From Thalassomonas actiniarum (GTDB taxonomy: Bacteria > Pseudomonadota > Gammaproteobacteria > Enterobacterales > Alteromonadaceae): a stretch of 64,000 nucleotides of DNA. Positions 1 to 64,000 of this stretch are shown here, in pieces. The stretch spans positions 1,922,001 through 1,986,000 of the forward strand of contig NZ_CP059735.1 in assembly GCF_000948975.2 (NCBI RefSeq), written 5' to 3'. The notes beneath the pieces were generated by a model that saw only the letters and a list, made by a program, of their open reading frames with translations, was not told where the DNA came from and made no database searches. The translations under genes and the position numbers were made by a program. How positions within the stretch are numbered: position 1 is the stretch's first letter; each line of letters begins with the position of its first letter.

Positions 1-407
1 GGCCGCCGGATATCAAAGGGGAAGCCAACGATGATTCCTGTGTGATTAAAATCAGCGACGGGGTCCATTCACTGTTATTGACCGGGGATATCTCGAAAAA
101 GGTTGAGTCGAAGCTGTTAAGCAAACTCAGCCATAGCCAGGTACTTATTGCTCCGCACCATGGTTCAAAAAGTTCTTCCAGCCAGGCATTTATAAATCGG
201 GTCTCGCCCCGATACGTGATTTTCAGCGCCGGTTATTTAAATCGCTGGCACATGCCCAGTGCAGAAGTGCTGGCACGTTACCAAAAAGCGCAACCTGAGA
301 TTTTTACCACCGCCGAAAGTGGCATGATACAGCTTGAATTTAGCCAGTCAGGCATCCATATCAAGCAATACCGGCAGGATTTATGGCCGTTCTGGTTTGC
401 CAATTGA
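1..407 (+). CDS. comEC: ComEC/Rec2 family DNA-uptake protein, C-terminal fragment
   Basis: This is the 3' end of comEC, the inner-membrane channel that carries single-stranded DNA into the cytoplasm during natural transformation. The frame is open to the left edge of the window, so the true start lies outside; the GTG at 42 is internal. Codons before it encode NDDSCVIKI, typical of the start of the C-terminal metallo-beta-lactamase-like domain. APHHGSKSSSS follows, matching the HHGS metal-site segment of that domain. The competence and membrane domains are not visible. It lies just upstream of msbA, the order known from many gammaproteobacteria (E. coli ycaI-msbA-lpxK). The family call is firm; whether the full gene is intact cannot be judged. 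Confidence 0.85.
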   Translation, partial: PPDIKGEANDDSCVIKISDGVHSLLLTGDISKKVESKLLSKLSHSQVLIAPHHGSKSSSSQAFINRVSPRYVIFSAGYLNRWHMPSAEVLARYQKAQPEIFTTAESGMIQLEFSQSGIHIKQYRQDLWPFWFAN

Positions 408-512
408 GTCTTATTTGCGCCAGAGCAGTTACTGGCGTAGTTAATTAGTTGGTTGAACTGCAAAATAACGCTAGAATAGCCCGAAATTAAACGGCACTGC
501 CAGATGCTAATT

Positions 513-549
513 CATTTACGCAGTCATTTTTTCAAATACATTTACGCAG
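513..549 (+). repeat. 11-bp direct repeat in the msbA upstream region
   Basis: CATTTACGCAG occurs at 513-523 and again at 539-549, 26 bp apart, each followed by a T-rich run. It lies in the 174-bp gap between comEC and msbA. It may be a regulator site or a chance duplication. Confidence 0.4.
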
Positions 550-581
550 CAATTTTTTACGAAGTAACCAAGAGAGACTGA

Positions 582-2324
582 ATGCAGCCTATTTCATCCC
601 CGAGCACCTGGCAGAATTTTAAGCGCTTATTATCTTTTGCAAAACCCTACAAACTGGGGTTTGTTGTCGCCGTCATCGGTATGCTGGGTTATGCGGCCAT
701 AGATGTTTATTTTTTATCCAAACTTGAGCCTTTGATTGACGAAGGCTTAACCGGAGAGAATCTTGATTTTATGAAATGGGCGCCGCTGTTTATCATTGCC
801 TGTTTCCTGATCCGCGGGCTGTGCCACTTTATCGGTAACTATTGCCTGGCCTGGGTCGGCAATAATGTCGTTGCCGATTTAAGGCAAAAGCTGTTTGAAC
901 ATATTATGGCGATGCCGGTGCCTTATCATGACAAGGAGTCCACCGGTACTTTGATTTCCAAACTGACCTTTGATACCGAGCAGGTACTGCAAACCACAAG
1001 TAAATCGATTCTGACCTTAGTGCAGCAGGGGGCTTTTGTACTCGGTCTTTTGGTGATGATGTTTTACAAGAGCTGGCAGCTGTCGGCAATTTTCTTTTTG
1101 ATCGTGCCTTTGGTGGCCGTGATCGTCACTACAGTTTCCCGGCGTTTTCGCAAGATCAGCAAGAATATCCAGGGAGCCATGGGGGAAGTGACCAGCGCCG
1201 CCGAGCAAACCTTTAACGGCCATAAGGTGGTGCTGACCTTTGGCGGCCAGGAGCGTGAAGCCAAGCGTTTTGGCCAGATCAACAAGCATAACCGCCAGCA
1301 GCGCATGAAAATGGTGGCAACCAAGGCTGTCAGCGTGCCGCTGATCCAGGTGATTGCCTCTTTTGCGCTGGCCTTTATTTTTTATGTGGTGACCCTGGAA
1401 AGCATGCAGGATATCCAGCCGGGCACTTTTGTTGCCGTCGTTACTTATATGACCATGCTGCTCAGGCCTTTGAAACTTTTGACCACGGTAAACAGTGACT
1501 TTCAAAAAGGTATGGCCGCCTGCACCAGTATTTTTGCCGTGTTGGATCAGGACAAGGAAAAGGATACCGGCGATAAACCCCTGGTAAGATCCGGCGGAAA
1601 AATCGATTTTAATCATGTGAATTTCAGCTACCAGGGGGCGGAAAAAGCCACGCTTAAAGATTTGTCTTTCAGCGTCAAGCCAGGAGAAACCCTGGCGTTG
1701 GTGGGGCGCTCCGGCAGCGGCAAGTCTACCGCCAGTTCGCTTTTATTGCGCTTTTATGATGCCATCGGCGGTGAAGTGTTGATAGACGGTGAGAACATCC
1801 AGCATTATAAACTTGCCGATTTACGTCATCAGTTTGCCTATGTGTCGCAGCAGGTGGTGCTCTTTAACGATACCCTGGCCAATAATATTGCTTATGGCCG
1901 TCCCGGAGCGAGCGAAGAAGAAATTATCGCTGCCGCCAAAAGCGCCCATGTGTATGAATTTGCCCAAAACATGCCGCAAGGGTTACACACCAATATCGGC
2001 GAAAACGGTGCTGAACTCTCCGGCGGTCAAAGACAGCGGGTAGCGATTGCCCGGGCATTACTCTGCGATGCGCCGTTTTTAATTTTAGATGAAGCCACCA
2101 GTGCTTTGGATACCGAGTCTGAACGCCATATTCAAGATGCCCTGCAGGTGCTGCAGCAAAACCGTACCTGTATCGTCATCGCCCACCGCTTATCTACCAT
2201 AGAAAATGCCGATAATATTATCGTGCTGGAGCAGGGGGAGATAGTTGAGCAGGGTGAGCATAAAACCCTGCTGGCACAAAAGGGGGCTTATGCCCAACTC
2301 CACAGTCTGCAGTTTGGCCAGTAA
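582..2324 (+). CDS. msbA: Lipid A export ATP-binding/permease MsbA
   Basis: MsbA is the homodimeric ABC exporter that flips core-lipid A from the inner to the outer leaflet of the inner membrane. The 580-residue length matches the family. An N-terminal six-helix transmembrane domain (about residues 20-310) is followed by a nucleotide-binding domain with Walker A GRSGSGKST (375-383), signature LSGGQRQR (from 479), Walker B FLILDEATSALD (about 499-510) and the H-loop histidine in IAHRLSTIE. The ATG at 582 follows an AGAGAG ribosome-binding-like stretch. lpxK starts 3 bp after the stop, so the two are co-transcribed, as in E. coli. Confidence 0.97.
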   Translation: MQPISSPSTWQNFKRLLSFAKPYKLGFVVAVIGMLGYAAIDVYFLSKLEPLIDEGLTGENLDFMKWAPLFIIACFLIRGLCHFIGNYCLAWVGNNVVADLRQKLFEHIMAMPVPYHDKESTGTLISKLTFDTEQVLQTTSKSILTLVQQGAFVLGLLVMMFYKSWQLSAIFFLIVPLVAVIVTTVSRRFRKISKNIQGAMGEVTSAAEQTFNGHKVVLTFGGQEREAKRFGQINKHNRQQRMKMVATKAVSVPLIQVIASFALAFIFYVVTLESMQDIQPGTFVAVVTYMTMLLRPLKLLTTVNSDFQKGMAACTSIFAVLDQDKEKDTGDKPLVRSGGKIDFNHVNFSYQGAEKATLKDLSFSVKPGETLALVGRSGSGKSTASSLLLRFYDAIGGEVLIDGENIQHYKLADLRHQFAYVSQQVVLFNDTLANNIAYGRPGASEEEIIAAAKSAHVYEFAQNMPQGLHTNIGENGAELSGGQRQRVAIARALLCDAPFLILDEATSALDTESERHIQDALQVLQQNRTCIVIAHRLSTIENADNIIVLEQGEIVEQGEHKTLLAQKGAYAQLHSLQFGQ

Positions 2325-2327
2325 GTT

Positions 2328-3371
2328 ATGCGCTTAATCGAAAAGGTGTGGTTTTTCCGCCACCCGGCCAAATATTTGCTGGTGCCGCTGTTATTGCCGC
2401 TGACCCTGGTTTTTGCTCTTGTCTCCGGCCTGCGTCGTTGGGTTTACCGCTTGGGAGTAAAAAAAACAGGTCATCTTGATAAACCGGTGATTGTTGTCGG
2501 CAATATCGGCATCGGCGGTAACGGTAAAACCCCGGTGGTAATTTTTCTGGTGAAACTTTGCCGCAGTCTGGGATTAAATCCCGGGGTGATCAGCCGCGGT
2601 TATGGCGGTCAGGCGGAAGCTTATCCCTATTTGTTAGACGAGCACTCTACCCCGGAAGTGGCCGGTGACGAGCCGGTCTTGATTTATCAAAGATGCCTGG
2701 CGCCTGTTGCTGTGGGGGCCGATCGTATCGCCAGCGGCCAACTGCTGTTAGCGCAGGGCTGTGATATTATTATTGCCGATGACGGCCTGCAGCATTACCG
2801 GCTGCCGCGTCAGTTAGAGTTGATTGTGGTGGACGGCAAACGCCGCTTCGGCAATGGTTTGCTCTTGCCTGCCGGTCCGTTAAGGGAAGGCAAATGGCGG
2901 CTGAAACAGGCGGATGGTATTATTTATAACGGTGTGACAGAAGATAACCTGGGACAGGAAAAAGCCCATGGCACGGCTGATAATATCAGCATGCTGCTGG
3001 CAGCAAGCTCTGTCTGTCATTTAAAAACCGGTGCGCAATTGCCGATAGCCGAATTTTTGCAAAAATACCCGCAGGTCAATGCCATGGCGGGCATAGGGGA
3101 TCCCGGACGCTTTTTTACCACGCTGACCACACTGGGTTTTAGTTTAAACCAGGCGCAGGGCTTTAATGATCACCATCATTTCAGCGCCGGGGAATTTGCC
3201 AGTTTTGCTGATCATTTACCGTTGTTGATGACGGAAAAAGATGCGGTAAAATGCCGGGCATTTGCCAAAGAAAATATGTGGTTTGTACCGGTCAGTGCCA
3301 TTATACCCGGGCAGCAGCAAGACATGTTAAAAGAAAAAATAAACAAGATAGCAAAAATAGCAGCCGGATAA
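2328..3371 (+). CDS. lpxK: Tetraacyldisaccharide 4'-kinase LpxK
   Basis: LpxK phosphorylates the 4' position of the tetraacyldisaccharide precursor to give lipid IVA, on the cytoplasmic face of the inner membrane. The protein has 347 residues, normal for the family. A hydrophobic N-terminal anchor (about residues 15-35) precedes the P-loop GNIGIGGNGKT (about 58-68). The family motif ADDGLQHYRLPR and the LLLPAGPLRE segment are both present. It directly follows msbA and precedes ycaR and kdsB, so lipid A phosphorylation, lipid A export and Kdo activation are encoded in one operon. Confidence 0.96.
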   Translation: MRLIEKVWFFRHPAKYLLVPLLLPLTLVFALVSGLRRWVYRLGVKKTGHLDKPVIVVGNIGIGGNGKTPVVIFLVKLCRSLGLNPGVISRGYGGQAEAYPYLLDEHSTPEVAGDEPVLIYQRCLAPVAVGADRIASGQLLLAQGCDIIIADDGLQHYRLPRQLELIVVDGKRRFGNGLLLPAGPLREGKWRLKQADGIIYNGVTEDNLGQEKAHGTADNISMLLAASSVCHLKTGAQLPIAEFLQKYPQVNAMAGIGDPGRFFTTLTTLGFSLNQAQGFNDHHHFSAGEFASFADHLPLLMTEKDAVKCRAFAKENMWFVPVSAIIPGQQQDMLKEKINKIAKIAAG

Positions 3372-3463
3372 CGGCGCAATAAATTGGCTCATGGCATCAA
3401 CTGAGCCAATTGATTAACCAGATACACCGAATTCATAGACTTAATAAAGAAAGAGATAATCCG

Positions 3464-3646
3464 ATGGCTTTTGATACTAAACTGATGGAAATACTGGCCT
3501 GCCCCGTGTGTAAGGGCAAACTTGATTATGATAAGGCGCAGCAGGAGCTGATCTGTAAATTTGATCGCCTGGCGTATCCGATAGAGCAGGATATTCCTGT
3601 GTTGCTGGAAAATGAAGCGCGCCGTATTTCAACAGAAGAGAGCTAA
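3464..3646 (+). CDS. ycaR: Trm112/YcaR-family small protein
   Basis: This 60-residue protein starts [20 protein letters not shown] and matches the Trm112-like (YcaR/UPF0434) family, small proteins of uncertain bacterial role conserved between lpxK and kdsB. Only the first CPVC pair of the zinc-ribbon fold is kept, as is common in bacterial members. The ATG at 3464 is preferred over an in-frame upstream start at 3410 because an AGAAAGAGA ribosome-binding site lies just before it and family members start at this point. The stop is 2 bp from the kdsB start. Confidence 0.9.
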
Positions 3647-3648
3647 TT

Positions 3649-4419
3649 ATGTCATTTGTTGTGGTGATCCCCGCCAGATACCAGTCTTCCCGTTTACCGG
3701 GCAAAGTACTGGCGGATATTGAAGGCAAACCCATGATCCAGTGGGTGGTGGAAAAAGCTCAGCTGAGCGGCGCCAGCCAGGTCATAGTGGCGACAGACAA
3801 TGATGATGTTGCTGCGGCGGTAACGGCTTTTGGCGGCGAAGTATGCCGTACCCGGGCAGATCACCAGTCGGGTACCGAGCGTTTGGCCGAGGTCATGGAG
3901 AAGTATCAATTTCCGGATGATCAGGTGATAGTGAATGTTCAGGGAGATGAGCCTTTTATCCCCGCGGAAAATATTGCCCAGGTGGCGAAAAATCTGGCAA
4001 GCCAGGACAAAGCCCGGATGGCGACATTGGCAGTAAACATCAGGGAGGCTGAAGAAGCCTTTAACCCTAATGCGGTAAAAGTGGTATGCGACAATCTGGG
4101 TTATGCCCTGTATTTCAGCCGCTCGACGATCCCCTATGACAGGGAAAGGTTTTTAAACCAGGATGATGTTAAACAAATCGGTGATTTTTACCTGCGCCAT
4201 ATCGGTATTTATGCCTACCGGGCAGGTTTTATCAAAGATTATGTTTCCTGGCCGGCAAGTGCCCTGGAGCAAATTGAGTCGCTGGAGCAGTTGCGGGTAT
4301 TATGGCAGGGGGAGAAGATCCATGTTGCCGTGGCGGCTTCAAACCTGCCGGTTGAAGGTGTCGATACCCCGGAAGATCTGCTTAAAGCCCAGCAATATGC
4401 CAGGTCATTGAACGGTTAA
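3649..4419 (+). CDS. kdsB: 3-deoxy-manno-octulosonate cytidylyltransferase KdsB
   Basis: KdsB activates Kdo with CTP to form CMP-Kdo, the donor for attaching Kdo to lipid IVA in the cytoplasm. The 256-residue protein begins with the nucleotide-binding segment [13 protein letters not shown] and contains [10 protein letters not shown], both diagnostic for the family. [15 protein letters not shown]-like residues (here [13 protein letters not shown]) also fit. It closes the msbA-lpxK-ycaR-kdsB operon and is followed by a hairpin at 4434-4461. Confidence 0.96.
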
Positions 4420-4433
4420 CCCGCTTTAATATG

Positions 4434-4461
4434 CTTGCTGTGTTACTTAAAGCACGGCAAG
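4434..4461 (+). terminator. Possible terminator hairpin after kdsB
   Basis: CTTGCTGTG pairs with CACGGCAAG (nine pairs, one G-T) across a 10-nt loop, just after the kdsB stop. The T-rich tail is interrupted, so this may be a weak intrinsic terminator. Confidence 0.4.
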
Positions 4462-4578
4462 TATCATCCTCTTTCCTTTGAATCTTTTTTCATTATAAAT
4501 TCAGCTGTTTAGCCTAAAGTTTTCCACCGTTTAGCCGATATTAGCTTTGACCTTGTAATTTTAGAAAGGATTCAAACC

Positions 4579-5115
4579 ATGTTAACGACCCAGCTGGGTG
4601 CATCTTTAACTATCGCCCCCAAAATCAGCGGCCAAGAACCACCGCCAGTGGCACATTTAACTGAAGAGGAAAAAAGTGCTTCAGGCAGGGCGGATACATC
4701 AGCGAATAAACCGGGCAGACCGGCAAGTACACCGGTAACTTTAAAGACGGATACGGTAACCCTCTCCGACGAGGGGAAGGCTGCTCAGGCCAATGCCGCA
4801 AATAAAGAGCAAACCAAGGAAAGTGAAGAGCTCAGCAATGAAGCTTTACATAAATTGAGCTCGGGTGAAGCGCATAATGAAGAAATCAGCGAACAAGATG
4901 AGGTCGATACCTCGGTGATCGATGCGCTTATTGCCAAGCTAGAAGAAAGAATTCTTGAAGTGGAACAACAAATCAAAGAATTAACCGGCCGTGGTGATGA
5001 AGCTTCGGTGGAACAGTTAAAAACCTTGTCAGAGCAGTTAGTAATGTTAAACGGCCAGTTACTTGCTTTGTATAAGGAAAAAGAAGAAATGAGCAAAGGC
5101 GGAGCCAATGCTTAA
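4579..5115 (+). CDS. Uncharacterised protein with C-terminal coiled coil (FlxA-like possibility)
   Basis: This 178-residue protein is not firmly recognised. The first 110 residues are rich in Glu, Lys, Ala, Ser and Thr and probably disordered. Residues of about 115-170 form a heptad-like helix (IAKLEERILEVEQQIKEL, then further leucine-spaced turns), so a coiled coil is likely. There is no signal peptide, membrane segment or cysteine. The arrangement resembles FlxA-like proteins, but this is only a resemblance. The ATG at 4579 has a good AGAAAGGA ribosome-binding site. It stands alone between the kdsB operon and the DUF2007 gene. Confidence 0.7.
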   Translation: MLTTQLGASLTIAPKISGQEPPPVAHLTEEEKSASGRADTSANKPGRPASTPVTLKTDTVTLSDEGKAAQANAANKEQTKESEELSNEALHKLSSGEAHNEEISEQDEVDTSVIDALIAKLEERILEVEQQIKELTGRGDEASVEQLKTLSEQLVMLNGQLLALYKEKEEMSKGGANA

Positions 5116-5117
5116 AT

Positions 5118-5202
5118 AACCTGGTTAACTTGCGCTGATAACAGCACTCTATATGGCTGAGGGTTATTTATGTCTGTGAAAGTATTAACGGTTAACCAGG
5201 TT
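5118..5202. repeat. 12-bp perfect inverted repeat
   Basis: AACCTGGTTAAC (5118-5129) is repeated in inverted form as GTTAACCAGGTT (5191-5202), with 61 bp between the arms. It lies between the coiled-coil gene and the DUF2007 gene. There is no T-run after the right arm, so a plain intrinsic terminator is unlikely. It could be an RNA hairpin, paired regulator sites or a mobile-element remnant. Confidence 0.5.
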
Positions 5203-5298
5203 CTAATAAGTTATTGCCCTTGCAGCCGATAGTTTCAATGGTGAATCAATCTGGCTGCGTGCGGTCAAATACAGGAATAGCCTTACGAGTGAGCGTAT

Positions 5299-5604
5299 AT
5301 GAAGCTGGTATATACAAATGAAAATCTTTTTCTGGTAGCAAATGCCAGGAATATCCTGGAAGCCCATCGTATAGAGGTCATGGTAAAAAATGAGTTTGCC
5401 CAGGGAGCCATAGGGGAGATATCGGCATTTGATGCCTGGCCACAGCTGTGGCTGGTGAATGATACAGACTATGAAAAAGCAGCCGCCATTATCGAAAGTG
5501 CTTCAAGCGATAAAGGAGGCGGCGAATGGATTTGCAACCATTGCTGTGAACGTAATGACGCTTCGTTTGAAGTGTGCTGGAACTGTCAAAGTGAATGTTG
5601 TTGA
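5299..5604 (+). CDS. DUF2007 protein with C-terminal zinc ribbon
   Basis: This 101-residue protein starts with the DUF2007 pattern (MKLVYTNENLFLVANARNIL, then EAHRIEVMVKNE), a small alpha/beta fold of unknown role sometimes named putative signal-transducing protein. The C-terminus adds a four-cysteine knuckle, CNHC then CWNC, ending ECC, which should bind zinc and resembles a RanBP2-type finger. No signal peptide or membrane helix is present, so it is cytosolic. It appears to be a single-gene unit. Confidence 0.82.
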   Translation: MKLVYTNENLFLVANARNILEAHRIEVMVKNEFAQGAIGEISAFDAWPQLWLVNDTDYEKAAAIIESASSDKGGGEWICNHCCERNDASFEVCWNCQSECC

Positions 5605-5803
5605 CTGCGTTCAAATTTGCTGAAATTTTCATGTTTTTCTTCTTTTAAAACATACTGCTAACGCAAGTGTACTCGTCCGTATCCCTTGTTTTATGTACAT
5701 CTTGGCGGCTATTGAGTAAAATGCCCGCGATTAATTTGATGTGTTCTCTTTAGATAAACCATTTTATATATCACCCGCCATTTCTACAAAATAAGCTCAG
5801 GTA

Positions 5804-6376
5804 ATGATGAATACAATAAAACTTGTACTCTTATGTACATTATGTCTTTTTATGGCCGCTTGTTCGACAAAAGTGACCAGCATACGCCAGGCTGATCACA
5901 GCTTGCAGCTACAGCAACAGGAAGGTTATTTACTGCTGGCTGTTGATACCGATGTCAATATTAATGAAATCCTGCTCACCGGGGAAAAGCGCATCAGCTT
6001 AACGGCAAAGGATTTAAGGCAAGGGAAAAACTTTATCTTAGTGAAGCTTCCCGCCGGAGATTACAAAATTGCCATGGTTGTTTTGCTTAGCGGCTCAGGC
6101 GATGATATTAAATTTCTTTTGGATAATGAGTTCGAAGGCTTATGGGACTTTACCATCGAAGCCAAGCAAATCAGCTATGCCGGACACCTGACTATGTCAG
6201 GCACTAAAAAGTATTATACTTCGGCTTCCACCCGTGTCGCTTTAATCAATAAATCCTCGTTTGCCCTGGAATATTTGCAGGAAAACTTCCCTGAACTCCT
6301 GGTTAATCATAGTGTCCGTTATTTTGGCCCGGGCGAAGATGACTTTTTTAATTTTGTTTCACAGGGGCGTAATTAA
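5804..6376 (+). CDS. Putative lipoprotein, unknown function
   Basis: The 190-residue product has a typical lipoprotein signal peptide ending in the lipobox FMAAC, with the modified cysteine near residue 20. The mature part has no recognised domain; alternating hydrophobic stretches suggest a beta-rich periplasmic fold. Its TAA stop overlaps the ATG of the following S9 peptidase by one base, so the two are translationally coupled and probably act together. A role as a partner or anchor of that peptidase is inference only. Confidence 0.8.
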   Translation: MMNTIKLVLLCTLCLFMAACSTKVTSIRQADHSLQLQQQEGYLLLAVDTDVNINEILLTGEKRISLTAKDLRQGKNFILVKLPAGDYKIAMVVLLSGSGDDIKFLLDNEFEGLWDFTIEAKQISYAGHLTMSGTKKYYTSASTRVALINKSSFALEYLQENFPELLVNHSVRYFGPGEDDFFNFVSQGRN

Positions 6377-9255
6377 TGATGAAAAAGCACCTTAGCCTGT
6401 TATTCTTTTTGCTTTGTACTTGTTTTAGCGCCCTAGCGGTAACGCCTATTCCTGCAGAGCTACTTTTTAAGAGTCCGGAAACCCTGTCAATGAAACTTAG
6501 CCCCGATGGCGAGCATATCGCGGCTTTGGACTTTTATGATGATAACTACCACATCAACCTTACAGATGCTGAAAAAGAACAAAGCTATACCCTGTTAGTG
6601 CTGGATAAAACCACTAATACCCGGTCCGCTCATTATCAATGGTTAGACAATGACACCCTGTTTGTCTCTTATGAATCGCAGGAGAAAAGGCTTCGGGGCT
6701 TCCTGCATATAGACTATCAGGGGGATAAGCCCGAAACTAAATTTATTAAAATCAAGGCGAACGGATTTATCGTGAATGCTTTAGCCGATGATCCCAAGTA
6801 TGTATTGTTTTTAAGGATAACCGGCAGCCGTCTGCCCAGATATACCTTATACAAGGCAACTCCAACCCAGTTGGAGGAAGATAACTTTACCAATGCCGTT
6901 AAAGTGAGAAATACCTTAAAAAAAGCAAAAAATTACGCGTATGATGCTGTCAATAAACAGTTGTTGGCGATTACCCTGGATGACGAAGCTGTTACTTTTT
7001 GGTACCAGAAACCGGGCAGTAAAGACTGGACCGCTTTTTTAGATATTGAACAAAATGAGTTTAGCTTTACTCCGGTGGGTTTTCTTGCCGAGGACAAATT
7101 AGCGGTATTAACCAATAAAGATACCGATGTTACCGCTTTGGTTGAATTTGATATCCATACCAGGACATTCGGGCAGGTTTTATATCAACATCCCAAGTAT
7201 GATTTAACCGGTGCACAACTTAACCCTATGGGGCAAGGGATAAGAAGTGTCAGTTATGTCGAACATGGCAAGCCGGTGACAGAATACTTCTCATCGAAAG
7301 ATCAACAGCTGGCCAAGCGCCTGGGTTATAGTTTTACCGGTAAACAAATTTCGGTGATCTCGGCGTCAATAGATAAAAGCCGTAAGCTGTTGAAAGTTTC
7401 CGCCAGCGATGATTCGGGAAGTTATTACCTGTTTAATGAAAAGACCCAGACGGCACAGCTGCTTAAGGCCAGTTATCCTGAGCTGGAGCCATATACTATG
7501 TCGTCTTCGATATCCTTTAGTGTCACCACGCAGGATAATGCTGAAATTGAAGCTATCCTGACCCGTCCTGTTGAAAACGGCAATAATGTATTGTTAGTTT
7601 ACCCGCACGGCGGCCCGGTGGGCGTCAGGGATTTCGCAACCTATAATCCTGAAACTCAGTATCTTGTCAGCCGTGGCTATTCGGTATTGAACGTAAACTT
7701 TCGTGGCTCGTCCGGTTTTGGTAAGCAATTCAAAGCAAGTGGTGTAGCACAGTTTGGTCAGTGGATTGAAAAAGATATTACCGCGGCTGTGGAGCATGTC
7801 AGGGAAAATTACCCTTATGAGCAGGCATGTACCATAGGTAGCAGTTATGGCGGGTACTCGGCCATGATGTTAGCTATCAACAAGCCGGAGTATTATCAGT
7901 GTGTTATTTCCATGTACGGTATTTATGATTTACCCCTGCTTTTTAATGCCAGTAATTTTAAAACGCAGGAAGAGCATATAAAGTCTGTTGAGGCGGCGGT
8001 GGGGGAAAATAGTGAGTCATTAAAATCTGTCTCACCATTTTATCTGGCGGAAAAGCTTTCAGCGCCTGTACTCCTGATTGCCGGTGAGCACGATCATATT
8101 GCAGACTTTGAACATGCAAACCGTATGAAATACCGGTTAAAGCAGCTCTCTAAAGATTTTGAACATATCTTTTATAAAAATGTCGGTCACGGCTATCATC
8201 GCAGCTGGCTTGGGGACCGACACCAGGCTGCCTATATAGATAACTTTATCCGCCAGCAGCTGAAGTTACCTTATCCTAAAAGCGAGCAGTCGGACAAACT
8301 CTTAGCTGACGAATATCAGTTGATAGCGGACTTTTTTACCGGCAAAAACTTTATTGGTCGTAAATCAGAAGAAGCTTATTCGTATTATCTGCGCTCGGCA
8401 GAACTTGGCAATGCAAAGGCCATGTTCAAAGTTGCTGAAAGTTATCAGTTTGCTTATACGGTCGACAAAGATATGGATAAAGCCATTGACTGGTATAAAA
8501 AGTCGGCAGCAGCCGGTTATGCTCCCGCGGCATTTCATTTAGGCGACTTGTATTGGCAAAATAAGGCTGTTAAAAGGGATGCGAACTATTCCTATAACAT
8601 GTATGTTCGGGCTAAAGAGTTGGAACATGACCGCGCCGGACTTGCCATTGCCAGAGCGTTTTGTCTGGGGCATGGCGTCGAAAAAAATCTAGACCTGTGT
8701 ACAGAAAAGTTAGTGCAATGGCGGGCCGAAAAAAAACAGAAATGGCAATATTCAGACGACGCACAGCAGCACTGGCTTAATACCTTAAATGATATTCTTT
8801 GGCATAACACTTTTATCGGGGATGAAAAGCAGCAGTTTAATCAATTCTTCAAAAAAATACTTAGGGTAGACGTGACGGATATCCTGGTAGACGATGAAGA
8901 GTTTGGTTTATTTTCAGAGCGAAAAAAATATAGCCACAGGCGTCATCATGAGGAAGAAACCTTATTAATACCGCTGGAAAAGGATGCTATTTTTGGCGTT
9001 GAACTTCGTTTTGATGATAACGACTATTCAGGAGGAAAAAAATATCCATTAGGACTTATTAAAGTTAAATGGACGCTTCCTGAAGCAGTAGAAGATACAA
9101 TAGAACCTTACTTTATGGCATTTTCGATGGATGAAACCCAGACATATTACCTTCATCTGGATAGTGATAGCTGGTTAGTCAAAGGGCAGTGGCAGCTTGA
9201 AGTATTCACCCTGGATGATAAGAAAATCTATAGTAAAACCTTTACTACCTTGTAA
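6376..9255 (+). CDS. Secreted S9 prolyl-oligopeptidase-family peptidase with Sel1 repeats
   Basis: A signal peptide (about residues 1-21) is followed by a beta-propeller-like region (about 30-370) and an alpha/beta-hydrolase peptidase domain. The nucleophile is S490 in GSSYGG, with Asp in LIAGEHDHIADF and His in NVGHGYHRS. Unusually, the enzyme continues after the hydrolase domain with two to three Sel1-like repeats (about 655-760, for example AYSYYLRSAELGNAKAMFKV and AIDWYKKSAAAGYAPAAFHL) and an unassigned 190-residue tail. At 959 residues it is well above the usual 650-750. It is coupled to the upstream lipoprotein and followed by a terminator. Confidence 0.88.
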   Translation: MMKKHLSLLFFLLCTCFSALAVTPIPAELLFKSPETLSMKLSPDGEHIAALDFYDDNYHINLTDAEKEQSYTLLVLDKTTNTRSAHYQWLDNDTLFVSYESQEKRLRGFLHIDYQGDKPETKFIKIKANGFIVNALADDPKYVLFLRITGSRLPRYTLYKATPTQLEEDNFTNAVKVRNTLKKAKNYAYDAVNKQLLAITLDDEAVTFWYQKPGSKDWTAFLDIEQNEFSFTPVGFLAEDKLAVLTNKDTDVTALVEFDIHTRTFGQVLYQHPKYDLTGAQLNPMGQGIRSVSYVEHGKPVTEYFSSKDQQLAKRLGYSFTGKQISVISASIDKSRKLLKVSASDDSGSYYLFNEKTQTAQLLKASYPELEPYTMSSSISFSVTTQDNAEIEAILTRPVENGNNVLLVYPHGGPVGVRDFATYNPETQYLVSRGYSVLNVNFRGSSGFGKQFKASGVAQFGQWIEKDITAAVEHVRENYPYEQACTIGSSYGGYSAMMLAINKPEYYQCVISMYGIYDLPLLFNASNFKTQEEHIKSVEAAVGENSESLKSVSPFYLAEKLSAPVLLIAGEHDHIADFEHANRMKYRLKQLSKDFEHIFYKNVGHGYHRSWLGDRHQAAYIDNFIRQQLKLPYPKSEQSDKLLADEYQLIADFFTGKNFIGRKSEEAYSYYLRSAELGNAKAMFKVAESYQFAYTVDKDMDKAIDWYKKSAAAGYAPAAFHLGDLYWQNKAVKRDANYSYNMYVRAKELEHDRAGLAIARAFCLGHGVEKNLDLCTEKLVQWRAEKKQKWQYSDDAQQHWLNTLNDILWHNTFIGDEKQQFNQFFKKILRVDVTDILVDDEEFGLFSERKKYSHRRHHEEETLLIPLEKDAIFGVELRFDDNDYSGGKKYPLGLIKVKWTLPEAVEDTIEPYFMAFSMDETQTYYLHLDSDSWLVKGQWQLEVFTLDDKKIYSKTFTTL

Positions 9256-9277
9256 TAGGCTCAACCGATAAAAATTG

Positions 9278-9319
9278 AAAGGTTAACGTTTATATTTTTT
9301 AGGGGCGTTAACCTTTTTT
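9278..9319 (+). terminator. Intrinsic terminator after the S9 peptidase
   Basis: AAAGGTTAACG and CGTTAACCTTT form an 11-bp stem around a 17-nt loop, and the stem runs into six T residues. Confidence 0.75.
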
Positions 9320-9348
9320 CATTTGCATATGATAAAGAAACAAAAAAG

Positions 9349-9876
9349 ATGAAACACTTGATAATCACTTGCCTGTTGGCTCTTTTATTTGTACTGCCGG
9401 GCTGTAAAAGCACTGGCGTCAATGTCAAAAACGACCTTTCTTTAGGCGGTTTTAACGGCGTATGGGAAGGCAGGGTTACGGCGGTGGCTGATGTCCACTA
9501 TCCGTTTAACAACACTAAGTATGAGTTTAATGGCAGCAATAACCCGCAAAAAGAGATCCGCCTGGTTATTCAGGGGGAGAAGGTAGAGATCTACACCCTA
9601 ATAAACTCTCAATGGCAGCAACTTATTCCAGAGCCCTTTCATTTTTCAGTGCATAAAACCAATGCGGTTATTTATGCATCCCGCTCTGCCTCTGATGGCG
9701 GCTGGGTTGAAACCGTGAGTTTCTCACTGACGAAAAAAGATGAAAATGCCTTGTATATGTATCATATCCGGATGATTAATCATCCTTTAAAGGCGGCCGA
9801 GTTAGATACCGAGAAAACATCTGGCCGGGTATTGGCCGGTTTTACCGCGATACTCAATAAAAATAATGATATATAA
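9349..9876 (+). CDS. Putative lipoprotein, unknown function
   Basis: This 175-residue protein has a clear lipoprotein signal, MKHLIITCLLALLFVLPGC, with the acylated cysteine at residue 19. The mature part begins with a short Ser/Gly/Asn linker and then alternating beta-like segments (NGVWEGRVTAVADVHY, RLVIQGEKVEIYTL) that suggest a small beta-barrel or sandwich. No family was recognised. It follows the terminator of the S9 peptidase and precedes a 366-bp gap, so it is probably transcribed alone. Confidence 0.78.
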   Translation: MKHLIITCLLALLFVLPGCKSTGVNVKNDLSLGGFNGVWEGRVTAVADVHYPFNNTKYEFNGSNNPQKEIRLVIQGEKVEIYTLINSQWQQLIPEPFHFSVHKTNAVIYASRSASDGGWVETVSFSLTKKDENALYMYHIRMINHPLKAAELDTEKTSGRVLAGFTAILNKNNDI

Positions 9877-10242
9877 AATATGATAAGTATCAGGCCCGTG
9901 TCTCAGCGACAAAGCTTATGCGGGCCTTTCAATCCGGGATACAGGGTCGCAAGACTCTCCTGCAAAGCCTCGCTATTTTAATCTTTAGCTGTTGTTTCTA
10001 ATTCTTTTTATTTTTAGCTGTTATCACAGGCATTGGATGCTTTTTGCTTGGTAACTTTATGCTTACAGCTGCTAAATGTAATTCACTCTGTAAAATACTT
10101 AAAATGAGTTAATAGTTACTGTTTTCTAACCTTTTGATATTAAGGATATTACACTTACACTTGGTATGTTGCATTAAGCTGGAACTTAAGTTTCCGGTTT
10201 GTTGTCAATAATAGTTTTCGATAACAATAAAGGGGTATCAAT
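9877..10242. other. 366-bp intergenic region upstream of the RND efflux genes
   Basis: The left end holds a probable terminator for the lipoprotein gene (9892-9930). The right end contains a 10-bp palindrome, AACTTAAGTT, within an imperfect 15-bp dyad 55-70 bp before the efflux adaptor start, a candidate regulator site. No convincing ORF is seen. Confidence 0.5.
9892..9930 (+). terminator. Probable terminator after the lipoprotein gene
   Basis: AGGCCCG (9892-9898) pairs with CGGGCCT (9921-9927), followed by a short T-run. The loop is 22 nt, so the structure is only moderately strong. Confidence 0.5.
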
Positions 10243-11328
10243 ATGAAGAATATCAGCCTGTTAGGGGTTATTTCCCTGTTAGTCTTTAGTCAGTTAACTC
10301 TGGCTCAGGATGCGATGAAACCCGGTGTAGTAGTGACTCAGGTGACCGAGCAGGATGTCACTAAGGTTTTCTCTCATGTCGGTCGGGTGGTGGCGATAGA
10401 TAAGGTTGATATTCGCGCCCGGGTCAGCGGTTATTTGCTTAAACGGCATTTCATTGAAGGGGCCGAGGTAAAAAAAGGCGATTTGTTATTTGAAATTGAA
10501 GCGGATACCTATGAAATCACCGTGCGGCAAAGGCAGGCGGATCTTGCCAGTGCCAAAGCAAACTTGAAAAAAAGTAAGGCGGCATTAAAGCGCCAGCAGG
10601 ATTTGAAAAAACGCGGCGTGGCCTCTGAGGCCGACCTGGATCAGGCGGCGGCAAGCGAAGCGGTTGATGAGGCCAGTGTGTTAAAGGCCCAAGCCTTGTT
10701 AGCAGAAGCCGAGCTGAGTTTAAGTTATACCAAGATCTATTCTCCCATCGACGGCAAAATCAGCCAGACGGTCTACAGCACGGGAAATTTAGTCGGCGTT
10801 GACAGCGGCGCCCTGGCAACGGTAACCAATATGAATCCGGTTTATGTCACTATGTCGGTGAGTGAAAAAATCCTGATCGAAGCCAGAAAGCAGGGGATTG
10901 GTAAGAAAACCTCGCCGGTGGCCCCGACACTCAAACTCTCCGACGGCAGTGATTATGGCCCTGCCGGGGAATTTGACTATCTTGATACCCAGGTGAGCGA
11001 GTCCACCGATACTATTTTGGCGCGGGCGGTTTTTCCTAATGATGAAGGGGTTTTATTGCCGGGAGAATTTGTTCAGGTGGATGTGACCCCGAAAGAGAAA
11101 AAACGCTCGCCGGTCGTGCCTCAGTCGGCGGTGCAAAAAGATCAGCAGGGTTATTTTGTCCTGTTGGTCAATCCCGACAATATCGTTGAAGTACGCCGGG
11201 TAGAACTTGGTGCGCAAAAAGCGGGCAACTGGGAAGTGCGTGCCGGTTTGGCGCTTGGGGAAAAAGTTATTATCGAGGGGTTGCAAAAGGTCAGGGCAGG
11301 CGCGGCTGTTAATCCGGTGGAGGGCTGA
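10243..11328 (+). CDS. RND efflux periplasmic adaptor (MexA/AcrA type)
   Basis: Membrane-fusion adaptor that bridges an RND pump and an outer-membrane channel. Of its 361 residues the first 22 form a signal peptide ending LTLAQ; no lipobox is visible, unlike MexA and AcrA. The lipoyl/barrel-sandwich halves (VDIRARVSGYLLKRHFIEGAEVKKGD and TKIYSPIDGKI) flank a coiled-coil hairpin at about 95-160. Beta-barrel and membrane-proximal domains follow (about 190-361). The pump gene starts 2 bp after the stop. An outer-membrane channel gene is absent, so a TolC elsewhere is probably shared. No local regulator gene is present. Confidence 0.93.
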   Translation: MKNISLLGVISLLVFSQLTLAQDAMKPGVVVTQVTEQDVTKVFSHVGRVVAIDKVDIRARVSGYLLKRHFIEGAEVKKGDLLFEIEADTYEITVRQRQADLASAKANLKKSKAALKRQQDLKKRGVASEADLDQAAASEAVDEASVLKAQALLAEAELSLSYTKIYSPIDGKISQTVYSTGNLVGVDSGALATVTNMNPVYVTMSVSEKILIEARKQGIGKKTSPVAPTLKLSDGSDYGPAGEFDYLDTQVSESTDTILARAVFPNDEGVLLPGEFVQVDVTPKEKKRSPVVPQSAVQKDQQGYFVLLVNPDNIVEVRRVELGAQKAGNWEVRAGLALGEKVIIEGLQKVRAGAAVNPVEG

Positions 11329-11330
11329 TC

Positions 11331-14300
11331 ATGTTTACTGATTTTTTTATTTCCCGGCCTAAATTCGCCTTTGTTATCGCCATTGTCATCATGATAGCGG
11401 GGGCGATAAGCCTTAATGCCATTCCGGTGAACCAGTTCCCGGATATTACGCCGCCCCAGGTGGTGGTGACAACCGCTTACCCGGGGGCCAGTGCCCAGGT
11501 GGTGGAAGAGTCGGTGGCTGCCATTATTGAGGCGGAAGTGAACGGGGTGGACGATATGATTTATATGTCGTCAACCAGCGGCAATGACGGCAGTTATTCC
11601 CTGACGGTGACCTTTGCCGTCGGCACAGATCCCGATATGGCCACCGTCAATGTCCAAAACCGGGTGGCGCAGGTGAGTGCCAAGTTACCTAATGATGTCA
11701 GCCGCCAGGGCATAGTCACCAAAAAACAGTCGTCGAGCATGCTGATGGTGATTAATTTTTTCTCGCCGGATAACAGTTACGACGATGTTTACCAGAGTAA
11801 TTATGTGTCGATTAATGTCCAGGACCAGCTGTCGCGCATCAATGGCGTCGGCAGTGTCAGCCAGTTTGGCGCCAAAGATTACGGCATGCGGGTCTGGCTC
11901 GATCCCGATCGGCTTACCGCGTTAAATGTTTCCACCAAAGATGTCAGCGAGGCCATACGTAACCAGAATATCCAGGCATCTGCCGGTCAGCTGGGAGCGC
12001 CGCCGTTTGATTACGACCAGCAATTTCAATATACCCTGCAGGCCAAAGGCCGGTTAAAAACCGTGGCGGAATTTGAAAACATTATTATCCGCGCCAATGC
12101 CGACGGTTCGACCTTACGCCTGAAAGATATTGCCCGCTTGGAGCTGGGTTCGCAAAGTTATACCGGCACCAGTAAGTTGAACGGTAAGCCGTCGGCATCC
12201 CTGGCGGTGTATCAGGCGCCGGGGGCCAATGCCCTGGATGTTGCCGACAATGTTTATCTCGAGCTGGAGAAGCTGAAACAAAACTTCCCTGCCGGGCTTG
12301 AATATACCGTGCCTTACGATACCACCAAGTTTGTCCGCGCCTCGGTCAAAGAAGTGATCGAAACCCTGTTTATTACCTTTACCCTGGTGGTGGCGGTAAC
12401 TTACTTATTTTTAGGCAGCTGGCGGGCGACCCTGATCCCCGCCATTGCCATCCCGGTGTCTTTGGTAGGGACCTTTGTTGTGCTCTTTGTGGTGGGGTTT
12501 ACCGCCAATACCATTTCTTTGTTCGCCATTATTTTAGCCATAGGCATAGTGGTGGATGACTCTATTGTTGTGGTGGAAAATGTCCAGCGGCATTTGAATG
12601 AGTCTGACATGTCGCCGATGCAGGCGACTTCTGTGGCGATGAAAGAAGTTGTCGGCCCTGTGATTGCCACCACCTTAGTACTGCTGGCGGTTTTTATTCC
12701 GGTTTCTTTTATGCCGGGGATCACCGGTGAGCTTTATAAGCAATTTGCCCTGACCATCTCAGTGGCTGTGGTGATCTCTTCCGTGAATGCCCTGACACTG
12801 GCGCCGGCGCTATCGGCATTGCTGCTGAGTAAAAAAACCGGCAAGTTATCCGGTCCTCTGGCTGCCTTTGATGCTCTGGTCACCCGGATAAGAGACAAAT
12901 ATGTCGGGGCCGTTAACTTTCTTAACCGCCGGGTATTGCTGGCACTGACTTTGCTCGCGGCTATTGCTGTCGGTACTTTAGGTCTGTTCCGTATTGCGCC
13001 TACGGGATTTTTACCGCTTGAGGATAACGGTTTTTTCCTGTCGAACGTCCAGCTTCCGGACGGGGCATCCTTAAACCGTACCAATGAGGTGGTGGCAGAA
13101 ATTACCGAGTTGATGCAGTCGGAGCCCGGGGTCAGTGATGTGATTGCCATTACCGGCTTTTCTATTTTATCCGGTGCTTCCTCGAACTCGGCACTGCTGA
13201 TCCCGATATTAACCCCCTGGGAGCAGCGCACCGATTTTAGCCTGAAATGGTTTAATATCTTAGGCCGTTTAAATGCCAAACTGGCGGCTGTCCCTTCGGC
13301 GCAGAGCTTTGTCTTTCCTATGCCGCCGATCATGGGCCTGGGTACAGGTGGCGGTTTTGAAGGGCAAATTCTCGATACCGCGGGCGGTTCACCGCTGGAG
13401 CTGGCACAGGCTACCCGCAGCCTGGTGTTTGCCGCCAATCATGATCCCAGGCTAAGCGGCGTCTTCAGTACCTTTACCGCCAATGTGCCGCAATATTATA
13501 TTGATGTCGACCGGGAAAAGGCCCAGGCATTGGGTATTGAGATCTCTGATATTTTTGAGACCTTGCAAACCAATTTTGGCTCTTCTTATATCAATGATTT
13601 TAATTTGTACGGCAAGGTTTACCGGGTGATAGTACAGGCGGAAGCAGGATATCGCCGCTCGCTCGAAGATATCGACAGGCTGCATGTGCGCAATATGCAC
13701 AACGACATGGTGCCGCTTGGCGCTTTAGTGCAGGTGGAATCAGTACTCGGTCCCCAGGCTTTGAACCGGTATAATATGCGTAAATCAGCCGCGATTCAGG
13801 GAAATCCCGGCGAAGGCTATAGTTCGGGAGAAGCTCTGCAGGCTTTGCAGGACATCGCTAAAACCGCACTGCCGCCGGGTTATATCCTGGAGTGGACAGG
13901 TACTTCCTCGCAGGAGCAGGAAGCAGGCAATTTTGTGGTGCTGATTTTCACCCTGGCTTTTGTTTTTGCCTATTTATTTCTGGTAGCGCAATATGAAAGC
14001 TGGACCATTCCCATGGCGGTGGTGGTCTCTGTGGTGGTGGCTATTTTTGGCGCACTGTTGCCTATTGTCTTGTTGCCTTTTCTCAGTAATAACCTCTATG
14101 CCCAGGTCGGTATTGTTATGCTGATCGGCCTGGCGAGTAAAAGTGCTATCTTGATTGTCGAATTTGCCAGTGAGCTCCGACAGCAGGGATTGTCTGTGAT
14201 TGAGGCCGCCAACCAGGCTGCAAAACTGCGCTTTCGGGCGGTGATGATGACGGCACTGTCTTTTATCCTCGGGGTCTTGCCGCTGGCCTTTGCCTCTGGT

Positions 14301-14504
14301 GCCGGCTCTGCCAGCCGGATGTCTATTGGCTGGGTGGTGTTAGGCGGTATGTTATTGGCGACCGTGGTCGGTATTTTCTTCATCCCGACGTTATTTGTGA
14401 TGTTACAAGGGCTGCGGGAGAAGGTTAAAGGAGAACAAGCCGGTTCTGATCAAGGCGCTCCTGAAAAAAATCAGCCAACCGGCATCCCGGGCGCTGACGG
14501 TTAA
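11331..14504 (+). CDS. RND multidrug efflux permease (AcrB/MexB, HAE1 type)
   Basis: Inner-membrane proton-driven drug exporter, 1057 residues. The N-terminus FFISRPKFAFVIAIVIMIAG is the standard first helix and PVNQFPDITPPQVVV the family-typical start of the porter domain. Proton-relay acidic residues are seen in the fourth helix, IGIVVDDSIVVVENVQRH. Two six-helix bundles (about 335-545 and 875-1035) flank two periplasmic porter domains. It forms an operon with the adaptor upstream. The C-terminal 30 residues are polar and variable. Substrates cannot be read from the sequence. Confidence 0.96.
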   Translation: MFTDFFISRPKFAFVIAIVIMIAGAISLNAIPVNQFPDITPPQVVVTTAYPGASAQVVEESVAAIIEAEVNGVDDMIYMSSTSGNDGSYSLTVTFAVGTDPDMATVNVQNRVAQVSAKLPNDVSRQGIVTKKQSSSMLMVINFFSPDNSYDDVYQSNYVSINVQDQLSRINGVGSVSQFGAKDYGMRVWLDPDRLTALNVSTKDVSEAIRNQNIQASAGQLGAPPFDYDQQFQYTLQAKGRLKTVAEFENIIIRANADGSTLRLKDIARLELGSQSYTGTSKLNGKPSASLAVYQAPGANALDVADNVYLELEKLKQNFPAGLEYTVPYDTTKFVRASVKEVIETLFITFTLVVAVTYLFLGSWRATLIPAIAIPVSLVGTFVVLFVVGFTANTISLFAIILAIGIVVDDSIVVVENVQRHLNESDMSPMQATSVAMKEVVGPVIATTLVLLAVFIPVSFMPGITGELYKQFALTISVAVVISSVNALTLAPALSALLLSKKTGKLSGPLAAFDALVTRIRDKYVGAVNFLNRRVLLALTLLAAIAVGTLGLFRIAPTGFLPLEDNGFFLSNVQLPDGASLNRTNEVVAEITELMQSEPGVSDVIAITGFSILSGASSNSALLIPILTPWEQRTDFSLKWFNILGRLNAKLAAVPSAQSFVFPMPPIMGLGTGGGFEGQILDTAGGSPLELAQATRSLVFAANHDPRLSGVFSTFTANVPQYYIDVDREKAQALGIEISDIFETLQTNFGSSYINDFNLYGKVYRVIVQAEAGYRRSLEDIDRLHVRNMHNDMVPLGALVQVESVLGPQALNRYNMRKSAAIQGNPGEGYSSGEALQALQDIAKTALPPGYILEWTGTSSQEQEAGNFVVLIFTLAFVFAYLFLVAQYESWTIPMAVVVSVVVAIFGALLPIVLLPFLSNNLYAQVGIVMLIGLASKSAILIVEFASELRQQGLSVIEAANQAAKLRFRAVMMTALSFILGVLPLAFASGAGSASRMSIGWVVLGGMLLATVVGIFFIPTLFVMLQGLREKVKGEQAGSDQGAPEKNQPTGIPGADG

Positions 14505-14510
14505 TATCTT

Positions 14511-14556
14511 CAGGCAGTACTTGAGTGGTTCGACCTCTTGTGCTGCCTGATTTTCC
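14511..14556 (+). terminator. Intrinsic terminator after the RND operon
   Basis: CAGGCAGTAC (14511-14520) pairs with GTGCTGCCTG (14540-14549), ten pairs with one wobble, followed by ATTTTCC just after the RND stop codon. Confidence 0.65.
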
Positions 14557-14797
14557 ATTCTTTTATTCTTCCTGTGAATCAATATCTTGATAAAAGTTAA
14601 TTTCTTGTCTTTTTCTTTATATCCCTTGTCAGACAAGGGCTATACGCCGGATAAGTTGCGAAATAACCTCAGTTACCTACACTTTAAAATCACAGGCAGA
14701 AACAGGCCGTGGATTTCTTTTAGGGTAGCAATTATCCGGGAATCGGCTTTGTTTTTGTGTGATGTTGTATTTAATGTCTTGATAAAAGGAGAAAATC

Positions 14798-15475
14798 ATG
14801 ACAGTTCAAGCCAGTCTCACCATTTCGGATGCCGATAACCAAATAGTTGTTTTTCTCAATGGTGAAGAAATCTATAACAAAAGCACCATAGGGGAAAAAC
14901 CCCTGACCGATGTGACCGATCTCAGTGCCAAGTTAGTAGAAGGAGATAATACCTTGCTTATCCTCGGTATTAACTGGGGAGGGCCTTCAACCTTTAAAGG
15001 TTACCTGACGGTGAACGGCGCCGTTTCCCCTTTTCATAAAATGTATGATGCCATGGCACCCAGGGGGCTGTTGTGGAGTGATACTTTTGTTATCCAGGGG
15101 GAGTGTCCCAATGTGCCGGTGCTGAACCGGGTTACTTCCGGCAGTCACCCCGAGATCCCTGAAGAACTTATCGAAGGTTTTTCCGATGGCGCAGAATCTC
15201 TGGATTTTTCCGACAACTGTGAAGTGATACACTGGAATGGTTATACCTATTGGGCCTTTTCTTATATGGATAACCGGGAATCGTTAGCCATAGTTGCTTT
15301 TGACAATGATGGGCAGCTGGTGGGGAAAATAGAAAAAAAGGGCGCACATTTCCTCTGGCAGATATCCCTGGATCATGCCAGCAAAACGGTTACTTTTTAC
15401 GGGCAGCATAACCATCATATCACCATGGGCTGGGAAGAGCTTAAAGCCTGCTGCCAGGAAAGTATGCCGGCTTAG
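14798..15475 (+). CDS. Uncharacterised cytosolic protein, beta-rich
   Basis: This 225-residue protein is not assigned to a family. Residues 1-70 look like a beta-sandwich with a ligand-binding flavour (ADNQIVVFLNGEEIYNKS, EGDNTLLILGINWGGPSTF), reminiscent of galactose-binding-like modules. The second half (about 110-220) has Trp-, Tyr- and His-rich strands (YTYWAFSYMDNRESLAIVAF, TVTFYGQHNHHITMGWEEL). There is no signal peptide. The ATG follows an AAAAGGAG ribosome-binding site 8 bp upstream. It lies between two terminators and is transcribed alone. Confidence 0.75.
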   Translation: MTVQASLTISDADNQIVVFLNGEEIYNKSTIGEKPLTDVTDLSAKLVEGDNTLLILGINWGGPSTFKGYLTVNGAVSPFHKMYDAMAPRGLLWSDTFVIQGECPNVPVLNRVTSGSHPEIPEELIEGFSDGAESLDFSDNCEVIHWNGYTYWAFSYMDNRESLAIVAFDNDGQLVGKIEKKGAHFLWQISLDHASKTVTFYGQHNHHITMGWEELKACCQESMPA

Positions 15476-15520
15476 TTTTAAGACCGGCTATTAATACCTG
15501 CTTAAACCACATTTAATAAA

Positions 15521-15555
15521 AAGGCCAGACAGTCAAACTGTCTGGCCTTTTTATT
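15521..15555. terminator. Strong bidirectional intrinsic terminator
   Basis: A 13-bp perfect stem (AAGGCCAGACAGT, loop CAA, ACTGTCTGGCCTT) is flanked by T-rich DNA on both strands. It can end the upstream plus-strand gene and also the minus-strand M1 aminopeptidase transcript. The plus-strand U-tract runs straight into the first 51-bp repeat. Confidence 0.9.
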
Positions 15556-15690
15556 TACAGGACGTAAAGTATGTCGTGGGTTCAAGGATGAACAGAAACG
15601 ACGACTTACAGGACGTAAAGTATGTCGTGGGTTCAAGGATGAACAGAAACGACGATTTACAGGACGTAAAGCATGTTGTAGATTCTGGGA
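15555..15690. repeat. 51-bp tandem repeat array, locus A (2 full copies and a decayed third)
   Basis: Units begin at 15555, 15606 and 15657. The first two differ only in the last base (C or T); the third is intact for about 15 bases and then degrades. Each unit contains a two-stage hairpin: TGTCGT pairs with ACGACG, then GTTCA pairs with TGAAC around an AGGA loop. Each also holds ATGTCGTGGGTTCAAGGATG-A, a hexapeptide ORF (MSWVQG-stop). On the minus strand the array falls in the 3' untranslated region of the M1 aminopeptidase gene. A second array of the same family lies at 58901-59108. Confidence 0.95.
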
Positions 15691-15714
15691 TATTTATGCC
15701 ACTTGCTGTCCGTC

Positions 15715-18384
15715 CTATTGTTCCATTAACGTCAGGATTTTATTACAACGGTTGACCTGCTGATGTGTGGCTCTGATGCTTTTTAACGCCACAGGCTTCA
15801 TGTCCGTTGACGCTTTTACCAATTCCGACAGGAAGTTTTCATTATCGGCCGTACATTGCTTGGGCAGCATGATACGGGTGAAGGCGTTTAGCAGCCCGTA
15901 ATTAGCTTGCTCATTTAATGCCCGCATCTTGCTGATGATCGCCTCACGGTAAGGGTTTTTAAAGGCTTGTTGCTCTGCCGGAAACAGGCCGGCCATGATA
16001 TAACGCAAGCGGGCGAGTTTTAACTGCTCAGGATTATGGCGCAGAATATCGAACAATTTTGCCTTTTCTTCCGCTTGCGGGCGCTGTGCCCGGGCGTAGA
16101 AGCTGTAGTTGATACCTGTGTCGCTGTTATCCTGCTCAGTTTGCGCCGCCAGTCTTTGCCGGTAGTTGGCAAACTGGTAGCGGTTAAGTTGGGCGACCAG
16201 GGCCCAGCGCTTGTCCTGATCTATGGTCAGGCCGTCAAAACTGAGCTTGTGATCGAGAATATCCGCCAACATTGCCAGATGCTTGTCAGATCTGGCGACA
16301 GACACAAAGCGGCCATACCATAACTTTTGCGCATCTGAGCCGGCTTTGGCCCCGCTCAGTAATTGATAATAAACTTGCGCTACCTGATTGTGCTTGTCGC
16401 TGTAGTCGCGGCGCTGCTGATAGGTGAGCATATCCAGGTAATGCAGCGCCGAGGTTAAGCTGGAGGCAATTTTCCTGCTGACATTATGGTCTTGCTCCCC
16501 CCGGATATTTTTCAGGGCAAAGTCGACAAAATCTGCCGCCGAGAGTCTGGCATCGCGGACACTGTCAAACAGGCTTTGCCATAACATGATGCGCATGGTG
16601 GCATTGTCCAGGGCATTAATATGCTGCTTGACGGCAGTTAAAGACATGGGATCCAGGTTGACTTTGACATAACCCCAGTCTCCTTCGTTGGGATAAACCA
16701 GATCCGGGCAGGTTTTTCCTATGGCATCGTCTACTGAAGTGGACTTGCCCTTATAGGTAATGGCGATTTTATCGGTAAGCGCCATGCTGTTTTGCCGATA
16801 GTTATATAAACCGACCTGTACCCTTTGTTCACGCAGGGTCGGGTAGGATTTAGGGGCAGTTTGTTTAAGGGTAAAGGAGGAAACTTTGCCGTTTTCACAC
16901 TGGTAGCTGGCTTCTATGGTGTTTAATCCCGGCTGGTATAACCAATCCTGGGTCCACTGGCTTAAGTCTTTGCCGGCAGCCTTACCTAATTCAGTCATAA
17001 AATCATCGAGTTCGGTATTTTTATAGGCAAATTTTTTCAGGTAGTTACTGACACCGATGCGGAATTCGTCTTCACCCAGATAATGGTGAACCTGCTTAAG
17101 CACGGCAGCGCCTTTGCCGTAGGTGATACCGTCAAAGTTGGTCATGGCATCGCCCGTGGTCGGCACCTCAAGTTCAATGGCATGGGTATTGACAGAATCA
17201 TCGCTGCGATAGGCCCATTGCTTCATGCCGGTGTAAAAATAATCCCAGGTATTGGTAAAGTCACTGGCCTGGTCTATGGCCAGGTTAGCCATATAGGTGG
17301 CAAAACTTTCATTCAGCCATAAACCGTTCCACCATCTCATGGTAACCAGGTCGCCGAACCACATATGGGCCATTTCATGGGCTATGGTATTGGCCAGGTT
17401 CATGCGTGCCCGGGTCGATTTTTCGCCGCGGCTGACATAGGACTCGGTGAAGGTGACCGCGGCAACATTTTCCATGGCGCCGGAATTAAAGTCCGGGGCT
17501 ATGATTTGATCATATTTGCCAAAGGGATAGCGGATATCAAAATAGTCATTGAAAAATTTGAAGCTTTGTTTGGTTGGAGTAAACCAGTCGTCTGTTTTCA
17601 CATTTTCCGCCAGGCTTTGGCGGGCAAACAGCCGCAGCGGGATATCTTCGAACTTATCTTCCCAGACCGCATAGTTGCCGGCATGTAAGGCAAAAACATA
17701 AGAAGATATTTTCGCCGATATTGGGAAATACCAGTGGTTAAATTCCCCTTCGGTTTTTATCTCGCTCTCCCGGGTCGTGGAAATTACCTGCCAGTGTCTG
17801 GGGGCGATGACGTCCAGGGTATAACGGGCTTTGAGATCCGGCTGGTCGAAATGGGGAAACAGGCGGTTGGCGTCATAAGGTTCAAAATCGGTATATAAAT
17901 AGACTTCTTTATTTTTGGGATCAACAAAGCGGTGGAAACCCGAGCCGTCGGTGGAATATTTGCGGGAATAATCAATGACCAGGGTATTTTGGCCGTTGAC
18001 CAGCTGATGCTGGGGGATGGTGATAAACCATTTGTCGAATTTAAAGGTCGCCGCCTGGCCGTTAATGGTAACTGATGTTATCTCGCCTTCTTCAAAGTCT
18101 ATGGTCAGTGGCAGGTTATCGCTTTTATCCAGGTCAAAGGTGATTTTATTGCTGCCGCTAAAAGACTCGCTGGTCTGGTCTATTTTCAAGGATAACCGGT
18201 AATTGAGATTGCTGATCTGGGCCGATCTTTGTTTGGCATATTCGCCGGATAAAAATTCGCTGTTATCCCGCAGCTTGCCTGCGCCAAGTCCGTCAGGACC
18301 AGAGCTGCAACTGCTTAAAGCAAGGGCTGAGCTTAATGCGCTTGCGGCTAGCCACCGGCACCTTCCTGGCTTAAAAATCGCCAT
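15715..18384 (-). CDS. M1-family aminopeptidase, lipoprotein
   Basis: Zinc aminopeptidase that removes N-terminal residues from peptides; here probably anchored in the envelope, since the N-terminus carries a lipobox (LALSSC, Cys 26). The 889-residue protein has the substrate-binding GAMEN motif (302-306) and the zinc site HEMAH (336-340) with E359 in WLNES. The beta-saddle precedes this (about 50-235) and an ERAP1-like helical C-terminal domain follows. Cytosolic PepN lacks the lipid signal, so this is a periplasmic or surface relative. It is transcribed leftward towards the locus A repeats and the shared terminator. Confidence 0.94.
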   Translation of the reverse strand: MAIFKPGRCRWLAASALSSALALSSCSSGPDGLGAGKLRDNSEFLSGEYAKQRSAQISNLNYRLSLKIDQTSESFSGSNKITFDLDKSDNLPLTIDFEEGEITSVTINGQAATFKFDKWFITIPQHQLVNGQNTLVIDYSRKYSTDGSGFHRFVDPKNKEVYLYTDFEPYDANRLFPHFDQPDLKARYTLDVIAPRHWQVISTTRESEIKTEGEFNHWYFPISAKISSYVFALHAGNYAVWEDKFEDIPLRLFARQSLAENVKTDDWFTPTKQSFKFFNDYFDIRYPFGKYDQIIAPDFNSGAMENVAAVTFTESYVSRGEKSTRARMNLANTIAHEMAHMWFGDLVTMRWWNGLWLNESFATYMANLAIDQASDFTNTWDYFYTGMKQWAYRSDDSVNTHAIELEVPTTGDAMTNFDGITYGKGAAVLKQVHHYLGEDEFRIGVSNYLKKFAYKNTELDDFMTELGKAAGKDLSQWTQDWLYQPGLNTIEASYQCENGKVSSFTLKQTAPKSYPTLREQRVQVGLYNYRQNSMALTDKIAITYKGKSTSVDDAIGKTCPDLVYPNEGDWGYVKVNLDPMSLTAVKQHINALDNATMRIMLWQSLFDSVRDARLSAADFVDFALKNIRGEQDHNVSRKIASSLTSALHYLDMLTYQQRRDYSDKHNQVAQVYYQLLSGAKAGSDAQKLWYGRFVSVARSDKHLAMLADILDHKLSFDGLTIDQDKRWALVAQLNRYQFANYRQRLAAQTEQDNSDTGINYSFYARAQRPQAEEKAKLFDILRHNPEQLKLARLRYIMAGLFPAEQQAFKNPYREAIISKMRALNEQANYGLLNAFTRIMLPKQCTADNENFLSELVKASTDMKPVALKSIRATHQQVNRCNKILTLMEQ

Positions 18385-18602
18385 TTGTAATATTCTCCTT
18401 TGACCTTTTCCAGGTTTTATTTTGTAATCAAGAGGCCGGTATCTTGTGGTGATAATTCATCTGTTTATCTGCTCACGCTGTGGTTGTGACCGGCAGGGGC
18501 ATTGATGTTATCAATAAATTCCAGCCAGGGTAAGGGGCTGCAGCGGAAATTAGCTGGTCTAAACGGCTTTTGGGGGTAAAGCATTTTCAGGGTTTTAAAC
18601 AG

Positions 18603-18631
18603 TGATCAAAGTGGCCCGCTACTGGTATAAT
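18603..18631 (+). promoter_or_regulatory. Candidate sigma-70 promoter of the parvulin gene
   Basis: TATAAT at 18626-18631 matches the -10 consensus exactly, with TGATCA 17 bp upstream as a weak -35 element. The parvulin start is 36 bp downstream. Confidence 0.4.
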
Positions 18632-18666
18632 CGCCTTAAATTCGTAGTTATTCAGGTAGAAGTATT

Positions 18667-18945
18667 ATGGCCGTAGCCTGTGCCCATCATATTTTAGTAA
18701 AAAGTGAAAAATTAGCGCAAAAATTAAAAGAGGAAATCGCCAAAGGCGCCGACTTTGGTAAAGTCGCCCGAAAACATTCTATCTGCCCGTCCGGGAAAAA
18801 AGGCGGCGATCTGGGGGAATTTCGTCCCGGTCAAATGGTGAAAGCTTTTGATAATGTTGTCTTTAAAAAAGAAGTACTTAAAGTACATGGTCCGGTAAAA
18901 ACCCGTTTTGGCTACCATTTGATTAAAACAATTTATCGTACTTAA
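18667..18945 (+). CDS. ppiC: Parvulin-type peptidyl-prolyl isomerase (PpiC-like)
   Basis: This 92-residue single-domain cytosolic rotamase catalyses cis/trans isomerisation of prolyl bonds. It contains the parvulin signature: [15 protein letters not shown] at the start, then [20 protein letters not shown] and [18 protein letters not shown], ending [11 protein letters not shown]. Length and motifs match E. coli PpiC. It is a solitary gene, divergent from the M1 aminopeptidase, with its own -10 element. Confidence 0.93.
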
Positions 18946-19065
18946 TCAAAAGTTTAGATGGAATTTGAGTTTTTTATAAAATTTATTTATTTTGCTTTTA
19001 AACCTTTTTGTTGTTTGGCTTCACTCATTTAAATAACGAAACGCTAAAAACAATAAAGGTTTATT

Positions 19066-19845
19066 ATGAATAAAGTAACTGCATTTGCTACCGGCGCCCT
19101 GTTACTGGGTCAGGGAATACTAAGTCAACCCGCAATGAGCCATATGGGCTTTGGGCATGACAAGACCTTGCAAAAAACCAGGACCTTAACCCTGGAAGTG
19201 GCAAACATGTCGGAGCTGGTGATTGAAGCCGGCGCCGGTTCCATGGAAATAAAATCTGCCGATATTGATCAGATCCAGGTCACCGCCAAAATATATCAGG
19301 AGCAGCCTCATGATAATTATTGCCTGTCTCTAAGCCGGAAAAATAATCAGGCGCTGTTGGAGTCGGCAAGCTGTCGTGATGATCGTTATGATAACCATGA
19401 GACCAATATCGATCTGACGGTACTGGTCCCGCAAGAACTGGCACTGGATATCCGCGATGGCTCCGGATTTATTCAGGTTGAAGGTGTCGCCAAGGCTAAA
19501 ATTGTCGATGGTTCAGGTTATATCGATATCCGCAATATCAGCGGGCAGGTTGATATTCATGACGGCTCTGGTTTGATCACCGCCGTTAATATAGATAAAA
19601 ACCTGGATATTACCGATGGCTCAGGGGCCATTGAGGTGCGCTCGGTGGCAGGTGATTTGGCGATCAGCGATGGCTCAGGCGGCATTGATATTAGTTCGGT
19701 TGAGGGGGCTGTAGTGATTCGTGACGGTTCCGGCAGCATCAGTGTTGATCAGGCCGGGCGCTTTGAATTATTGGCGGACGGCTCAGGCAGTGTCGATGTC
19801 AGCAACATCCGCGGTGAAGTGGTGATGAACGGCCACGGACGTTAA
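19066..19845 (+). CDS. Secreted DUF4097-like beta-solenoid protein with DGSG repeats
   Basis: A 259-residue secreted protein: a signal peptide (about 1-25), then a beta-rich domain (45-125) like DUF4097/DUF2807 putative adhesin folds. From residue 131 the motif DGSG recurs seven times at an almost constant 18-residue spacing (one gap of 17). Each repeat has the form DGSGxIxVxxVxGxxxI, which fits a right-handed parallel beta-solenoid with Asp-Gly turns. It probably stays in the periplasm or on the surface. Biochemical function is unknown. The ATG follows an AAAGG site. Confidence 0.8.
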   Translation: MNKVTAFATGALLLGQGILSQPAMSHMGFGHDKTLQKTRTLTLEVANMSELVIEAGAGSMEIKSADIDQIQVTAKIYQEQPHDNYCLSLSRKNNQALLESASCRDDRYDNHETNIDLTVLVPQELALDIRDGSGFIQVEGVAKAKIVDGSGYIDIRNISGQVDIHDGSGLITAVNIDKNLDITDGSGAIEVRSVAGDLAISDGSGGIDISSVEGAVVIRDGSGSISVDQAGRFELLADGSGSVDVSNIRGEVVMNGHGR

Positions 19846-19985
19846 ATTTCTCGTTTTATCAGTTACTTTGGCTGCCGGTTTCGTCTCCCGACAGCCTTGT
19901 ATCAGCTTGTGATTGCCAATTTCGGGTATTAAAATAGTGCCCGCGAATGATCTAGCTAATACAAGGCAAAGGGAGCTTCTATCTG

Positions 19986-22925
19986 ATGAAAATAATGCCG
20001 GTACTGATTTTTATTTTTTCTGTCATTTGTTTGCCTGTTGCGGCTGCTGTATATCCGCAAAGCCTTGATGAAGCCAAAGGCCAGCAACATCACAGTTCTG
20101 CTGTTCTCTCCTTCAATAAACCACACAGTCTGTCAAATGAAAGTGCAGGGGGGGATCCACTGCAAACCCTGACAACCCGTTATGGCAGAATTCATTATCA
20201 CAGAGACTATCAGGCTTTTGCCGAGGAAATCGCCAGGCGTTTTGATGCTGTCTACCTTGATGTCGGCAAACTGATAGGTTTTAACCGGGAAGAAAAACTC
20301 GACCTGGTGATCGGTGACGAGATCCACCGGGCCAATGGTACGGCTTTGCCTATGGCGGCGGGCTCTTTGCTCAAACTTTACACCAGCGCCCCCCGCTCTG
20401 AGCAGGGACTGGGATTTTACAGCGACTGGCTGGATTTAGTGCTCAGTCATGAACTGGCCCATAAAATCCATCTGGCCGAGCCGGGCAGGAGCTGGCGTTC
20501 CACTTTGGACCCTTACCTGCTTGAAGCCGATGCCATCAATGCCGGCCGTTATCCCCGCTGGGTTGCCGAAGGTTATGCCACGGTGATCGAAACGGAATTT
20601 ACCGGGCAGGGGCGCATTCACAGTGATTATGTCAAAAGCTTATTGCAGCAATGGGCGCTTGAGGGTCAGCTGCCGAGCTATGGTGAGCTAAACGGCAGCA
20701 AGCGTTACCTGGGGCGGACCATGATGTATTATCAGGGCAGCGCTTTCCTCTACTGGTTGCAACAAGAATACGGCGCGGAGAAGTTATCGCATTTATGGCG
20801 TCGTGCGACCGCAATAAAACATCGCTCGTTCGAGCAGGCCTTTACCGGTTTGTTTCTCGACTCGCCGGAAAACCTCTATAAGCAATTTGTCGCCGAACAG
20901 GTTTACCTGGCCAGGTTGGCTCTGGGGGAGGCGCAGCCGAGCGGGCAATTATGGCAGGACAATGGTTTTAAAGTGCTCAGCAGCGAACCTTCATTGGATC
21001 AAAAGCAGATATTGCAACTTGAGCAGGATAAAAAAGGTTATATCAGCTTGAGTGTGTTTGGCCTGGATGAAAATAGCAAAGCCAGGGAAAAGTTTGAAAA
21101 CAATAACCGCGAGCTGCTGGCCAAAGACCCTTTAGATGTTGCCGATACCCGGCCCCGGGTGTTTAATCCAAAAGCCCTGTATCGGGTGAAAAGCAATAAA
21201 AAGCATCAGTGGCGCCGTGCCCGCTACCTGGACGACCAACACGCCCTGGTGCTGCAATATCAACGGCAGGACAATCATGAACTGGGTTTTGAACTGGCAA
21301 AAGTGAACCTGAAAAGCGGGCAGGTGGATAAGCTTAGCCAAGGTCTGCGGCTGCAAGATTATGTCTTGAGCACGGATAAAAGCTCGGTGCTGGCGGTTTC
21401 ACACTTTGCCGGCTTTAACCAGCTGCTGAAAATCTCCCTTAAAGACGGCAGCTGGCAAGAAGTGAGCGAAAAGCGCTTTAATTACCCTATGGATAATCTG
21501 AGTCTGTCTCCTGACGGCAGTCGTTTAGCCCTGATGGCCCTTTATGAAAAACAGTGGCACATTCATCTTTATGATTTGACCAAGGGGCAGTGGCAGGTAG
21601 TTAAGCTGCCGCTGCAGGGAAATTATCTTTCCTATCTGCGCTGGCAGCCTTCGGGACTTTACTTTAGCTATAGCGGCAAAAACAGCCACGCTGATAGCAA
21701 AAATAACAAGGCGCAGGGTATCAATGTCTATCGCTTAAACCTGGAAAATAACAGCTGGCAGCAATTAACCCGGGGAAATCATATCAGCACAGCGGCCTTT
21801 GCTTTGGATGAAAACCGCTTGTTTTATTTAGCGACCACCAGTGAGGGGCAGGATACTTATTCGCAGGACATCAGTGACATGAATCAGCAGACGGACAAGG
21901 CGTTTGCCCATGGCATGTTCAGCTTATTGCCGGTAAGCAATCCCTTGTTGTCTGCCTCTTTGCCCGGGGAAAAAATAAACCAAAGAGCCGGCGAAAGTGA
22001 AGCTTACGGACCGGGACCGCAAGTGGCAACCTTGGCACTTGGTACCTATATCAGCGATGTGGATCGCGGCGTAGAACTGCTTGCCCGGGGAGGTGATCCG
22101 TTTGCAAGGCTGCGCTGGCAGCTTGCCTGGAGTCACGGTGATTTGCAGCAAAACAGCGCATTAAAGTTCAAAAGCACCTTATCCGATATCAAGATATACG
22201 CCGAGCTGCTTGATAACGACTACCGGGGGCAGCACTTGCGACAGCGCATTAAAGCGGTAAACGGGGAAGTTTCCCGGGATATATATTTAACAGACAACAG
22301 CCGCCTGCGCTTAAGGGCGGGGCTTGGCCATGAGAAAGTCACCAGGCCACTGGCCGAGTTTAAGTCAATGCATTACCGCCTGCAGGGGGACTTTAGCTTT
22401 GATGATGCCATAGGCAAGTTTCATTACGGCTTTGGCCTTAATGCCCTGGCCATGGATTATCACGGTGATGGACAAGACTGGCAGCGCTTTGATTACGGCC
22501 TGTCCACCCGGGCGGGTTATCAGGACATGCATTTGGGCTATGCCTACAGGGATCATGATTTATCCGGCACTATACCCGGCTATGGTCTGTTAACTTTTGG
22601 CGGGCAGCTAACGTCTGCCTCGAGTGAGCTAGCGGGTAAGGAGTTGCTGGATTCACGTTTTCCTCTGGCATGGCAAAGCGGTTTTCGCTTTCGTCAGCAC
22701 AGGATAAATATGCGCTTTAACAGTCTGGACTTTTTCTATCTCAGGCATAAAACCGACCAGGCAAAAGCTTTATCTTCCTACGGCTTGCAAATGATGACTT
22801 CGGTGGATAATACCAGTGCGTTACTTGACGGGCTAAATTTGAAATTTTCTGTTAACTGGTTTGAAAACCAGTGGCATCAGGATGAAGACATGATGTCGCT
22901 GTCTTTAATGTACAACTTTAAATAG
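19986..22925 (+). CDS. Putative outer-membrane metalloprotease with propeller and C-terminal beta-barrel
   Basis: This 979-residue protein begins with a signal peptide (about 1-21). An MA-clan metallopeptidase-like domain follows, with HELAH (155-159) and a downstream glutamate, E195, in WVAEGYATVIE, the gluzincin arrangement. Residues of about 320-640 contain WD40/TolB-like beta-propeller strands (for example DNLSLSPDGSRLALMALYEK). The last 300 residues show alternating amphipathic strands and end in LSLMYNFK, a typical outer-membrane beta-barrel terminus with a C-terminal aromatic residue. It may therefore be an outer-membrane protein that carries its own protease. The substrate is unknown. 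Confidence 0.8.
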   Translation: MKIMPVLIFIFSVICLPVAAAVYPQSLDEAKGQQHHSSAVLSFNKPHSLSNESAGGDPLQTLTTRYGRIHYHRDYQAFAEEIARRFDAVYLDVGKLIGFNREEKLDLVIGDEIHRANGTALPMAAGSLLKLYTSAPRSEQGLGFYSDWLDLVLSHELAHKIHLAEPGRSWRSTLDPYLLEADAINAGRYPRWVAEGYATVIETEFTGQGRIHSDYVKSLLQQWALEGQLPSYGELNGSKRYLGRTMMYYQGSAFLYWLQQEYGAEKLSHLWRRATAIKHRSFEQAFTGLFLDSPENLYKQFVAEQVYLARLALGEAQPSGQLWQDNGFKVLSSEPSLDQKQILQLEQDKKGYISLSVFGLDENSKAREKFENNNRELLAKDPLDVADTRPRVFNPKALYRVKSNKKHQWRRARYLDDQHALVLQYQRQDNHELGFELAKVNLKSGQVDKLSQGLRLQDYVLSTDKSSVLAVSHFAGFNQLLKISLKDGSWQEVSEKRFNYPMDNLSLSPDGSRLALMALYEKQWHIHLYDLTKGQWQVVKLPLQGNYLSYLRWQPSGLYFSYSGKNSHADSKNNKAQGINVYRLNLENNSWQQLTRGNHISTAAFALDENRLFYLATTSEGQDTYSQDISDMNQQTDKAFAHGMFSLLPVSNPLLSASLPGEKINQRAGESEAYGPGPQVATLALGTYISDVDRGVELLARGGDPFARLRWQLAWSHGDLQQNSALKFKSTLSDIKIYAELLDNDYRGQHLRQRIKAVNGEVSRDIYLTDNSRLRLRAGLGHEKVTRPLAEFKSMHYRLQGDFSFDDAIGKFHYGFGLNALAMDYHGDGQDWQRFDYGLSTRAGYQDMHLGYAYRDHDLSGTIPGYGLLTFGGQLTSASSELAGKELLDSRFPLAWQSGFRFRQHRINMRFNSLDFFYLRHKTDQAKALSSYGLQMMTSVDNTSALLDGLNLKFSVNWFENQWHQDEDMMSLSLMYNFK

Positions 22926-23017
22926 CGGGGGAGATTTTGGTTATTTGTTCACCCCTGGTCTTGCGGGCCCGGCCAAGAGTGAACATGGGATTGATTTTAT
23001 GGTAACAGCAACAGTCT

Positions 23018-23566
23018 TTAACGTTTTATCCTGCCCCGTGTTTGACGTGCGCTATGCAGCAGTAACAAACCCGCTAATATCAGCAGGGGCAAAGTGGCGG
23101 GTGCCGGCACCAGCACATTGCCCAGTTGCCCCCTGACAGAGCCCGGGGGAAATTCAGCGGTGTGGACATTGATATAAAAACCTTCGGGCGCATTAATAAT
23201 GGTATTTACATCCGCAAGGCTGGCCACCAGGGAATCTATCAGGGTATTGGCACCACCTGAAGTATTGACCCCAAGGTTGATGAAGACACCGGCATTGATA
23301 CCAACTGTGCCCCCCGGGCCGTGGATATGCATGGCAAGGGGCGTATCGATATTGGCATAGGTCAAGTCCCAGGAAATTAAACCTGTAACGTCATCAAAGC
23401 TGATGGTACCGCTGGCGGTGCCGTCGAGATCGCTAACGGGGACTTCTTGCAGGCCATCAAGTTCCATTTGATAGGTGATTAAACTGGCGCTGGCCAGGCC
23501 TGGTAACAGGCAGAGCATAAAACAAATTATCGCCGGCCATTTGCCGGTTTTCAGTGCTTTTATCAT
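23018..23566 (-). CDS. CHRD-domain protein with PEP-CTERM-like sorting signal
   Basis: A 182-residue secreted protein with a signal peptide (about 1-27) and one CHRD domain, recognised by LDGLQEVPVSDLDGTASGT, MHIHGPGG and the closing FYINVHTAEFPPGSVRGQL. The C-terminus is a tripartite sorting signal: VPAPATLPL, a hydrophobic stretch and a basic tail (RQTRGRIKR), close to a degenerate PEP-CTERM signal. Such proteins are processed by an exosortase/EPS-linked system, whose enzyme is not in this window. It is convergent with the barrel metalloprotease gene. Confidence 0.85.
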   Translation of the reverse strand: MIKALKTGKWPAIICFMLCLLPGLASASLITYQMELDGLQEVPVSDLDGTASGTISFDDVTGLISWDLTYANIDTPLAMHIHGPGGTVGINAGVFINLGVNTSGGANTLIDSLVASLADVNTIINAPEGFYINVHTAEFPPGSVRGQLGNVLVPAPATLPLLILAGLLLLHSARQTRGRIKR

Positions 23567-23923
23567 GACTTTTCCTATCTGTTTAATAAAGGTTTACGGC
23601 ATTTCTCTCGGTAAAAAGTCAGGCATAATTTAAACCATTTCTGCTAGTTTTTTGTTTTCTTGGAAATTCTTTTTTGAAAAAGGCTGGGAAAGAATAACAG
23701 CAGGTAAAGTTGTAAAAAACACCGACAGCCTTTATCTGCTGCCGTTCAGGATAATAGCAACTCTCTAATCTGTTTTTTCGATTGTAATGATAGTTTTAAT
23801 TTGTTTTATTGTTTTTTAACTTTGGCTGATAATGAACTCATTGAAACGGGCAAGTAAATGAAATTGCCTTACGCTTAACCTAATACTTAAACAACGAAAG
23901 ATAAATTCAACAGGAGCTCAATC
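23567..23923. other. 357-bp divergent intergenic region
   Basis: AT-rich DNA between the minus-strand CHRD gene and the plus-strand peroxiredoxin gene. It should hold both promoters, but no strong consensus element, operator or small ORF was identified. The peroxiredoxin start is preceded by an ACAGGAG ribosome-binding site. Confidence 0.5.
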
Positions 23924-24655
23924 ATGCTAAACAATAAAGAAGGTCAAACTATCCCGGCGGTAACTTTTGCAACACGTGATAACGATCAGTGGGTCAACCG
24001 CACCACGGAAGAATTATTTGCCAACAAAACCGTCGTGGTTTTTTCTCTGCCAGGGGCATTTACCCCGACTTGTTCATCCACTCACTTGCCGCGTTTTAAT
24101 GAACTGGCCAATACCTTTAAGGCTAACGGCGTTGACGACATTATCTGTATGTCGGTAAACGATACCTTTGTGATGAATGCCTGGGCGGCGGATCAGGAAG
24201 CGGGCAATATCACCCTAATCCCCGACGGTAACGGCGAATTTACCGACGGCATGGGCATGCTGGTGGACAAAAACGACTTAGGCTTTGGCAAGCGCAGCTG
24301 GAGATACTCTATGTTGGTGAAAAATGGTGTAGTGGAAAAAATGTTTATCGAGCCGGAAGTTGACGGCGACCCGTTTGAAGTGTCCGATGCCGATACCATG
24401 CTGGAATACATTAACCCAGAGGCGAAAAAGCCAGAAGCGGTTTCTTTATTCACTAAACCCGGCTGCCCTTTCTGTAAGAAAGCCAAAGAGCTGTTAACCG
24501 AGCAGGGACTGGCGTTTGAAGAAATCGTTCTGGGCAAAGATGCCAGTTTAACCAGCTTAAAAGCGATATCCGGTAATGAAACCGTGCCGCAAGTATTCAT
24601 CGGCGGTAAGTTAATCGGCGGCAGTGAAGCGTTAGCACAACACTTCGGTCAGTAA
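23924..24655 (+). CDS. Hybrid peroxiredoxin-glutaredoxin (Prx5-Grx fusion)
   Basis: Thiol peroxidase that reduces hydrogen and alkyl peroxides using glutathione through its own glutaredoxin domain. Residues 1-160 form a peroxiredoxin-5-like domain with the peroxidatic cysteine C50 in [12 protein letters not shown]. Residues of about 170-243 form a glutaredoxin with CPFC (181-184) and the glutathione-site segment [14 protein letters not shown]. The 243-residue length matches the known PGdx fusion of Haemophilus and Vibrio. An Lpd-like flavoprotein gene follows 96 bp downstream after a hairpin. Confidence 0.95.
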
Positions 24656-24665
24656 TCACCTCTGA

Positions 24666-24711
24666 CGGCGGGCTGTAACTGAAGTTATAGCCTCGCCGGG
24701 AAAATTTTTCT
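24666..24711 (+). terminator. Long hairpin between the peroxiredoxin and Lpd-like genes
   Basis: CGGCG (24666-24670) pairs with CGCCG (24694-24698). Inside it GGCT pairs with AGCC and TAACT with AGTTA, giving a nearly continuous stem, followed by AAAATTTTTC. It may be a terminator or an attenuator separating the two redox genes. Confidence 0.55.
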
Positions 24712-24751
24712 CAGCGACAAACTTGTCATCATTCTTTTTTGGGGAAGTAAA

Positions 24752-26203
24752 ATGAAAATCATCAATACCGATGTTGCGATTCTTGGTGCCGGAACGGCAG
24801 GGTTAGGAGCATACCGGGCCGCGAAAGCCCATACCGATAAGGTGATCTTAATTGAAAACGGTCCTTATGGCACTACCTGTGCCCGCGTGGGATGTATGCC
24901 GAGTAAGTTATTAATTGCCGCTGCAGAAAAAGTCCATCAGATACAAGCAGCGAGTCCTTTTGGCATCCAGGTTGAAGTGCCGCCTGTGGTACATGGTAAA
25001 GCGGTGATGAAACGGGTGCGTGAGGAAAGAGATCGCTTCGCCGGTTTTGTGGTTGATACTGTCGAAGACTTTCCCGAGCAGGATAAAATTCGCGGTAAAG
25101 CCAGGTTTATCAACAATCACCAGTTACAGGTTGATGATCATACCTTGATCAATGCCAAACGTGTGGTGATAGCGACCGGCTCACGTCCCAGTTATCCGGG
25201 TTTTTTCAATAATGTCAGCGACCGCCTGATAGTCAACGATGATCTGTTTGACTGGCAGGATCTGCCTGAATCGGTTGCGGTTTTTGGCCCCGGTGTGATT
25301 GGTTTGGAGCTGGGACAGGCGCTGCACCGCTTAGGCGTTAAAGTGAAGGTCTTTGGCATCGGCGGTGCACTGGGGCCGCTGACAGACCCTGAAGTTGCTG
25401 CTTACAGTAAAGCGAAATTAGCCGAGGAGTTTTACCTGGATACCGACGCCAAAGTCTTGTCCATGAAAAAAGTCGGCGATAAAGCACAGCTGAACTTTAT
25501 TAACCTTGAAGGCGAGGAAGTGGTAGAGCAGTTTGATTATTTACTTGCCGCTACCGGTCGTCGCCCTAATACCGATAATTTAGGGCTGGAAAATACCGAT
25601 TTAGTGCTGGACGAACGCGGCGTGCCGCTGGCGGATGAAAAAACCATGCAATGCGGCACCAGTAATATTTTTATCGCCGGAGATGCCAGCAACATGTTGC
25701 CGCTGTTACATGAAGCGGCGGATCAGGGCAAGATTGCCGGAGATAATGCCGGGCGTTTGCATCGCGCCAAGCCCGGATTAAGACGCACGCCGATTTCCGT
25801 GGTGTTCTCCGATCCCCAGATTGCCATGGTGGGGGCAAGTTATCGCCAGTTAGAGCAGGAATACGGCAGTTGCCAGTGTTTTGCTGTCGGGGAAGTCTCG
25901 TTTGAAGATCAGGGGCGCAGCCGGGTGATGCTGAAAAACAAAGGTATGTTGCGGGTATATGCCCAGCAAGGCACGGGATTATTTTTAGGGGCGGAAATGT
26001 TTGGCCCGGCGGCAGAGCATATTGCCCACTTGTTATCCTGGGCAGTGCAAAACAAGATGACGGTGGCACAGATGCTGGATATGCCTTTTTACCACCCGGT
26101 GATAGAGGAAGGGGTACGTACCGCTTTGCGGGATTTAAACGCGAAACTGCACTTGGGACCGGAAATTATTTCCCACTGTATCGAGTGTGGTCCTGGGGCA
26201 TAA
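24752..26203 (+). CDS. Dihydrolipoyl dehydrogenase-like flavoprotein disulfide reductase
   Basis: FAD- and NAD(P)H-dependent class I disulfide reductase, 483 residues. The FAD dinucleotide motif [13 protein letters not shown] is near the N-terminus. The redox disulfide is C43/C48 in [13 protein letters not shown], which deviates from the canonical GGTCLNVGCIPSK. A second dinucleotide motif lies in [14 protein letters not shown], and the C-terminal active-site HP is in FYHPVIEEG. No 2-oxoacid dehydrogenase genes are adjacent, so it is not the main Lpd of a pyruvate dehydrogenase operon. Its partner is unknown; proximity to the peroxiredoxin-glutaredoxin suggests a redox-stress role. Confidence 0.88.
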
Positions 26204-26270
26204 AGTACCTGGAAATAAGCGATTTTCTTTACGAGTAGATCACGAAACAGATAAAAATCAGGAGCATTAT

Positions 26271-26681
26271 ATGACAACTTTATTAGTAAAAGATTATTTA
26301 ACCCCGGATGTGGCTAAGCTTGATGAGAGCACGTCTTTGAGTCAGGCGATTGAATTGCTGCAAGATGCCAAGGTGATTTCTTTGCCTGTGGTGAACGGGC
26401 AAAATGAATTAATCGGTTTTGTGTCTGAGCAGGATTTGATCAAGCCGTTACTCGAAGGCAGTTATTATTGCGACGGTGCGGTTAAGGTTGGCGATTTTAT
26501 GCAAACAGAGCTGGTAACCGTGACCCCAAACATGAATGTTTTTGATATCGCCCAGAGCATGGATAACCAGCGGCCGAAAAGTTATCCTGTGGTCGAGGAT
26601 GGCAAGTTTGTTGGCATGTTGTACCGCGCTGATGTGTTATCTGCCTTGAATAAACATTATCAATCCTGCCAACCGGCTTAG
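26271..26681 (+). CDS. CBS-domain protein
   Basis: A 136-residue cytosolic protein made of two CBS motifs (about 1-60 and 70-130), forming one Bateman module that usually senses adenosine nucleotides. Typical segments are VKDYLTPDVAKLDESTSLSQ, ISLPVVNGQNELIGFVSEQDL and SYPVVEDGKFVGMLYRADVL. The ATG at 26271 is chosen over an in-frame start at 26187 because CAGGAG lies 7 bp upstream and the domain begins there. It has no output domain of its own and follows the Lpd-like gene in the same direction. Confidence 0.9.
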   Translation: MTTLLVKDYLTPDVAKLDESTSLSQAIELLQDAKVISLPVVNGQNELIGFVSEQDLIKPLLEGSYYCDGAVKVGDFMQTELVTVTPNMNVFDIAQSMDNQRPKSYPVVEDGKFVGMLYRADVLSALNKHYQSCQPA

Positions 26682-26795
26682 TTACAGATGCGGCCAAGAA
26701 TGTTAGCACCGGGTAAAATAGTCGGGATTTCAGTCACTTTTTTTGTTAGCGTATAGGGCAATAACGATGAACCCTTTACAGAAAAAGTGACTGTA

Positions 26796-27266
26796 ATGAA
26801 AAAATTAGTACTAACCCTGGTCGCAGGGGCATTATTGTCCGGATGTTCGGATGATGTTGGCAAGGTCAGCCTCGGGCTTTTTACCACCAAGGATGTGGTT
26901 ATTGAAGCCAATGTCGATCCTAAGGTGACCGGCGTCACCTGTCATATCAGCCATATCGAAGCCGATTTAGATTTTTCCGACCCTTCCGATATGTCCATTG
27001 CCTGTCGTCAGACCGGGGAAATTAATGCTACGCAGCTGGCAAAGATAGATCGCAGTAAAAATGGTGAAATAGTTTTTACCCAGTCCAAGAGTATTCTCTT
27101 TAAAACCCTCAAGGTCAGACGGATTTATGACGCTGAAAATAAGACTTTGATTTATCTGTCATATTCAACCAAAGAATCCAGTGGCAGCCATCGTCATTCT
27201 TTATCTACCGTCTCTTTGTACAATACCAAGGCTTGGGACTGGGCGCAGATGCAGGAGAAAAAATAA
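26796..27266 (+). CDS. creA: CreA family protein
   Basis: The 156-residue product matches the CreA family, exported proteins of unknown function conserved in Proteobacteria. The family core DPKVTGVTCHISHIEADLDF then SIACRQTGEI is clear. This copy has a lipoprotein-like signal, VAGALLSGC, with the cysteine near residue 17. Start at ATG 26796 (MKKLV) fits the signal peptide; an in-frame GTG lies 9 bp upstream. Only one base separates its stop from the next gene. Confidence 0.9.
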   Translation: MKKLVLTLVAGALLSGCSDDVGKVSLGLFTTKDVVIEANVDPKVTGVTCHISHIEADLDFSDPSDMSIACRQTGEINATQLAKIDRSKNGEIVFTQSKSILFKTLKVRRIYDAENKTLIYLSYSTKESSGSHRHSLSTVSLYNTKAWDWAQMQEKK

Positions 27267-27267
27267 T

Positions 27268-28059
27268 ATGTTTGCCGGATTGTTTAACAGCAAACCTGTG
27301 CTGGACAGCGGCTCCAGTGAGTGGATCTTAGATACCTTTGCCTGGGCGTTGGAGCATTTTGAACTGAATGTCTTTAAAGCCGATACTCAGCTGATTTTAC
27401 CCTCCAATGAGTTTTATCCGGGCAAAGTCAGCAGCATCAGCGAAATGGCGCAGTCGGTGTTCGATAAAACCCTGGCTTACGCCGGTATGCAACATTGGCC
27501 GGTGCAGCTGGTGCAACCCCAGCATTATCAGCAGCACAACCTGCCGAAACTATCTTTTGCCGGGGGCGTGCGCGGCGCCGGATCTGCTCCGGTTATTGCA
27601 GGGGATATTAACGGCCAGCAAAACATCTTGATCAGCTATAACCCGAATCAGATCAACCAGCCCCAGGATCTGATCGCCTCTTATGCCCAGTCGCTGTCTG
27701 CGGTGCTGATCCTGCAACAAGGTCATTTGCCGCCGGGCGGGCAGGAGTTTATGCCCCAGGCGGTGGACCTGGTGGCCTGTTTTATGGGCTTTGGCGTGAT
27801 GCTGGCCAATACAGCCTACCAGTTTAAAGGGGGCTGCGGATCTTGTTATAACCCCCGTGCCAACCGTGAAGTGGCCTTGCCGGAGCAGGAAATGCTTTAT
27901 TGCCTGGCCTTGTTTAGCGTATTAAAAGCGATTCCCGCCAAAACAGTGCTGGGTCAGTTAAAACCCCATTTAAAAGGCACCTTTAAAAAGGCTTATAAGG
28001 AGCTAGCGCAGAAGGTGAAACACTCACCGAATCCGGCGTTGCTTGCCGCTGTAAACTGA
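27268..28059 (+). CDS. Conserved protein of unknown function, coupled to creA
   Basis: A 263-residue soluble protein without a signal peptide or membrane helices. It begins MFAGLFNSKPVLDSGSSEWI; the ATG at 27268 is chosen since a GGAG site lies in the end of creA. The sequence has a central Gly/Ala-rich stretch (SFAGGVRGAGSAPVIAGDIN) and a CGSCYNPRANREVALPEQE segment with a CxxC pair. I do not recognise a family. The one-base gap to creA suggests translational coupling and possible functional linkage. Confidence 0.8.
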   Translation: MFAGLFNSKPVLDSGSSEWILDTFAWALEHFELNVFKADTQLILPSNEFYPGKVSSISEMAQSVFDKTLAYAGMQHWPVQLVQPQHYQQHNLPKLSFAGGVRGAGSAPVIAGDINGQQNILISYNPNQINQPQDLIASYAQSLSAVLILQQGHLPPGGQEFMPQAVDLVACFMGFGVMLANTAYQFKGGCGSCYNPRANREVALPEQEMLYCLALFSVLKAIPAKTVLGQLKPHLKGTFKKAYKELAQKVKHSPNPALLAAVN

Positions 28060-28159
28060 TGTTCACTCAAGCTGCCGGGTGATTGCTCAAGTCATTAAGC
28101 ACTAAAGGATTTACTCGGCTACACTAACAGGTAACACAAGTAATCATTGGATTTATCTG

Positions 28160-29542
28160 ATGTTTCGTTGGCTGTTAGCATGCTCTTTTCTTATCCTGGC
28201 GTTTCTTGGTACTTTAGTGCCGGGCACTGCTAATGACGGTTTATCCAATGTCGCTATGGCTAAAGCCCGGGCCGGGCAGGCGGCGGTTCAGGTGCCGCTA
28301 TTAACCATTAACGGCGCGATTGGTCCCGCAGTGAAAGATTACCTGGTCACGGAAATTATCCGGGCGAACCTGACGCCGCAGACCCCGCTTATTGTTCTTA
28401 CTTTAGATACCCCCGGGGGCTTAAGCTCCAGTTTACGGGATATCAATCAGGTTATTCTGGACTCGGATATCCCCGTTGCCTGCCTGGTACATCCCCAGGG
28501 AGCCAGGGCTGCCAGTGCCGGTACCTATATTCTCTATGCTTGTCATATTGCTGCTATGGCGCCGGCGACCACCTTGGGGGCGGCAACCCCGGTGAAAATA
28601 ACCGGACCAACCTCCCCGGGCCAGGATGATAAAGCCGAGCAGCAAAAACCTTCCGCCATGGATAAAAAAATACTCAATGATGCCATTGCCTATATGCGCT
28701 CGCTGGCCCAGTTAAGAGGCCGCAATGAAAAATGGGCGGAGCTGGCGGTGACTGAGGCGGCAACCCTGACCGCAGATGAAGCACTCAAAGAAAATGTGAT
28801 CAATTTTATTGTTGATTCCCCCGAGGCGTTATTAACAGAGCTCGACCAGCAAGAGGTCCAGGTTAAACAAAAAACCGTGATGCTGGACCTGGTTAATACC
28901 GTATTGGTGAAACAAACTCCCGACTGGCGCAATAAGTTCATCTCCACCATTACCGATCCCAACATTGCCTATATTTTAATGCTGGTTGGGATTTATGGGC
29001 TGATCCTGGAATTCTACAGTCCGGGGATAGGTGTTGCCGGGGTGATTGGCGGTATTTGTTTGCTGATTGCTTTATATGCTTTCCAGTTATTGCCGGTGAG
29101 TTTTGTTGGCGCCGGGTTATTGTTGCTGGGGATTTGCTTATTGATCGTTGAGTCGATCATGCCCAGTTTTGGCATTTTGGGGATCGGCGGCTTAGTGGCT
29201 TTTGTCGTCGGTTCAATTTTTCTTATCGATACCGACATTTCTTATTTTCAGGTGTCCCTGCCTTTGATTATTTCCGTTGCCGTTGCTTCGGGATTATTTT
29301 TTGTCTTTGTGCTGGGATTTTTATGGCGCAGCCGGCGCTCGCCCGTGGTCAGCGGTCAGGAGCAAATGCTGGGGGCGGATGTGATCGTCGTGGATGACTT
29401 TACCGGGGAGGGAGAGGTGCTCTTTAACGGTGAGCATTGGGCGGCACAAAGCAATGAGCCTTTATCCCGCGGGCAAGTGGTAGGGGTCAGCGAGATCAAA
29501 GGGCTGACATTACTGGTAAAAACAAAAAAAGAGGATAACTAA
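28160..29542 (+). CDS. NfeD-family membrane protease (ClpP-like serine protease)
   Basis: A 460-residue long-form NfeD protein. After a signal peptide, a ClpP-class serine-protease domain (about 45-240) carries [15 protein letters not shown] and the catalytic serine in [11 protein letters not shown]. Four to five transmembrane helices follow (about 270-400), then a C-terminal OB-fold NfeD domain (about 410-460). In characterised archaeal and bacterial systems these proteases cleave partner stomatin-like proteins. The slipin gene 2 bp downstream is the expected partner and shares the operon. Confidence 0.93.
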
Positions 29543-29544
29543 CC

Positions 29545-30345
29545 GTGGAACCTATTTTAGATAGCAGTCAGCTTTTTATTACCGCACTGGGATTCTTTCT
29601 CGCCGCCATAGTGATCAGCGCTTTTCGGATCTTGCGCGAATATGAACGCGGTGTAATTTTTTTGCTCGGCCGCTTTTATAAGGTCAAAGGGCCGGGGCTG
29701 ATCATCGTCATTCCCATTATCCAGCAGATGGTCAGGGTGGATTTACGTACCGTGGTGATGGATGTACCGAGCCAGGATGTGATCAGTCGGGACAATGTTT
29801 CGGTCCGGGTCAATGCCGTGTTGTATTTTCGGGTAATAGACTCGCAAAAGGCGATTATCAATGTCGAGGATTATCTTGCAGCCACTTCGCAACTGGCGCA
29901 AACCACCTTGCGCTCTGTGCTGGGGCAACACGATCTGGATGAAATGCTGGCGAGCCGGGAAATGCTTAATGCCGATATCCAGGGCATACTCGACGCCCGC
30001 ACCGATGGCTGGGGCATTAAAGTCTCCAATGTCGAGATCAAGCATGTGGATTTAAACGAAAGTATGATCCGCGCCATCGCCCGCCAGGCGGAAGCCGAAC
30101 GGGCGCGGCGTGCCAAAGTGATCCACGCCTCGGGGGAAATGGAAGCATCCGATAAGCTGGTGGAGGCGGCCAATAAACTGGCAGCCGAGCCCAATGCCAT
30201 TTTACTCAGGTACCTGCAGACGCTGACGGAAATTGCCGGTGAAAAAAACTCCACTATCTTGTTTCCGATGCCATTTGACTTGTTGAAAGGACTGTTTACT
30301 GGAGGAAAAGAGGGCGGGGGAAAAGATGGCGCGGATAAACAATAG
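29545..30345 (+). CDS. Slipin / SPFH-domain membrane protein
   Basis: Stomatin-like scaffold protein of the inner membrane, 266 residues. An N-terminal hydrophobic anchor (about 10-30) is followed by the SPFH domain with [21 protein letters not shown] and [20 protein letters not shown], then a helical region rich in Ala and Arg ([20 protein letters not shown]). It starts with GTG 2 bp after nfeD, the usual NfeD-slipin operon. The last codons and stop lie within a terminator-like hairpin. Confidence 0.94.
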
Positions 30346-30375
30346 TTTGTTTATCCGTTTGTCGGGTTTTTAACC
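30332..30375 (+). terminator. Terminator overlapping the slipin stop codon
   Basis: CGGATAAACAA (30332-30342) and TTGTTTATCCG (30347-30357) form an 11-bp stem whose loop contains the TAG stop. T-rich DNA follows. The stem may also serve the convergent minus-strand gene. Confidence 0.55.
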
Positions 30376-30400
30376 TTCAGTTTAATTTTTTACTTTTCTC

Positions 30401-31120
30401 TCAGAAAAGGGCGTTCAATACCGTCAGCTCGACCTGGGCTGAGGGTAAATCGGTGATCAAACTGATATCAAAGTCCTGGTACTGGCTGGAAATGACCGTA
30501 AAAGGGTCAAGCATAGGGGTAATATCCTGGCTCAGTAAGCGGGCTATGGGTTGCTTGATGGCTTTGGCCAGCGCCTCCTTTAACGTCCATGTGCGGTAGA
30601 AGCTATCTACGCCTTCCCGTTCTATCCGGGTAAGTTCGCGGGCATGGTAAAAATGCCGAGCCAGTTTCAGCCAGGGGCGCTCTGGTTTACGCCATTCCAA
30701 ATCAACCCCTAAGCGGGTGCTTTGCCGGCTCATGGCCACCAGTACCTTGCCGTGGGAATGGGAAATACAAATCTGGACCGGCAGCACTTCTTGGTACTCC
30801 TTTGGGCCTGCCTGCTGGTAACGGGAGGCTTTTAAACAGGTATCTTGTTGATCAAAATGAATATTGATTGACCGAACATCCAGTTGAAAATGGCGGGCAA
30901 GGGCAAGTTTTATCATACCCCGGCTGGCGACAAATTCTTTCTTAGCGGTCAGCAGCCTTCTTCTGTCGAGTATTTGCTTTTCATCGGCGGTTAACCAGCT
31001 TGCTGTCAGTTCGCTAATGTGCGCCTGGCTCAGGACGTTGCTGTCAAAAAGCATCAGGCATAAGGAGGGCTCCAGGCTGATGGCGTTAATATCTTTTGTT
31101 ACCGGGGAGAGTTTTTCCAT
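30401..31120 (-). CDS. 4'-phosphopantetheinyl transferase, Sfp family
   Basis: Transfers the phosphopantetheine arm from coenzyme A to carrier domains. The catalytic motifs are present: magnesium-binding GVDLEWRKPE and WTLKEALAK (the WxxKEA motif), and an N-terminal SRGMIKLALARHF segment. From ATG 31120 the product has 239 residues. An in-frame GTG at 31174 would add 18 residues, but a TATACT -10-like element lies between the two starts (31152-31157, minus strand), favouring the ATG. No carrier protein, NRPS or PKS gene is present, so the substrate is encoded elsewhere. Confidence 0.88.
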   Translation of the reverse strand: MEKLSPVTKDINAISLEPSLCLMLFDSNVLSQAHISELTASWLTADEKQILDRRRLLTAKKEFVASRGMIKLALARHFQLDVRSINIHFDQQDTCLKASRYQQAGPKEYQEVLPVQICISHSHGKVLVAMSRQSTRLGVDLEWRKPERPWLKLARHFYHARELTRIEREGVDSFYRTWTLKEALAKAIKQPIARLLSQDITPMLDPFTVISSQYQDFDISLITDLPSAQVELTVLNALF

Positions 31121-31230
31121 TATTAACCGTGTTTCTTTATAGCAGGCGCCCAGTATACCCGCATAATCAAACACAGGGGAAAATAAAACCGGCCCGTTTT
31201 GTTTATAGCCGGTTGGAAAAAATAAAACGG

Positions 31231-31473
31231 TTAAAAATCACATTTGAGTAATTTCATCGGTTTGTCTGCGGCCAGGACGCAGCCTCTGGCATCATCTGTT
31301 GCCCCTTTGCATTGCTTATTCATTTCTGCCGTAGAAGGAGCTTTGCTGCCCAATACTTTCTTGGCATGGGCGACCACTCTATCACACTGGCTCGCCGGCA
31401 CAGGTTCATGTTTACTGCAGCCAGGCAGTAGCGCGGGACAAAGGAGCAGTAATGCAGCTGTTTTGTTATTCAT
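31231..31473 (-). CDS. Small putative lipoprotein
   Basis: An 80-residue protein with a short lipoprotein signal, LLLLCPALLPGCSK, with the acylated cysteine at residue 19. The mature part has four further cysteines (SQCDRVV, NKQCKGA, DARGCVLAAD and LLKCDF), suggesting two disulfides in the periplasm. No family is recognised. It is transcribed leftward ahead of the phosphopantetheinyl transferase gene, with about 110 bp between them. Confidence 0.72.
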   Translation of the reverse strand: MNNKTAALLLLCPALLPGCSKHEPVPASQCDRVVAHAKKVLGSKAPSTAEMNKQCKGATDDARGCVLAADKPMKLLKCDF

Positions 31474-31596
31474 CTTGATTTCCCTACGTTTCTTTGCCTT
31501 GAGTATAGTTAGCCTGGATATTTTTACTGGACTTTTTTAACCGCCGTTATGATATATTAGGCTGTCTGTCCGCTCGCAATTCTTATACTGGTAGTT

Positions 31597-32172
31597 ATGC
31601 ATCAACAACAACAGCCCTCGGTGTTATTAAGCAAATTTTTCAATGAGTTATCACTTGCCTGCCAGCGAAATGAGGTTGAGTGCCTGCCGGTATTGGATTT
31701 GGCCTGTGGTTTTGGCCGTAACGGCCTGTATCTGCTTAAGCAAAATTTGCCTGTAGTTTTTGCTGATATTAACCCAGATGCCCTGGCACAAGTAGAACAG
31801 CAGGTAAAAGCTTTGAAAAAACAAGGACAAGCATCTGCTTCCTACTGGCACCAGGATTTTGAGTTGCCGGGCAGTGCCCCCCTTAAAGCTAAACGTTTTT
31901 CTGCGGTACTGGTTTTTCGTTATTTGCATCGGCCGTTAATGGCGCAAATTAAAGAGGCAATTACTCCCGGGGGCGTGATCGTTTATGAAACTTTTACCCG
32001 GGCACAGGCACAATTCGGCCGTCCTAAAAACCCGGACTTTTTACTTGAACCGGGAGAGCTGGCGGATTGTTTTGCGAACTGGCATGTCCGTCATTATTTT
32101 GAAGGCATAGTGCAAAGCGGCGGTTCAAAACAGGCGGTTGCCCGTATTGTTGCCGTTAAACCGGATGAATAG
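31597..32172 (+). CDS. Class I SAM-dependent methyltransferase (TehB-like)
   Basis: A 191-residue cytosolic methyltransferase. The S-adenosylmethionine-binding glycine motif is VLDLACGFGRNGLYL (about residues 29-43), followed by VVFADINPDAL for the ribose-binding acidic residue. The small Rossmann domain and the downstream GGVIVYETFT segment resemble TehB-type and related small-molecule methyltransferases. The substrate is not evident. The zinc-ribbon gene begins 5 bp after its stop, suggesting a two-gene unit. Confidence 0.87.
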   Translation: MHQQQQPSVLLSKFFNELSLACQRNEVECLPVLDLACGFGRNGLYLLKQNLPVVFADINPDALAQVEQQVKALKKQGQASASYWHQDFELPGSAPLKAKRFSAVLVFRYLHRPLMAQIKEAITPGGVIVYETFTRAQAQFGRPKNPDFLLEPGELADCFANWHVRHYFEGIVQSGGSKQAVARIVAVKPDE

Positions 32173-32177
32173 CTAAC

Positions 32178-32429
32178 TTGGCCAAACCCAATAAAAAAGG
32201 CCCGGTTACCCGGGTCACCATCACCTGTAGCCGCTGCAGGGCAAAACTCTTTTATTATCGCAAAGGCGGTAAGGGCGCTTTAGTGAAATGTTTTAAAGAG
32301 CGTATCGTCAAAGATTTTACCGAAGTTGAAGGGCAATGCCCCGGCTGCCAGCAAATTTTCGCCCGTGATTGTCTGATCCGTGGCGCTCCGGCATTGAAAA
32401 TTATCGGTGGTAAAGTCAGGGCCAGTTGA
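32178..32429 (+). CDS. Small zinc-ribbon protein, unknown function
   Basis: An 83-residue basic protein with two cysteine pairs, CSRC and CPGC, spaced about 34 residues apart as in a zinc ribbon. It starts with Lys-rich MAKPNKKGPVTR and could bind nucleic acid, which is inference. The only suitable start is TTG at 32178; no in-frame ATG precedes the first cysteine pair. It probably shares a transcript with the methyltransferase 5 bp upstream. Confidence 0.75.
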   Translation: MAKPNKKGPVTRVTITCSRCRAKLFYYRKGGKGALVKCFKERIVKDFTEVEGQCPGCQQIFARDCLIRGAPALKIIGGKVRAS

Positions 32430-32991
32430 GGCGACCTGATTGATACTTTTTATCAATCATTAACAACAAATCAAAATGTATGCTATTTAACCCATTGTAA
32501 ACAATGTGTTTTATCTTTGTTGTCGTTTATGTATGAAAAGCTGTCGTTTTTTTGCTAGAGTAGAATCTTGCAAATGCTAGTATCACTGCAAGCTAATTAT
32601 GGTGTTGTTAAATATTTAACTTGGTAACAGGTTGAATTGTTTGATTATCTTATATTTATAATTAGATGGATCTTTAAAGTAATAATGTAAGTAGATAAAA
32701 AATACCTTGGGGACTGAGGTAACATTAAACAAAAATGTTAACAACAGTAATAAACAGAGCAGAGATACCTAGCGAGTATGGCTGAAAACTAATAACAAAA
32801 ACCAGATAGGTTTCGCCAATATTCATTTATTTGCTCTATACGTATAAAGTACCAACGCAAAATACTTGCCGGTACTTTTGATCCAGCCCAAGGATTGGGC
32901 TGGATTTTTTATTTTAAAACTCACAATAAACTGATTAGTCAGGATGTTTTAAAAACTTTAATAATTAAAGGACGATAGAAGGGGATAAATA
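32430..32991. other. 562-bp non-coding region: candidate sRNA or long leader before the S8 protease
   Basis: No credible protein gene is seen. The left end holds a 9-bp stem (TGATTGATA with TATCAATCA, 32437-32459) that may end the upstream unit. Near the right end are two successive hairpins: AAAGTACC (32846-32853) with GGTACTTT (32871-32878), then a strong terminator at 32881-32916. As the nearest upstream gene ends 450 bp before the terminator, a separate transcript, or an attenuated leader of the S8 protease that starts 76 bp further on, is likely. Confidence 0.55.
32881..32916 (+). terminator. Strong intrinsic terminator with no upstream protein gene
   Basis: ATCCAGCCCAA pairs perfectly with TTGGGCTGGAT (11 bp, loop GGA) and is followed by TTTTTATTTT. 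It ends a putative non-coding RNA or acts as an attenuator before the protease gene. Confidence 0.87.
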
Positions 32992-34734
32992 ATGTTGATC
33001 GCATCAAAGAAAAAAATATTTACTACACTCTCATTGTTAACGGTTATTAGCATGACATCTTGGCTAGTAGCAAAACCTGCTCAAACTGATGCGCAACCGC
33101 AGACTCAGTCTTATATCATCAGTGCCCAGCAATACGACTTGTTGAAATCAAAAGTTGCCGAGCTGAATGTAACGCCAAGCCATGAGCTAAAAATTATTAA
33201 CGCCTTGGCACTTGAGTTGACTACAGAGCAATTGTCACTGCTAAAAGAGCAACTTGATATTAAGGTGACCAGCAACCATAAAGTGGAATTAAGTGCCAAA
33301 AGCCGGGCAAGACGCGCTAACAGGCCCGAGTCTGTGGTTAATGATCTGATAGAAGCGACTCCGGTACAATACCAGGCCAATTATGGTGAAGGGGTTACTA
33401 TTGCCTTCCTTGATACCGGACTTGAATCGTTTCCCGGACTTGCTGCACAAAAAGATGGCTACGGGCGTTTTTGTGGCATGGACTTTTGCGGATCATACGA
33501 TGCCGTCGCCGATGAATTCAGCACTTATAACTACAGTGAAGAAAGCGGTCATGGTACCCATGTGGCCAGTATTGCCGTTAACAGTGACCGGGATGCAAAC
33601 GGAAAACTCTACGGCATAGCTCCCAACGCCGGCTTATTAGCCATTAAAGCCTTTGATGCCGAAGGTAAGGCAACTTATGCCGATGTTATTCGCGGGATCG
33701 GCTGGGCGGTGCAGGAAAAAGACAGATTTAATTTACGGGTATTAAATATGTCCTTTAGTGGCCCGGTGCGTTCTTCATACTGGGAAGATCCGCTGAACCA
33801 GGCGGTCATGGCAGCCTGGAGTGAAGGCATAGTGGTAGTAGCATCCGCCGGTAATCTTGGTTCGACCCCGATGACAATCGGCGTGCCTGGTAATGTGCCT
33901 TATATTATTACCGTTGGCGCGATGACAGACAATTATACTCCCAATCTTTTAAGCGATGACAGGTTGGCAGATTTTAGCTCCGCAGGCCCGACTGTGGAAG
34001 GTTTTGTCAAGCCTGACTTAATTGCACCGGGCGGCCATATTGCCGGCTTGATGTCTAAGCAGTCACAAATTGCCCAAGAGTATCCTAAGTATAAACTTGG
34101 CGGCAACTACTTTGAAATGTCGGGAACTTCTCAGGCAACCGCGGTTGTTTCAGGCGTAGCGGCATTAATGTTAGCCAATGATCAGTCATTAACGCCGGAT
34201 GATGTTAAGTGTCGCCTGATGTCTTCTGCCCAGGCCGCCCTGAACGATGACGGCAGTTTAGCCTATAGTGTTTTTCAGCAGGGAGCTGGTTTAATCAATG
34301 CCGCTGATGCTGTTAACAGCAGTGCCAGTGCCTGTGCCAACCAGGACATGGATATTGCACTGGATATTGCCGGACTACAACATTATCAGGGGCCGGCCAG
34401 TGTTGATGCGGATAAGAACTTCACCATCGAAGGGCAAACAAATGATTATAGTCAATTTACCGATGAAGCCGTTATCTCTGATAAACAGGTAAGCTGGCAA
34501 GGTGATGTTGCCACAGATCTGCTGATTTGGAAGACAGCTGCTCTTGAGGTTTCCGACAGTGGCTATGAAATAGCCAGTGTTTCGGTGGACAAATCGGCAT
34601 TGCAAAGCTTTTTTGAAACGGATCTGCTTATCTGGAAAACAATGCTTGATACAGATCTCCTCATCTGGAAGACGAGTGTTGACTTTGACAGCAGTGAAAC
34701 TATCCAGGTGAATAACTGGGTAGAGCAGCAATAA
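32992..34734 (+). CDS. Secreted S8 subtilase with C-terminal TDLLIWKT repeats
   Basis: A 580-residue secreted serine protease. A signal peptide (about 1-28) is followed by an I9-like propeptide region (about 38-105) and the S8 domain with catalytic D141 (AFLDTG), H187 (GHGTHVAS) and S380 (MSGTSQAT). The C-terminal region of about 440-580 contains the octapeptide TDLLIWKT three times (from residues 508, 543 and 554), encoded by different synonymous codons. This recalls the short repeated Trp motifs known at the end of other bacterial subtilases. A GAAGGGGA ribosome-binding site precedes the ATG, and a terminator follows. Confidence 0.92.
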   Translation: MLIASKKKIFTTLSLLTVISMTSWLVAKPAQTDAQPQTQSYIISAQQYDLLKSKVAELNVTPSHELKIINALALELTTEQLSLLKEQLDIKVTSNHKVELSAKSRARRANRPESVVNDLIEATPVQYQANYGEGVTIAFLDTGLESFPGLAAQKDGYGRFCGMDFCGSYDAVADEFSTYNYSEESGHGTHVASIAVNSDRDANGKLYGIAPNAGLLAIKAFDAEGKATYADVIRGIGWAVQEKDRFNLRVLNMSFSGPVRSSYWEDPLNQAVMAAWSEGIVVVASAGNLGSTPMTIGVPGNVPYIITVGAMTDNYTPNLLSDDRLADFSSAGPTVEGFVKPDLIAPGGHIAGLMSKQSQIAQEYPKYKLGGNYFEMSGTSQATAVVSGVAALMLANDQSLTPDDVKCRLMSSAQAALNDDGSLAYSVFQQGAGLINAADAVNSSASACANQDMDIALDIAGLQHYQGPASVDADKNFTIEGQTNDYSQFTDEAVISDKQVSWQGDVATDLLIWKTAALEVSDSGYEIASVSVDKSALQSFFETDLLIWKTMLDTDLLIWKTSVDFDSSETIQVNNWVEQQ

Positions 34735-35137
34735 GGCTTTAATAAAGTCATGGAGAGAAAAGCCACTGTTTAAGTGGCTTTTCGTTGTTAGGACCTGGCT
34801 ATCTTTGGCCGTGAATTATCTTTTTGGCTGTTTTTACACCTGTCTGCGTTAGAAAAATGTCATGTAGAATAACTACAGGTCCATTTTCTGCCCTGATATG
34901 TGTAAAAACTGCTCAAAAACCTTAATCCCCTCAAAAGATAAACAGGCCCTGGACGTAAAAGTTGATATTTTGTGGTAATATTCTGGAAGTTCTTCTAAGG
35001 ACAGCTATCAGCATGGAGGCATAAAGTGAAGTATCTGTTTATTTGAGGGGGCCGGGCCCGGCGGCCAGGGTTAAGCTCTTTATTTCTGCCTTTTTTAAAT
35101 TTATCATCTATCCATTTCGTAACAGATTAATATTCCA
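34735..35137. other. 403-bp intergenic region before the propeller sensor gene
   Basis: It contains the S8 protease terminator (34757-34786) and then AT-rich DNA interrupted by a GC-rich 12-bp palindrome, GCCGGGCCCGGC (35051-35062), about 75 bp before the sensor gene. No ORF or recognisable RNA was found. Confidence 0.5.
34757..34786 (+). terminator. Terminator after the S8 protease
   Basis: GAAAAGCCACT (34757-34767) pairs with AGTGGCTTTTC (34773-34783) across a 5-nt loop, with T-rich sequence at the end. Confidence 0.7.
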
Positions 35138-38100
35138 GTGAAAAAATACCTTACTCAAATAACTTTGTTTGTTTTGTCCTTGGCTATGACCACGATCACG
35201 GCTATGGCGAAGGAGCTTGATTCATTAAAGCCTTTTCCAGCGAACAACCCCTTGTCTTATCAGTACATCAAAGCTATCGCCCAGGATAAAGATGGATTTA
35301 TGTGGTTTGGTATGCAGGAAGGCTTATACCGCTATGACGGTTATCAGCTGATGCGTTTTCATCATGACTCTGCAGACAAAAATTCTTTAGCCGGTGATAT
35401 CGTCAGTGATTTGCTGGTGGATAGCAAGGAGCAGTTATGGGTGGCGACCCGGGACGGCGGTGTCAGTTTATACCGGCAAACAAGCAGGGATTTTGTTAAT
35501 TTCACCGAAAAAAGCGAAGCCCTGGCGTTAACCGATAATAATGTCAATGTGCTGATGGAAGACAGTGCCGGTAATATCTGGCTGGGAACCGAGTCCGGGC
35601 TGAATATCATTTTCCGCCAGCAAGAACCGTGGAAAGTCAAAAAGATCGTTAAAAATGGTGCTGTTGGCCAGGGCTTAACCCATAACGGCATAGAAACCAT
35701 TTTACAAGTCTCAGAGCAGGAAGTCTGGGTGGGGACTAATGGCGGCGGTATTTCTGTATTTGATTTACAAGGAAATTTTATTAAAGCCCAGCCGATAGTC
35801 AGGGATGGCCGGGAATACGCGGCGGGTAAGCGTATTAAGGCCTTGATTCAGGATGCGGCTGATAATGTCTGGATAGGCACCTTTGACGGTGGTTTGATCA
35901 AATATGACAGCAGTAACTTCGATTACAGTTATTATATGTTTGATGAAAGCAATTACCGCTCACTTTCCAGTAATAATATTGAAGCCATGTACCTGGACAG
36001 CAATGGCAATATCTGGATAGGCACAGACAAGGGCATGCTTATTTATGATACTGCGCTGAATAATTTTAAACGATACAGCCATTCCCCCAGTAACCCTTAC
36101 AGTCTCACCAATGATTATGTGTTAACGTTTTTTGAAGATATGAATCAGATGATGTGGATTGGTACTATCTACGGGATGAGTCGCTGGCATCCGAACATGA
36201 CGACTTTTAATCAGTATGATGCACAAAAATACCCGGCGTTAAAAAATGATCCAATTATGGGCTTTACCCAGCTCGAGTCTGGAAAAATCTTTATCAGCAA
36301 TTACAGCGACGGTATTTACGAACTTTCCCTCAAAGATGATAAAATAACACCTTTTGCTTTTAATAAGGCCTTTAAGGGCTTAAGGGTTATTACCCTTACT
36401 GCCGAAGAAAATACCCTTTGGGTGGGGACCCGGGCGGCGGGACTATTCAAAGTGAACTTAGATACCGGGAATATTGAAAACTTTAAATATGACCACCTTA
36501 ATCAACATAGCCTGTCGGCAAACAGTATCACAGATATTATCAGGGACAGCAGGGGGATACTCTGGGTTTCCACCTACCATAAAGGCATTAACCGCTTGAA
36601 TGATGACGGCACTTTTACCCGTTTTGAAATGAAGACACCGGTGTCAGGTAAGGGGCCTAACACCAATAATATTCTGCAAATACTGGAAGACAAGCAGGGA
36701 TATCTGTGGTTGGCGACCTATGGTGGCGGTCTCAATCGTTTTGATCCGAAAACAGAGCGTTTTGTCTATATCAGCCATGATGAAAATGACAGTAAGAGTC
36801 TCAGCAGCGATGTGGTGCATAACATGTTTCAGGACAGTAAGGGAAATATCTGGGCCGGTACCCAGGTGAGTCTTAATTTACTGAGCCATGAAAATTTGTT
36901 GAATGAACACTATGAATTTGAACATTTTAATAGCCAAAAAGGCATGAAAAGCCGGCTCGCCTACGGTATCAGCGAAGATACCATAGGCAATATCTGGTTC
37001 AGCTCAAACCATGGATTATCCCGCTACTCCCGGGAGAATGACAGTTTTAAACACTTTGGTACCAGTCATGGCCTGCGCAGCCTGGAATATGTCAGCGGCT
37101 CGGTATTTACGGCTTTTGATAACCGTCTGTATTTTGGCAGCACCAAAGGTTTTACCAGCGTCAACCCTGATGAGATAGGTCAAAATCAGCCGGCGCCGGA
37201 GGTCAGGTTAACCAATATTTTAAAGCTTAATGAGAGTATGACTTTTGACCTGTCGCTGTCGGAGCTGTCTTCTCTGGTATTTGACTATAATGATCACCTG
37301 ATCTCTTTTGAATATGTCGGGCTACACTATTTCGAGCCTGAGTCTACCCTTTATAAATATCGCTTGTTAGGTTTTGATCAAGAGTGGATAGATGCCGGTA
37401 AACTGAGAAGGGCTACCTATACCAACCTGCCCGCCGGTAACTACCAGTTGCAGATCATCGCCGGCAATAATGATAACGTTTGGAGTGAGCCGCGCACCTT
37501 AGATATCATAGTGAAAGCCGCTCCCTGGTTCTCCTGGTGGGCTTATTTACTCTATATCATCACCATAGCCGTGGCCATTTTAGCTTATTCGCGCTTTTTA
37601 CACCGGAAATTACTGTTAGAGCAACAACAACGAATTTTTCTCAAGCAACAAATTAAAGATAAAACCCAGGAATTTCAGTTAAAAAATGTTGAGCTTGAAC
37701 AGGCGAATAAGCAACTGGAAAATGCCGCCACCATAGATAAACTTACCGGCGTGAAAAGCCGCCGCTATCTGGATATTTATATCGAGCAGGCCAGTCAGCT
37801 AATGTCGCAAATCCACCAAAATATCCTGCCGGTTCAGCGCAGTATTTTACCCCGCTTGTATATTTTTATGGTTAAGCTGCGCGATGCCAGCCAGGTAAAC
37901 AATAGCCAGCTGCTAAACCTGACGGATTTACTCCTGTACAGCCGCAACCAGGATGACCTGGTGATCCGCTGGTCTGAAGATACGTTTGCCGTTATCGGCT
38001 ATGAAAAAGAAGAGAATGCCCGTGAGCTGGCTATTCGCCTCAGTGACAGGTTTGAACATATTTTAGGGGGGCTGACCCAGGTAGATATGGCCTATTCTTT

Positions 38101-38311
38101 CTATCCGTTTAATTTTGAGCAGCCAATGGAGCTCACCTGGGACCAGGTGAGCGTGCTTACCGAGCATGGCTTGAAGATGGTAGGGAAAACTGAGAATACT
38201 CAGTGGTTGGGGCTATATGGTCCCAAAATTCAGCCTTTTAACTATTTAGAGGTGCTGCAGGTACAGGCACTGAAAGAGATGAGTAACCTGGTTAAGGTGC
38301 AGCAGGGGTAA
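35138..38311 (+). CDS. Two-component-regulator propeller sensor with degenerate GGDEF-like domain
   Basis: A 1057-residue membrane sensor. A signal peptide is followed by many Reg_prop beta-propeller blades (about 45-700) with recurring DxxGNIWIGT or DSKGNIWAGT elements, then a Y_Y_Y domain (about 700-795; YKYRLLGFDQEW), one transmembrane helix (about 805-825) and a coiled coil. The C-terminus starts like a diguanylate cyclase (ATIDKLTGVKSRRYLDIYI) but the GGDEF site reads WSEDTF, so it is probably catalytically dead. The start codon is GTG. It converges on a hybrid histidine kinase gene, and shared regulation is possible. Confidence 0.87.
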   Translation: MKKYLTQITLFVLSLAMTTITAMAKELDSLKPFPANNPLSYQYIKAIAQDKDGFMWFGMQEGLYRYDGYQLMRFHHDSADKNSLAGDIVSDLLVDSKEQLWVATRDGGVSLYRQTSRDFVNFTEKSEALALTDNNVNVLMEDSAGNIWLGTESGLNIIFRQQEPWKVKKIVKNGAVGQGLTHNGIETILQVSEQEVWVGTNGGGISVFDLQGNFIKAQPIVRDGREYAAGKRIKALIQDAADNVWIGTFDGGLIKYDSSNFDYSYYMFDESNYRSLSSNNIEAMYLDSNGNIWIGTDKGMLIYDTALNNFKRYSHSPSNPYSLTNDYVLTFFEDMNQMMWIGTIYGMSRWHPNMTTFNQYDAQKYPALKNDPIMGFTQLESGKIFISNYSDGIYELSLKDDKITPFAFNKAFKGLRVITLTAEENTLWVGTRAAGLFKVNLDTGNIENFKYDHLNQHSLSANSITDIIRDSRGILWVSTYHKGINRLNDDGTFTRFEMKTPVSGKGPNTNNILQILEDKQGYLWLATYGGGLNRFDPKTERFVYISHDENDSKSLSSDVVHNMFQDSKGNIWAGTQVSLNLLSHENLLNEHYEFEHFNSQKGMKSRLAYGISEDTIGNIWFSSNHGLSRYSRENDSFKHFGTSHGLRSLEYVSGSVFTAFDNRLYFGSTKGFTSVNPDEIGQNQPAPEVRLTNILKLNESMTFDLSLSELSSLVFDYNDHLISFEYVGLHYFEPESTLYKYRLLGFDQEWIDAGKLRRATYTNLPAGNYQLQIIAGNNDNVWSEPRTLDIIVKAAPWFSWWAYLLYIITIAVAILAYSRFLHRKLLLEQQQRIFLKQQIKDKTQEFQLKNVELEQANKQLENAATIDKLTGVKSRRYLDIYIEQASQLMSQIHQNILPVQRSILPRLYIFMVKLRDASQVNNSQLLNLTDLLLYSRNQDDLVIRWSEDTFAVIGYEKEENARELAIRLSDRFEHILGGLTQVDMAYSFYPFNFEQPMELTWDQVSVLTEHGLKMVGKTENTQWLGLYGPKIQPFNYLEVLQVQALKEMSNLVKVQQG

Positions 38312-38551
38312 ACCCGGGCTTTACTGTCAATGATAATCGCCAGGGGCTGCAAAGGCGCTCTGGCGTCTACCGTTATTGGAAGTTGTTATTTGGCAATAAT
38401 GAATCAGCCGGCAGCCGTTAATACCGGGAAGCTGCCCAGGTCATGCTTTTACAGCGCCGGCAATAGCAAGTTAGAATGCCAAGAGATACTAAAAGCTTTC
38501 GCCTGTTCTCCTGGCGCTGTCGTCCCATAGCTGTGAAGCTAAGTCGTTAAT

Positions 38552-41500
38552 TTACTCGTCTTCATCTGTTTGCACTTGCTGCTGATATTGTTTAGGGGTG
38601 CACTGGAACATCTCTTTAAAACAGCGGCCGAAATAAGTTTGCGAAGAAAAACCGACATCCAGGGCGATACGTCCGATCTGGGCGCCGCTTTTGAGTAGTT
38701 CCTGCGCTTTTTTCAGCCTGAATTCTTTGATGAAGTTATTTGGCGTTGTACCCAGCAGCACTTTGATCCGCCTTTGCAGCTGGCGCTCGCTCATGGCCAG
38801 CTCTTTTGATAACGCACTGATATCCAAGGACGGGTCTGAATAATGTTTCGCTACCATGGCTTCAAGCTTATTCAGGAACTTCTCATCCTGGTTGACGCTT
38901 TCGCTGGTATCTTCCGCCAGTTTGGAGACATTCTCCTGCGAGGTAATGCGCCGCTCCTGCTTCTGGGTATCCTGGAACTTATTGAGATAGGTTTGCTGTA
39001 ATTTTTGCCGGTTTTCAATCAGGTTTTGGATCCGCGTCAGCAACTCATTATGGTTGAAAGGTTTGCTCAGGTATTCATCGGCATTTAAATTCAGTCCCTG
39101 CAAGCGGCTTTCCAGATCCGAACGTGCCGTCAATAAAATCACCGGAATATGGGCGGTCATTTCATTTTGTTTGATTTGCTGCAGCACTTCAAAACCGTCG
39201 ATGCCGGTAAGCATTAAATCACAGACGATCAGATCCGGCAGGTATTCGTTGGCCAGCTGAAGTCCCAATTCGCCGCTGCCGGCAAGAATACAGTGGTGCC
39301 TTTGCTCTATCACCTGTTTGATATGGCTTTGCATATCGATGTTATCTTCAATCACCAGCACCACCTGGTGGGAATGCTGCGCCTGGCTGCTTGATACCGT
39401 ACGCTGCTCTTCCAGCAGGGAAGAGACCTCATTTTCCGATAAACTGATGGGTAATTGTTTTTCCTGCAACCTGGGGCTGGCCATAGGGATGGACAGGCTG
39501 AATTTACTGCCCTGGCCTTGTTCGCTGACCAGGTTAATACGCCAGTTATGGGTTTTCACCAGTTCATTGACCAGGGAAAGACCGATGCCGACGCCGAAGG
39601 TGCCCTGGTTCAAGACATCATCGGCCCGCTGAAAGCGTTCGAAAATTTTGCTTTGTGACTGCTTATTGATACCTATGCCCGAGTCGATAATATCGAGAAT
39701 AATGGTATCTTGCTCGGTATAGGCATTAACCTTGATAAAACCGCCTGCCGGGGTATATTTAACGGCATTGGCGAGCAGGTTGAAGATGATTTTTTCAAAG
39801 GCCTGGGCATCACATTCAATCCAGAGATCATCCGGGATCTGGCTGGAAAATTCCAGTTTGCTCTGAGACGACAGGCGGCAGAAGGAGTCAAGCGGCATGG
39901 CCATCAAGGTTTGCAGCCGGTAGGTATCCAGGGATAACTTGGGGTTATCGCTTAACCTGGATAATTCCAGCAACTGTTCCACCATACGCACTAAACGCAA
40001 GCCGTTTCTTTTTGCCGTGGTCAGGTCGTCATTTTCTTCTTCGTTGCTGCCCTTGAGGATATAGCGGTCGATTATGCCGTTGATTATGGTTAACGGCGTC
40101 CTGAATTCATGGGAAATATTGGCAATGAATTTATCTTTTAATTCCAGCGCCTGTTTTTCGGCGAGTTTGCGCGCCGTCAGGTTAATAAAAGTGATCACAA
40201 TCAACGGCTGGGCTTCGCGCACGGCCCATTGCAGCTCCGCCTGGGTTGGGAACTCGGTGCCATCTGAGCGTATGGCGCTGCATTCCACCGATATGCCCAG
40301 CTCTTTACGCTGCAAGGAATAGACATTACTTTGAAAATCAAAGAAATAAAACATCTCATCCTTATCTGAAAATAAAGCGCTGACATTGGTGCCTTTTAAT
40401 TCCTGCTCCAGGCTTTGAAACATTTGTACAGCCGCCGGGTTTGCCGACAAGATCTCTCCCTGGATGGAGGTGGTGAGAATGGCATTATTGGATGCCCGCA
40501 CTATGGCTTTATCCTCACTGTTAAGAAAGGCATCGGTGATCTTGTCGTTGGCGGAGGTCAGCTCCTTAATCTCTTCTTTTTGCTCCAGGATATTAAGGGC
40601 CTGCTGGGCGGATAAATCCCGGCGTTGACGGTAAATAATATAAAGCAGGATGGCGCCGATCATCAGCCACAGGGTGACAACTGCGGCCTGCAACGGGGTT
40701 TTCAGGGCATAAAAGTATTGCTGCTCGTGGCCGGCCAGGTGCAGGCCTATCATCACCAGCATTAAGCACAAGGTATAAATTTCCGGATTGCTTTCCCGTT
40801 TGATGACAACCGGATGTCCGGGATGTTTTAAGGTGATATAGGCGGCAAAAATGACCAGGCAATAGGGCAATAACTGCACTAAGGTGGTCAGGTAGCTCTT
40901 GGTAATGAAAATATTGTTGTCAATGGCGATAAAGCGCATGACTTTGGCGATCATCACCACCAGTGCCGCCAGGGTTAACAGAAAGAAGGTCTGGCGCCAG
41001 AAATGATCCTGGCAACTGATCAGGCAGACGAACAGGCGTATGGCAATTAAACCTGTGATCAGTATATGGAACAGGTATGAAGGCTTAAGCTGCTGGTAGA
41101 TCTCATCGGCAAATTCAGCAGGCAATAAGATAAAATAACCATAACAGAGTACGGTAAAGATAATTGCCGGTACCCGGCCGCTGATATTTTTGCTTGGCGG
41201 TGCATCGCCTAAGTGCGGATTGGTTTCTATCGCCAGCAAAATGAAAAAATAAATAAACAGGGATAAAAAATCCCTGGACAGCAGCTGGGCGAGATAATTG
41301 ATGTTCTGTGGCAACAAATAAGCGCACAGGATAAAAACAATGGCGAAAATCAAATATTGCCAGAAAAGTTTCAGCGAGCGTGAGCTGGTTTTCTTAGCAC
41401 ATAGCAGTAGAAAACCTATGCTGGTAAATTGCAATAATAATAGGGCCAGATCAGACAGTTGCTGCTGGGAAAACGACAACCAACGCTCAAGCAAAGCGTA

Positions 41501-41557
41501 GGGGATAAAGGTCGCAAATAGAACTAAGGATAAGAGTTGTTGCTTTGATAATTGCAA
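38552..41557 (-). CDS. Hybrid sensor histidine kinase/response regulator with AraC-type output
   Basis: A 1001-residue one-protein two-component system. The N-terminal 310 residues hold eight or more transmembrane helices, followed by a coiled linker and a PAS domain (about 350-460). Then come HisKA with H483 in NISHEFRTPLT, an HATPase domain (LLANAVKYTP, DSGIGI), a receiver (VVLVIEDN; phosphoacceptor Asp in VCDLMLTGIDG) and a C-terminal AraC helix-turn-helix (LSKELAMSERQLQRRIK to VGFSSQTYFGRCFKEMFQCT). No upstream ATG exists; the frame starts at TTG 41557. Unlike Bacteroidetes hybrid systems, the sensor is membrane-integral rather than a periplasmic propeller. Confidence 0.92.
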   Translation of the reverse strand: MQLSKQQLLSLVLFATFIPYALLERWLSFSQQQLSDLALLLLQFTSIGFLLLCAKKTSSRSLKLFWQYLIFAIVFILCAYLLPQNINYLAQLLSRDFLSLFIYFFILLAIETNPHLGDAPPSKNISGRVPAIIFTVLCYGYFILLPAEFADEIYQQLKPSYLFHILITGLIAIRLFVCLISCQDHFWRQTFFLLTLAALVVMIAKVMRFIAIDNNIFITKSYLTTLVQLLPYCLVIFAAYITLKHPGHPVVIKRESNPEIYTLCLMLVMIGLHLAGHEQQYFYALKTPLQAAVVTLWLMIGAILLYIIYRQRRDLSAQQALNILEQKEEIKELTSANDKITDAFLNSEDKAIVRASNNAILTTSIQGEILSANPAAVQMFQSLEQELKGTNVSALFSDKDEMFYFFDFQSNVYSLQRKELGISVECSAIRSDGTEFPTQAELQWAVREAQPLIVITFINLTARKLAEKQALELKDKFIANISHEFRTPLTIINGIIDRYILKGSNEEENDDLTTAKRNGLRLVRMVEQLLELSRLSDNPKLSLDTYRLQTLMAMPLDSFCRLSSQSKLEFSSQIPDDLWIECDAQAFEKIIFNLLANAVKYTPAGGFIKVNAYTEQDTIILDIIDSGIGINKQSQSKIFERFQRADDVLNQGTFGVGIGLSLVNELVKTHNWRINLVSEQGQGSKFSLSIPMASPRLQEKQLPISLSENEVSSLLEEQRTVSSSQAQHSHQVVLVIEDNIDMQSHIKQVIEQRHHCILAGSGELGLQLANEYLPDLIVCDLMLTGIDGFEVLQQIKQNEMTAHIPVILLTARSDLESRLQGLNLNADEYLSKPFNHNELLTRIQNLIENRQKLQQTYLNKFQDTQKQERRITSQENVSKLAEDTSESVNQDEKFLNKLEAMVAKHYSDPSLDISALSKELAMSERQLQRRIKVLLGTTPNNFIKEFRLKKAQELLKSGAQIGRIALDVGFSSQTYFGRCFKEMFQCTPKQYQQQVQTDEDE

Positions 41558-42019
41558 AAAAAGTGCCCTGTTTTTCTTATAATATTTTATTTGTTTTTAT
41601 TTCGTATATTGACGGTTAACACGTCTTTGCACGTTTTCCGTGGTCGTTAATCTATAATAACAACCGATTAACAGCAAGTAGGGAGCCGGATTAAAAATTG
41701 GTATTTATCGGCACAAAGCTGCAATCCCGGCTGATTATTATATCGCCATTGCTATCTCGGCCACGGATTACTTTGCCGGCAGGGGATTTTGCTTTTACCG
41801 CCAAAGGAAACAGGAACAATAATTATTTGTAACAAAGCAATAATTTTGTGCTTTTGCTGCTTTTAGCACCCGCTCTGCATGGAAAAAGTGAATCGACTCC
41901 TGTATTATCCTGCCCTTAAATTTCCCGCTGTCGGCTAAGCCGGCGGCAGATGTACTTACTCAGTTAAATGTGCTCGCGCTGGCCTACTGTATAACGCCAG
42001 GCAGACTAAGGAACTCATC
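41558..42019. other. 462-bp divergent intergenic region
   Basis: This separates the hybrid kinase (minus) from the aminotransferase (plus) and should carry both promoters. One stem is visible, GCTGTCGGC with GCCGGCGGC around TAA (about 41927-41947, two G-T pairs), roughly 75 bp before the aminotransferase. No ORF or known riboswitch is recognised. Confidence 0.5.
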
Positions 42020-43342
42020 ATGACCAATACCAAAAAACCAACAAGTACGACTTTGTTGGAGCAGGCTCACACCCATATGCCTTTGGGGGTTGCCGACAGT
42101 TACCGTTATTGGGGTGAAGACAATACCGTTTTTGTTAAAAGCATGAAGGGCTGTCAGATCACCGATAGCGATGATCAGGTTTTTGTCGATTTTCGCCTGG
42201 CTTACGGTCCTATCATTCTTGGCTACCGGGACAGCCGTGTTGATGAGCAAGTGACCCGTACCATTACCGAACGCGGCACTATTTCCGGGTTTTCCACCGA
42301 TCTTGACAGCGATGTTGTCAGCCTGATCAAAAGCCTGTGCCCGAATATTGAAAAAATGCGGTTTGCCAATTCCGGTACCGAAGCGGTTATCGGCGCGGTT
42401 CGTACCGCCCGGGGATTTACCGGCTGTAATAAAGTTGTGGTGGTTGAAGGCGGTTTCCACGGTTTATATGATGAAATGATGTGGAAGTCCGATGTTGATA
42501 ACTGGAACAGCGAGGTTCAGGAAAAGCCGGAAATTATTCCTTTTGGCGCCGGTATTCCCGAAAGTACCCGTGAGCACCAGGAAAGTGTACCGTTAAATGA
42601 CTTTGCTGCCATCGATGATGTGTTCGCCCGTCTTGGTGATGATATTGCCGCGATTGTTATTGAGCCGATTATGGGCAACTGCGGCAGCATCGCCGCGACC
42701 CAGGAATATATGCAAAAGCTGCGTGATATCTGTGATCAACACGGCGCCATGCTGATCATGGATGAAGTGAAAACCGGTTTTCGTGTTGCCAAAGGCGGAG
42801 TACAGGAGCTTTACGGCATCAAGGCAGACTTGACCACTTATGCCAAGGCCATGGGGAACGGTTACCCGGTAGCGGCTTTTGGCGGCCGGGCTGATGTGAT
42901 GGATAAGATCAGCTTTGATAAAGACGGCGTAACCCATGGCGGCACCTACACCGCCAATATGATCGCCTTAAGCGCCGCCAAGGCGACTTTGACGGTATTA
43001 AGTGAAACCGATGCCCTGGCCACCATCAATAAAGTGGGCGCTGATATTCAGCAGGTATTGTCCCGCGTATTTGACAAGTTTGGCATCGAGCACAGGTTTG
43101 CCGGGCCGGATTCCATGTTTGGTGTGCATTTTGGCAATGAAGTGCCGCAAAATTACCGTGACTGGAAAAAAACCGATAGTGAGCTTTATACCAGGTTTGC
43201 CTTTAACCTGATTGCCAACGGTGTGATGTTAGAACCTGACTCTCGCGAACCCTGGTTTATTTGTGAAGCCCATAAAGAGATGGATTTAAACTGGTTGGAA
43301 GACGTGGCGAATAAGGCCATGGAAAAAGCCCTGAACGACTAA
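42020..43342 (+). CDS. Class III PLP aminotransferase, glutamate-1-semialdehyde aminomutase-like
   Basis: A 440-residue PLP enzyme of the class III (GSAM-like) family. The N-terminus PLGVADSYRYWGEDNTVFVK, FANSGTEAVIGAVRTARGFT and the phosphate-binding region VEGGFHGLYDE are characteristic. The PLP-pairing aspartate is D248 (LIMDEVKTGF) and the Schiff-base lysine K276 (TTYAKAMGNGYP). The Gly-rich N-terminal motif differs from genuine HemL, and the gene is not near heme genes, so another amino-group substrate is likely. It is monocistronic with a strong terminator. Confidence 0.88.
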   Translation: MTNTKKPTSTTLLEQAHTHMPLGVADSYRYWGEDNTVFVKSMKGCQITDSDDQVFVDFRLAYGPIILGYRDSRVDEQVTRTITERGTISGFSTDLDSDVVSLIKSLCPNIEKMRFANSGTEAVIGAVRTARGFTGCNKVVVVEGGFHGLYDEMMWKSDVDNWNSEVQEKPEIIPFGAGIPESTREHQESVPLNDFAAIDDVFARLGDDIAAIVIEPIMGNCGSIAATQEYMQKLRDICDQHGAMLIMDEVKTGFRVAKGGVQELYGIKADLTTYAKAMGNGYPVAAFGGRADVMDKISFDKDGVTHGGTYTANMIALSAAKATLTVLSETDALATINKVGADIQQVLSRVFDKFGIEHRFAGPDSMFGVHFGNEVPQNYRDWKKTDSELYTRFAFNLIANGVMLEPDSREPWFICEAHKEMDLNWLEDVANKAMEKALND

Positions 43343-43360
43343 TCCCCGTTATCTCATTTC

Positions 43361-43393
43361 GACGGTACGCAGTCTGTGTGCCGTCTTTTTTTC
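43361..43393 (+). terminator. Strong terminator after the aminotransferase
   Basis: GACGGTACGCA pairs with TGTGTGCCGTC (11 pairs, two wobbles, 3-nt loop), followed by seven T residues. Confidence 0.88.
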
Positions 43394-43517
43394 TGCTGTT
43401 ATCGGCTTTCTTTTTACCGGCTTGTTATTACCCGTTTATTGTTTATGATTCACAGCCAAGTTGCTGTGAGCAGATTTGTGCTGCGGCAGATCTGAGGATT
43501 TATTAGTGCAGATAATA

Positions 43518-43549
43518 TTCAGGGAGATATCGTTAGATATCTCCCTGAA
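43518..43549. terminator. 14-bp perfect hairpin between convergent genes
   Basis: TTCAGGGAGATATC and GATATCTCCCTGAA surround a GTTA loop, just downstream of the minus-strand PEP-CTERM gene. A T-rich tail is weak on both strands; it may end the minus-strand transcript or stabilise its 3' end. Confidence 0.5.
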
Positions 43550-43590
43550 ATAAAAGAAGGGCAGGTGTTGAACAGCTGTTTATCGGGCGT

Positions 43591-44454
43591 TTATAAAACA
43601 GCCGGCTGCAATTTTTTCGTTGTCACTTTGCGGCGGGCAATTATACCACCCAGGCCTAACAGCAGCAGTAACAGGGTTTCCGGCTCAGGTACATCAACCG
43701 GGGTATCGCCGTTGATGGACACTAAACCTTCAATAATGTCGTTGGCACATGACATGGCCCAGCGGAAGGCGATTTGATTGGCAGTAGCCAGTGCGGTGCC
43801 GGCAACATCAAATTCGAAACTGATCAGGTTGTAGCTGATGCCGTTCATGCTGTAGACATTTTCTGTGGTATTCCAGTAACTCCAGTTATCATGGATGTTA
43901 TCGTAAGCATTACCATTGTATCTGGTGGCGCTGTTCAGGGAAACCGTTTGATCGTGTCTGGCACTGTTATGTTTTTCGCTGGAGGTGGTCAGATCATTTT
44001 GATCAAAACCTGATACTAACCGGCCATAACCTTGGGTTTCATCCCGGTCTGTCCAGTGCTGATTCCTGTTTTTTTTGTAATCGTATATGGTATAGGCGTA
44101 ATTCCAGTCGGTGCCGGTATTGCTAGTACCGCTGTCGGAATATCTGTCGTCTGGCGCAGGGTTCCAGGGATTGGCATTGGGATCTGAGGGATCTGCCGAC
44201 ATAAAAAGGTCGCCCATTTGATAGCTATGATTGCCTGAGAAAGCGGTATAAATGCCGACACTCATAGTGGTGCCTGTGCGGCTGACTACCATTTGATCAA
44301 TATCAAATTGAGATTCTTCTCCATAGACGTCATTGCCGTAACCGGCGCCGATATAATTATCCATGATGCTGGTTGCCGGAATATCGGCGGCAACCGCGAC
44401 AACACTGCTAAATGTTATGGATAATGCGGTTATCCACTTGCTAATTTTTTTCAT
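43591..44454 (-). CDS. PEP-CTERM sorting-domain protein
   Basis: A 287-residue secreted protein: signal peptide (about 1-23), an Asn-, Tyr-, Asp- and Ser-rich body of about 235 residues with no other recognised domain, and a C-terminal PEP-CTERM signal made of VDVPEPETLLLL, a short hydrophobic helix and the basic tail ARRKVTTKK. Such proteins are thought to be handled by exosortase in exopolysaccharide-producing bacteria. It is divergent from the PrsT-like TPR gene. No exosortase gene is in the window. Confidence 0.9.
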   Translation of the reverse strand: MKKISKWITALSITFSSVVAVAADIPATSIMDNYIGAGYGNDVYGEESQFDIDQMVVSRTGTTMSVGIYTAFSGNHSYQMGDLFMSADPSDPNANPWNPAPDDRYSDSGTSNTGTDWNYAYTIYDYKKNRNQHWTDRDETQGYGRLVSGFDQNDLTTSSEKHNSARHDQTVSLNSATRYNGNAYDNIHDNWSYWNTTENVYSMNGISYNLISFEFDVAGTALATANQIAFRWAMSCANDIIEGLVSINGDTPVDVPEPETLLLLLLGLGGIIARRKVTTKKLQPAVL

Positions 44455-44832
44455 CGTCCACCCTTACTAAACTGCTACGCCCTTCATTGACGTATTTATG
44501 GTCACCAATGCATGAATATTTGCGCTGAAATATCGGCTAAAATGCGCCGTTGTCAAAAAGCATACACCTAAGCTGGATTATACAAAAAACAGACCAAAAT
44601 TGGAAACTTAAATATTTACCGGGTTTTAGCCGGCTTTTTGTATAAATTAAGTAAAAAGTGTCATGGATTTGTAAAAGAAGTAGACAGCTAAATAACGGCA
44701 AGATCACAAACTGCTTTCAACAGCCTGGCGTCAACCGGGATAAGTTATTTCACTTAACCGGTAAAATATTTTACCATAGCGCTAACTTGTCGCTTTTTCA
44801 TGTTGTCTTTATTGATGCCAGAACTTTCATCT
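44455..44832. other. Divergent intergenic region between the PEP-CTERM and PrsT genes
   Basis: About 378 bp of AT-rich DNA which must hold promoters for both PEP-CTERM-related genes. Apart from short T- and A-runs no operator, RNA or ORF stands out. Confidence 0.45.
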
Positions 44833-47661
44833 ATGGCTAAACGCCAGTTAAAAAGAATTCACCCTATATTTCTAACACTTATCCTCGGCTGCTTTGCCGC
44901 TAGCAAGGTATTGGCGTTTACTTTTCAGGAAGCGAATCAGGCTTATGAAGATGCCTTGCGCAGTTTTGCCCAATCGGATCTAAAGGCGGCAGTCCTTTAT
45001 TTGAAAAATTCGTTAAAAAACAATCCCAGCCATCTGCCGTCGAAGATACTGATGGCGGAGGTGTTAATTGCCCAGGGGGACGGGGCGAGCGCAGAAATCG
45101 AATTAACGTACGCCCTTAAACACGGCGCCGATGAAAAGCGCATTTTGCCTTTACTGCTTGAAGCCCAGTTATTGCAAAAAAAATATGAGCAGGTGGTGGC
45201 CAGTAATTTCCCCCCCGGCAGTAATGCCCGGTTAAAAAGCCAAATTACCATGCTTAAGGGCCGGGCGTTTGTCGCGCAAAAAAAATATGTCAGGGCCGAG
45301 CAGATTTTTCGCCAGTCATTGACCTATAACGGCAATAATGTGCTGGCAATCTTAGGGCGGGCACAGGTTGCCTTGTTACGTGAAAACCTTAAGCAGGCGC
45401 GCACTTATGCCGAGCAGGCATTAGCAAAAGATCCCACCAATACCAATGGCCTGCTAATGCTGGCAAATATTGAACAAATGCAGGGGCACAAAGAAGCTGC
45501 GCTGACAAAAGTCAATGAAATCATTGCCCTTAACCGGGAGAATTTTCCAGCGTTATTGATGCGTGCCGGTTTGTTGATCGATAAAGGCCAGTATCAGGCG
45601 GCGCTGCTTGATGTGACTGTGATCCTCAACCAGATCCCTAACGAACCCCGGGCGAATTACCTGAAAGCCATCACCAATATTGCCTTAGGCAATGAAGCCG
45701 AATCCGATGCCACCATCAAGCACCTTAAGACGGTATTAACCGGGGTGCCGGATGAAGTGATGCAGGAAAATCCGGTTTATTATTATCTGGCCGGGGTGAT
45801 AAGTTTCGGTCAGGGGGAGTATTTGCAGGCCCAGGATGCCCTGCGAAAATATTTTGATATCAATAAGGAAGATACCCGGGCATTAAAGCTGCTGGCGAAA
45901 ACCGAGTTCAGGTTAAATGAACCTTTTGCCGCCAAAAGTTACCTTGTTAAAGCGCGTTTAATTAACCCGGATGATGTCGAAACCTGGAGTTTGCTCGGCC
46001 GCGCCTATATGGCAACCGAGGCGCCGGAAAAAGCCGAGAAGTATTTCCTCGATGTTATCCGGGCCTTGCCCCGGGAAAGCGCCGGGCGACTTGATATCGC
46101 CAGATTATACCTGAGCACGGGGCAAGTGGATAAGGCGATTGTTTATCTGCAGCAGGCCGAGGAACTGGCAAATGCACAAACCGACAAGGGCAATTTATAT
46201 TTGTTATTCACCCGGGCCTATCAGGACAACAACCAGATAGATATGGCACTGTCCTCAGTGGAAAAGGTCATTGCCCTGCGCGGACAAGACAGCTTTTTGT
46301 ATCAGTTAAAAGGCAGCTTGCTCGGCCTGAATGGCGAGCATGAGAAGGCCCGTTTAGCCTTTGAGCAGGCGTTAACTTTTAACGCTGGTAATTACCAGGC
46401 GGTGTTGCATCTTGCCCGTATGGAGATGCTCTCGGGCAATATCAAACAGTCAAATAAGCGGCTTCAGCAGTATATAGAGCAAAATGCTCCCAATACCTCG
46501 CTGATGCTGGAGCTAGGTCAAAACTATTTACGCCTTAACGAGCCGGCAAATGCCTTAACCTGGTTTGAAAAAGCGTATGCCCAGGACAGGGGTAACAACC
46601 AAGCCTTGATCCAGCTGGTTAATTACTACAGCAAGCTGAATGATATTCCACAAGCCCTGTCACTGGTGGAAGACTACCTGGACCGGTTCAATAAAGATGG
46701 TGAAATCCTGTTGATCGCCGCCGATCTTTATTTAAAAGACAAGCAAAACGATAAAGCGCTGCAGGCCCATCAGCTGGCGGTGAAACATAGTGAGGAAAAA
46801 GCCGCTGCTTTACTGGCCCTGGCGAAAACCCAGGTGTTGTTCGGCGAGGATGATAATGCCGTTACTTCATTGGAAAAAGCCATTGTCAGGGACGGGCGCT
46901 TCACCCAGGCTTATTTGCAGCTGATTGATATTTATCATGCCCGCCAGGACTTTGATAATGCCATGAGCACTATTGTCCAATTGGAAAAAGTGCTGCCGGG
47001 ACGGCAGTTGACCACAGTATTAAAAGGGGATACTTATCGTCTCAATAATCAATATGCCCGGGCAGTTTCAGCCTACCAGGCTGCATTGAAAATAAAGCCG
47101 TCACAACAGGCGACCCTGGGGTTGTACCGGGTATATCAGGCAAAAGAGCAGTATCAGCAAGCGGTCGATTTATTAGAGGCAAGAACCAGCAGTTATCCGG
47201 ATGACCTGCTCAGCGCTGTTGCCCTGGCGGACAGTTATAAAGCTTTGGGGGAGCTGGAAAAAGCCGCGGACTTTTATGAATCTCTGATCAAACGCTTCCC
47301 GAATGCGCCGGTACTCTTTAATAACGCCGCCGCCATTTATTTGGCATTGAAGCATTTTGATAAAGCCGCTGAATATGCCGAGGCTGCCTATGCCCGCTTG
47401 CCGGATAACGTTGCCATCATAGACACCAAAGCCTGGGTAGAAACCCAGCGGGGAAATTATCAGCGGGCCCTGCCTTTGTATCGCCAGGCGCTGGCGCTTG
47501 ATGTTGATAATATGGAAGTGCTGTATCACCTGGCCTATACCTTGAGTAAGATGGGGCGCAGCGATGAAGCGATAACATACCTGCAAGATGTGCTTGCCAA
47601 TGGGCAAGCCTATGCCGGTAAAAAAGAGGCGGAAGCACTTTTAAAAAGCTTGCAGCCTTAA
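44833..47661 (+). CDS. prsT: TPR-repeat protein of the PEP-CTERM system (PrsT-like)
   Basis: About 942 residues made almost entirely of tetratricopeptide repeats (roughly 20 units of 34 residues, for example ALAILGRAQVALLREN-type helices and NNAAAIYLALKHFDKAAEYA). The N-terminus is a signal sequence containing LTLILGC, then FAASKVLA, so either lipoprotein or type I cleavage is possible. Length and repeat content fit PrsT, the periplasmic TPR protein linked to PEP-CTERM/exosortase systems. ATG 44833 is preferred; an in-frame start at 44800 adds 11 residues before the basic signal region. A PEP-CTERM substrate gene lies divergently upstream. Confidence 0.85.
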   Translation: MAKRQLKRIHPIFLTLILGCFAASKVLAFTFQEANQAYEDALRSFAQSDLKAAVLYLKNSLKNNPSHLPSKILMAEVLIAQGDGASAEIELTYALKHGADEKRILPLLLEAQLLQKKYEQVVASNFPPGSNARLKSQITMLKGRAFVAQKKYVRAEQIFRQSLTYNGNNVLAILGRAQVALLRENLKQARTYAEQALAKDPTNTNGLLMLANIEQMQGHKEAALTKVNEIIALNRENFPALLMRAGLLIDKGQYQAALLDVTVILNQIPNEPRANYLKAITNIALGNEAESDATIKHLKTVLTGVPDEVMQENPVYYYLAGVISFGQGEYLQAQDALRKYFDINKEDTRALKLLAKTEFRLNEPFAAKSYLVKARLINPDDVETWSLLGRAYMATEAPEKAEKYFLDVIRALPRESAGRLDIARLYLSTGQVDKAIVYLQQAEELANAQTDKGNLYLLFTRAYQDNNQIDMALSSVEKVIALRGQDSFLYQLKGSLLGLNGEHEKARLAFEQALTFNAGNYQAVLHLARMEMLSGNIKQSNKRLQQYIEQNAPNTSLMLELGQNYLRLNEPANALTWFEKAYAQDRGNNQALIQLVNYYSKLNDIPQALSLVEDYLDRFNKDGEILLIAADLYLKDKQNDKALQAHQLAVKHSEEKAAALLALAKTQVLFGEDDNAVTSLEKAIVRDGRFTQAYLQLIDIYHARQDFDNAMSTIVQLEKVLPGRQLTTVLKGDTYRLNNQYARAVSAYQAALKIKPSQQATLGLYRVYQAKEQYQQAVDLLEARTSSYPDDLLSAVALADSYKALGELEKAADFYESLIKRFPNAPVLFNNAAAIYLALKHFDKAAEYAEAAYARLPDNVAIIDTKAWVETQRGNYQRALPLYRQALALDVDNMEVLYHLAYTLSKMGRSDEAITYLQDVLANGQAYAGKKEAEALLKSLQP

Positions 47662-47668
47662 TATTAAC

Positions 47669-47704
47669 AGGTCACGGAGACAGTCCTGCGTGGCCTTTTC
47701 TTAT
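47669..47704 (+). terminator. Terminator after the PrsT-like gene
   Basis: AGGTCACG (47669-47676) pairs with CGTGGCCT (47689-47696), followed by TTTTC and more T residues. Confidence 0.7.
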
Positions 47705-47849
47705 CAAGGAAGTGCCAGTCACTTTCAAAAATAAAGGGTTTTCTTGCGCCAGATCAACTTTTTCCCGGGCAATTTTCGTTATGATGCACCCAAGCGCTAT
47801 GATTTCATTGGTTATCAAATGAAATCCTCTTGATAAATAAGGCAGCACC

Positions 47850-48014
47850 ATGAACACTGAGCAGCAGTTAACCCGTCAAAGTGAAAAAAACTTCACCGTA
47901 CAATCTATGCCGTTACTTGACAGTGCCGATGATGGTAAGTTGCTCAACATAATGAAGAAAATTGTTGTAAAAGACTCTCTTCGCCAGGGTGAAACCCTGA
48001 TCTATACTTCGTAA
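47850..48014 (+). CDS. Small ORF, 54 residues, unknown
   Basis: ATG 47850 opens a 54-codon frame (MNTEQQLTRQSEKNFTVQSM, then PLLDSADDGK and a basic, hydrophobic segment NIMKKIVVKDSL) ending in TAA. An AAGG site lies 9 bp upstream. A 9-bp inverted repeat (GATTTCATT with AATGAAATC, 47801-47826) precedes it by 24 bp, suitable as an operator or leader hairpin. No membrane segment or cysteine is present. It occupies an otherwise empty 570-bp gap. Coding status is plausible but unproven. Confidence 0.5.
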   Translation: MNTEQQLTRQSEKNFTVQSMPLLDSADDGKLLNIMKKIVVKDSLRQGETLIYTS

Positions 48015-48231
48015 CCTTTAACCCGGCAGGTTTTATCTTAAATTTCCCCCCGACGTTTTTCGGGAGCCTCCCGGGCAAAGCTCTTTATCCTCCCTGTCAT
48101 TAGAAATACCGTTGATTTTCTAATTAATGTTAAATATTCCTTGAACGCCGGTTAATTTTTGTTTTTTTCTTAGTACAATATTCGGCTCATGCCGACTTTA
48201 TTTTAAAAAAAAACAGATCAGGGTTTTTATC

Positions 48232-50685
48232 ATGCGTGTGCTGGCAATAAAAATAGCAAAAATTATTCTTTTACTCTTCTTGACGATATATTGCCTGATT
48301 TGGTTGTTATCGCCGATGATCAGCCGGTATTTTATTGCCGATATACTGGCGCCGCAAAAGCTGGTGTTATCGGATAACACCAGCATACGCTACAACCCGT
48401 TTCTGTCTAAACTCAGCATCAATGAATTAAGCCTGTATCCGGCGGCGAACAGGGAGAAAGCGCTATTTCGCCTGGACAGTTTAGTCGTCCGTATTCGCCT
48501 GTATCAGCTTTTGTTTGACCGCATTCATATCAATGAATTTAACCTCGATGGCCTGTTTATCGATATCACGCAAAGTGAAAATAAGCTCGAAGTAGCCGGA
48601 TTTACGTTCCCCCAGACAAGTGACAAGCCCGCTGAAAATGTTGAACAAGGGCAGGAGCCGACACAGGATTTCCCTTATACCCTTGTACTGCCTGTGCTTA
48701 AGCTGAATAACGCTTCTCTGGAATTTAATTTGCCCCAGGGACAACATGAGTTTGCCATAGACAGTTTAGCTATCTCTGATGTTGAGGCCACAGCCAGCCG
48801 GCAGGACTTTTCTGCCTCCCTTACCAGTACGCTGGATCAGGCGCCTTTTGCCCTGGCAGTTGATGCAAGCATTGCTAAGCAAACGGATGCTAGTCATGCC
48901 GAAACGCTTATCAAAATAAGCGCCGATATCGGGCTTGAAAATTTTGATTTAACCCGCCTGGCGGCATTTATGCCTGAGGAGTTTTCTCTGCATTCGGGCT
49001 TGTTGAGTTACCGGACAAAATTACAATTGCTCGCTAAGAAAGAAAACCAACTGCAACTTGATTTTAAGGACATGGCGCTGGATATTGCCGAGTTGCATCT
49101 TGAGCAGGCACAAACCCATGCTACCTTGTTGGAAAAAACGCTTGAAACGAAAGCGCTGAGCCTGCAGTTGGCATTAGGCGATAGTGAGAAGCCGTTAACC
49201 TTGCTCAACGGCGATGCCGGGGTGACATTAACGGATGCCAAGCTTTATCACCAGCAAGAGCAGGCGCAGCTGATGGCCTTTGAAAGTCTGACGCTGGATA
49301 ATATTTTACTTACCATCACAGATAACAAGCCTGAGGTGAAACTTGACGAAGTCTTGCTGACCGGGGCGAGTTTTTCCGATGTTACCGACAATGAACTGCC
49401 GCCGATTGCCAGGGTCAGCTCTTTTGCCGTGCAGGACATCAAGGCTTCTGCTGTTGGCGTCAGCATCAACAAGGTGAGCTTGGGCAATTTTGATTTGGAT
49501 GTTTCCCTTGATAAAGATAAGCAGGTTGAGAACCTGGTGCAGCTTGGCAACGGGCAGGCAAACCAGGATGTCCCGTGGCAGGGCGGACAAGTAGGGGAAA
49601 GTGCTGAAACAAGCGAAGAAACGACCGCGTCGGAACATACCGCGTCGGAACAATACTTTTCCCTGGTGCTCAATGAGTTTGCCCTGGAGCAGGACAGCCA
49701 TATCCGTTTTATTGACCGCAGTGTCACCCCGGCCTATAAACGGGACTTTATCATCAGCACCTTAAGTGCGGGTCCGGTGAATAACCGGCAGCCGGAAATT
49801 AAAACCGCCTTTGCCTTAAAAGGCAAAAGTAATGAATATGCCAAGTTTGACTTATCCGGGTATGCCAAGCCCTTTTTAGCCGAGCCGGTTTATGCCGTCA
49901 GCGGCGGTTTTAAAGAAATCAGCTTGCCGGGCATTTCCGCCTATATAAAAGATGCCCTGCAGTATGAATTGCAAAGCGGCCAGCTGGATTTGGCGCTGGA
50001 GCTGAACTTAACCGGTGAGGAAATCGACGGCCATACCGATATCCTGTTGCGCGGGGTAGAGCTGACCTCGGCCGATGATCACCAGGTAGACAGTTTAAAG
50101 GACCAAACCGCAATTCCATTTAATGTCGCCCTGGGCATGCTTAAAGACAGTGACGGCAATGTTGAGCTGGATATCCCCTTATCCGGCAATATCAGCGATC
50201 CTTCTTTTGGTTTTTCCGGCTTTTTAACGCTATTGACCAAACAGGCGGTGATGTCGGCGACCAGAGAGTATCTGATGACCACTTTTGTGCCTTATGCCAA
50301 CGTGGTGTCCATAACCCTGTCTGCCGGGGAATATCTGTTAAAAGTCCGCTTTAACGACTTGCTGTTATCCCCCGGGGTAAGCGACTTTGCCCAGGATAAT
50401 ATCGCCTTTTTAAATGAATTCTCCGCTTTGATGAAAGACAAGCCGGAAACCCAGGTCACCCTGTGCGCCGTCGCGACCGCGCAGGATATCGGCTTGCCGG
50501 TCGGCACCGAAGAACTCACCGAAGTTGAGATCAAATCGTTAAATGAACTGTCATTAAAACGCCTGAACCACTTTAAAAGCTATATGGTAGAGCAGGAGCA
50601 AATCGACTCCAGCCGCTTATTGTTGTGCAGCCCGCAAGTGGATTTATCGGCAGAAGCCCAGCCGAGGATCACCTTTGCCACCTGA
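48232..50685 (+). CDS. DUF748 / AsmA-like envelope protein
   Basis: An 817-residue protein anchored by one N-terminal transmembrane helix (about 7-30: IILLLFLTIYCLIWLLSPMI), with the rest in the periplasm. DUF748 features are visible: an AsmA-like beginning (IRYNPFLSKLSINELSLYP, FRLDSLVVRIRLYQLLFDRI) and a conserved C-terminal segment (IPFNVALGMLKDSDGNVELD, then IPLSGNISDPSFGFSGFL). These repeating-beta-groove proteins are related to AsmA/TamB-like proteins, some of which move phospholipids between membranes. A specific role here is unknown. It appears to be monocistronic. Confidence 0.88.
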   Translation: MRVLAIKIAKIILLLFLTIYCLIWLLSPMISRYFIADILAPQKLVLSDNTSIRYNPFLSKLSINELSLYPAANREKALFRLDSLVVRIRLYQLLFDRIHINEFNLDGLFIDITQSENKLEVAGFTFPQTSDKPAENVEQGQEPTQDFPYTLVLPVLKLNNASLEFNLPQGQHEFAIDSLAISDVEATASRQDFSASLTSTLDQAPFALAVDASIAKQTDASHAETLIKISADIGLENFDLTRLAAFMPEEFSLHSGLLSYRTKLQLLAKKENQLQLDFKDMALDIAELHLEQAQTHATLLEKTLETKALSLQLALGDSEKPLTLLNGDAGVTLTDAKLYHQQEQAQLMAFESLTLDNILLTITDNKPEVKLDEVLLTGASFSDVTDNELPPIARVSSFAVQDIKASAVGVSINKVSLGNFDLDVSLDKDKQVENLVQLGNGQANQDVPWQGGQVGESAETSEETTASEHTASEQYFSLVLNEFALEQDSHIRFIDRSVTPAYKRDFIISTLSAGPVNNRQPEIKTAFALKGKSNEYAKFDLSGYAKPFLAEPVYAVSGGFKEISLPGISAYIKDALQYELQSGQLDLALELNLTGEEIDGHTDILLRGVELTSADDHQVDSLKDQTAIPFNVALGMLKDSDGNVELDIPLSGNISDPSFGFSGFLTLLTKQAVMSATREYLMTTFVPYANVVSITLSAGEYLLKVRFNDLLLSPGVSDFAQDNIAFLNEFSALMKDKPETQVTLCAVATAQDIGLPVGTEELTEVEIKSLNELSLKRLNHFKSYMVEQEQIDSSRLLLCSPQVDLSAEAQPRITFAT

Positions 50686-50741
50686 TCCCGAGCGGCACCT
50701 TATGCTTATTGTCGGCAGTGAAAACCTCGGATAATGAGGGG

Positions 50742-51371
50742 CTAGGCAGAGGCCAGCCAGTTGCTAAACAGTGACCAGGCAATAAGCCACATAATCAGGG
50801 CAATGGCGATATCTATGCCCTGTTTGACTTTTTTCCTGCCCAATACCGGGGAAAACCTGGCGGCAAAAACAGATAAGCCATAAAACCAGAGGATAGAGGC
50901 TAACATCAGCCCCAATAAATACCAGGGTTTTTCGGCCGGGGAGAACTGGCTGCCGACACTGCCTAAAATCACCACGGTATCCAGATAAACATGGGGATTG
51001 AGCAAGGTTACAGCGAGAGTGGTCAGGATCACCCCTTTAATGGACTGATTATCTCCGCCCCCCTGATTTGTTGTTGTACTGGCCTGGATGGCGGCTTTTA
51101 ACGATAAAGCCCCATAGCCGAGTAAAAACAAGATGCCGCCCCAGCTGATCAGGGTAAATAAAAAATCATTCGCGCCTATCAGCTCTGAGCCGCCAAAGAC
51201 ACCGAGCATAAATAAACTGATATCACAGAGTATGCAGATGGTGGCGGCGACCAGGTGATGGTTACGTTTGATACCCTGGTTGATAATAAAAGAATTTTGT
51301 GCGCCAATGGGGATTATCATGCTGGCGCCCAGGCCAAGCCCCTGGATAAAAGGTAATATCGTCATCTTCAT
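50742..51371 (-). CDS. argO: LysE/ArgO-family amino acid exporter
   Basis: A 209-residue inner-membrane exporter with six predicted transmembrane helices. The N-terminus FIQGLGLGASMIIPIGAQNSFIINQGIKRNHH is characteristic of the LysE superfamily, closest to ArgO (arginine exporter). The LLNPHVYLDTVVILGSVG segment supports this. The gene is divergent from a LysR-type regulator of the ArgP type, the known activator of argO, so arginine/lysine-dependent control is probable. Confidence 0.9.
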   Translation of the reverse strand: MKMTILPFIQGLGLGASMIIPIGAQNSFIINQGIKRNHHLVAATICILCDISLFMLGVFGGSELIGANDFLFTLISWGGILFLLGYGALSLKAAIQASTTTNQGGGDNQSIKGVILTTLAVTLLNPHVYLDTVVILGSVGSQFSPAEKPWYLLGLMLASILWFYGLSVFAARFSPVLGRKKVKQGIDIAIALIMWLIAWSLFSNWLASA

Positions 51372-51569
51372 TTGTCCTGTTTATATTTTCTGGTATTTAT
51401 TCTGTGGGGGATTAATGATCCCTTTTTATTTCCCCATCCTTTATGTTTTGCAGTAGCGAGTGTAATAAACACCAGGACATAAATAAAATTAATGATTTTA
51501 ATGTATCATTAGTAAAATTAATATTCGTGTGCTTAGTACAAGTTAACCAAGCGTTAGTAAGGGGGAAGT
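51372..51569. promoter_or_regulatory. Shared argO-argP control region
   Basis: A 198-bp AT-rich divergent region. It contains T(N11)A-like dyads such as AATGATTTTAATGTATCATT, the kind of site used by LysR-type regulators, but the exact ArgP site cannot be fixed by eye. Confidence 0.45.
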
Positions 51570-52481
51570 TTGGCCAGGTTTGATTATAAATTGCTCTATG
51601 CTCTGCATACCGTGATGCAGGAGCAAAGTTTTGAAGGAGCTGCACTCAAGCTGCATATTTCACAATCTGCGGTATCGCAACGTATTAAAGCGCTGGAAGA
51701 ATATGTTGCCCAGCCGGTGATTATCCGTGGACAGCCGATTATCGCTACCGCCACCGGGCAAAAGTTATTGCGTCATTATCGCCAGGTACAACAACTGGAA
51801 AGTGTGCTTAACGATGACTTGTTGCTGGATGAAAGCGAGCAGCTGGTGAATATTTCGGTGGCGGTGAATGCCGACAGCCTGGCGACCTGGTTTATCAGTG
51901 CGATTGTTTCCTTGCTGCAATCGCGGTCGATTGCCCTGAACTTACTGATCCTGGATGAAAGGCGGACCACGGAAAAACTGCAATCGGGAGAGGCCTGTGC
52001 CGCCGTCAGTTCGCATGCCCGAATATTGCCCGGTTATCAGGCATTTGAATTGGGCAAGGTGAAATATCTGCTGGTGGCGAGTCCGGCATTTAAGCAAAGG
52101 TATTTTTCTGACGGTATAAATGCCGTTAGTTTGCAATTTGCCCCCGGGGTCTCATTTGACGCCAAAGACAATATGCATACCCGGTTTATTGAACAGCATT
52201 TTGGTCTGAGTGCCAACAGCTATCCCCGTCATACCGTGCCTTCTTCAGAGGCGTTTGTCGAACTGGCCCGCCAGGGCGCTGCTTATTGCCTGATCCCTGA
52301 GTTGCAAATAAAACAGGAACTGGCCAGTGGCGACCTGGTTAACCTGTTACCGGATAAGGCTCATATTGAAACCCTTTATTGGCATAGCTGGGGCCTGGCC
52401 GGCGGTATTTACCGGCAACTGGCTGATTTGATCCAAACACGGGGCAGGGAAATGCTCAATGAAAAGTCCATTGAAGTCTAA
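51570..52481 (+). CDS. argP: LysR-type regulator ArgP (IciA)
   Basis: A 303-residue LysR-family regulator. The N-terminal helix-turn-helix, FDYKLLYALHTVMQEQSFEG and then HISQSAVSQRIKALEEYV, closely matches ArgP. The effector-binding domain fills residues of about 90-300. In E. coli ArgP activates argO in response to arginine and represses with lysine. The start is TTG (51570), preceded by AAGGGGGAAG. The divergent orientation to argO is the classical arrangement, which makes the assignment firm. Confidence 0.92.
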   Translation: MARFDYKLLYALHTVMQEQSFEGAALKLHISQSAVSQRIKALEEYVAQPVIIRGQPIIATATGQKLLRHYRQVQQLESVLNDDLLLDESEQLVNISVAVNADSLATWFISAIVSLLQSRSIALNLLILDERRTTEKLQSGEACAAVSSHARILPGYQAFELGKVKYLLVASPAFKQRYFSDGINAVSLQFAPGVSFDAKDNMHTRFIEQHFGLSANSYPRHTVPSSEAFVELARQGAAYCLIPELQIKQELASGDLVNLLPDKAHIETLYWHSWGLAGGIYRQLADLIQTRGREMLNEKSIEV

Positions 52482-52688
52482 GTGATTAATACCGGACAAG
52501 GGCTTACTTAGTTTGTCTTGTAATTAATTTGTTTTCCCTTTACCCGGCGTAAAAAACGAAAATAACCGAGATTTTGCCGCTTTATCTGGCATATTCTGCG
52601 GGTTTTTTTATCCGGGCTAAAATCCGGGTTAATAAAGATGTCATTTTGTGACAACTTGATAATTCGAACTCAAATGGTTATTATGGCG

Positions 52689-52708
52689 TTAATTGAACGT
52701 TCAATTAA
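52689..52708. promoter_or_regulatory. BetI operator (20-bp perfect palindrome)
   Basis: TTAATTGAACGTTCAATTAA is a perfect dyad ending 7 bp before the betI N-terminal codon. The ATTGAACGTTCAAT core is of the type bound by BetI repressors at bet promoters, so choline-responsive autorepression of the operon is expected. Confidence 0.85.
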
Positions 52709-52714
52709 TAAGTA

Positions 52715-53311
52715 AGGCCGGATATCGAAATTCAATCACAACGCAGACTCGAGCTGATAAATGCTACTTTAGAGTCCGTTGCCCTTCATGGTTTGCAGAA
52801 CAGCACTATCATCACCATCAGTAAGTTAGCAGGTATGTCTTCCGGCATTATCAGCCACTATTTTGGCGGTAAGCAGGGCCTGATCGAAGCCACTATCAAA
52901 CATTTGCTTGAGCAGTTAAAGCAGGCCTTACTCGAAGGCACACGCGATAAAAACTTAACCGCCACCGAGCGTTTATTTAAAATTGTCGAAGCTAATTTTA
53001 CTCAATTGCAACGCACCGCATCCGTTTATCAAACCTGGCTCTGTTTTTGGGCACAGGCGATGCACGATCCGGCATTAGCCCGGCTTCAGCACATCAACAG
53101 CGCCCGTTTGTACAGTAATTTACGTTACTCTTTTGCCCATCTGCTGCCAAAAGAGCAAGCCACCATAGCCGCCAAACAGACGGCGGCGATGATCGACGGT
53201 TTTTGGCTGCGCAGCGCCTTGAGTGTGGAGCCGACGGAAGCATTCTCCCAGGCGGAGCATTTATGCAAATGTTTTATTGAAAACCTATTACAGCAGCACG
53301 GAGACAATTAA
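52715..53311 (+). CDS. betI: BetI, TetR-type choline-responsive repressor (start codon problem)
   Basis: Represses choline oxidation genes until choline is present. The TetR helix-turn-helix is clear ([20 protein letters not shown]), followed by the BetI-type ligand domain. The family N-terminus is readable in frame upstream of the first standard start: codons from 52715 read [14 protein letters not shown], and homologues begin M-P, so the initiator position is AGG. TTG 52793 would remove the first helix. Possible real starts are ATC 52724 or ATT 52730, each downstream of an AAGG site. A base-call error is also possible. The stop overlaps the betB ATG. Confidence 0.85.
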
Positions 53312-54774
53312 TGTCGTTACCGACGTATCAAAATTTTATTCATGGCCAGTATCTGGCAAACGATAGCGGTGAAACCTTTGCTGTGACCAATCCCGCCACC
53401 GGGGAAGTGATCTACCAGGTGGAAGTTGCCGATGAAAAAATACAGCAGGCGGCGATTAAAAGCGCCCGTGAAGGCTTTGCGGCGTGGTCGGCAAAAACGC
53501 CGATGGAGCGCAGCCGGATGTTATTAAAAGCAGTGGCGTTATTACGTGAACGTAATGATGAGCTGGCGGCGATTGAAGTGCGTGATACCGGCAAACCCTG
53601 GCAGGAAGCGAGTGTTGTTGATGTACTCTCCGGCGCAGATTCTATAGAGTTTTTTGCCGGGTTAGTACCCGGGCTGGAAGGCAATCAGCAGCAGGTCGGC
53701 GATGATTTTTATTATACCCGTAAAGAGCCGTTAGGCATTTGTGCCGGTATCGGTGCCTGGAACTACCCGCTGCAAATTGCCTGTTGGAAATCGGCGCCGG
53801 CACTTGCCTGCGGCAATGTGATGATTTTCAAACCTTCGGAAGAAACGCCGTTAGGGGCGCTGAAACTGGCGGAAATTTTTGCCGAGGCAGGCATACCGGA
53901 CGGTGTTTTTAATGTGGTGCTTGGCGATGGCAAGGTAGGCGCCTGGTTGTCCCATCATGAAGAAATAGCCAAAGTTTCTTTTACCGGCGAAGTCGGCACA
54001 GGCAAAAAAGTCATGACCGCCGCTGCCGGTAACTTAAAGGAAGTCACCATGGAATTAGGCGGTAAGTCGCCCCTGGTGATTTTTGACGATGCCGATGTCG
54101 ATAATGCCGTTTCCGCGGCCATGCTGGGTAACTTTTATACCCAGGGGGAAATCTGCACCAACGGCACCCGGGTGTTTGTACAAAAAGCCATTTACCCGGC
54201 CTTTATGGAAAAATTACTCAAACGCACCCGGGAAAATATTATTGCCGGCGATCCCATGATGGCGGAAACCAACTTCGGCGCCTTGATCAATAAAGGGCAT
54301 CAGCAAAAAGTACTCGATTATATCAATATCGGTATCAAGGAAGGGGCGACCCTGGTCTGTGGCGGTAAGGCGCTTAGCCCTGAAAATAGCCCGAACGGTT
54401 ATTTTGTTGCCCCGACTATTTTTACCGATTGTGTTGATGACATGAGCATTTGCCGTGAAGAAATTTTTGGCCCTGTGATGTCGGTGCTGTGCTTTGACGA
54501 TGAAGAGGAAGTCATTAAGCGCGCCAATAACACCCAATTAGGCTTAGCTGCAGGTGTCTTTACCCGGGATATCAGCCGCGCGCACCGGGTGATACATCAA
54601 CTGCAGGCAGGGATCTGCTGGATCAATAACTATGGCGCATCGCCTGCGGAAATGCCGGTCGGTGGTTATAAACAGTCGGGATTAGGCCGGGAAAATGGCC
54701 TGGCCACCCTCAACCAATATACCCAGCTGAAAGCGGTATATGTCGGTTTAACGCCTTTAGAGAGCCCTTTTTAA
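53311..54774 (+). CDS. betB: Betaine aldehyde dehydrogenase BetB
   Basis: NAD(P)-dependent aldehyde dehydrogenase which converts betaine aldehyde to glycine betaine. Of 487 residues, the family core is visible: [20 protein letters not shown] (cofactor region), catalytic glutamate in [11 protein letters not shown] and catalytic cysteine in [12 protein letters not shown]. The C-terminal [19 protein letters not shown] segment is typical of BetB. The gene overlaps the betI stop by one base, and betA follows by one base, so the three genes form one operon under the BetI operator. Confidence 0.96.
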
Positions 54775-54775
54775 C

Positions 54776-56479
54776 GTGAATATCAGTAAGCAAGAATCTT
54801 TCGATTATATTATTGTCGGCGCAGGCTCTGCAGGTTGTGTGCTGGCAAACCGTCTCAGTGAAGACAGCAGCAACAAGGTTTTATTGCTGGAAACCGGCGG
54901 CAGCGATAAAAGTATTTTTATCCAGATGCCCACGGCGTTATCGATCCCCATGAATACCAAAAAGTATGCCTGGCAGTTTGAAACCCAGCCCGAACCTCAT
55001 TTAAATAACCGCCGTATGCATTGCCCGCGCGGCAAGGTGCTGGGGGGCTCGTCTTCCATTAACGGCATGGTGTATGTGCGCGGCCACGCCCGTGATTTTG
55101 ACGAATGGCAACAGGCAGGCGCCACTGGCTGGGATTACCAGCACTGTCTGCCGTATTTCAAAAAAGCGGAAAGCTGGGCCTTCGGCGGCGATGATTATCG
55201 CGGCGACAGCGGGCCGTTGGGGGTTAATAACGGCAATGAAATGGCCAATCCCCTGTATAAGGCCTTTATCAATGCCGGTGTTGATGCCGGTTATATGGAT
55301 ACCAAAGATTTTAACGGCGCCCAGCAGGAAGGTTTCGGCCCCATGCATATGACCATCAAAGATGGTGTGCGTCATTCCACCGCCAATGCTTACCTGCGCC
55401 CGGCGATGTCCCGGGATAATTTAACCGTAATCACCCATGCTTTAGTGCATAAGATCTTGCTTGAAGATAAAAAAGCCGTAGGTATACGCTATGAGCGTAA
55501 AGGCCAGTTTGTTGAGGTTAACGCCAGGAAAGAGGTGGTATTGTCCGCCGGCCCTATCGGCTCACCCCATATTCTCCAGCTTTCCGGGATCGGGGCAAAA
55601 GAGGTACTGGAAAAAGCGGGCATTGAAACCTTGCATGATTTACCCGGTGTCGGTGAAAACCTGCAGGATCATTTAGAGTTCTATTTCCAGTTTAAATGTA
55701 AGCAGCCGATTTCACTCAACGGTGAGCTGGACTGGTGGAGCAAACTCAAAATCGGCATACGCTGGATCTTAACCAAAAAAGGTCTGGGTTCTACCAACCA
55801 TTTCGAGTCTTGCGGTTTTATCCGCTCCAAAGCGGGTGTCGAGTGGCCGGATCTGCAATATCATTTCCTGCCGGCAGCGATGCGTTATGACGGTAAAGAA
55901 GCGTTTGCCGGTCATGGCTTCCAGGTACATATAGGTCATAACAAACCTAAAAGCCGCGGTGCGGTTAAAGTGATTTCAAGCGATGCCAAGGCACACCCGG
56001 ACATTCGTTTTAATTACCTGCAACATGAAGATGACCGCGAAGGCTTTCGCGACTGCGTAAAACTCACCCGGGAAATTATCAATCAACCGGCGTTAGATGA
56101 GTTTCGCGGTGAAGAAATCCAGCCGGGCTTAGCGGTACAAAGCGATGAAGAGATCGATGAGTTTGTACGAAATTTCGTCGAAAGTGCCTATCATCCGTCA
56201 TGTTCGTGTAAAATGGGCACGGATGAGCTTGCCGTGGTGGACCCAGAAACCCGGGTACACGGCATTAAGGGCTTAAGGGTCGTGGATTCGTCTATTTTCC
56301 CGACGATCCCTAACGGCAATTTAAATGCCCCGACGATCATGGTGGCAGAGCGCGCCGCCGATATGATTTTACAGCGTGATTTGCTGCCTGCGGCCAATGT
56401 TGAAGTGGTGATTGATACCAGCTGGCAACAACAGCAAAGACAGGGTAAAGCGGCCAGAGCAATCAAAACGCAAAAATAA
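54776..56479 (+). CDS. betA: Choline dehydrogenase BetA
   Basis: FAD-dependent GMC oxidoreductase that oxidises choline to betaine aldehyde at the membrane. The 567-residue sequence contains the FAD dinucleotide motif [20 protein letters not shown], the GMC signature [20 protein letters not shown] and the catalytic-site region [10 protein letters not shown] near the C-terminus. It begins with GTG one base after the betB stop and ends before a terminator, completing betIBA. Confidence 0.96.
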
Positions 56480-56490
56480 AAAATTCACTT

Positions 56491-56531
56491 TGCCCCGGTG
56501 ATGGCCCGATAAGGCCGCCGCCGGGGCATTT
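56491..56531 (+). terminator. Terminator after betIBA
   Basis: TGCCCCGG (56491-56498) pairs with CCGGGGCA (56521-56528), with further GGCC/GGCC pairing inside, followed by TTTGAT. The short T-tail leaves room for some read-through to the transporter. Confidence 0.62.
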
Positions 56532-56697
56532 GATATAACCTGAGCTATTTTCAGGGTTTACATATAGCATGAAGGGGAAACCCAGAGATTAGTTTTATCA
56601 TGCGATATATAAGGTCTGACATCGTTAAGGCGGGTAGAAGCGTATTAACGGCTGTAAGAATAGTTCTACCAGTGATTTAATTTAATACGGAGTAGAC

Positions 56698-56751
56698 ATG
56701 AGTAAGAAAGTTTTTATCTCAAGAGTAAGTAAACCGGGGAGCAGAAAATGA
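56698..56751 (+). CDS. 17-codon leader ORF overlapping the BCCT start
   Basis: ATG 56698 has a GGAG ribosome-binding site 5 bp upstream and opens the peptide MSKKVFISRVSKPGSRK. Its TGA overlaps the transporter ATG as ATGA. This gives typical translational coupling. The peptide resembles the basic N-terminal start of some BCCT proteins, so it could also be what remains of an ancestral first segment. Whether the peptide itself has a role is unknown. Confidence 0.5.
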   Translation: MSKKVFISRVSKPGSRK

Positions 56752-57965
56752 CAGCCTGGTTATCCGCAGGGATATTATTTACCTTTGCCGCTATTGCAGT
56801 GATCTTAATGCGTTGGGGAAATTTACGTTGTATCGGCGTAACTCCTGTGCGTACTTTTACTTTTATCGCCATTTTATTTACCTCAGGTTTGGATGTCGGA
56901 CTGATCATGTTCCCGCTCACCGAATTTGCCGGTTATGCCGATCTGGCTACCAGCCCTGAATATGGTTTTACCAACCCGCTGTCGATTGAATTCGGCTTCT
57001 GGGCCTTCTTGATCTGGGGCTTTTATTTCCTGACCTGTTTCTATTTTTGTGTGATTGAACCCCGGGTGAAATTCTTTGAAATTCCCGTGGTGAAATTTAT
57101 CAATAATATCGTGATCATCGGCACCTGTGCCTTTACCGCTTACTTACTGCTGACTAACTTACCCTGGTATATGCCGGAAGTCGGCGACGGTGAAACCATA
57201 GTCGGCACTTTCTACCTGATTGTTTTCTTAGCCATCGCCTTTGCGGTTTATTCCAGTACCAGCTTACGTTATGTCCGTATTCTTAGCCTGGCGACAACCT
57301 GGTTATTCCTGGGCCTGATTGCCCTGATGTGGGGCGGTGCGTTTTTATCTGAGACCTCCTCCGTTGGTGAATTTGCCAATACCATCGCCTTGTTAGGGGA
57401 TTATTTTGGCAATATCCATCAGTTTGTTCTGCCGTTAAACGACTACCATGAATTCTACCTGTACTGGTGGTTTGCATGGAGCATCATGATCGGCCAGTTT
57501 ACCTCGCGTTTTGTTGGCGGCCTGCGTACCTACCAGGTACTGGTGGCTATGTTGGTATTCCCGTCTATTCCGATTGCCATCTGGTTTAGCGTGCTTTATT
57601 ACTACAGCGCAAATGGTTTGGAAACCGCCGGTTTCTATAATCTGGCGATGGTGATAGTGGGTATTACCTTTGTGATCAACTCGCTTGATTCCCTGATCCG
57701 CTTGTATACCGATAACCTGAACCTGACGGTTGCCCGTTTCGGCAAGGTAAAATACTTTATCGGCAACTTTACCGCTTTATGTGTATTAACCCTGCTGTTT
57801 AAACTGGACTTCTTGCAAATCCAGTGGGTGGGCGCTGTAGTTATCGGCTTATTCTTTAGCTGTTTCGGTTATATTCTGTGGAAGAAATTTTCCGTGGTTA
57901 GTGATATCGCCGCTTCACCAAAAGAAAACACCGTAGACTTCAACAAGATCGAACTGGCAAATTAA
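56748..57965 (+). CDS. Short BCCT-type transporter, probable choline/betaine uptake
   Basis: A 405-residue membrane protein with about ten transmembrane helices. It matches the betaine-choline-carnitine transporter (BCCT) fold: the pattern Wx3Wx3F-x-R occurs as YWWFAWSIMIGQFTSRFVGG. Family members usually have over 500 residues and 12 helices; the start aligns with the second helix, so the first appears missing. The Gly-rich segment corresponding to GMGIG reads GLDVG. Position after betIBA suggests choline or betaine import. It follows the betIBA terminator and a leader ORF. Confidence 0.8.
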   Translation: MTAWLSAGILFTFAAIAVILMRWGNLRCIGVTPVRTFTFIAILFTSGLDVGLIMFPLTEFAGYADLATSPEYGFTNPLSIEFGFWAFLIWGFYFLTCFYFCVIEPRVKFFEIPVVKFINNIVIIGTCAFTAYLLLTNLPWYMPEVGDGETIVGTFYLIVFLAIAFAVYSSTSLRYVRILSLATTWLFLGLIALMWGGAFLSETSSVGEFANTIALLGDYFGNIHQFVLPLNDYHEFYLYWWFAWSIMIGQFTSRFVGGLRTYQVLVAMLVFPSIPIAIWFSVLYYYSANGLETAGFYNLAMVIVGITFVINSLDSLIRLYTDNLNLTVARFGKVKYFIGNFTALCVLTLLFKLDFLQIQWVGAVVIGLFFSCFGYILWKKFSVVSDIAASPKENTVDFNKIELAN

Positions 57966-58104
57966 GCCGGTCTTGGGCTAAACCTGGCGTCGCTAGTTAT
58001 CGGCAAATGACGGTAACAAGCGACCACATCGGGTTTAGCCAATCCGAATAATAATAATAAAATTCACCAATAATAATTAATCACTAAGAAATAACGAGAA
58101 CACG

Positions 58105-58803
58105 ATGAAAAAAAGTTTGTTAGCACTAACAACTGCCGGTTTGCTGGCTGTATCCGGCGCAGCCAATGCTGATTGGTCTGCCACGGTAAACCTTGCTTCT
58201 GACTACACCTTTAACGGTGTCAGCCAGACCGATAGTGATCCGGCCTTACAAGCGAGCCTGGACTACAGCCGCGACAACGGTTTTTATGCCGGTACCTGGG
58301 CGTCAAATGTCGATTTTGGTGAGGATACCGATACCGAATGGGATTTTTATGTCGGTAAATATTACCAGTTAGATGAGAAATTCTCTCTTGATGCCGGTAT
58401 TGCCTATTACACCTATCACGGCGCTTCTCACTCGGATGACTACAACTATCCGGAAGCCTATGCCAAATTTGGTTATGCCTCTGAGCTGGGTCAAACAGAA
58501 ATGAACTTCTGGTACAGCTGGGATTACTTCGGACTGGATGTTGATCACTATATCGCTATGGTCGGCCATACTTTCACGGTAGCCGAAGGCCATGATATCC
58601 GCATCAGCTTCGACCGCTCTTTATCTGATGATGAAAACAAATGGTCCTGGGACGGTAAAAACGGCTACAACCACTACCGTTTGGAATACCTGACCAGCTA
58701 TAAAGGTTTTGACTTTAACTTGGCGCTTGAAGATACCAATATGGATATCGACACAGCTGACAGCCGGGTAGTGTTTTCTGTATCACGTACCTTTGGTTTA
58801 TAA
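58105..58803 (+). CDS. TorF family putative porin
   Basis: A 232-residue outer-membrane beta-barrel. A standard signal peptide ends AANA (about residue 22). The mature sequence, DWSATVNLASDYTFNGVSQT and then DPALQASLDYS, is the signature of the TorF-like porin family (TIGR02001), and the C-terminus is VFSVSRTFGL, a typical barrel end. It follows the BCCT transporter by 139 bp; a role in passing choline or related osmolytes through the outer membrane is a reasonable inference only. Confidence 0.9.
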   Translation: MKKSLLALTTAGLLAVSGAANADWSATVNLASDYTFNGVSQTDSDPALQASLDYSRDNGFYAGTWASNVDFGEDTDTEWDFYVGKYYQLDEKFSLDAGIAYYTYHGASHSDDYNYPEAYAKFGYASELGQTEMNFWYSWDYFGLDVDHYIAMVGHTFTVAEGHDIRISFDRSLSDDENKWSWDGKNGYNHYRLEYLTSYKGFDFNLALEDTNMDIDTADSRVVFSVSRTFGL

Positions 58804-58870
58804 TTCGTTTCATAAATCAAGCTACTAAGCGATAACGGGCAACAGCGTACAGCCAGTCCGTTATCAGATA

Positions 58871-58900
58871 AAATCCAGCGACTATTCGCTGGATTTTTAT
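58871..58900 (+). terminator. Terminator after the porin gene
   Basis: AAATCCAGCG (58871-58880) pairs with CGCTGGATTT (58887-58896) across ACTATT; the T-run leads directly into the second 51-bp repeat array. Confidence 0.85.
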
Positions 58901-59108
58901 TTACAGGAGGTAATGTATGTCATGGTTTCAAGGATGAAAAGGAATGACAATTTACAGGAGGTAATGTATGTCATGGTTTCAAGGATGAAAAGGAATGACA
59001 ATTTACAGGAGGTAATGTATGTCATGGTTTCAAGGATGAAAAGGAATGACAATTTACAGGAGGTAATGTATGTCATGGTTTCAAGGACGAAAAGGAATGA
59101 CAATTTAC
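58901..59108 (+). repeat. 51-bp tandem repeat array, locus B (4 copies)
   Basis: Four units start at 58901, 58952, 59003 and 59054, identical except for one T-to-C change in the last. They share the plan and about 75 percent identity of the units at 15555. Each forms the hairpin TGTCAT with ATGACA, then TTTCA with TGAAA around an AGGA loop. Each also has AGGAGG six bases before ATGTCATGGTTTCAAGGATG-A (MSWFQG-stop). The last copy loses the stop. Since 51 is divisible by three, long frames exist on both strands as by-products (17-residue repeats). Confidence 0.97.
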
Positions 59109-59156
59109 TCTGATGATGATCTCCTTTCATGTTATAGCTGCCTTTGTTTTAGTTGA
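59070..59156 (+). CDS. Possible 28-residue ORF from the last repeat unit
   Basis: In the fourth unit TGA is CGA, so the hexapeptide frame continues as MSWFQGRKGMTIYSDDDL and then a Cys-rich end, stopping at 59154-59156. The ribosome-binding site AGGAGG is retained. It may be accidental read-out; listed because it is the only unit with an extended frame. Confidence 0.2.
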   Translation: MSWFQGRKGMTIYSDDDLLSCYSCLCFS

Positions 59157-59227
59157 TTAGTTACTGCATTTACGTTTTTTTCTTGTAAGATAAGCCGGTC
59201 AATTTTAATAAAAACAATGAATCCTTT

Positions 59228-60883
59228 ATGAAGAAATATGCTTACCTGTTCACGGCATTTTCCGCATGCGCTCTGGCATTAGCGGGCTGCGGTGATAATA
59301 CCCGTACCGATACACCGTCAGCCACGGCCGCTGACACGGAAAAAAATCATCAAAGTGATGGTATTTCCTTTAACCTGGCTAATGTCCACCGCGACATCAA
59401 AACGCTGGCGTCAGATGAATTTGGCGGCCGCGGTCCGTTATCCGAGGGGGAAACCTTAACCACAGGTTATCTGGCAAAAGCTTATCAGCAGGCAGGTCTG
59501 GCACCGGGGGCGGGGGAGAGTTATCTGCAGCAGGTGCCGATGGCAAAACTGACGCCGAGTCAGGATATGCTATTGCAGCTGGGGGATTTGCAATTTGTGG
59601 CAGGTAAAGATTTTACCGCCCGCACCAAGCAGATAAAACCCCGGATTAATTTAAAGGACTCGGAGCTGGTGTTTGTCGGTTACGGCATCAATGCCCCCGA
59701 ATACCAGTGGAATGACTATGCCGGTGTCGATGTCAAAGGGAAAACTGTGGTGATGCTGGTTAATGATCCCGGTTTTGCCACCCAGGATGACAAGCTCTTT
59801 ACCGGCAATGCCATGACCTATTACGGCCGCTGGACCTATAAATATGAAGAAGCCGCCCGGCAGGGGGCCAGTGCGGTATTTATCGTCCATGAAACCGATG
59901 CCGCCGGTTATCCCTGGGGGGTTGTGGAAAGTTCAAATACCGGCAGTAAATTTACTCTGGTGGATGATAATAACAATAGCGAAATGTTGCCTGTGATGGG
60001 CTGGCTGCAGTTGGCGGCGACCGAACAGTTATTTGCCGGGGCAGGCATGGACTACCAGGCCTTAAAGGCCAAGGCAAAAATGCGCGGCTTTAAAGCTGTG
60101 CCGCTGGCGTTACAGGCCAATTTAACCTTAAACAGTAAAATAGAACAGGCGGCCTCGGATAATGTAGTGGCGCTTTTGCCCGGGACCGAACTGGCGGATG
60201 AATATGTAGTGATCAGCGCTCACTGGGATCATCTGGGCATCAAGCAAACCCCGAAGGGCCCTAAAATTCATAACGGCGCAGTGGATAATGCCTCCGGCAC
60301 CGCGGCAACCCTGGAGCTGGCGCGTACCTTAATGGCACGTTCAAAAGTTTCTCCGTTTAAACGCTCCTTGCTGTTTGTTAATTTTACCGCCGAAGAAACC
60401 GGTTTGATCGGCTCTGAGTTATTTGCCGCAGGCGGCCTCTACCCGAGCAAACAGCTGGTAGCGGTACTCAATATTGACGGCATGAACCCGTCAGACAGCG
60501 TTGATTATATCTTGCAATACGGGCAAGGTATGTCTGAGATGGAGCAGTACTTAAGTGAGGCGGCGAAAGCCCAGGGGCGTAAGGTGAAGATGGATCCCAG
60601 GCCGCAGAACGGCCTGTTTTTCCGCTCGGATCATTTCTCCCTGGCTAAAGAGGGTGTGCCCGGTTTGCTCTTTATGAGTTTGGGGGATACCGACCCTGAG
60701 TACATCAGCCATAAATACCATAAGGAAGCCGATGATTATTCGCCCGACTGGTCCCTTGGCGGGGTTGAGCAGGACATGGCGTTATTACAAGCTATCGCCT
60801 TAAAACTGGCCAATAGCGATCACTGGCCGAAGTGGCTGGCGGACTCAGATTTTAAGAAGCGCCGGGCGCTTGATGGCCGTTAG
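59228..60883 (+). CDS. M28-family metallopeptidase, lipoprotein
   Basis: A 551-residue exported zinc aminopeptidase-like enzyme. The signal peptide ends with a lipobox, ALALAGC (Cys near 20). A PA-like insert precedes the catalytic domain. Zinc ligands and catalytic residues are visible in SAHWDHLG, NGAVDNASGTAA, FTAEETGLIGSE, LNIDGMN and SDHFSLAKEGVP. Such enzymes remove N-terminal residues or glutamyl groups from peptides in the envelope. A clear promoter lies between the repeat array and this gene. It converges on the penicillin-acylase-family gene and is followed by a strong terminator. Confidence 0.93.
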   Translation: MKKYAYLFTAFSACALALAGCGDNTRTDTPSATAADTEKNHQSDGISFNLANVHRDIKTLASDEFGGRGPLSEGETLTTGYLAKAYQQAGLAPGAGESYLQQVPMAKLTPSQDMLLQLGDLQFVAGKDFTARTKQIKPRINLKDSELVFVGYGINAPEYQWNDYAGVDVKGKTVVMLVNDPGFATQDDKLFTGNAMTYYGRWTYKYEEAARQGASAVFIVHETDAAGYPWGVVESSNTGSKFTLVDDNNNSEMLPVMGWLQLAATEQLFAGAGMDYQALKAKAKMRGFKAVPLALQANLTLNSKIEQAASDNVVALLPGTELADEYVVISAHWDHLGIKQTPKGPKIHNGAVDNASGTAATLELARTLMARSKVSPFKRSLLFVNFTAEETGLIGSELFAAGGLYPSKQLVAVLNIDGMNPSDSVDYILQYGQGMSEMEQYLSEAAKAQGRKVKMDPRPQNGLFFRSDHFSLAKEGVPGLLFMSLGDTDPEYISHKYHKEADDYSPDWSLGGVEQDMALLQAIALKLANSDHWPKWLADSDFKKRRALDGR

Positions 60884-60917
60884 TGCTTTAAGTTGATTAA
60901 ACAACTGTGACCAGTTG

Positions 60918-60972
60918 CACCCGGTATGGATCTTTTCAGTATATGAATAAGAACCGTACCGGGTGTTTTTTA
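60918..60972 (+). terminator. Strong terminator after the M28 peptidase
   Basis: CACCCGGTATGG (60918-60929) pairs with CCGTACCGGGTG (60954-60965), twelve pairs with one wobble, followed by six T residues. Confidence 0.87.
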
Positions 60973-60975
60973 TGC

Positions 60976-63522
60976 CTAGTTCGAAGTTAACTCCCGTTTG
61001 TCTATGGTGTTGTTGAGCACTTCCTGGCGGGTAAACAGCAGTGGCCGCAGCGCGGTAAAGTCGGAATAATAACGGGTTTGATCGTCCATATGGGGCGAGT
61101 CACTGTCGGAGGATTGTGAAAAGGTCAACAGGCCGCGGGCAGCAGGGCCCGAGTCGGTAAAGCTGACCACAAACATCCAGCTGGAGCCGTAATTGATATG
61201 ATAACCCTGCTCGCTTAATCCAGACTCCATCGTTTGCCCGGTTTCTACATCCAATACCCGGGGATATTGATGAACGGGGTAGAGGGTGTCATTATCCTTG
61301 ACCGGGGAAAAGACATTAAAGCCCCCTTCGGCATGGGTACTGCCGGCCCAGGGAAAACGCAGGCCGCTGGCATAAGCCCCCTCACTGTCAATGATGGTTT
61401 TTTCACTAAATTGTATATTGCCGAGCGTGGCATTATGGTCCAAACCGGACTGGTTGATATTGGCCACCGCGGCGGCAAAAGCCTGCAATACGCTGGGATC
61501 GCTCGCCAGGGTATTAGGCGTGTTTAGGGGGTCGCTGACATTAAATGCCAGGCTAAAATGCTGCTCCTGATCAAACTTAAAGGCAAACTCTTTAAAAATA
61601 TGGCCGGACTGGCTGTCCCGGCTCATCACGCCATTGAAGTTTGACAAGGCATTACAGGCAGGTTCGATATTCACTTCCAGGCCATTTTCCAGGGTGACCG
61701 GCTCACTGCCGTGTGCCTGGCACTGGTTGATTAAATCGCTCAATACCTGCTCTGCCAAATAACCGCGGTTGCCGAGCAGGGCGTTTTCGACTTCGTCGGC
61801 GCTAAACAAACCGTCTTCACCGGCGCTGTCGCTTAGCAAGGTTAACCCCATGCGGGTTCTTAACGACAAGGGCACAAGATCATCGCCATAGAGAATGGAA
61901 TATCCGGACATAGGCTCGTTTAAGTTGGTGGCCCAGTAGCTGTCGTTGGAGTTTTGCACATAATCGGCGCGCAATAATTTCGGGGCCTGCTGGTAGGTGT
62001 TTAAGCCGTCGGGTTCAAACAAGCTGGTATTGCCGGGTAAAATATCAAAATCGAGTGCGTCCCGGGTGGCGACCAGTTGCGGATCGGTGCGCATCAGGGC
62101 CAGGGCGTCATCGCTTAAATTCAGCACCCGGGTTTTGTCGATATAAAAGGCGTTGCCGGCATCGTCGGCGTACATGGTATTGACCCAGGGAATACCGTCA
62201 TAATCCCGGTAAGCCTGTTGAAACTCTTCCAAATTGCCGGCTAAATTGATGGCCAGCCAGTGATCGATTAAATCGGTATTTTCTTCGGCGGCATCTCTTA
62301 AGGTGAAGGCGCTGGACTCGGACCAGGGCAATAAATTCATCTGTGGCGGGGTCTCGACCATTAAACCGTGGTGACTATAGTAATAGTCTTTGGCCAAAGT
62401 GATGGACTCTTCGCCGCTTTTTACTTCAATCTGGAAAGTTTGTTTGCTTATTTCCCGGCTTTGTTCATCAAACTGGTATTGCAGCGGGTTGTCCTCACTC
62501 AGGCTTAACTGGTACAGGACAAATCGTCTCGATTTAGAAACGGTATGGGTCCAGGCGATATGCTGGTTAAAGCCGATATTGATGACGCCGGGCAGCCCCT
62601 GCAGGCTGCCGCCCATCACGTCCAGTACCCCGGGGATGGTGAGGTGCGATTGCCAGAACCTTAAATGACCGGTATAGGGAAAATGGGGATTAGCCAGTAC
62701 TAAACCCCGGCCGTTTTCGGTGTTGTCTTTGCCCAGGCCCCAACCGTTGGAGCCGAGATTGTCATGCCGCTGGTTTGGCGGGGTAAAGCTGTCCGCCTGG
62801 TGGCGGATGTTTTGCCGCAAACCGGCAATGAAGCTGGTGTTATTTATAGTCTTATCCTGCGCTTTGGCGAGATTGTCACTCTTCGCGGCATAGGGCTGGA
62901 AACTATTGTCGTCACCAGGTGCGGCAAAAAACGCCAGCTCCATAAATTCTTCGCCGCTGGCCAGTTGTGAAGTGGCAAAAATATAGGCGGTTAACTCTTG
63001 CGGGGTAATAGGCTTAACCCAGCTTTGCCCGGCGCAGGCGGGAGCCAGGTTCTCTACGCCGGTTTCTGCCAGGTAGCGGTTATAACCTGAGGTATAACCT
63101 TCAAGCAGGGCCCGGGAATTTTCACTTAAAGCGGGGTAATGTTCGTTTGCCGAGGCCATGACCTTTAACGCCAGATAGCCAAAATCTGAAATCAGGTGGG
63201 CGGAGTCGCCGGAATTTTCAACCTCGTCCGGACCAAAGTATTTGGCCCTTTCGCTGCGTACTTTGACGATTTGATCGGCTAAAATGCAGATATTGTCCCG
63301 GGCATAGGCAAACCCCGAGCCATAACCTAAGCTTTGCAGGTTATCGGCGGTAATATGGGGCACACCATAATCTGTCCAGCGGATTTCGGCGCTGAGCTCT
63401 CCGTCGGGGGCAAAGGCGACTAAGGTTTTTTCTGAATCGGTATTATCGTTATCCTCACCGCCGCAGCCACCGAGCAATAGGACGAATGACATTGCCAACA
63501 GGGTTTTATTGGTAGTACCCAC
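60976..63522 (-). CDS. Penicillin acylase family protein, lipoprotein (AHL-acylase type possible)
   Basis: An Ntn-hydrolase of 848 residues that should mature by self-cleavage. The lipobox LLGGC places the acylated cysteine at residue 20, so it is envelope-anchored. The propeptide/alpha-chain precedes the cleavage site G-S258 in NLGSNGWGLG, where the serine becomes the catalytic N-terminal nucleophile. Beta-chain motifs such as ANPHFPYTGHLRF and NIGFNQHIAWTHTVSKSR follow. Family members hydrolyse penicillin side chains, acyl-homoserine lactones or related amides; the substrate cannot be read here. Confidence 0.92.
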   Translation of the reverse strand: MGTTNKTLLAMSFVLLLGGCGGEDNDNTDSEKTLVAFAPDGELSAEIRWTDYGVPHITADNLQSLGYGSGFAYARDNICILADQIVKVRSERAKYFGPDEVENSGDSAHLISDFGYLALKVMASANEHYPALSENSRALLEGYTSGYNRYLAETGVENLAPACAGQSWVKPITPQELTAYIFATSQLASGEEFMELAFFAAPGDDNSFQPYAAKSDNLAKAQDKTINNTSFIAGLRQNIRHQADSFTPPNQRHDNLGSNGWGLGKDNTENGRGLVLANPHFPYTGHLRFWQSHLTIPGVLDVMGGSLQGLPGVINIGFNQHIAWTHTVSKSRRFVLYQLSLSEDNPLQYQFDEQSREISKQTFQIEVKSGEESITLAKDYYYSHHGLMVETPPQMNLLPWSESSAFTLRDAAEENTDLIDHWLAINLAGNLEEFQQAYRDYDGIPWVNTMYADDAGNAFYIDKTRVLNLSDDALALMRTDPQLVATRDALDFDILPGNTSLFEPDGLNTYQQAPKLLRADYVQNSNDSYWATNLNEPMSGYSILYGDDLVPLSLRTRMGLTLLSDSAGEDGLFSADEVENALLGNRGYLAEQVLSDLINQCQAHGSEPVTLENGLEVNIEPACNALSNFNGVMSRDSQSGHIFKEFAFKFDQEQHFSLAFNVSDPLNTPNTLASDPSVLQAFAAAVANINQSGLDHNATLGNIQFSEKTIIDSEGAYASGLRFPWAGSTHAEGGFNVFSPVKDNDTLYPVHQYPRVLDVETGQTMESGLSEQGYHINYGSSWMFVVSFTDSGPAARGLLTFSQSSDSDSPHMDDQTRYYSDFTALRPLLFTRQEVLNNTIDKRELTSN

Positions 63523-63687
63523 AACATATCCTTGTTTTTTATATTAAAAGAAAAGATTTACTCCATGAGTTAGCACTATACCTTTCTTTGAAAGTGATGT
63601 AATGGAAAATTATGTAGGAGAAGGTGAGACAAGGTTAAAAAGTGTTTAACCTTGTCAGCTATTGTTTATCAAGGTGAGGCTGGGGAG

Positions 63688-64000
63688 TTACTTTTTCTTG
63701 AGCCTGTGTTTTAATTCCGACTCCAGTTCATAGGGATAAATGACCAGGCCTTCTTCTGCCTGGTTGGGAAACACCACTACCGCCAGTTCATCTTCTTCCA
63801 GGCCCGGACTCCAGTGACTGAGCCATTTGTCCAGGGTGATGGCCTGTGCCTGACAATCTTGCCATTCATTGGTGGCCCAGCTTTGAGCAAATTCCTGATT
63901 GGGCCAGACGGGAACGCAGTCTTCATCTTCGGAGTTTAACATCACACAACCGTGTTCATCGGTGAGGATCCAAATTTCCTGGTTGGTGATTGCCTGTTTC
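63688..64000 (-). CDS. DUF2750 protein, partial at the window edge
   Basis: The visible C-terminal part (about 104 residues) matches DUF2750: IWILTDEHGCVMLNSEDEDC, VPVWPNQEFAQSWA, ITLDKWLSHWSPGL and DELAVVVFPNQAEEGLVIYP. The frame is open to the right edge, so the start lies beyond the window; the ATG/GTG near 63945 is internal to the domain. It ends in a Lys-rich tail. Function is unknown, and the protein is probably cytosolic. Confidence 0.85.
   Translation of the reverse strand, partial: KQAITNQEIWILTDEHGCVMLNSEDEDCVPVWPNQEFAQSWATNEWQDCQAQAITLDKWLSHWSPGLEEDELAVVVFPNQAEEGLVIYPYELESELKHRLKKK

Follow-up and report, generated by a model that had tools for sequence, protein, structure and literature searches.

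Related hairpin repeats

Among described systems, the CsrB/CsrC/RsmZ RNAs (RF00018) share with the arrays reported here repeated hairpins, A(N)GGAX loops, CAGGAUG repeats and short stems. They differ in their setting, as each is a free sRNA gene with a promoter and its own terminator, whereas the arrays lie at 52 scattered loci behind the terminators of other genes. Published sites of high affinity for Csr/Rsm follow the consensus ANGGAX, a hexaloop placed immediately on a stem, with N and X variable and N sometimes absent (PMC4005645). The CsrA site obtained by SELEX is RUACARGGAUGU, and CsrA bridging works at 10–63 nt and best above 18 nt (both PMC7652899). The Csr RNAs of Pseudoalteromonas are free sRNAs, unlike the arrays (PMC11882849).

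REP/BIME elements with TnpAREP (RAYT) resemble our units as small, intergenic, high-copy hairpins with an imperfect stem that lie 3' of genes and have an unpaired tetranucleotide 5' of a hairpin. Unlike these elements, the units comprise two hairpins each, lack the GTAG tag, are tightly anchored to terminators and form tandem direct arrays. Group IIC introns insert 3' of terminator hairpins, whereas our units are 51 bp long and without a reverse transcriptase (RT). The CGTC-tagged REPs, as described in an excerpt of PMC3733652, recall the many units of the host genome that end in GACG, which is CGTC on the other strand; however, this tag is not kept outside the host genome, the fold is another one and the units are joined head-to-tail, not as head-head dimers. 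The TAACTGA repeats of Beggiatoaceae, as far as an excerpt of PMC4679880 describes them, are a different repeat.

Two arrays of hairpin pairs in the window

We analysed a stretch of 64,000 nucleotides of the Thalassomonas actiniarum genome, here called the window. It contains two arrays of 51-bp units, which Tandem Repeats Finder places at 58899–59108 (period 51, 4.1 copies, 99% matches) and 15555–15676 (period 51, 2.4 copies, 97%). Matches below refer to R1, a covariance model made from 11 units of eight host-genome loci.

58105–58803, plus strand: gene upstream of the first array, Gcw_chp protein of unknown function (PF09694)
58870–58898, plus strand: intrinsic terminator (A-tract, hairpin, T-tract) 3' of gene 58105–58803, identified from the sequence
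58900–59103, plus strand: array of four 51-bp units (58900–58950, 58951–59001, 59002–59052, 59053–59103); R1 matches at genome positions 1980900–1981103
58901–58913, plus strand: hairpin 1 of unit 1 (TTAC, loop AGGAG of the type AGGAX, GTAA); stem covaries in 98 rows
58918–58949, plus strand: hairpin 2 of unit 1, from sequence and covariation
59104–59108, plus strand: TTTAC, the beginning of another unit at the terminal end of the array, from the sequence
59228–60883, plus strand: downstream gene, M28-family peptidase (PF04389)
14798–15475, plus strand: gene upstream of the second array (ORF), without a Pfam match at E ≤ 0.001
15520–15552, plus strand: intrinsic terminator 3' of gene 14798–15475, identified from the sequence
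15554–15655, plus strand: second array, two intact 51-bp units (15554–15604, 15605–15655)
15656–15702, plus strand: decayed third unit of the second array; R1 match of 20.2 bits (L007:1604-1650)
15715–18384, minus strand: convergent gene downstream of the second array, M1 aminopeptidase (PF01433)

The four-unit array starts one base past its terminator. An initial annotation of this DNA had reported the units at both loci correctly but had overlooked the terminator before each array. Elsewhere in the window, a 26-bp direct repeat (1.9 copies) occupies positions 509–558.

Unit anatomy and covariation

Each 51-bp unit forms two hairpins on the gene-sense strand. The general plan of hairpin 1 is TTAC-AGGAN-GTAA, and that of hairpin 2 is an outer stem TGTCRT/AYGACR, an internal loop of GG versus AGRA, an inner stem and a loop ANGGAT. 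In hairpin 2 of unit 1 these elements read TGTCAT/ATGACA, GG versus AGGA, TTTC/GAAA and the hexaloop AAGGAT (ANGGAX), and 23 nt separate the two GGA of a unit in the window. The initial annotation had described a single hairpin, which is our hairpin 2 and stands, whereas hairpin 1 was overlooked. The pairs of its inner stem were likewise right, except that the topmost A-T is unpaired in 20 of 107 distinct rows and is therefore better read as part of the ANGGAX hexaloop. Its coordinates and sequence were accurate, as were the differences that it named between the loci: 15576G-15599C corresponds to 58922A-58945T, 15580G-15593C to 58926T-58939A, and a wobble pair of the outer stem, T-G, becomes T-A.

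Among the loci the repeat period ranges from 49 to 53, and conservation is mainly found in the loops, the spacer GTAT(G) and the AGRA strand, while most paired positions are variable. The loops hardly deviate from A(N)GGAX, with GGA present in loop 1 of 88–90 and in loop 2 of 95–96 of the 98 host-genome rows; their positions N and X vary, and the stems covary. By eye, the stem of hairpin 1 occurs as TTAC, ATAC, GTAC, GTTC, ATTC and GCTC, each with its complement. The GTAT(G) between the hairpins is conserved and unpaired. Many host-genome units end in GACG, and those elsewhere mostly in GGCG.

Paired changes are far more frequent than in shuffled alignments. Among the 11 units of eight host-genome loci, both sides of five pairs have changed, which none of 500 shuffles reached; the number of further pair types in this set was ordinary (66/500 shuffles). 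The 98 distinct host-genome rows contain 346 doubly changed cells, compared with 108 in shuffles (0/500 reached it), and 93.4% of their cells are paired versus 69.7% in shuffles. With other genomes included, 107 distinct rows contain 363 such cells versus 105 (0/500 shuffles); the 98-row and 107-row alignments were fitted to the structure, so that these figures are biased towards it, and slid controls were 21–49% paired. The sense strand folds better than its complement in 96 of the 107 rows with RNA parameters and in 99 with DNA parameters. Covariation in the 11-, 98- and 107-row sets supports the initial suggestion of selection on a folded form, either RNA or single-stranded DNA.

A coding role for the repeats is barely credible. 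The window units do present a Shine–Dalgarno-like AGGAGG followed by ATG, and the 51-bp spacing, divisible by three, would give 17 codons and thereby a repeated short peptide, which reads MSWFQG in the window. Yet the period varies between 49 and 53 among loci, the G of the ATG is kept in 65 of the 98 host-genome rows and changes track base pairing, so that period and codon pattern both disfavour this reading.

Copy number and distribution across genomes

A plain DNA search of the host genome returned 11 matches, whereas R1 found at least 103 units at 52 loci at E ≤ 0.01, with 150 of 3,487 candidates scored. This agrees with the dozens of loci that the initial annotation had expected of a covariance model; neither of the outcomes that would have spoken against it, stem changes that are not compensatory throughout the genome or a lack of further copies, occurred. 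All of these units are on the 6.56-Mb contig and none among them is on the second contig, which makes up about one-eighth of the genome. In the sister genome G001, units do occur on the second contig. Two host loci found later, 2654281 (plus strand, L131:1718-1818) and 6354083 (plus strand), are outside the 52.

Beyond the host, R1 matched at least 17 of 59 relatives (E ≤ 1e-3) and at least 28 of 394 genomes from the order (1e-4). A second model, R2, matched at least 54 of the 369 genomes sampled in the class (1e-5) and at least 20 of 398 of the phylum (1e-6), ten of the latter belonging to one family outside the class. These unit and genome counts, the host included, are lower bounds, as 150, 100 or 14–16 candidates were scored per genome. 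A similar array is present in Thalassomonas sp. RHCl1 (L278). A class-type array matched nothing when searched against plasmids, phages and E. coli genomes, nor did the window array match any of the plasmids. The initial annotation knew of no described family of this kind, and this holds within our searches: none of the 12 matches listed in an Rfam scan of eight host loci (E up to 1) reaches its gathering score, sequence strings of the unit gave no hit in open-licence papers, and no description of the units turned up among the open-licence papers listed on repeats with terminators, on CsrA and repeats, on mobile elements next to terminators or on transposition at the lagging strand.

Position behind terminators

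At 42 of the 52 host loci the array starts within 12 nt of the T-tract of an intrinsic terminator. In a control sample of 400 kb, this applies to 248 of the 23,552 intergenic bases that lie 3' of a plus-strand gene. In the remaining ten, a T-tract lies 47–61 nt upstream (seven loci) or 101 nt upstream (one locus), or was undetected (two loci). The terminators themselves differ from locus to locus. The preceding gene points in the same direction as the array at 48/52 loci, and 29/52 arrays lie in convergent gene pairs. The same, strict terminator test was passed by 28 of 44 loci inspected in the named genomes (of 50 R1-matched loci, leaving out the six weakest) and by 14 of 29 inspected in relatives within the order (of 42 sources). 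The typical junction outside the host falls between TTTTTTA and TGTACAGGATGTACGGTATGCCGCGG, with examples in Nitrincola, Amphritea, Sedimenticola, Dasania and Neptunomonas.

Contexts other than terminators are found in some members of the order and in a family of another class. Nine units from this other class have, by eye, no terminator in their context, and at seven of the nine a sense frame that is open for 100 aa or more starts within 120 nt downstream, some of these starts being weak; for comparison, 8/52 host loci have such a frame within 150 nt downstream. These seven units are placed as a leader would be, before open frames. L388–L395 hold lone other-class units whose spacer is AATG; they are flanked by sequence resembling CTCTGCGT..CTGTGA and by GGTGAAA, and several are just ahead of a start codon, in a context unlike terminators. 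In the order members L202, L205, L209, L051, L203 and L204, the unit is embedded in longer sequence that is shared to its left and right and may be another repeat, an sRNA gene or a single orthologous site.

Composite or end modules were also observed, in L117, L128, L138 and L148 and at the downstream ends of L229, L223, L274, L279 and L216. These consist of hairpin 1 followed by a hairpin with GCTCC in its loop (GCTCCTGC or GCTCCCGGC), and in the host genome an inverted hairpin 1 with loop CATCC follows. In the main unit, GGAGC and GGATG are the complements of the loops GCTCC and CATCC.

The location past terminators, the 29 convergent pairs and the stable folds could indicate a transcript-end or back-up termination element that blocks read-through into convergent genes or shields 3' ends, without CsrA. 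We consider this quite improbable. It leaves the fixed GGA loops unexplained, the stems are short with internal loops, no regular T-tract is seen by eye behind the hairpins, and the arrays lie beyond the terminator, not before it.

Orthologous sites in sister species

For 17 host loci with an orthologous stretch in the sister species G003, an array was present in 11, decayed in two and absent in four, as judged by eye; the G003 stretches were chosen partly at known arrays, which favours presence in this count. Copy number varies between orthologous arrays, and units are alike within one array. At the 58.9-kb locus a host T-A pair is C-G in G002 and G003, a double difference of the kind that the initial annotation had expected to recur in further copies, and at the 15.6-kb locus a host G-C is A-T in G003. 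When 16 G003 arrays were ranked by closeness to a host unit, the orthologue came first in six of 11 tests and took second place in three. As the orthologue often ranks first, many sites are old and inherited. In 6 of the 11 tests another host locus was as close to the host unit as the G003 orthologue, or closer; exchange between loci is therefore possible, and a double difference between orthologues need not mean two substitutions in place. At L166:16078-17255, the G003 site of host locus 1408061, the part examined contains no array; it has some 1.1 kb of additional sequence, which may be an insertion sequence.

Orientation relative to replication

As a gammaproteobacterial dif pattern had no match in the host (G000), the origin and terminus were set from the first ORF of the contig, which we take to be dnaA from the start of its protein, at base 1, and from the GC skew, which flips between 3.17 and 3.30 Mb. 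The same pattern had no match in G001, G003 and G010 and one in G008. Host arrays are co-directional with replication at 43/52 loci (24/28 and 19/24), compared with 168/307 sampled genes (p=3e-5); a gene sample at 3.30 Mb was tallied with the right half, and its seven genes each way leave 168/307 unchanged. Of the two loci found later, 2654281 is co-directional and 6354083 anti-directional. The bias is retained in convergent pairs, where one gene faces each way: 24/29 arrays are co-directional (p=0.0005), or 22/28 with a 100-aa ORF cut (p=0.004). Terminators show no sign of being its source in a small control of 39 sampled convergent pairs, where they were found on the co-directional strand only in two, on the other only in two, on both in nine and on neither in 26. 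Higher expression of leading-strand genes could contribute. In G003, with the origin assumed at base 1 and the terminus at mid-contig, 37/43 loci are co-directional. A hand count in the single-contig genomes G008, G010 and G447 (loci at E ≤ 1e-4, placed by GC skew) gave 15/17 placeable loci co-directional, two opposite and two more unplaced; rows from G015, G032, G387, G538 and G545, for which no skew was taken, are outside the polarity count.

Orientation also bears on whether RNA or single-stranded DNA is the selected form. Pairs of the G-U type outnumber A-C mismatches 50 to 14 at co-directional loci, whereas they stand at 1 versus 3 at anti-directional loci (15 rows). In a separate set of units (A3), collected with a pattern containing GTATG and thus biased towards it, G-U versus A-C was 8 versus 11 among the matches listed, with the two closing pairs excluded. 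As the G-U excess is limited to co-directional loci, it may be a strand mutation bias, and the G-U counts do not favour RNA.

The orientations in the host, in its convergent pairs and in the other genomes, together with the junction exactly past the T-tract, are points in favour of a REP-like miniature mobile element. Here, a single-strand-specific nuclease or recombinase would recognise the DNA hairpins on the lagging-strand template, the loops would be protein contacts, and units would be joined 3' of a terminator or of a previous unit, giving tandem arrays in an orientation fixed by the fork. Polarity and exact junction fit such single-strand DNA spread better than they fit CsrA binding. 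The TTAC start and its GTAA partner resemble the target and guide of IS608. Like REPs, the units are high-copy intergenic palindromes mostly downstream of genes, and copying between loci would explain the six tests in which another host locus was equally close or closer. According to excerpts of PMC6006769 and PMC8266576, IS608 and ISDra2 target the lagging-strand template and REPs have a tetranucleotide guide 5' of the hairpin.

The enzymes point the other way for part of the carriers. A Y1 transposase (PF01797) was found in 6 of 11 carriers tested (G001, G002, G004, G006, G053 and G056), not sorted into TnpAREP or IS200, and had no match in the other five (host, G003, G008, G010 and G027); it is present in three of five non-carriers tested. 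Spread by IS200/IS605 or RAYT was rejected on these grounds. Of nine carriers searched for an RT (RVT_1), as group IIC introns would require, five gave no match (G002, G008, G027, G053 and G447) and four did, the host included. No mobilising enzyme of these two kinds was thus common to all carriers tested. Neither a GTAG nor a CGTC tag was found, the unpaired neighbour being mostly GTAT(G) and the last bases ranging from GACG to GGCG. The blank plasmid and phage searches and the many inherited, not newly copied, sites also count against this element, which we regard as the chief alternative to CsrA binding but as rather unlikely.

The lack of a common enzyme and the decayed copies at some sites would also suit neutral relics of an extinct element, whose structure would persist only through earlier copying and because units of one array homogenise each other; replacement by a unit from another locus could produce the double differences between orthologues. 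Those same double differences, and the strong covariation across many families, make such relics highly unlikely.

Similarity to CsrA/RsmA binding sites

Counting stems of 3 bp or more, both hairpins bear an A(N)GGAX loop on their stem in 85 of the 107 rows, only hairpin 2 does in 14, only hairpin 1 in seven and neither in one (both hairpins in 67 of the 98 host rows); the background of such loops is 0.23 per kb of strand. The units thus contain multiple A(N)GGAX loops on stems, as do CsrB and RsmZ. Searching the host with RF00018 (cut-off 71 bits) gave three CsrB-like candidates of 66.2, 57.0 and 31.7 bits:

G000:C1:4532410-4532744 (L338): CsrB-like candidate
G000:C2:402479-402827 (L339): CsrB-like candidate, on the second contig
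G000:C1:4757320-4757558 (L340): CsrB-like candidate

The best candidate contains 19 GGA and six CAGGANG. In L338, the stretch with 19 GGA has, by eye, a terminator-like hairpin at its end. Four matches of 20.7–24.1 bits come next, all of which overlap arrays, and a final one of 13.2 bits (E=0.57) adjoins an array; in the eight-locus Rfam scan, arrays scored 25.9 and 23.3 bits with RF00018. In both searches the arrays are below the gathering cut-off of 71 bits.

As the loops fit the A(N)GGAX rule and sit on stems, and as matches of the CsrB search overlap arrays, the most likely reading, to which we give somewhat less than even chances, is that the arrays are terminator-anchored Csr/Rsm-type RNA hairpins bound by CsrA/RsmA in read-through RNA. 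RNA polymerase passing the upstream terminator would transcribe the array, each unit would fold on the gene-sense strand into two stem-loops that each expose an A(N)GGAX loop, and the transcript would bind CsrA/RsmA dimers with two loops per unit. The outcome may be either a scattered CsrA decoy or a tag that sets the fate of the read-through RNA. The fork orientation could arise because structured read-through RNA is perhaps tolerated co-directionally, or through spread via lagging-strand DNA.

Several points stand against CsrA binding. An array past a terminator should be transcribed by read-through only, replication polarity is not predicted, and anti-directional loci and A3 do not show the surplus of G-U pairs that RNA should have. 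We know of no role of the conserved unpaired GTAT(G) in CsrA binding. The arrays miss the CsrB gathering score. Loop 1 mostly lacks N, and the absence of this N is among the changes that cut RsmE affinity 10- to 1000-fold in a published study. CsrA binding and mobility may also be one story, that of a spread element whose hairpins serve CsrA. In an improbable variant, the arrays would form a genome-wide, distributed CsrA/RsmA buffer, in which the total read-through of the cell, reflecting its state of transcription and termination, would set the level of free CsrA and the arrays are co-directional because they come from lagging-strand hairpin DNA or are tolerated only with it.

The units constitute a hairpin family that at least 54 of 369 genomes sampled from the class possess, often at the end of a T-tract and mostly oriented with replication in the four genera tested, which reaches no Rfam threshold and for which we found no open-licence description. 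If the arrays bind CsrA, they would be a second, scattered Csr arm in marine bacteria besides the CsrB-type RNAs. If they are a DNA element, they would represent a novel way of placing hairpins behind terminators.
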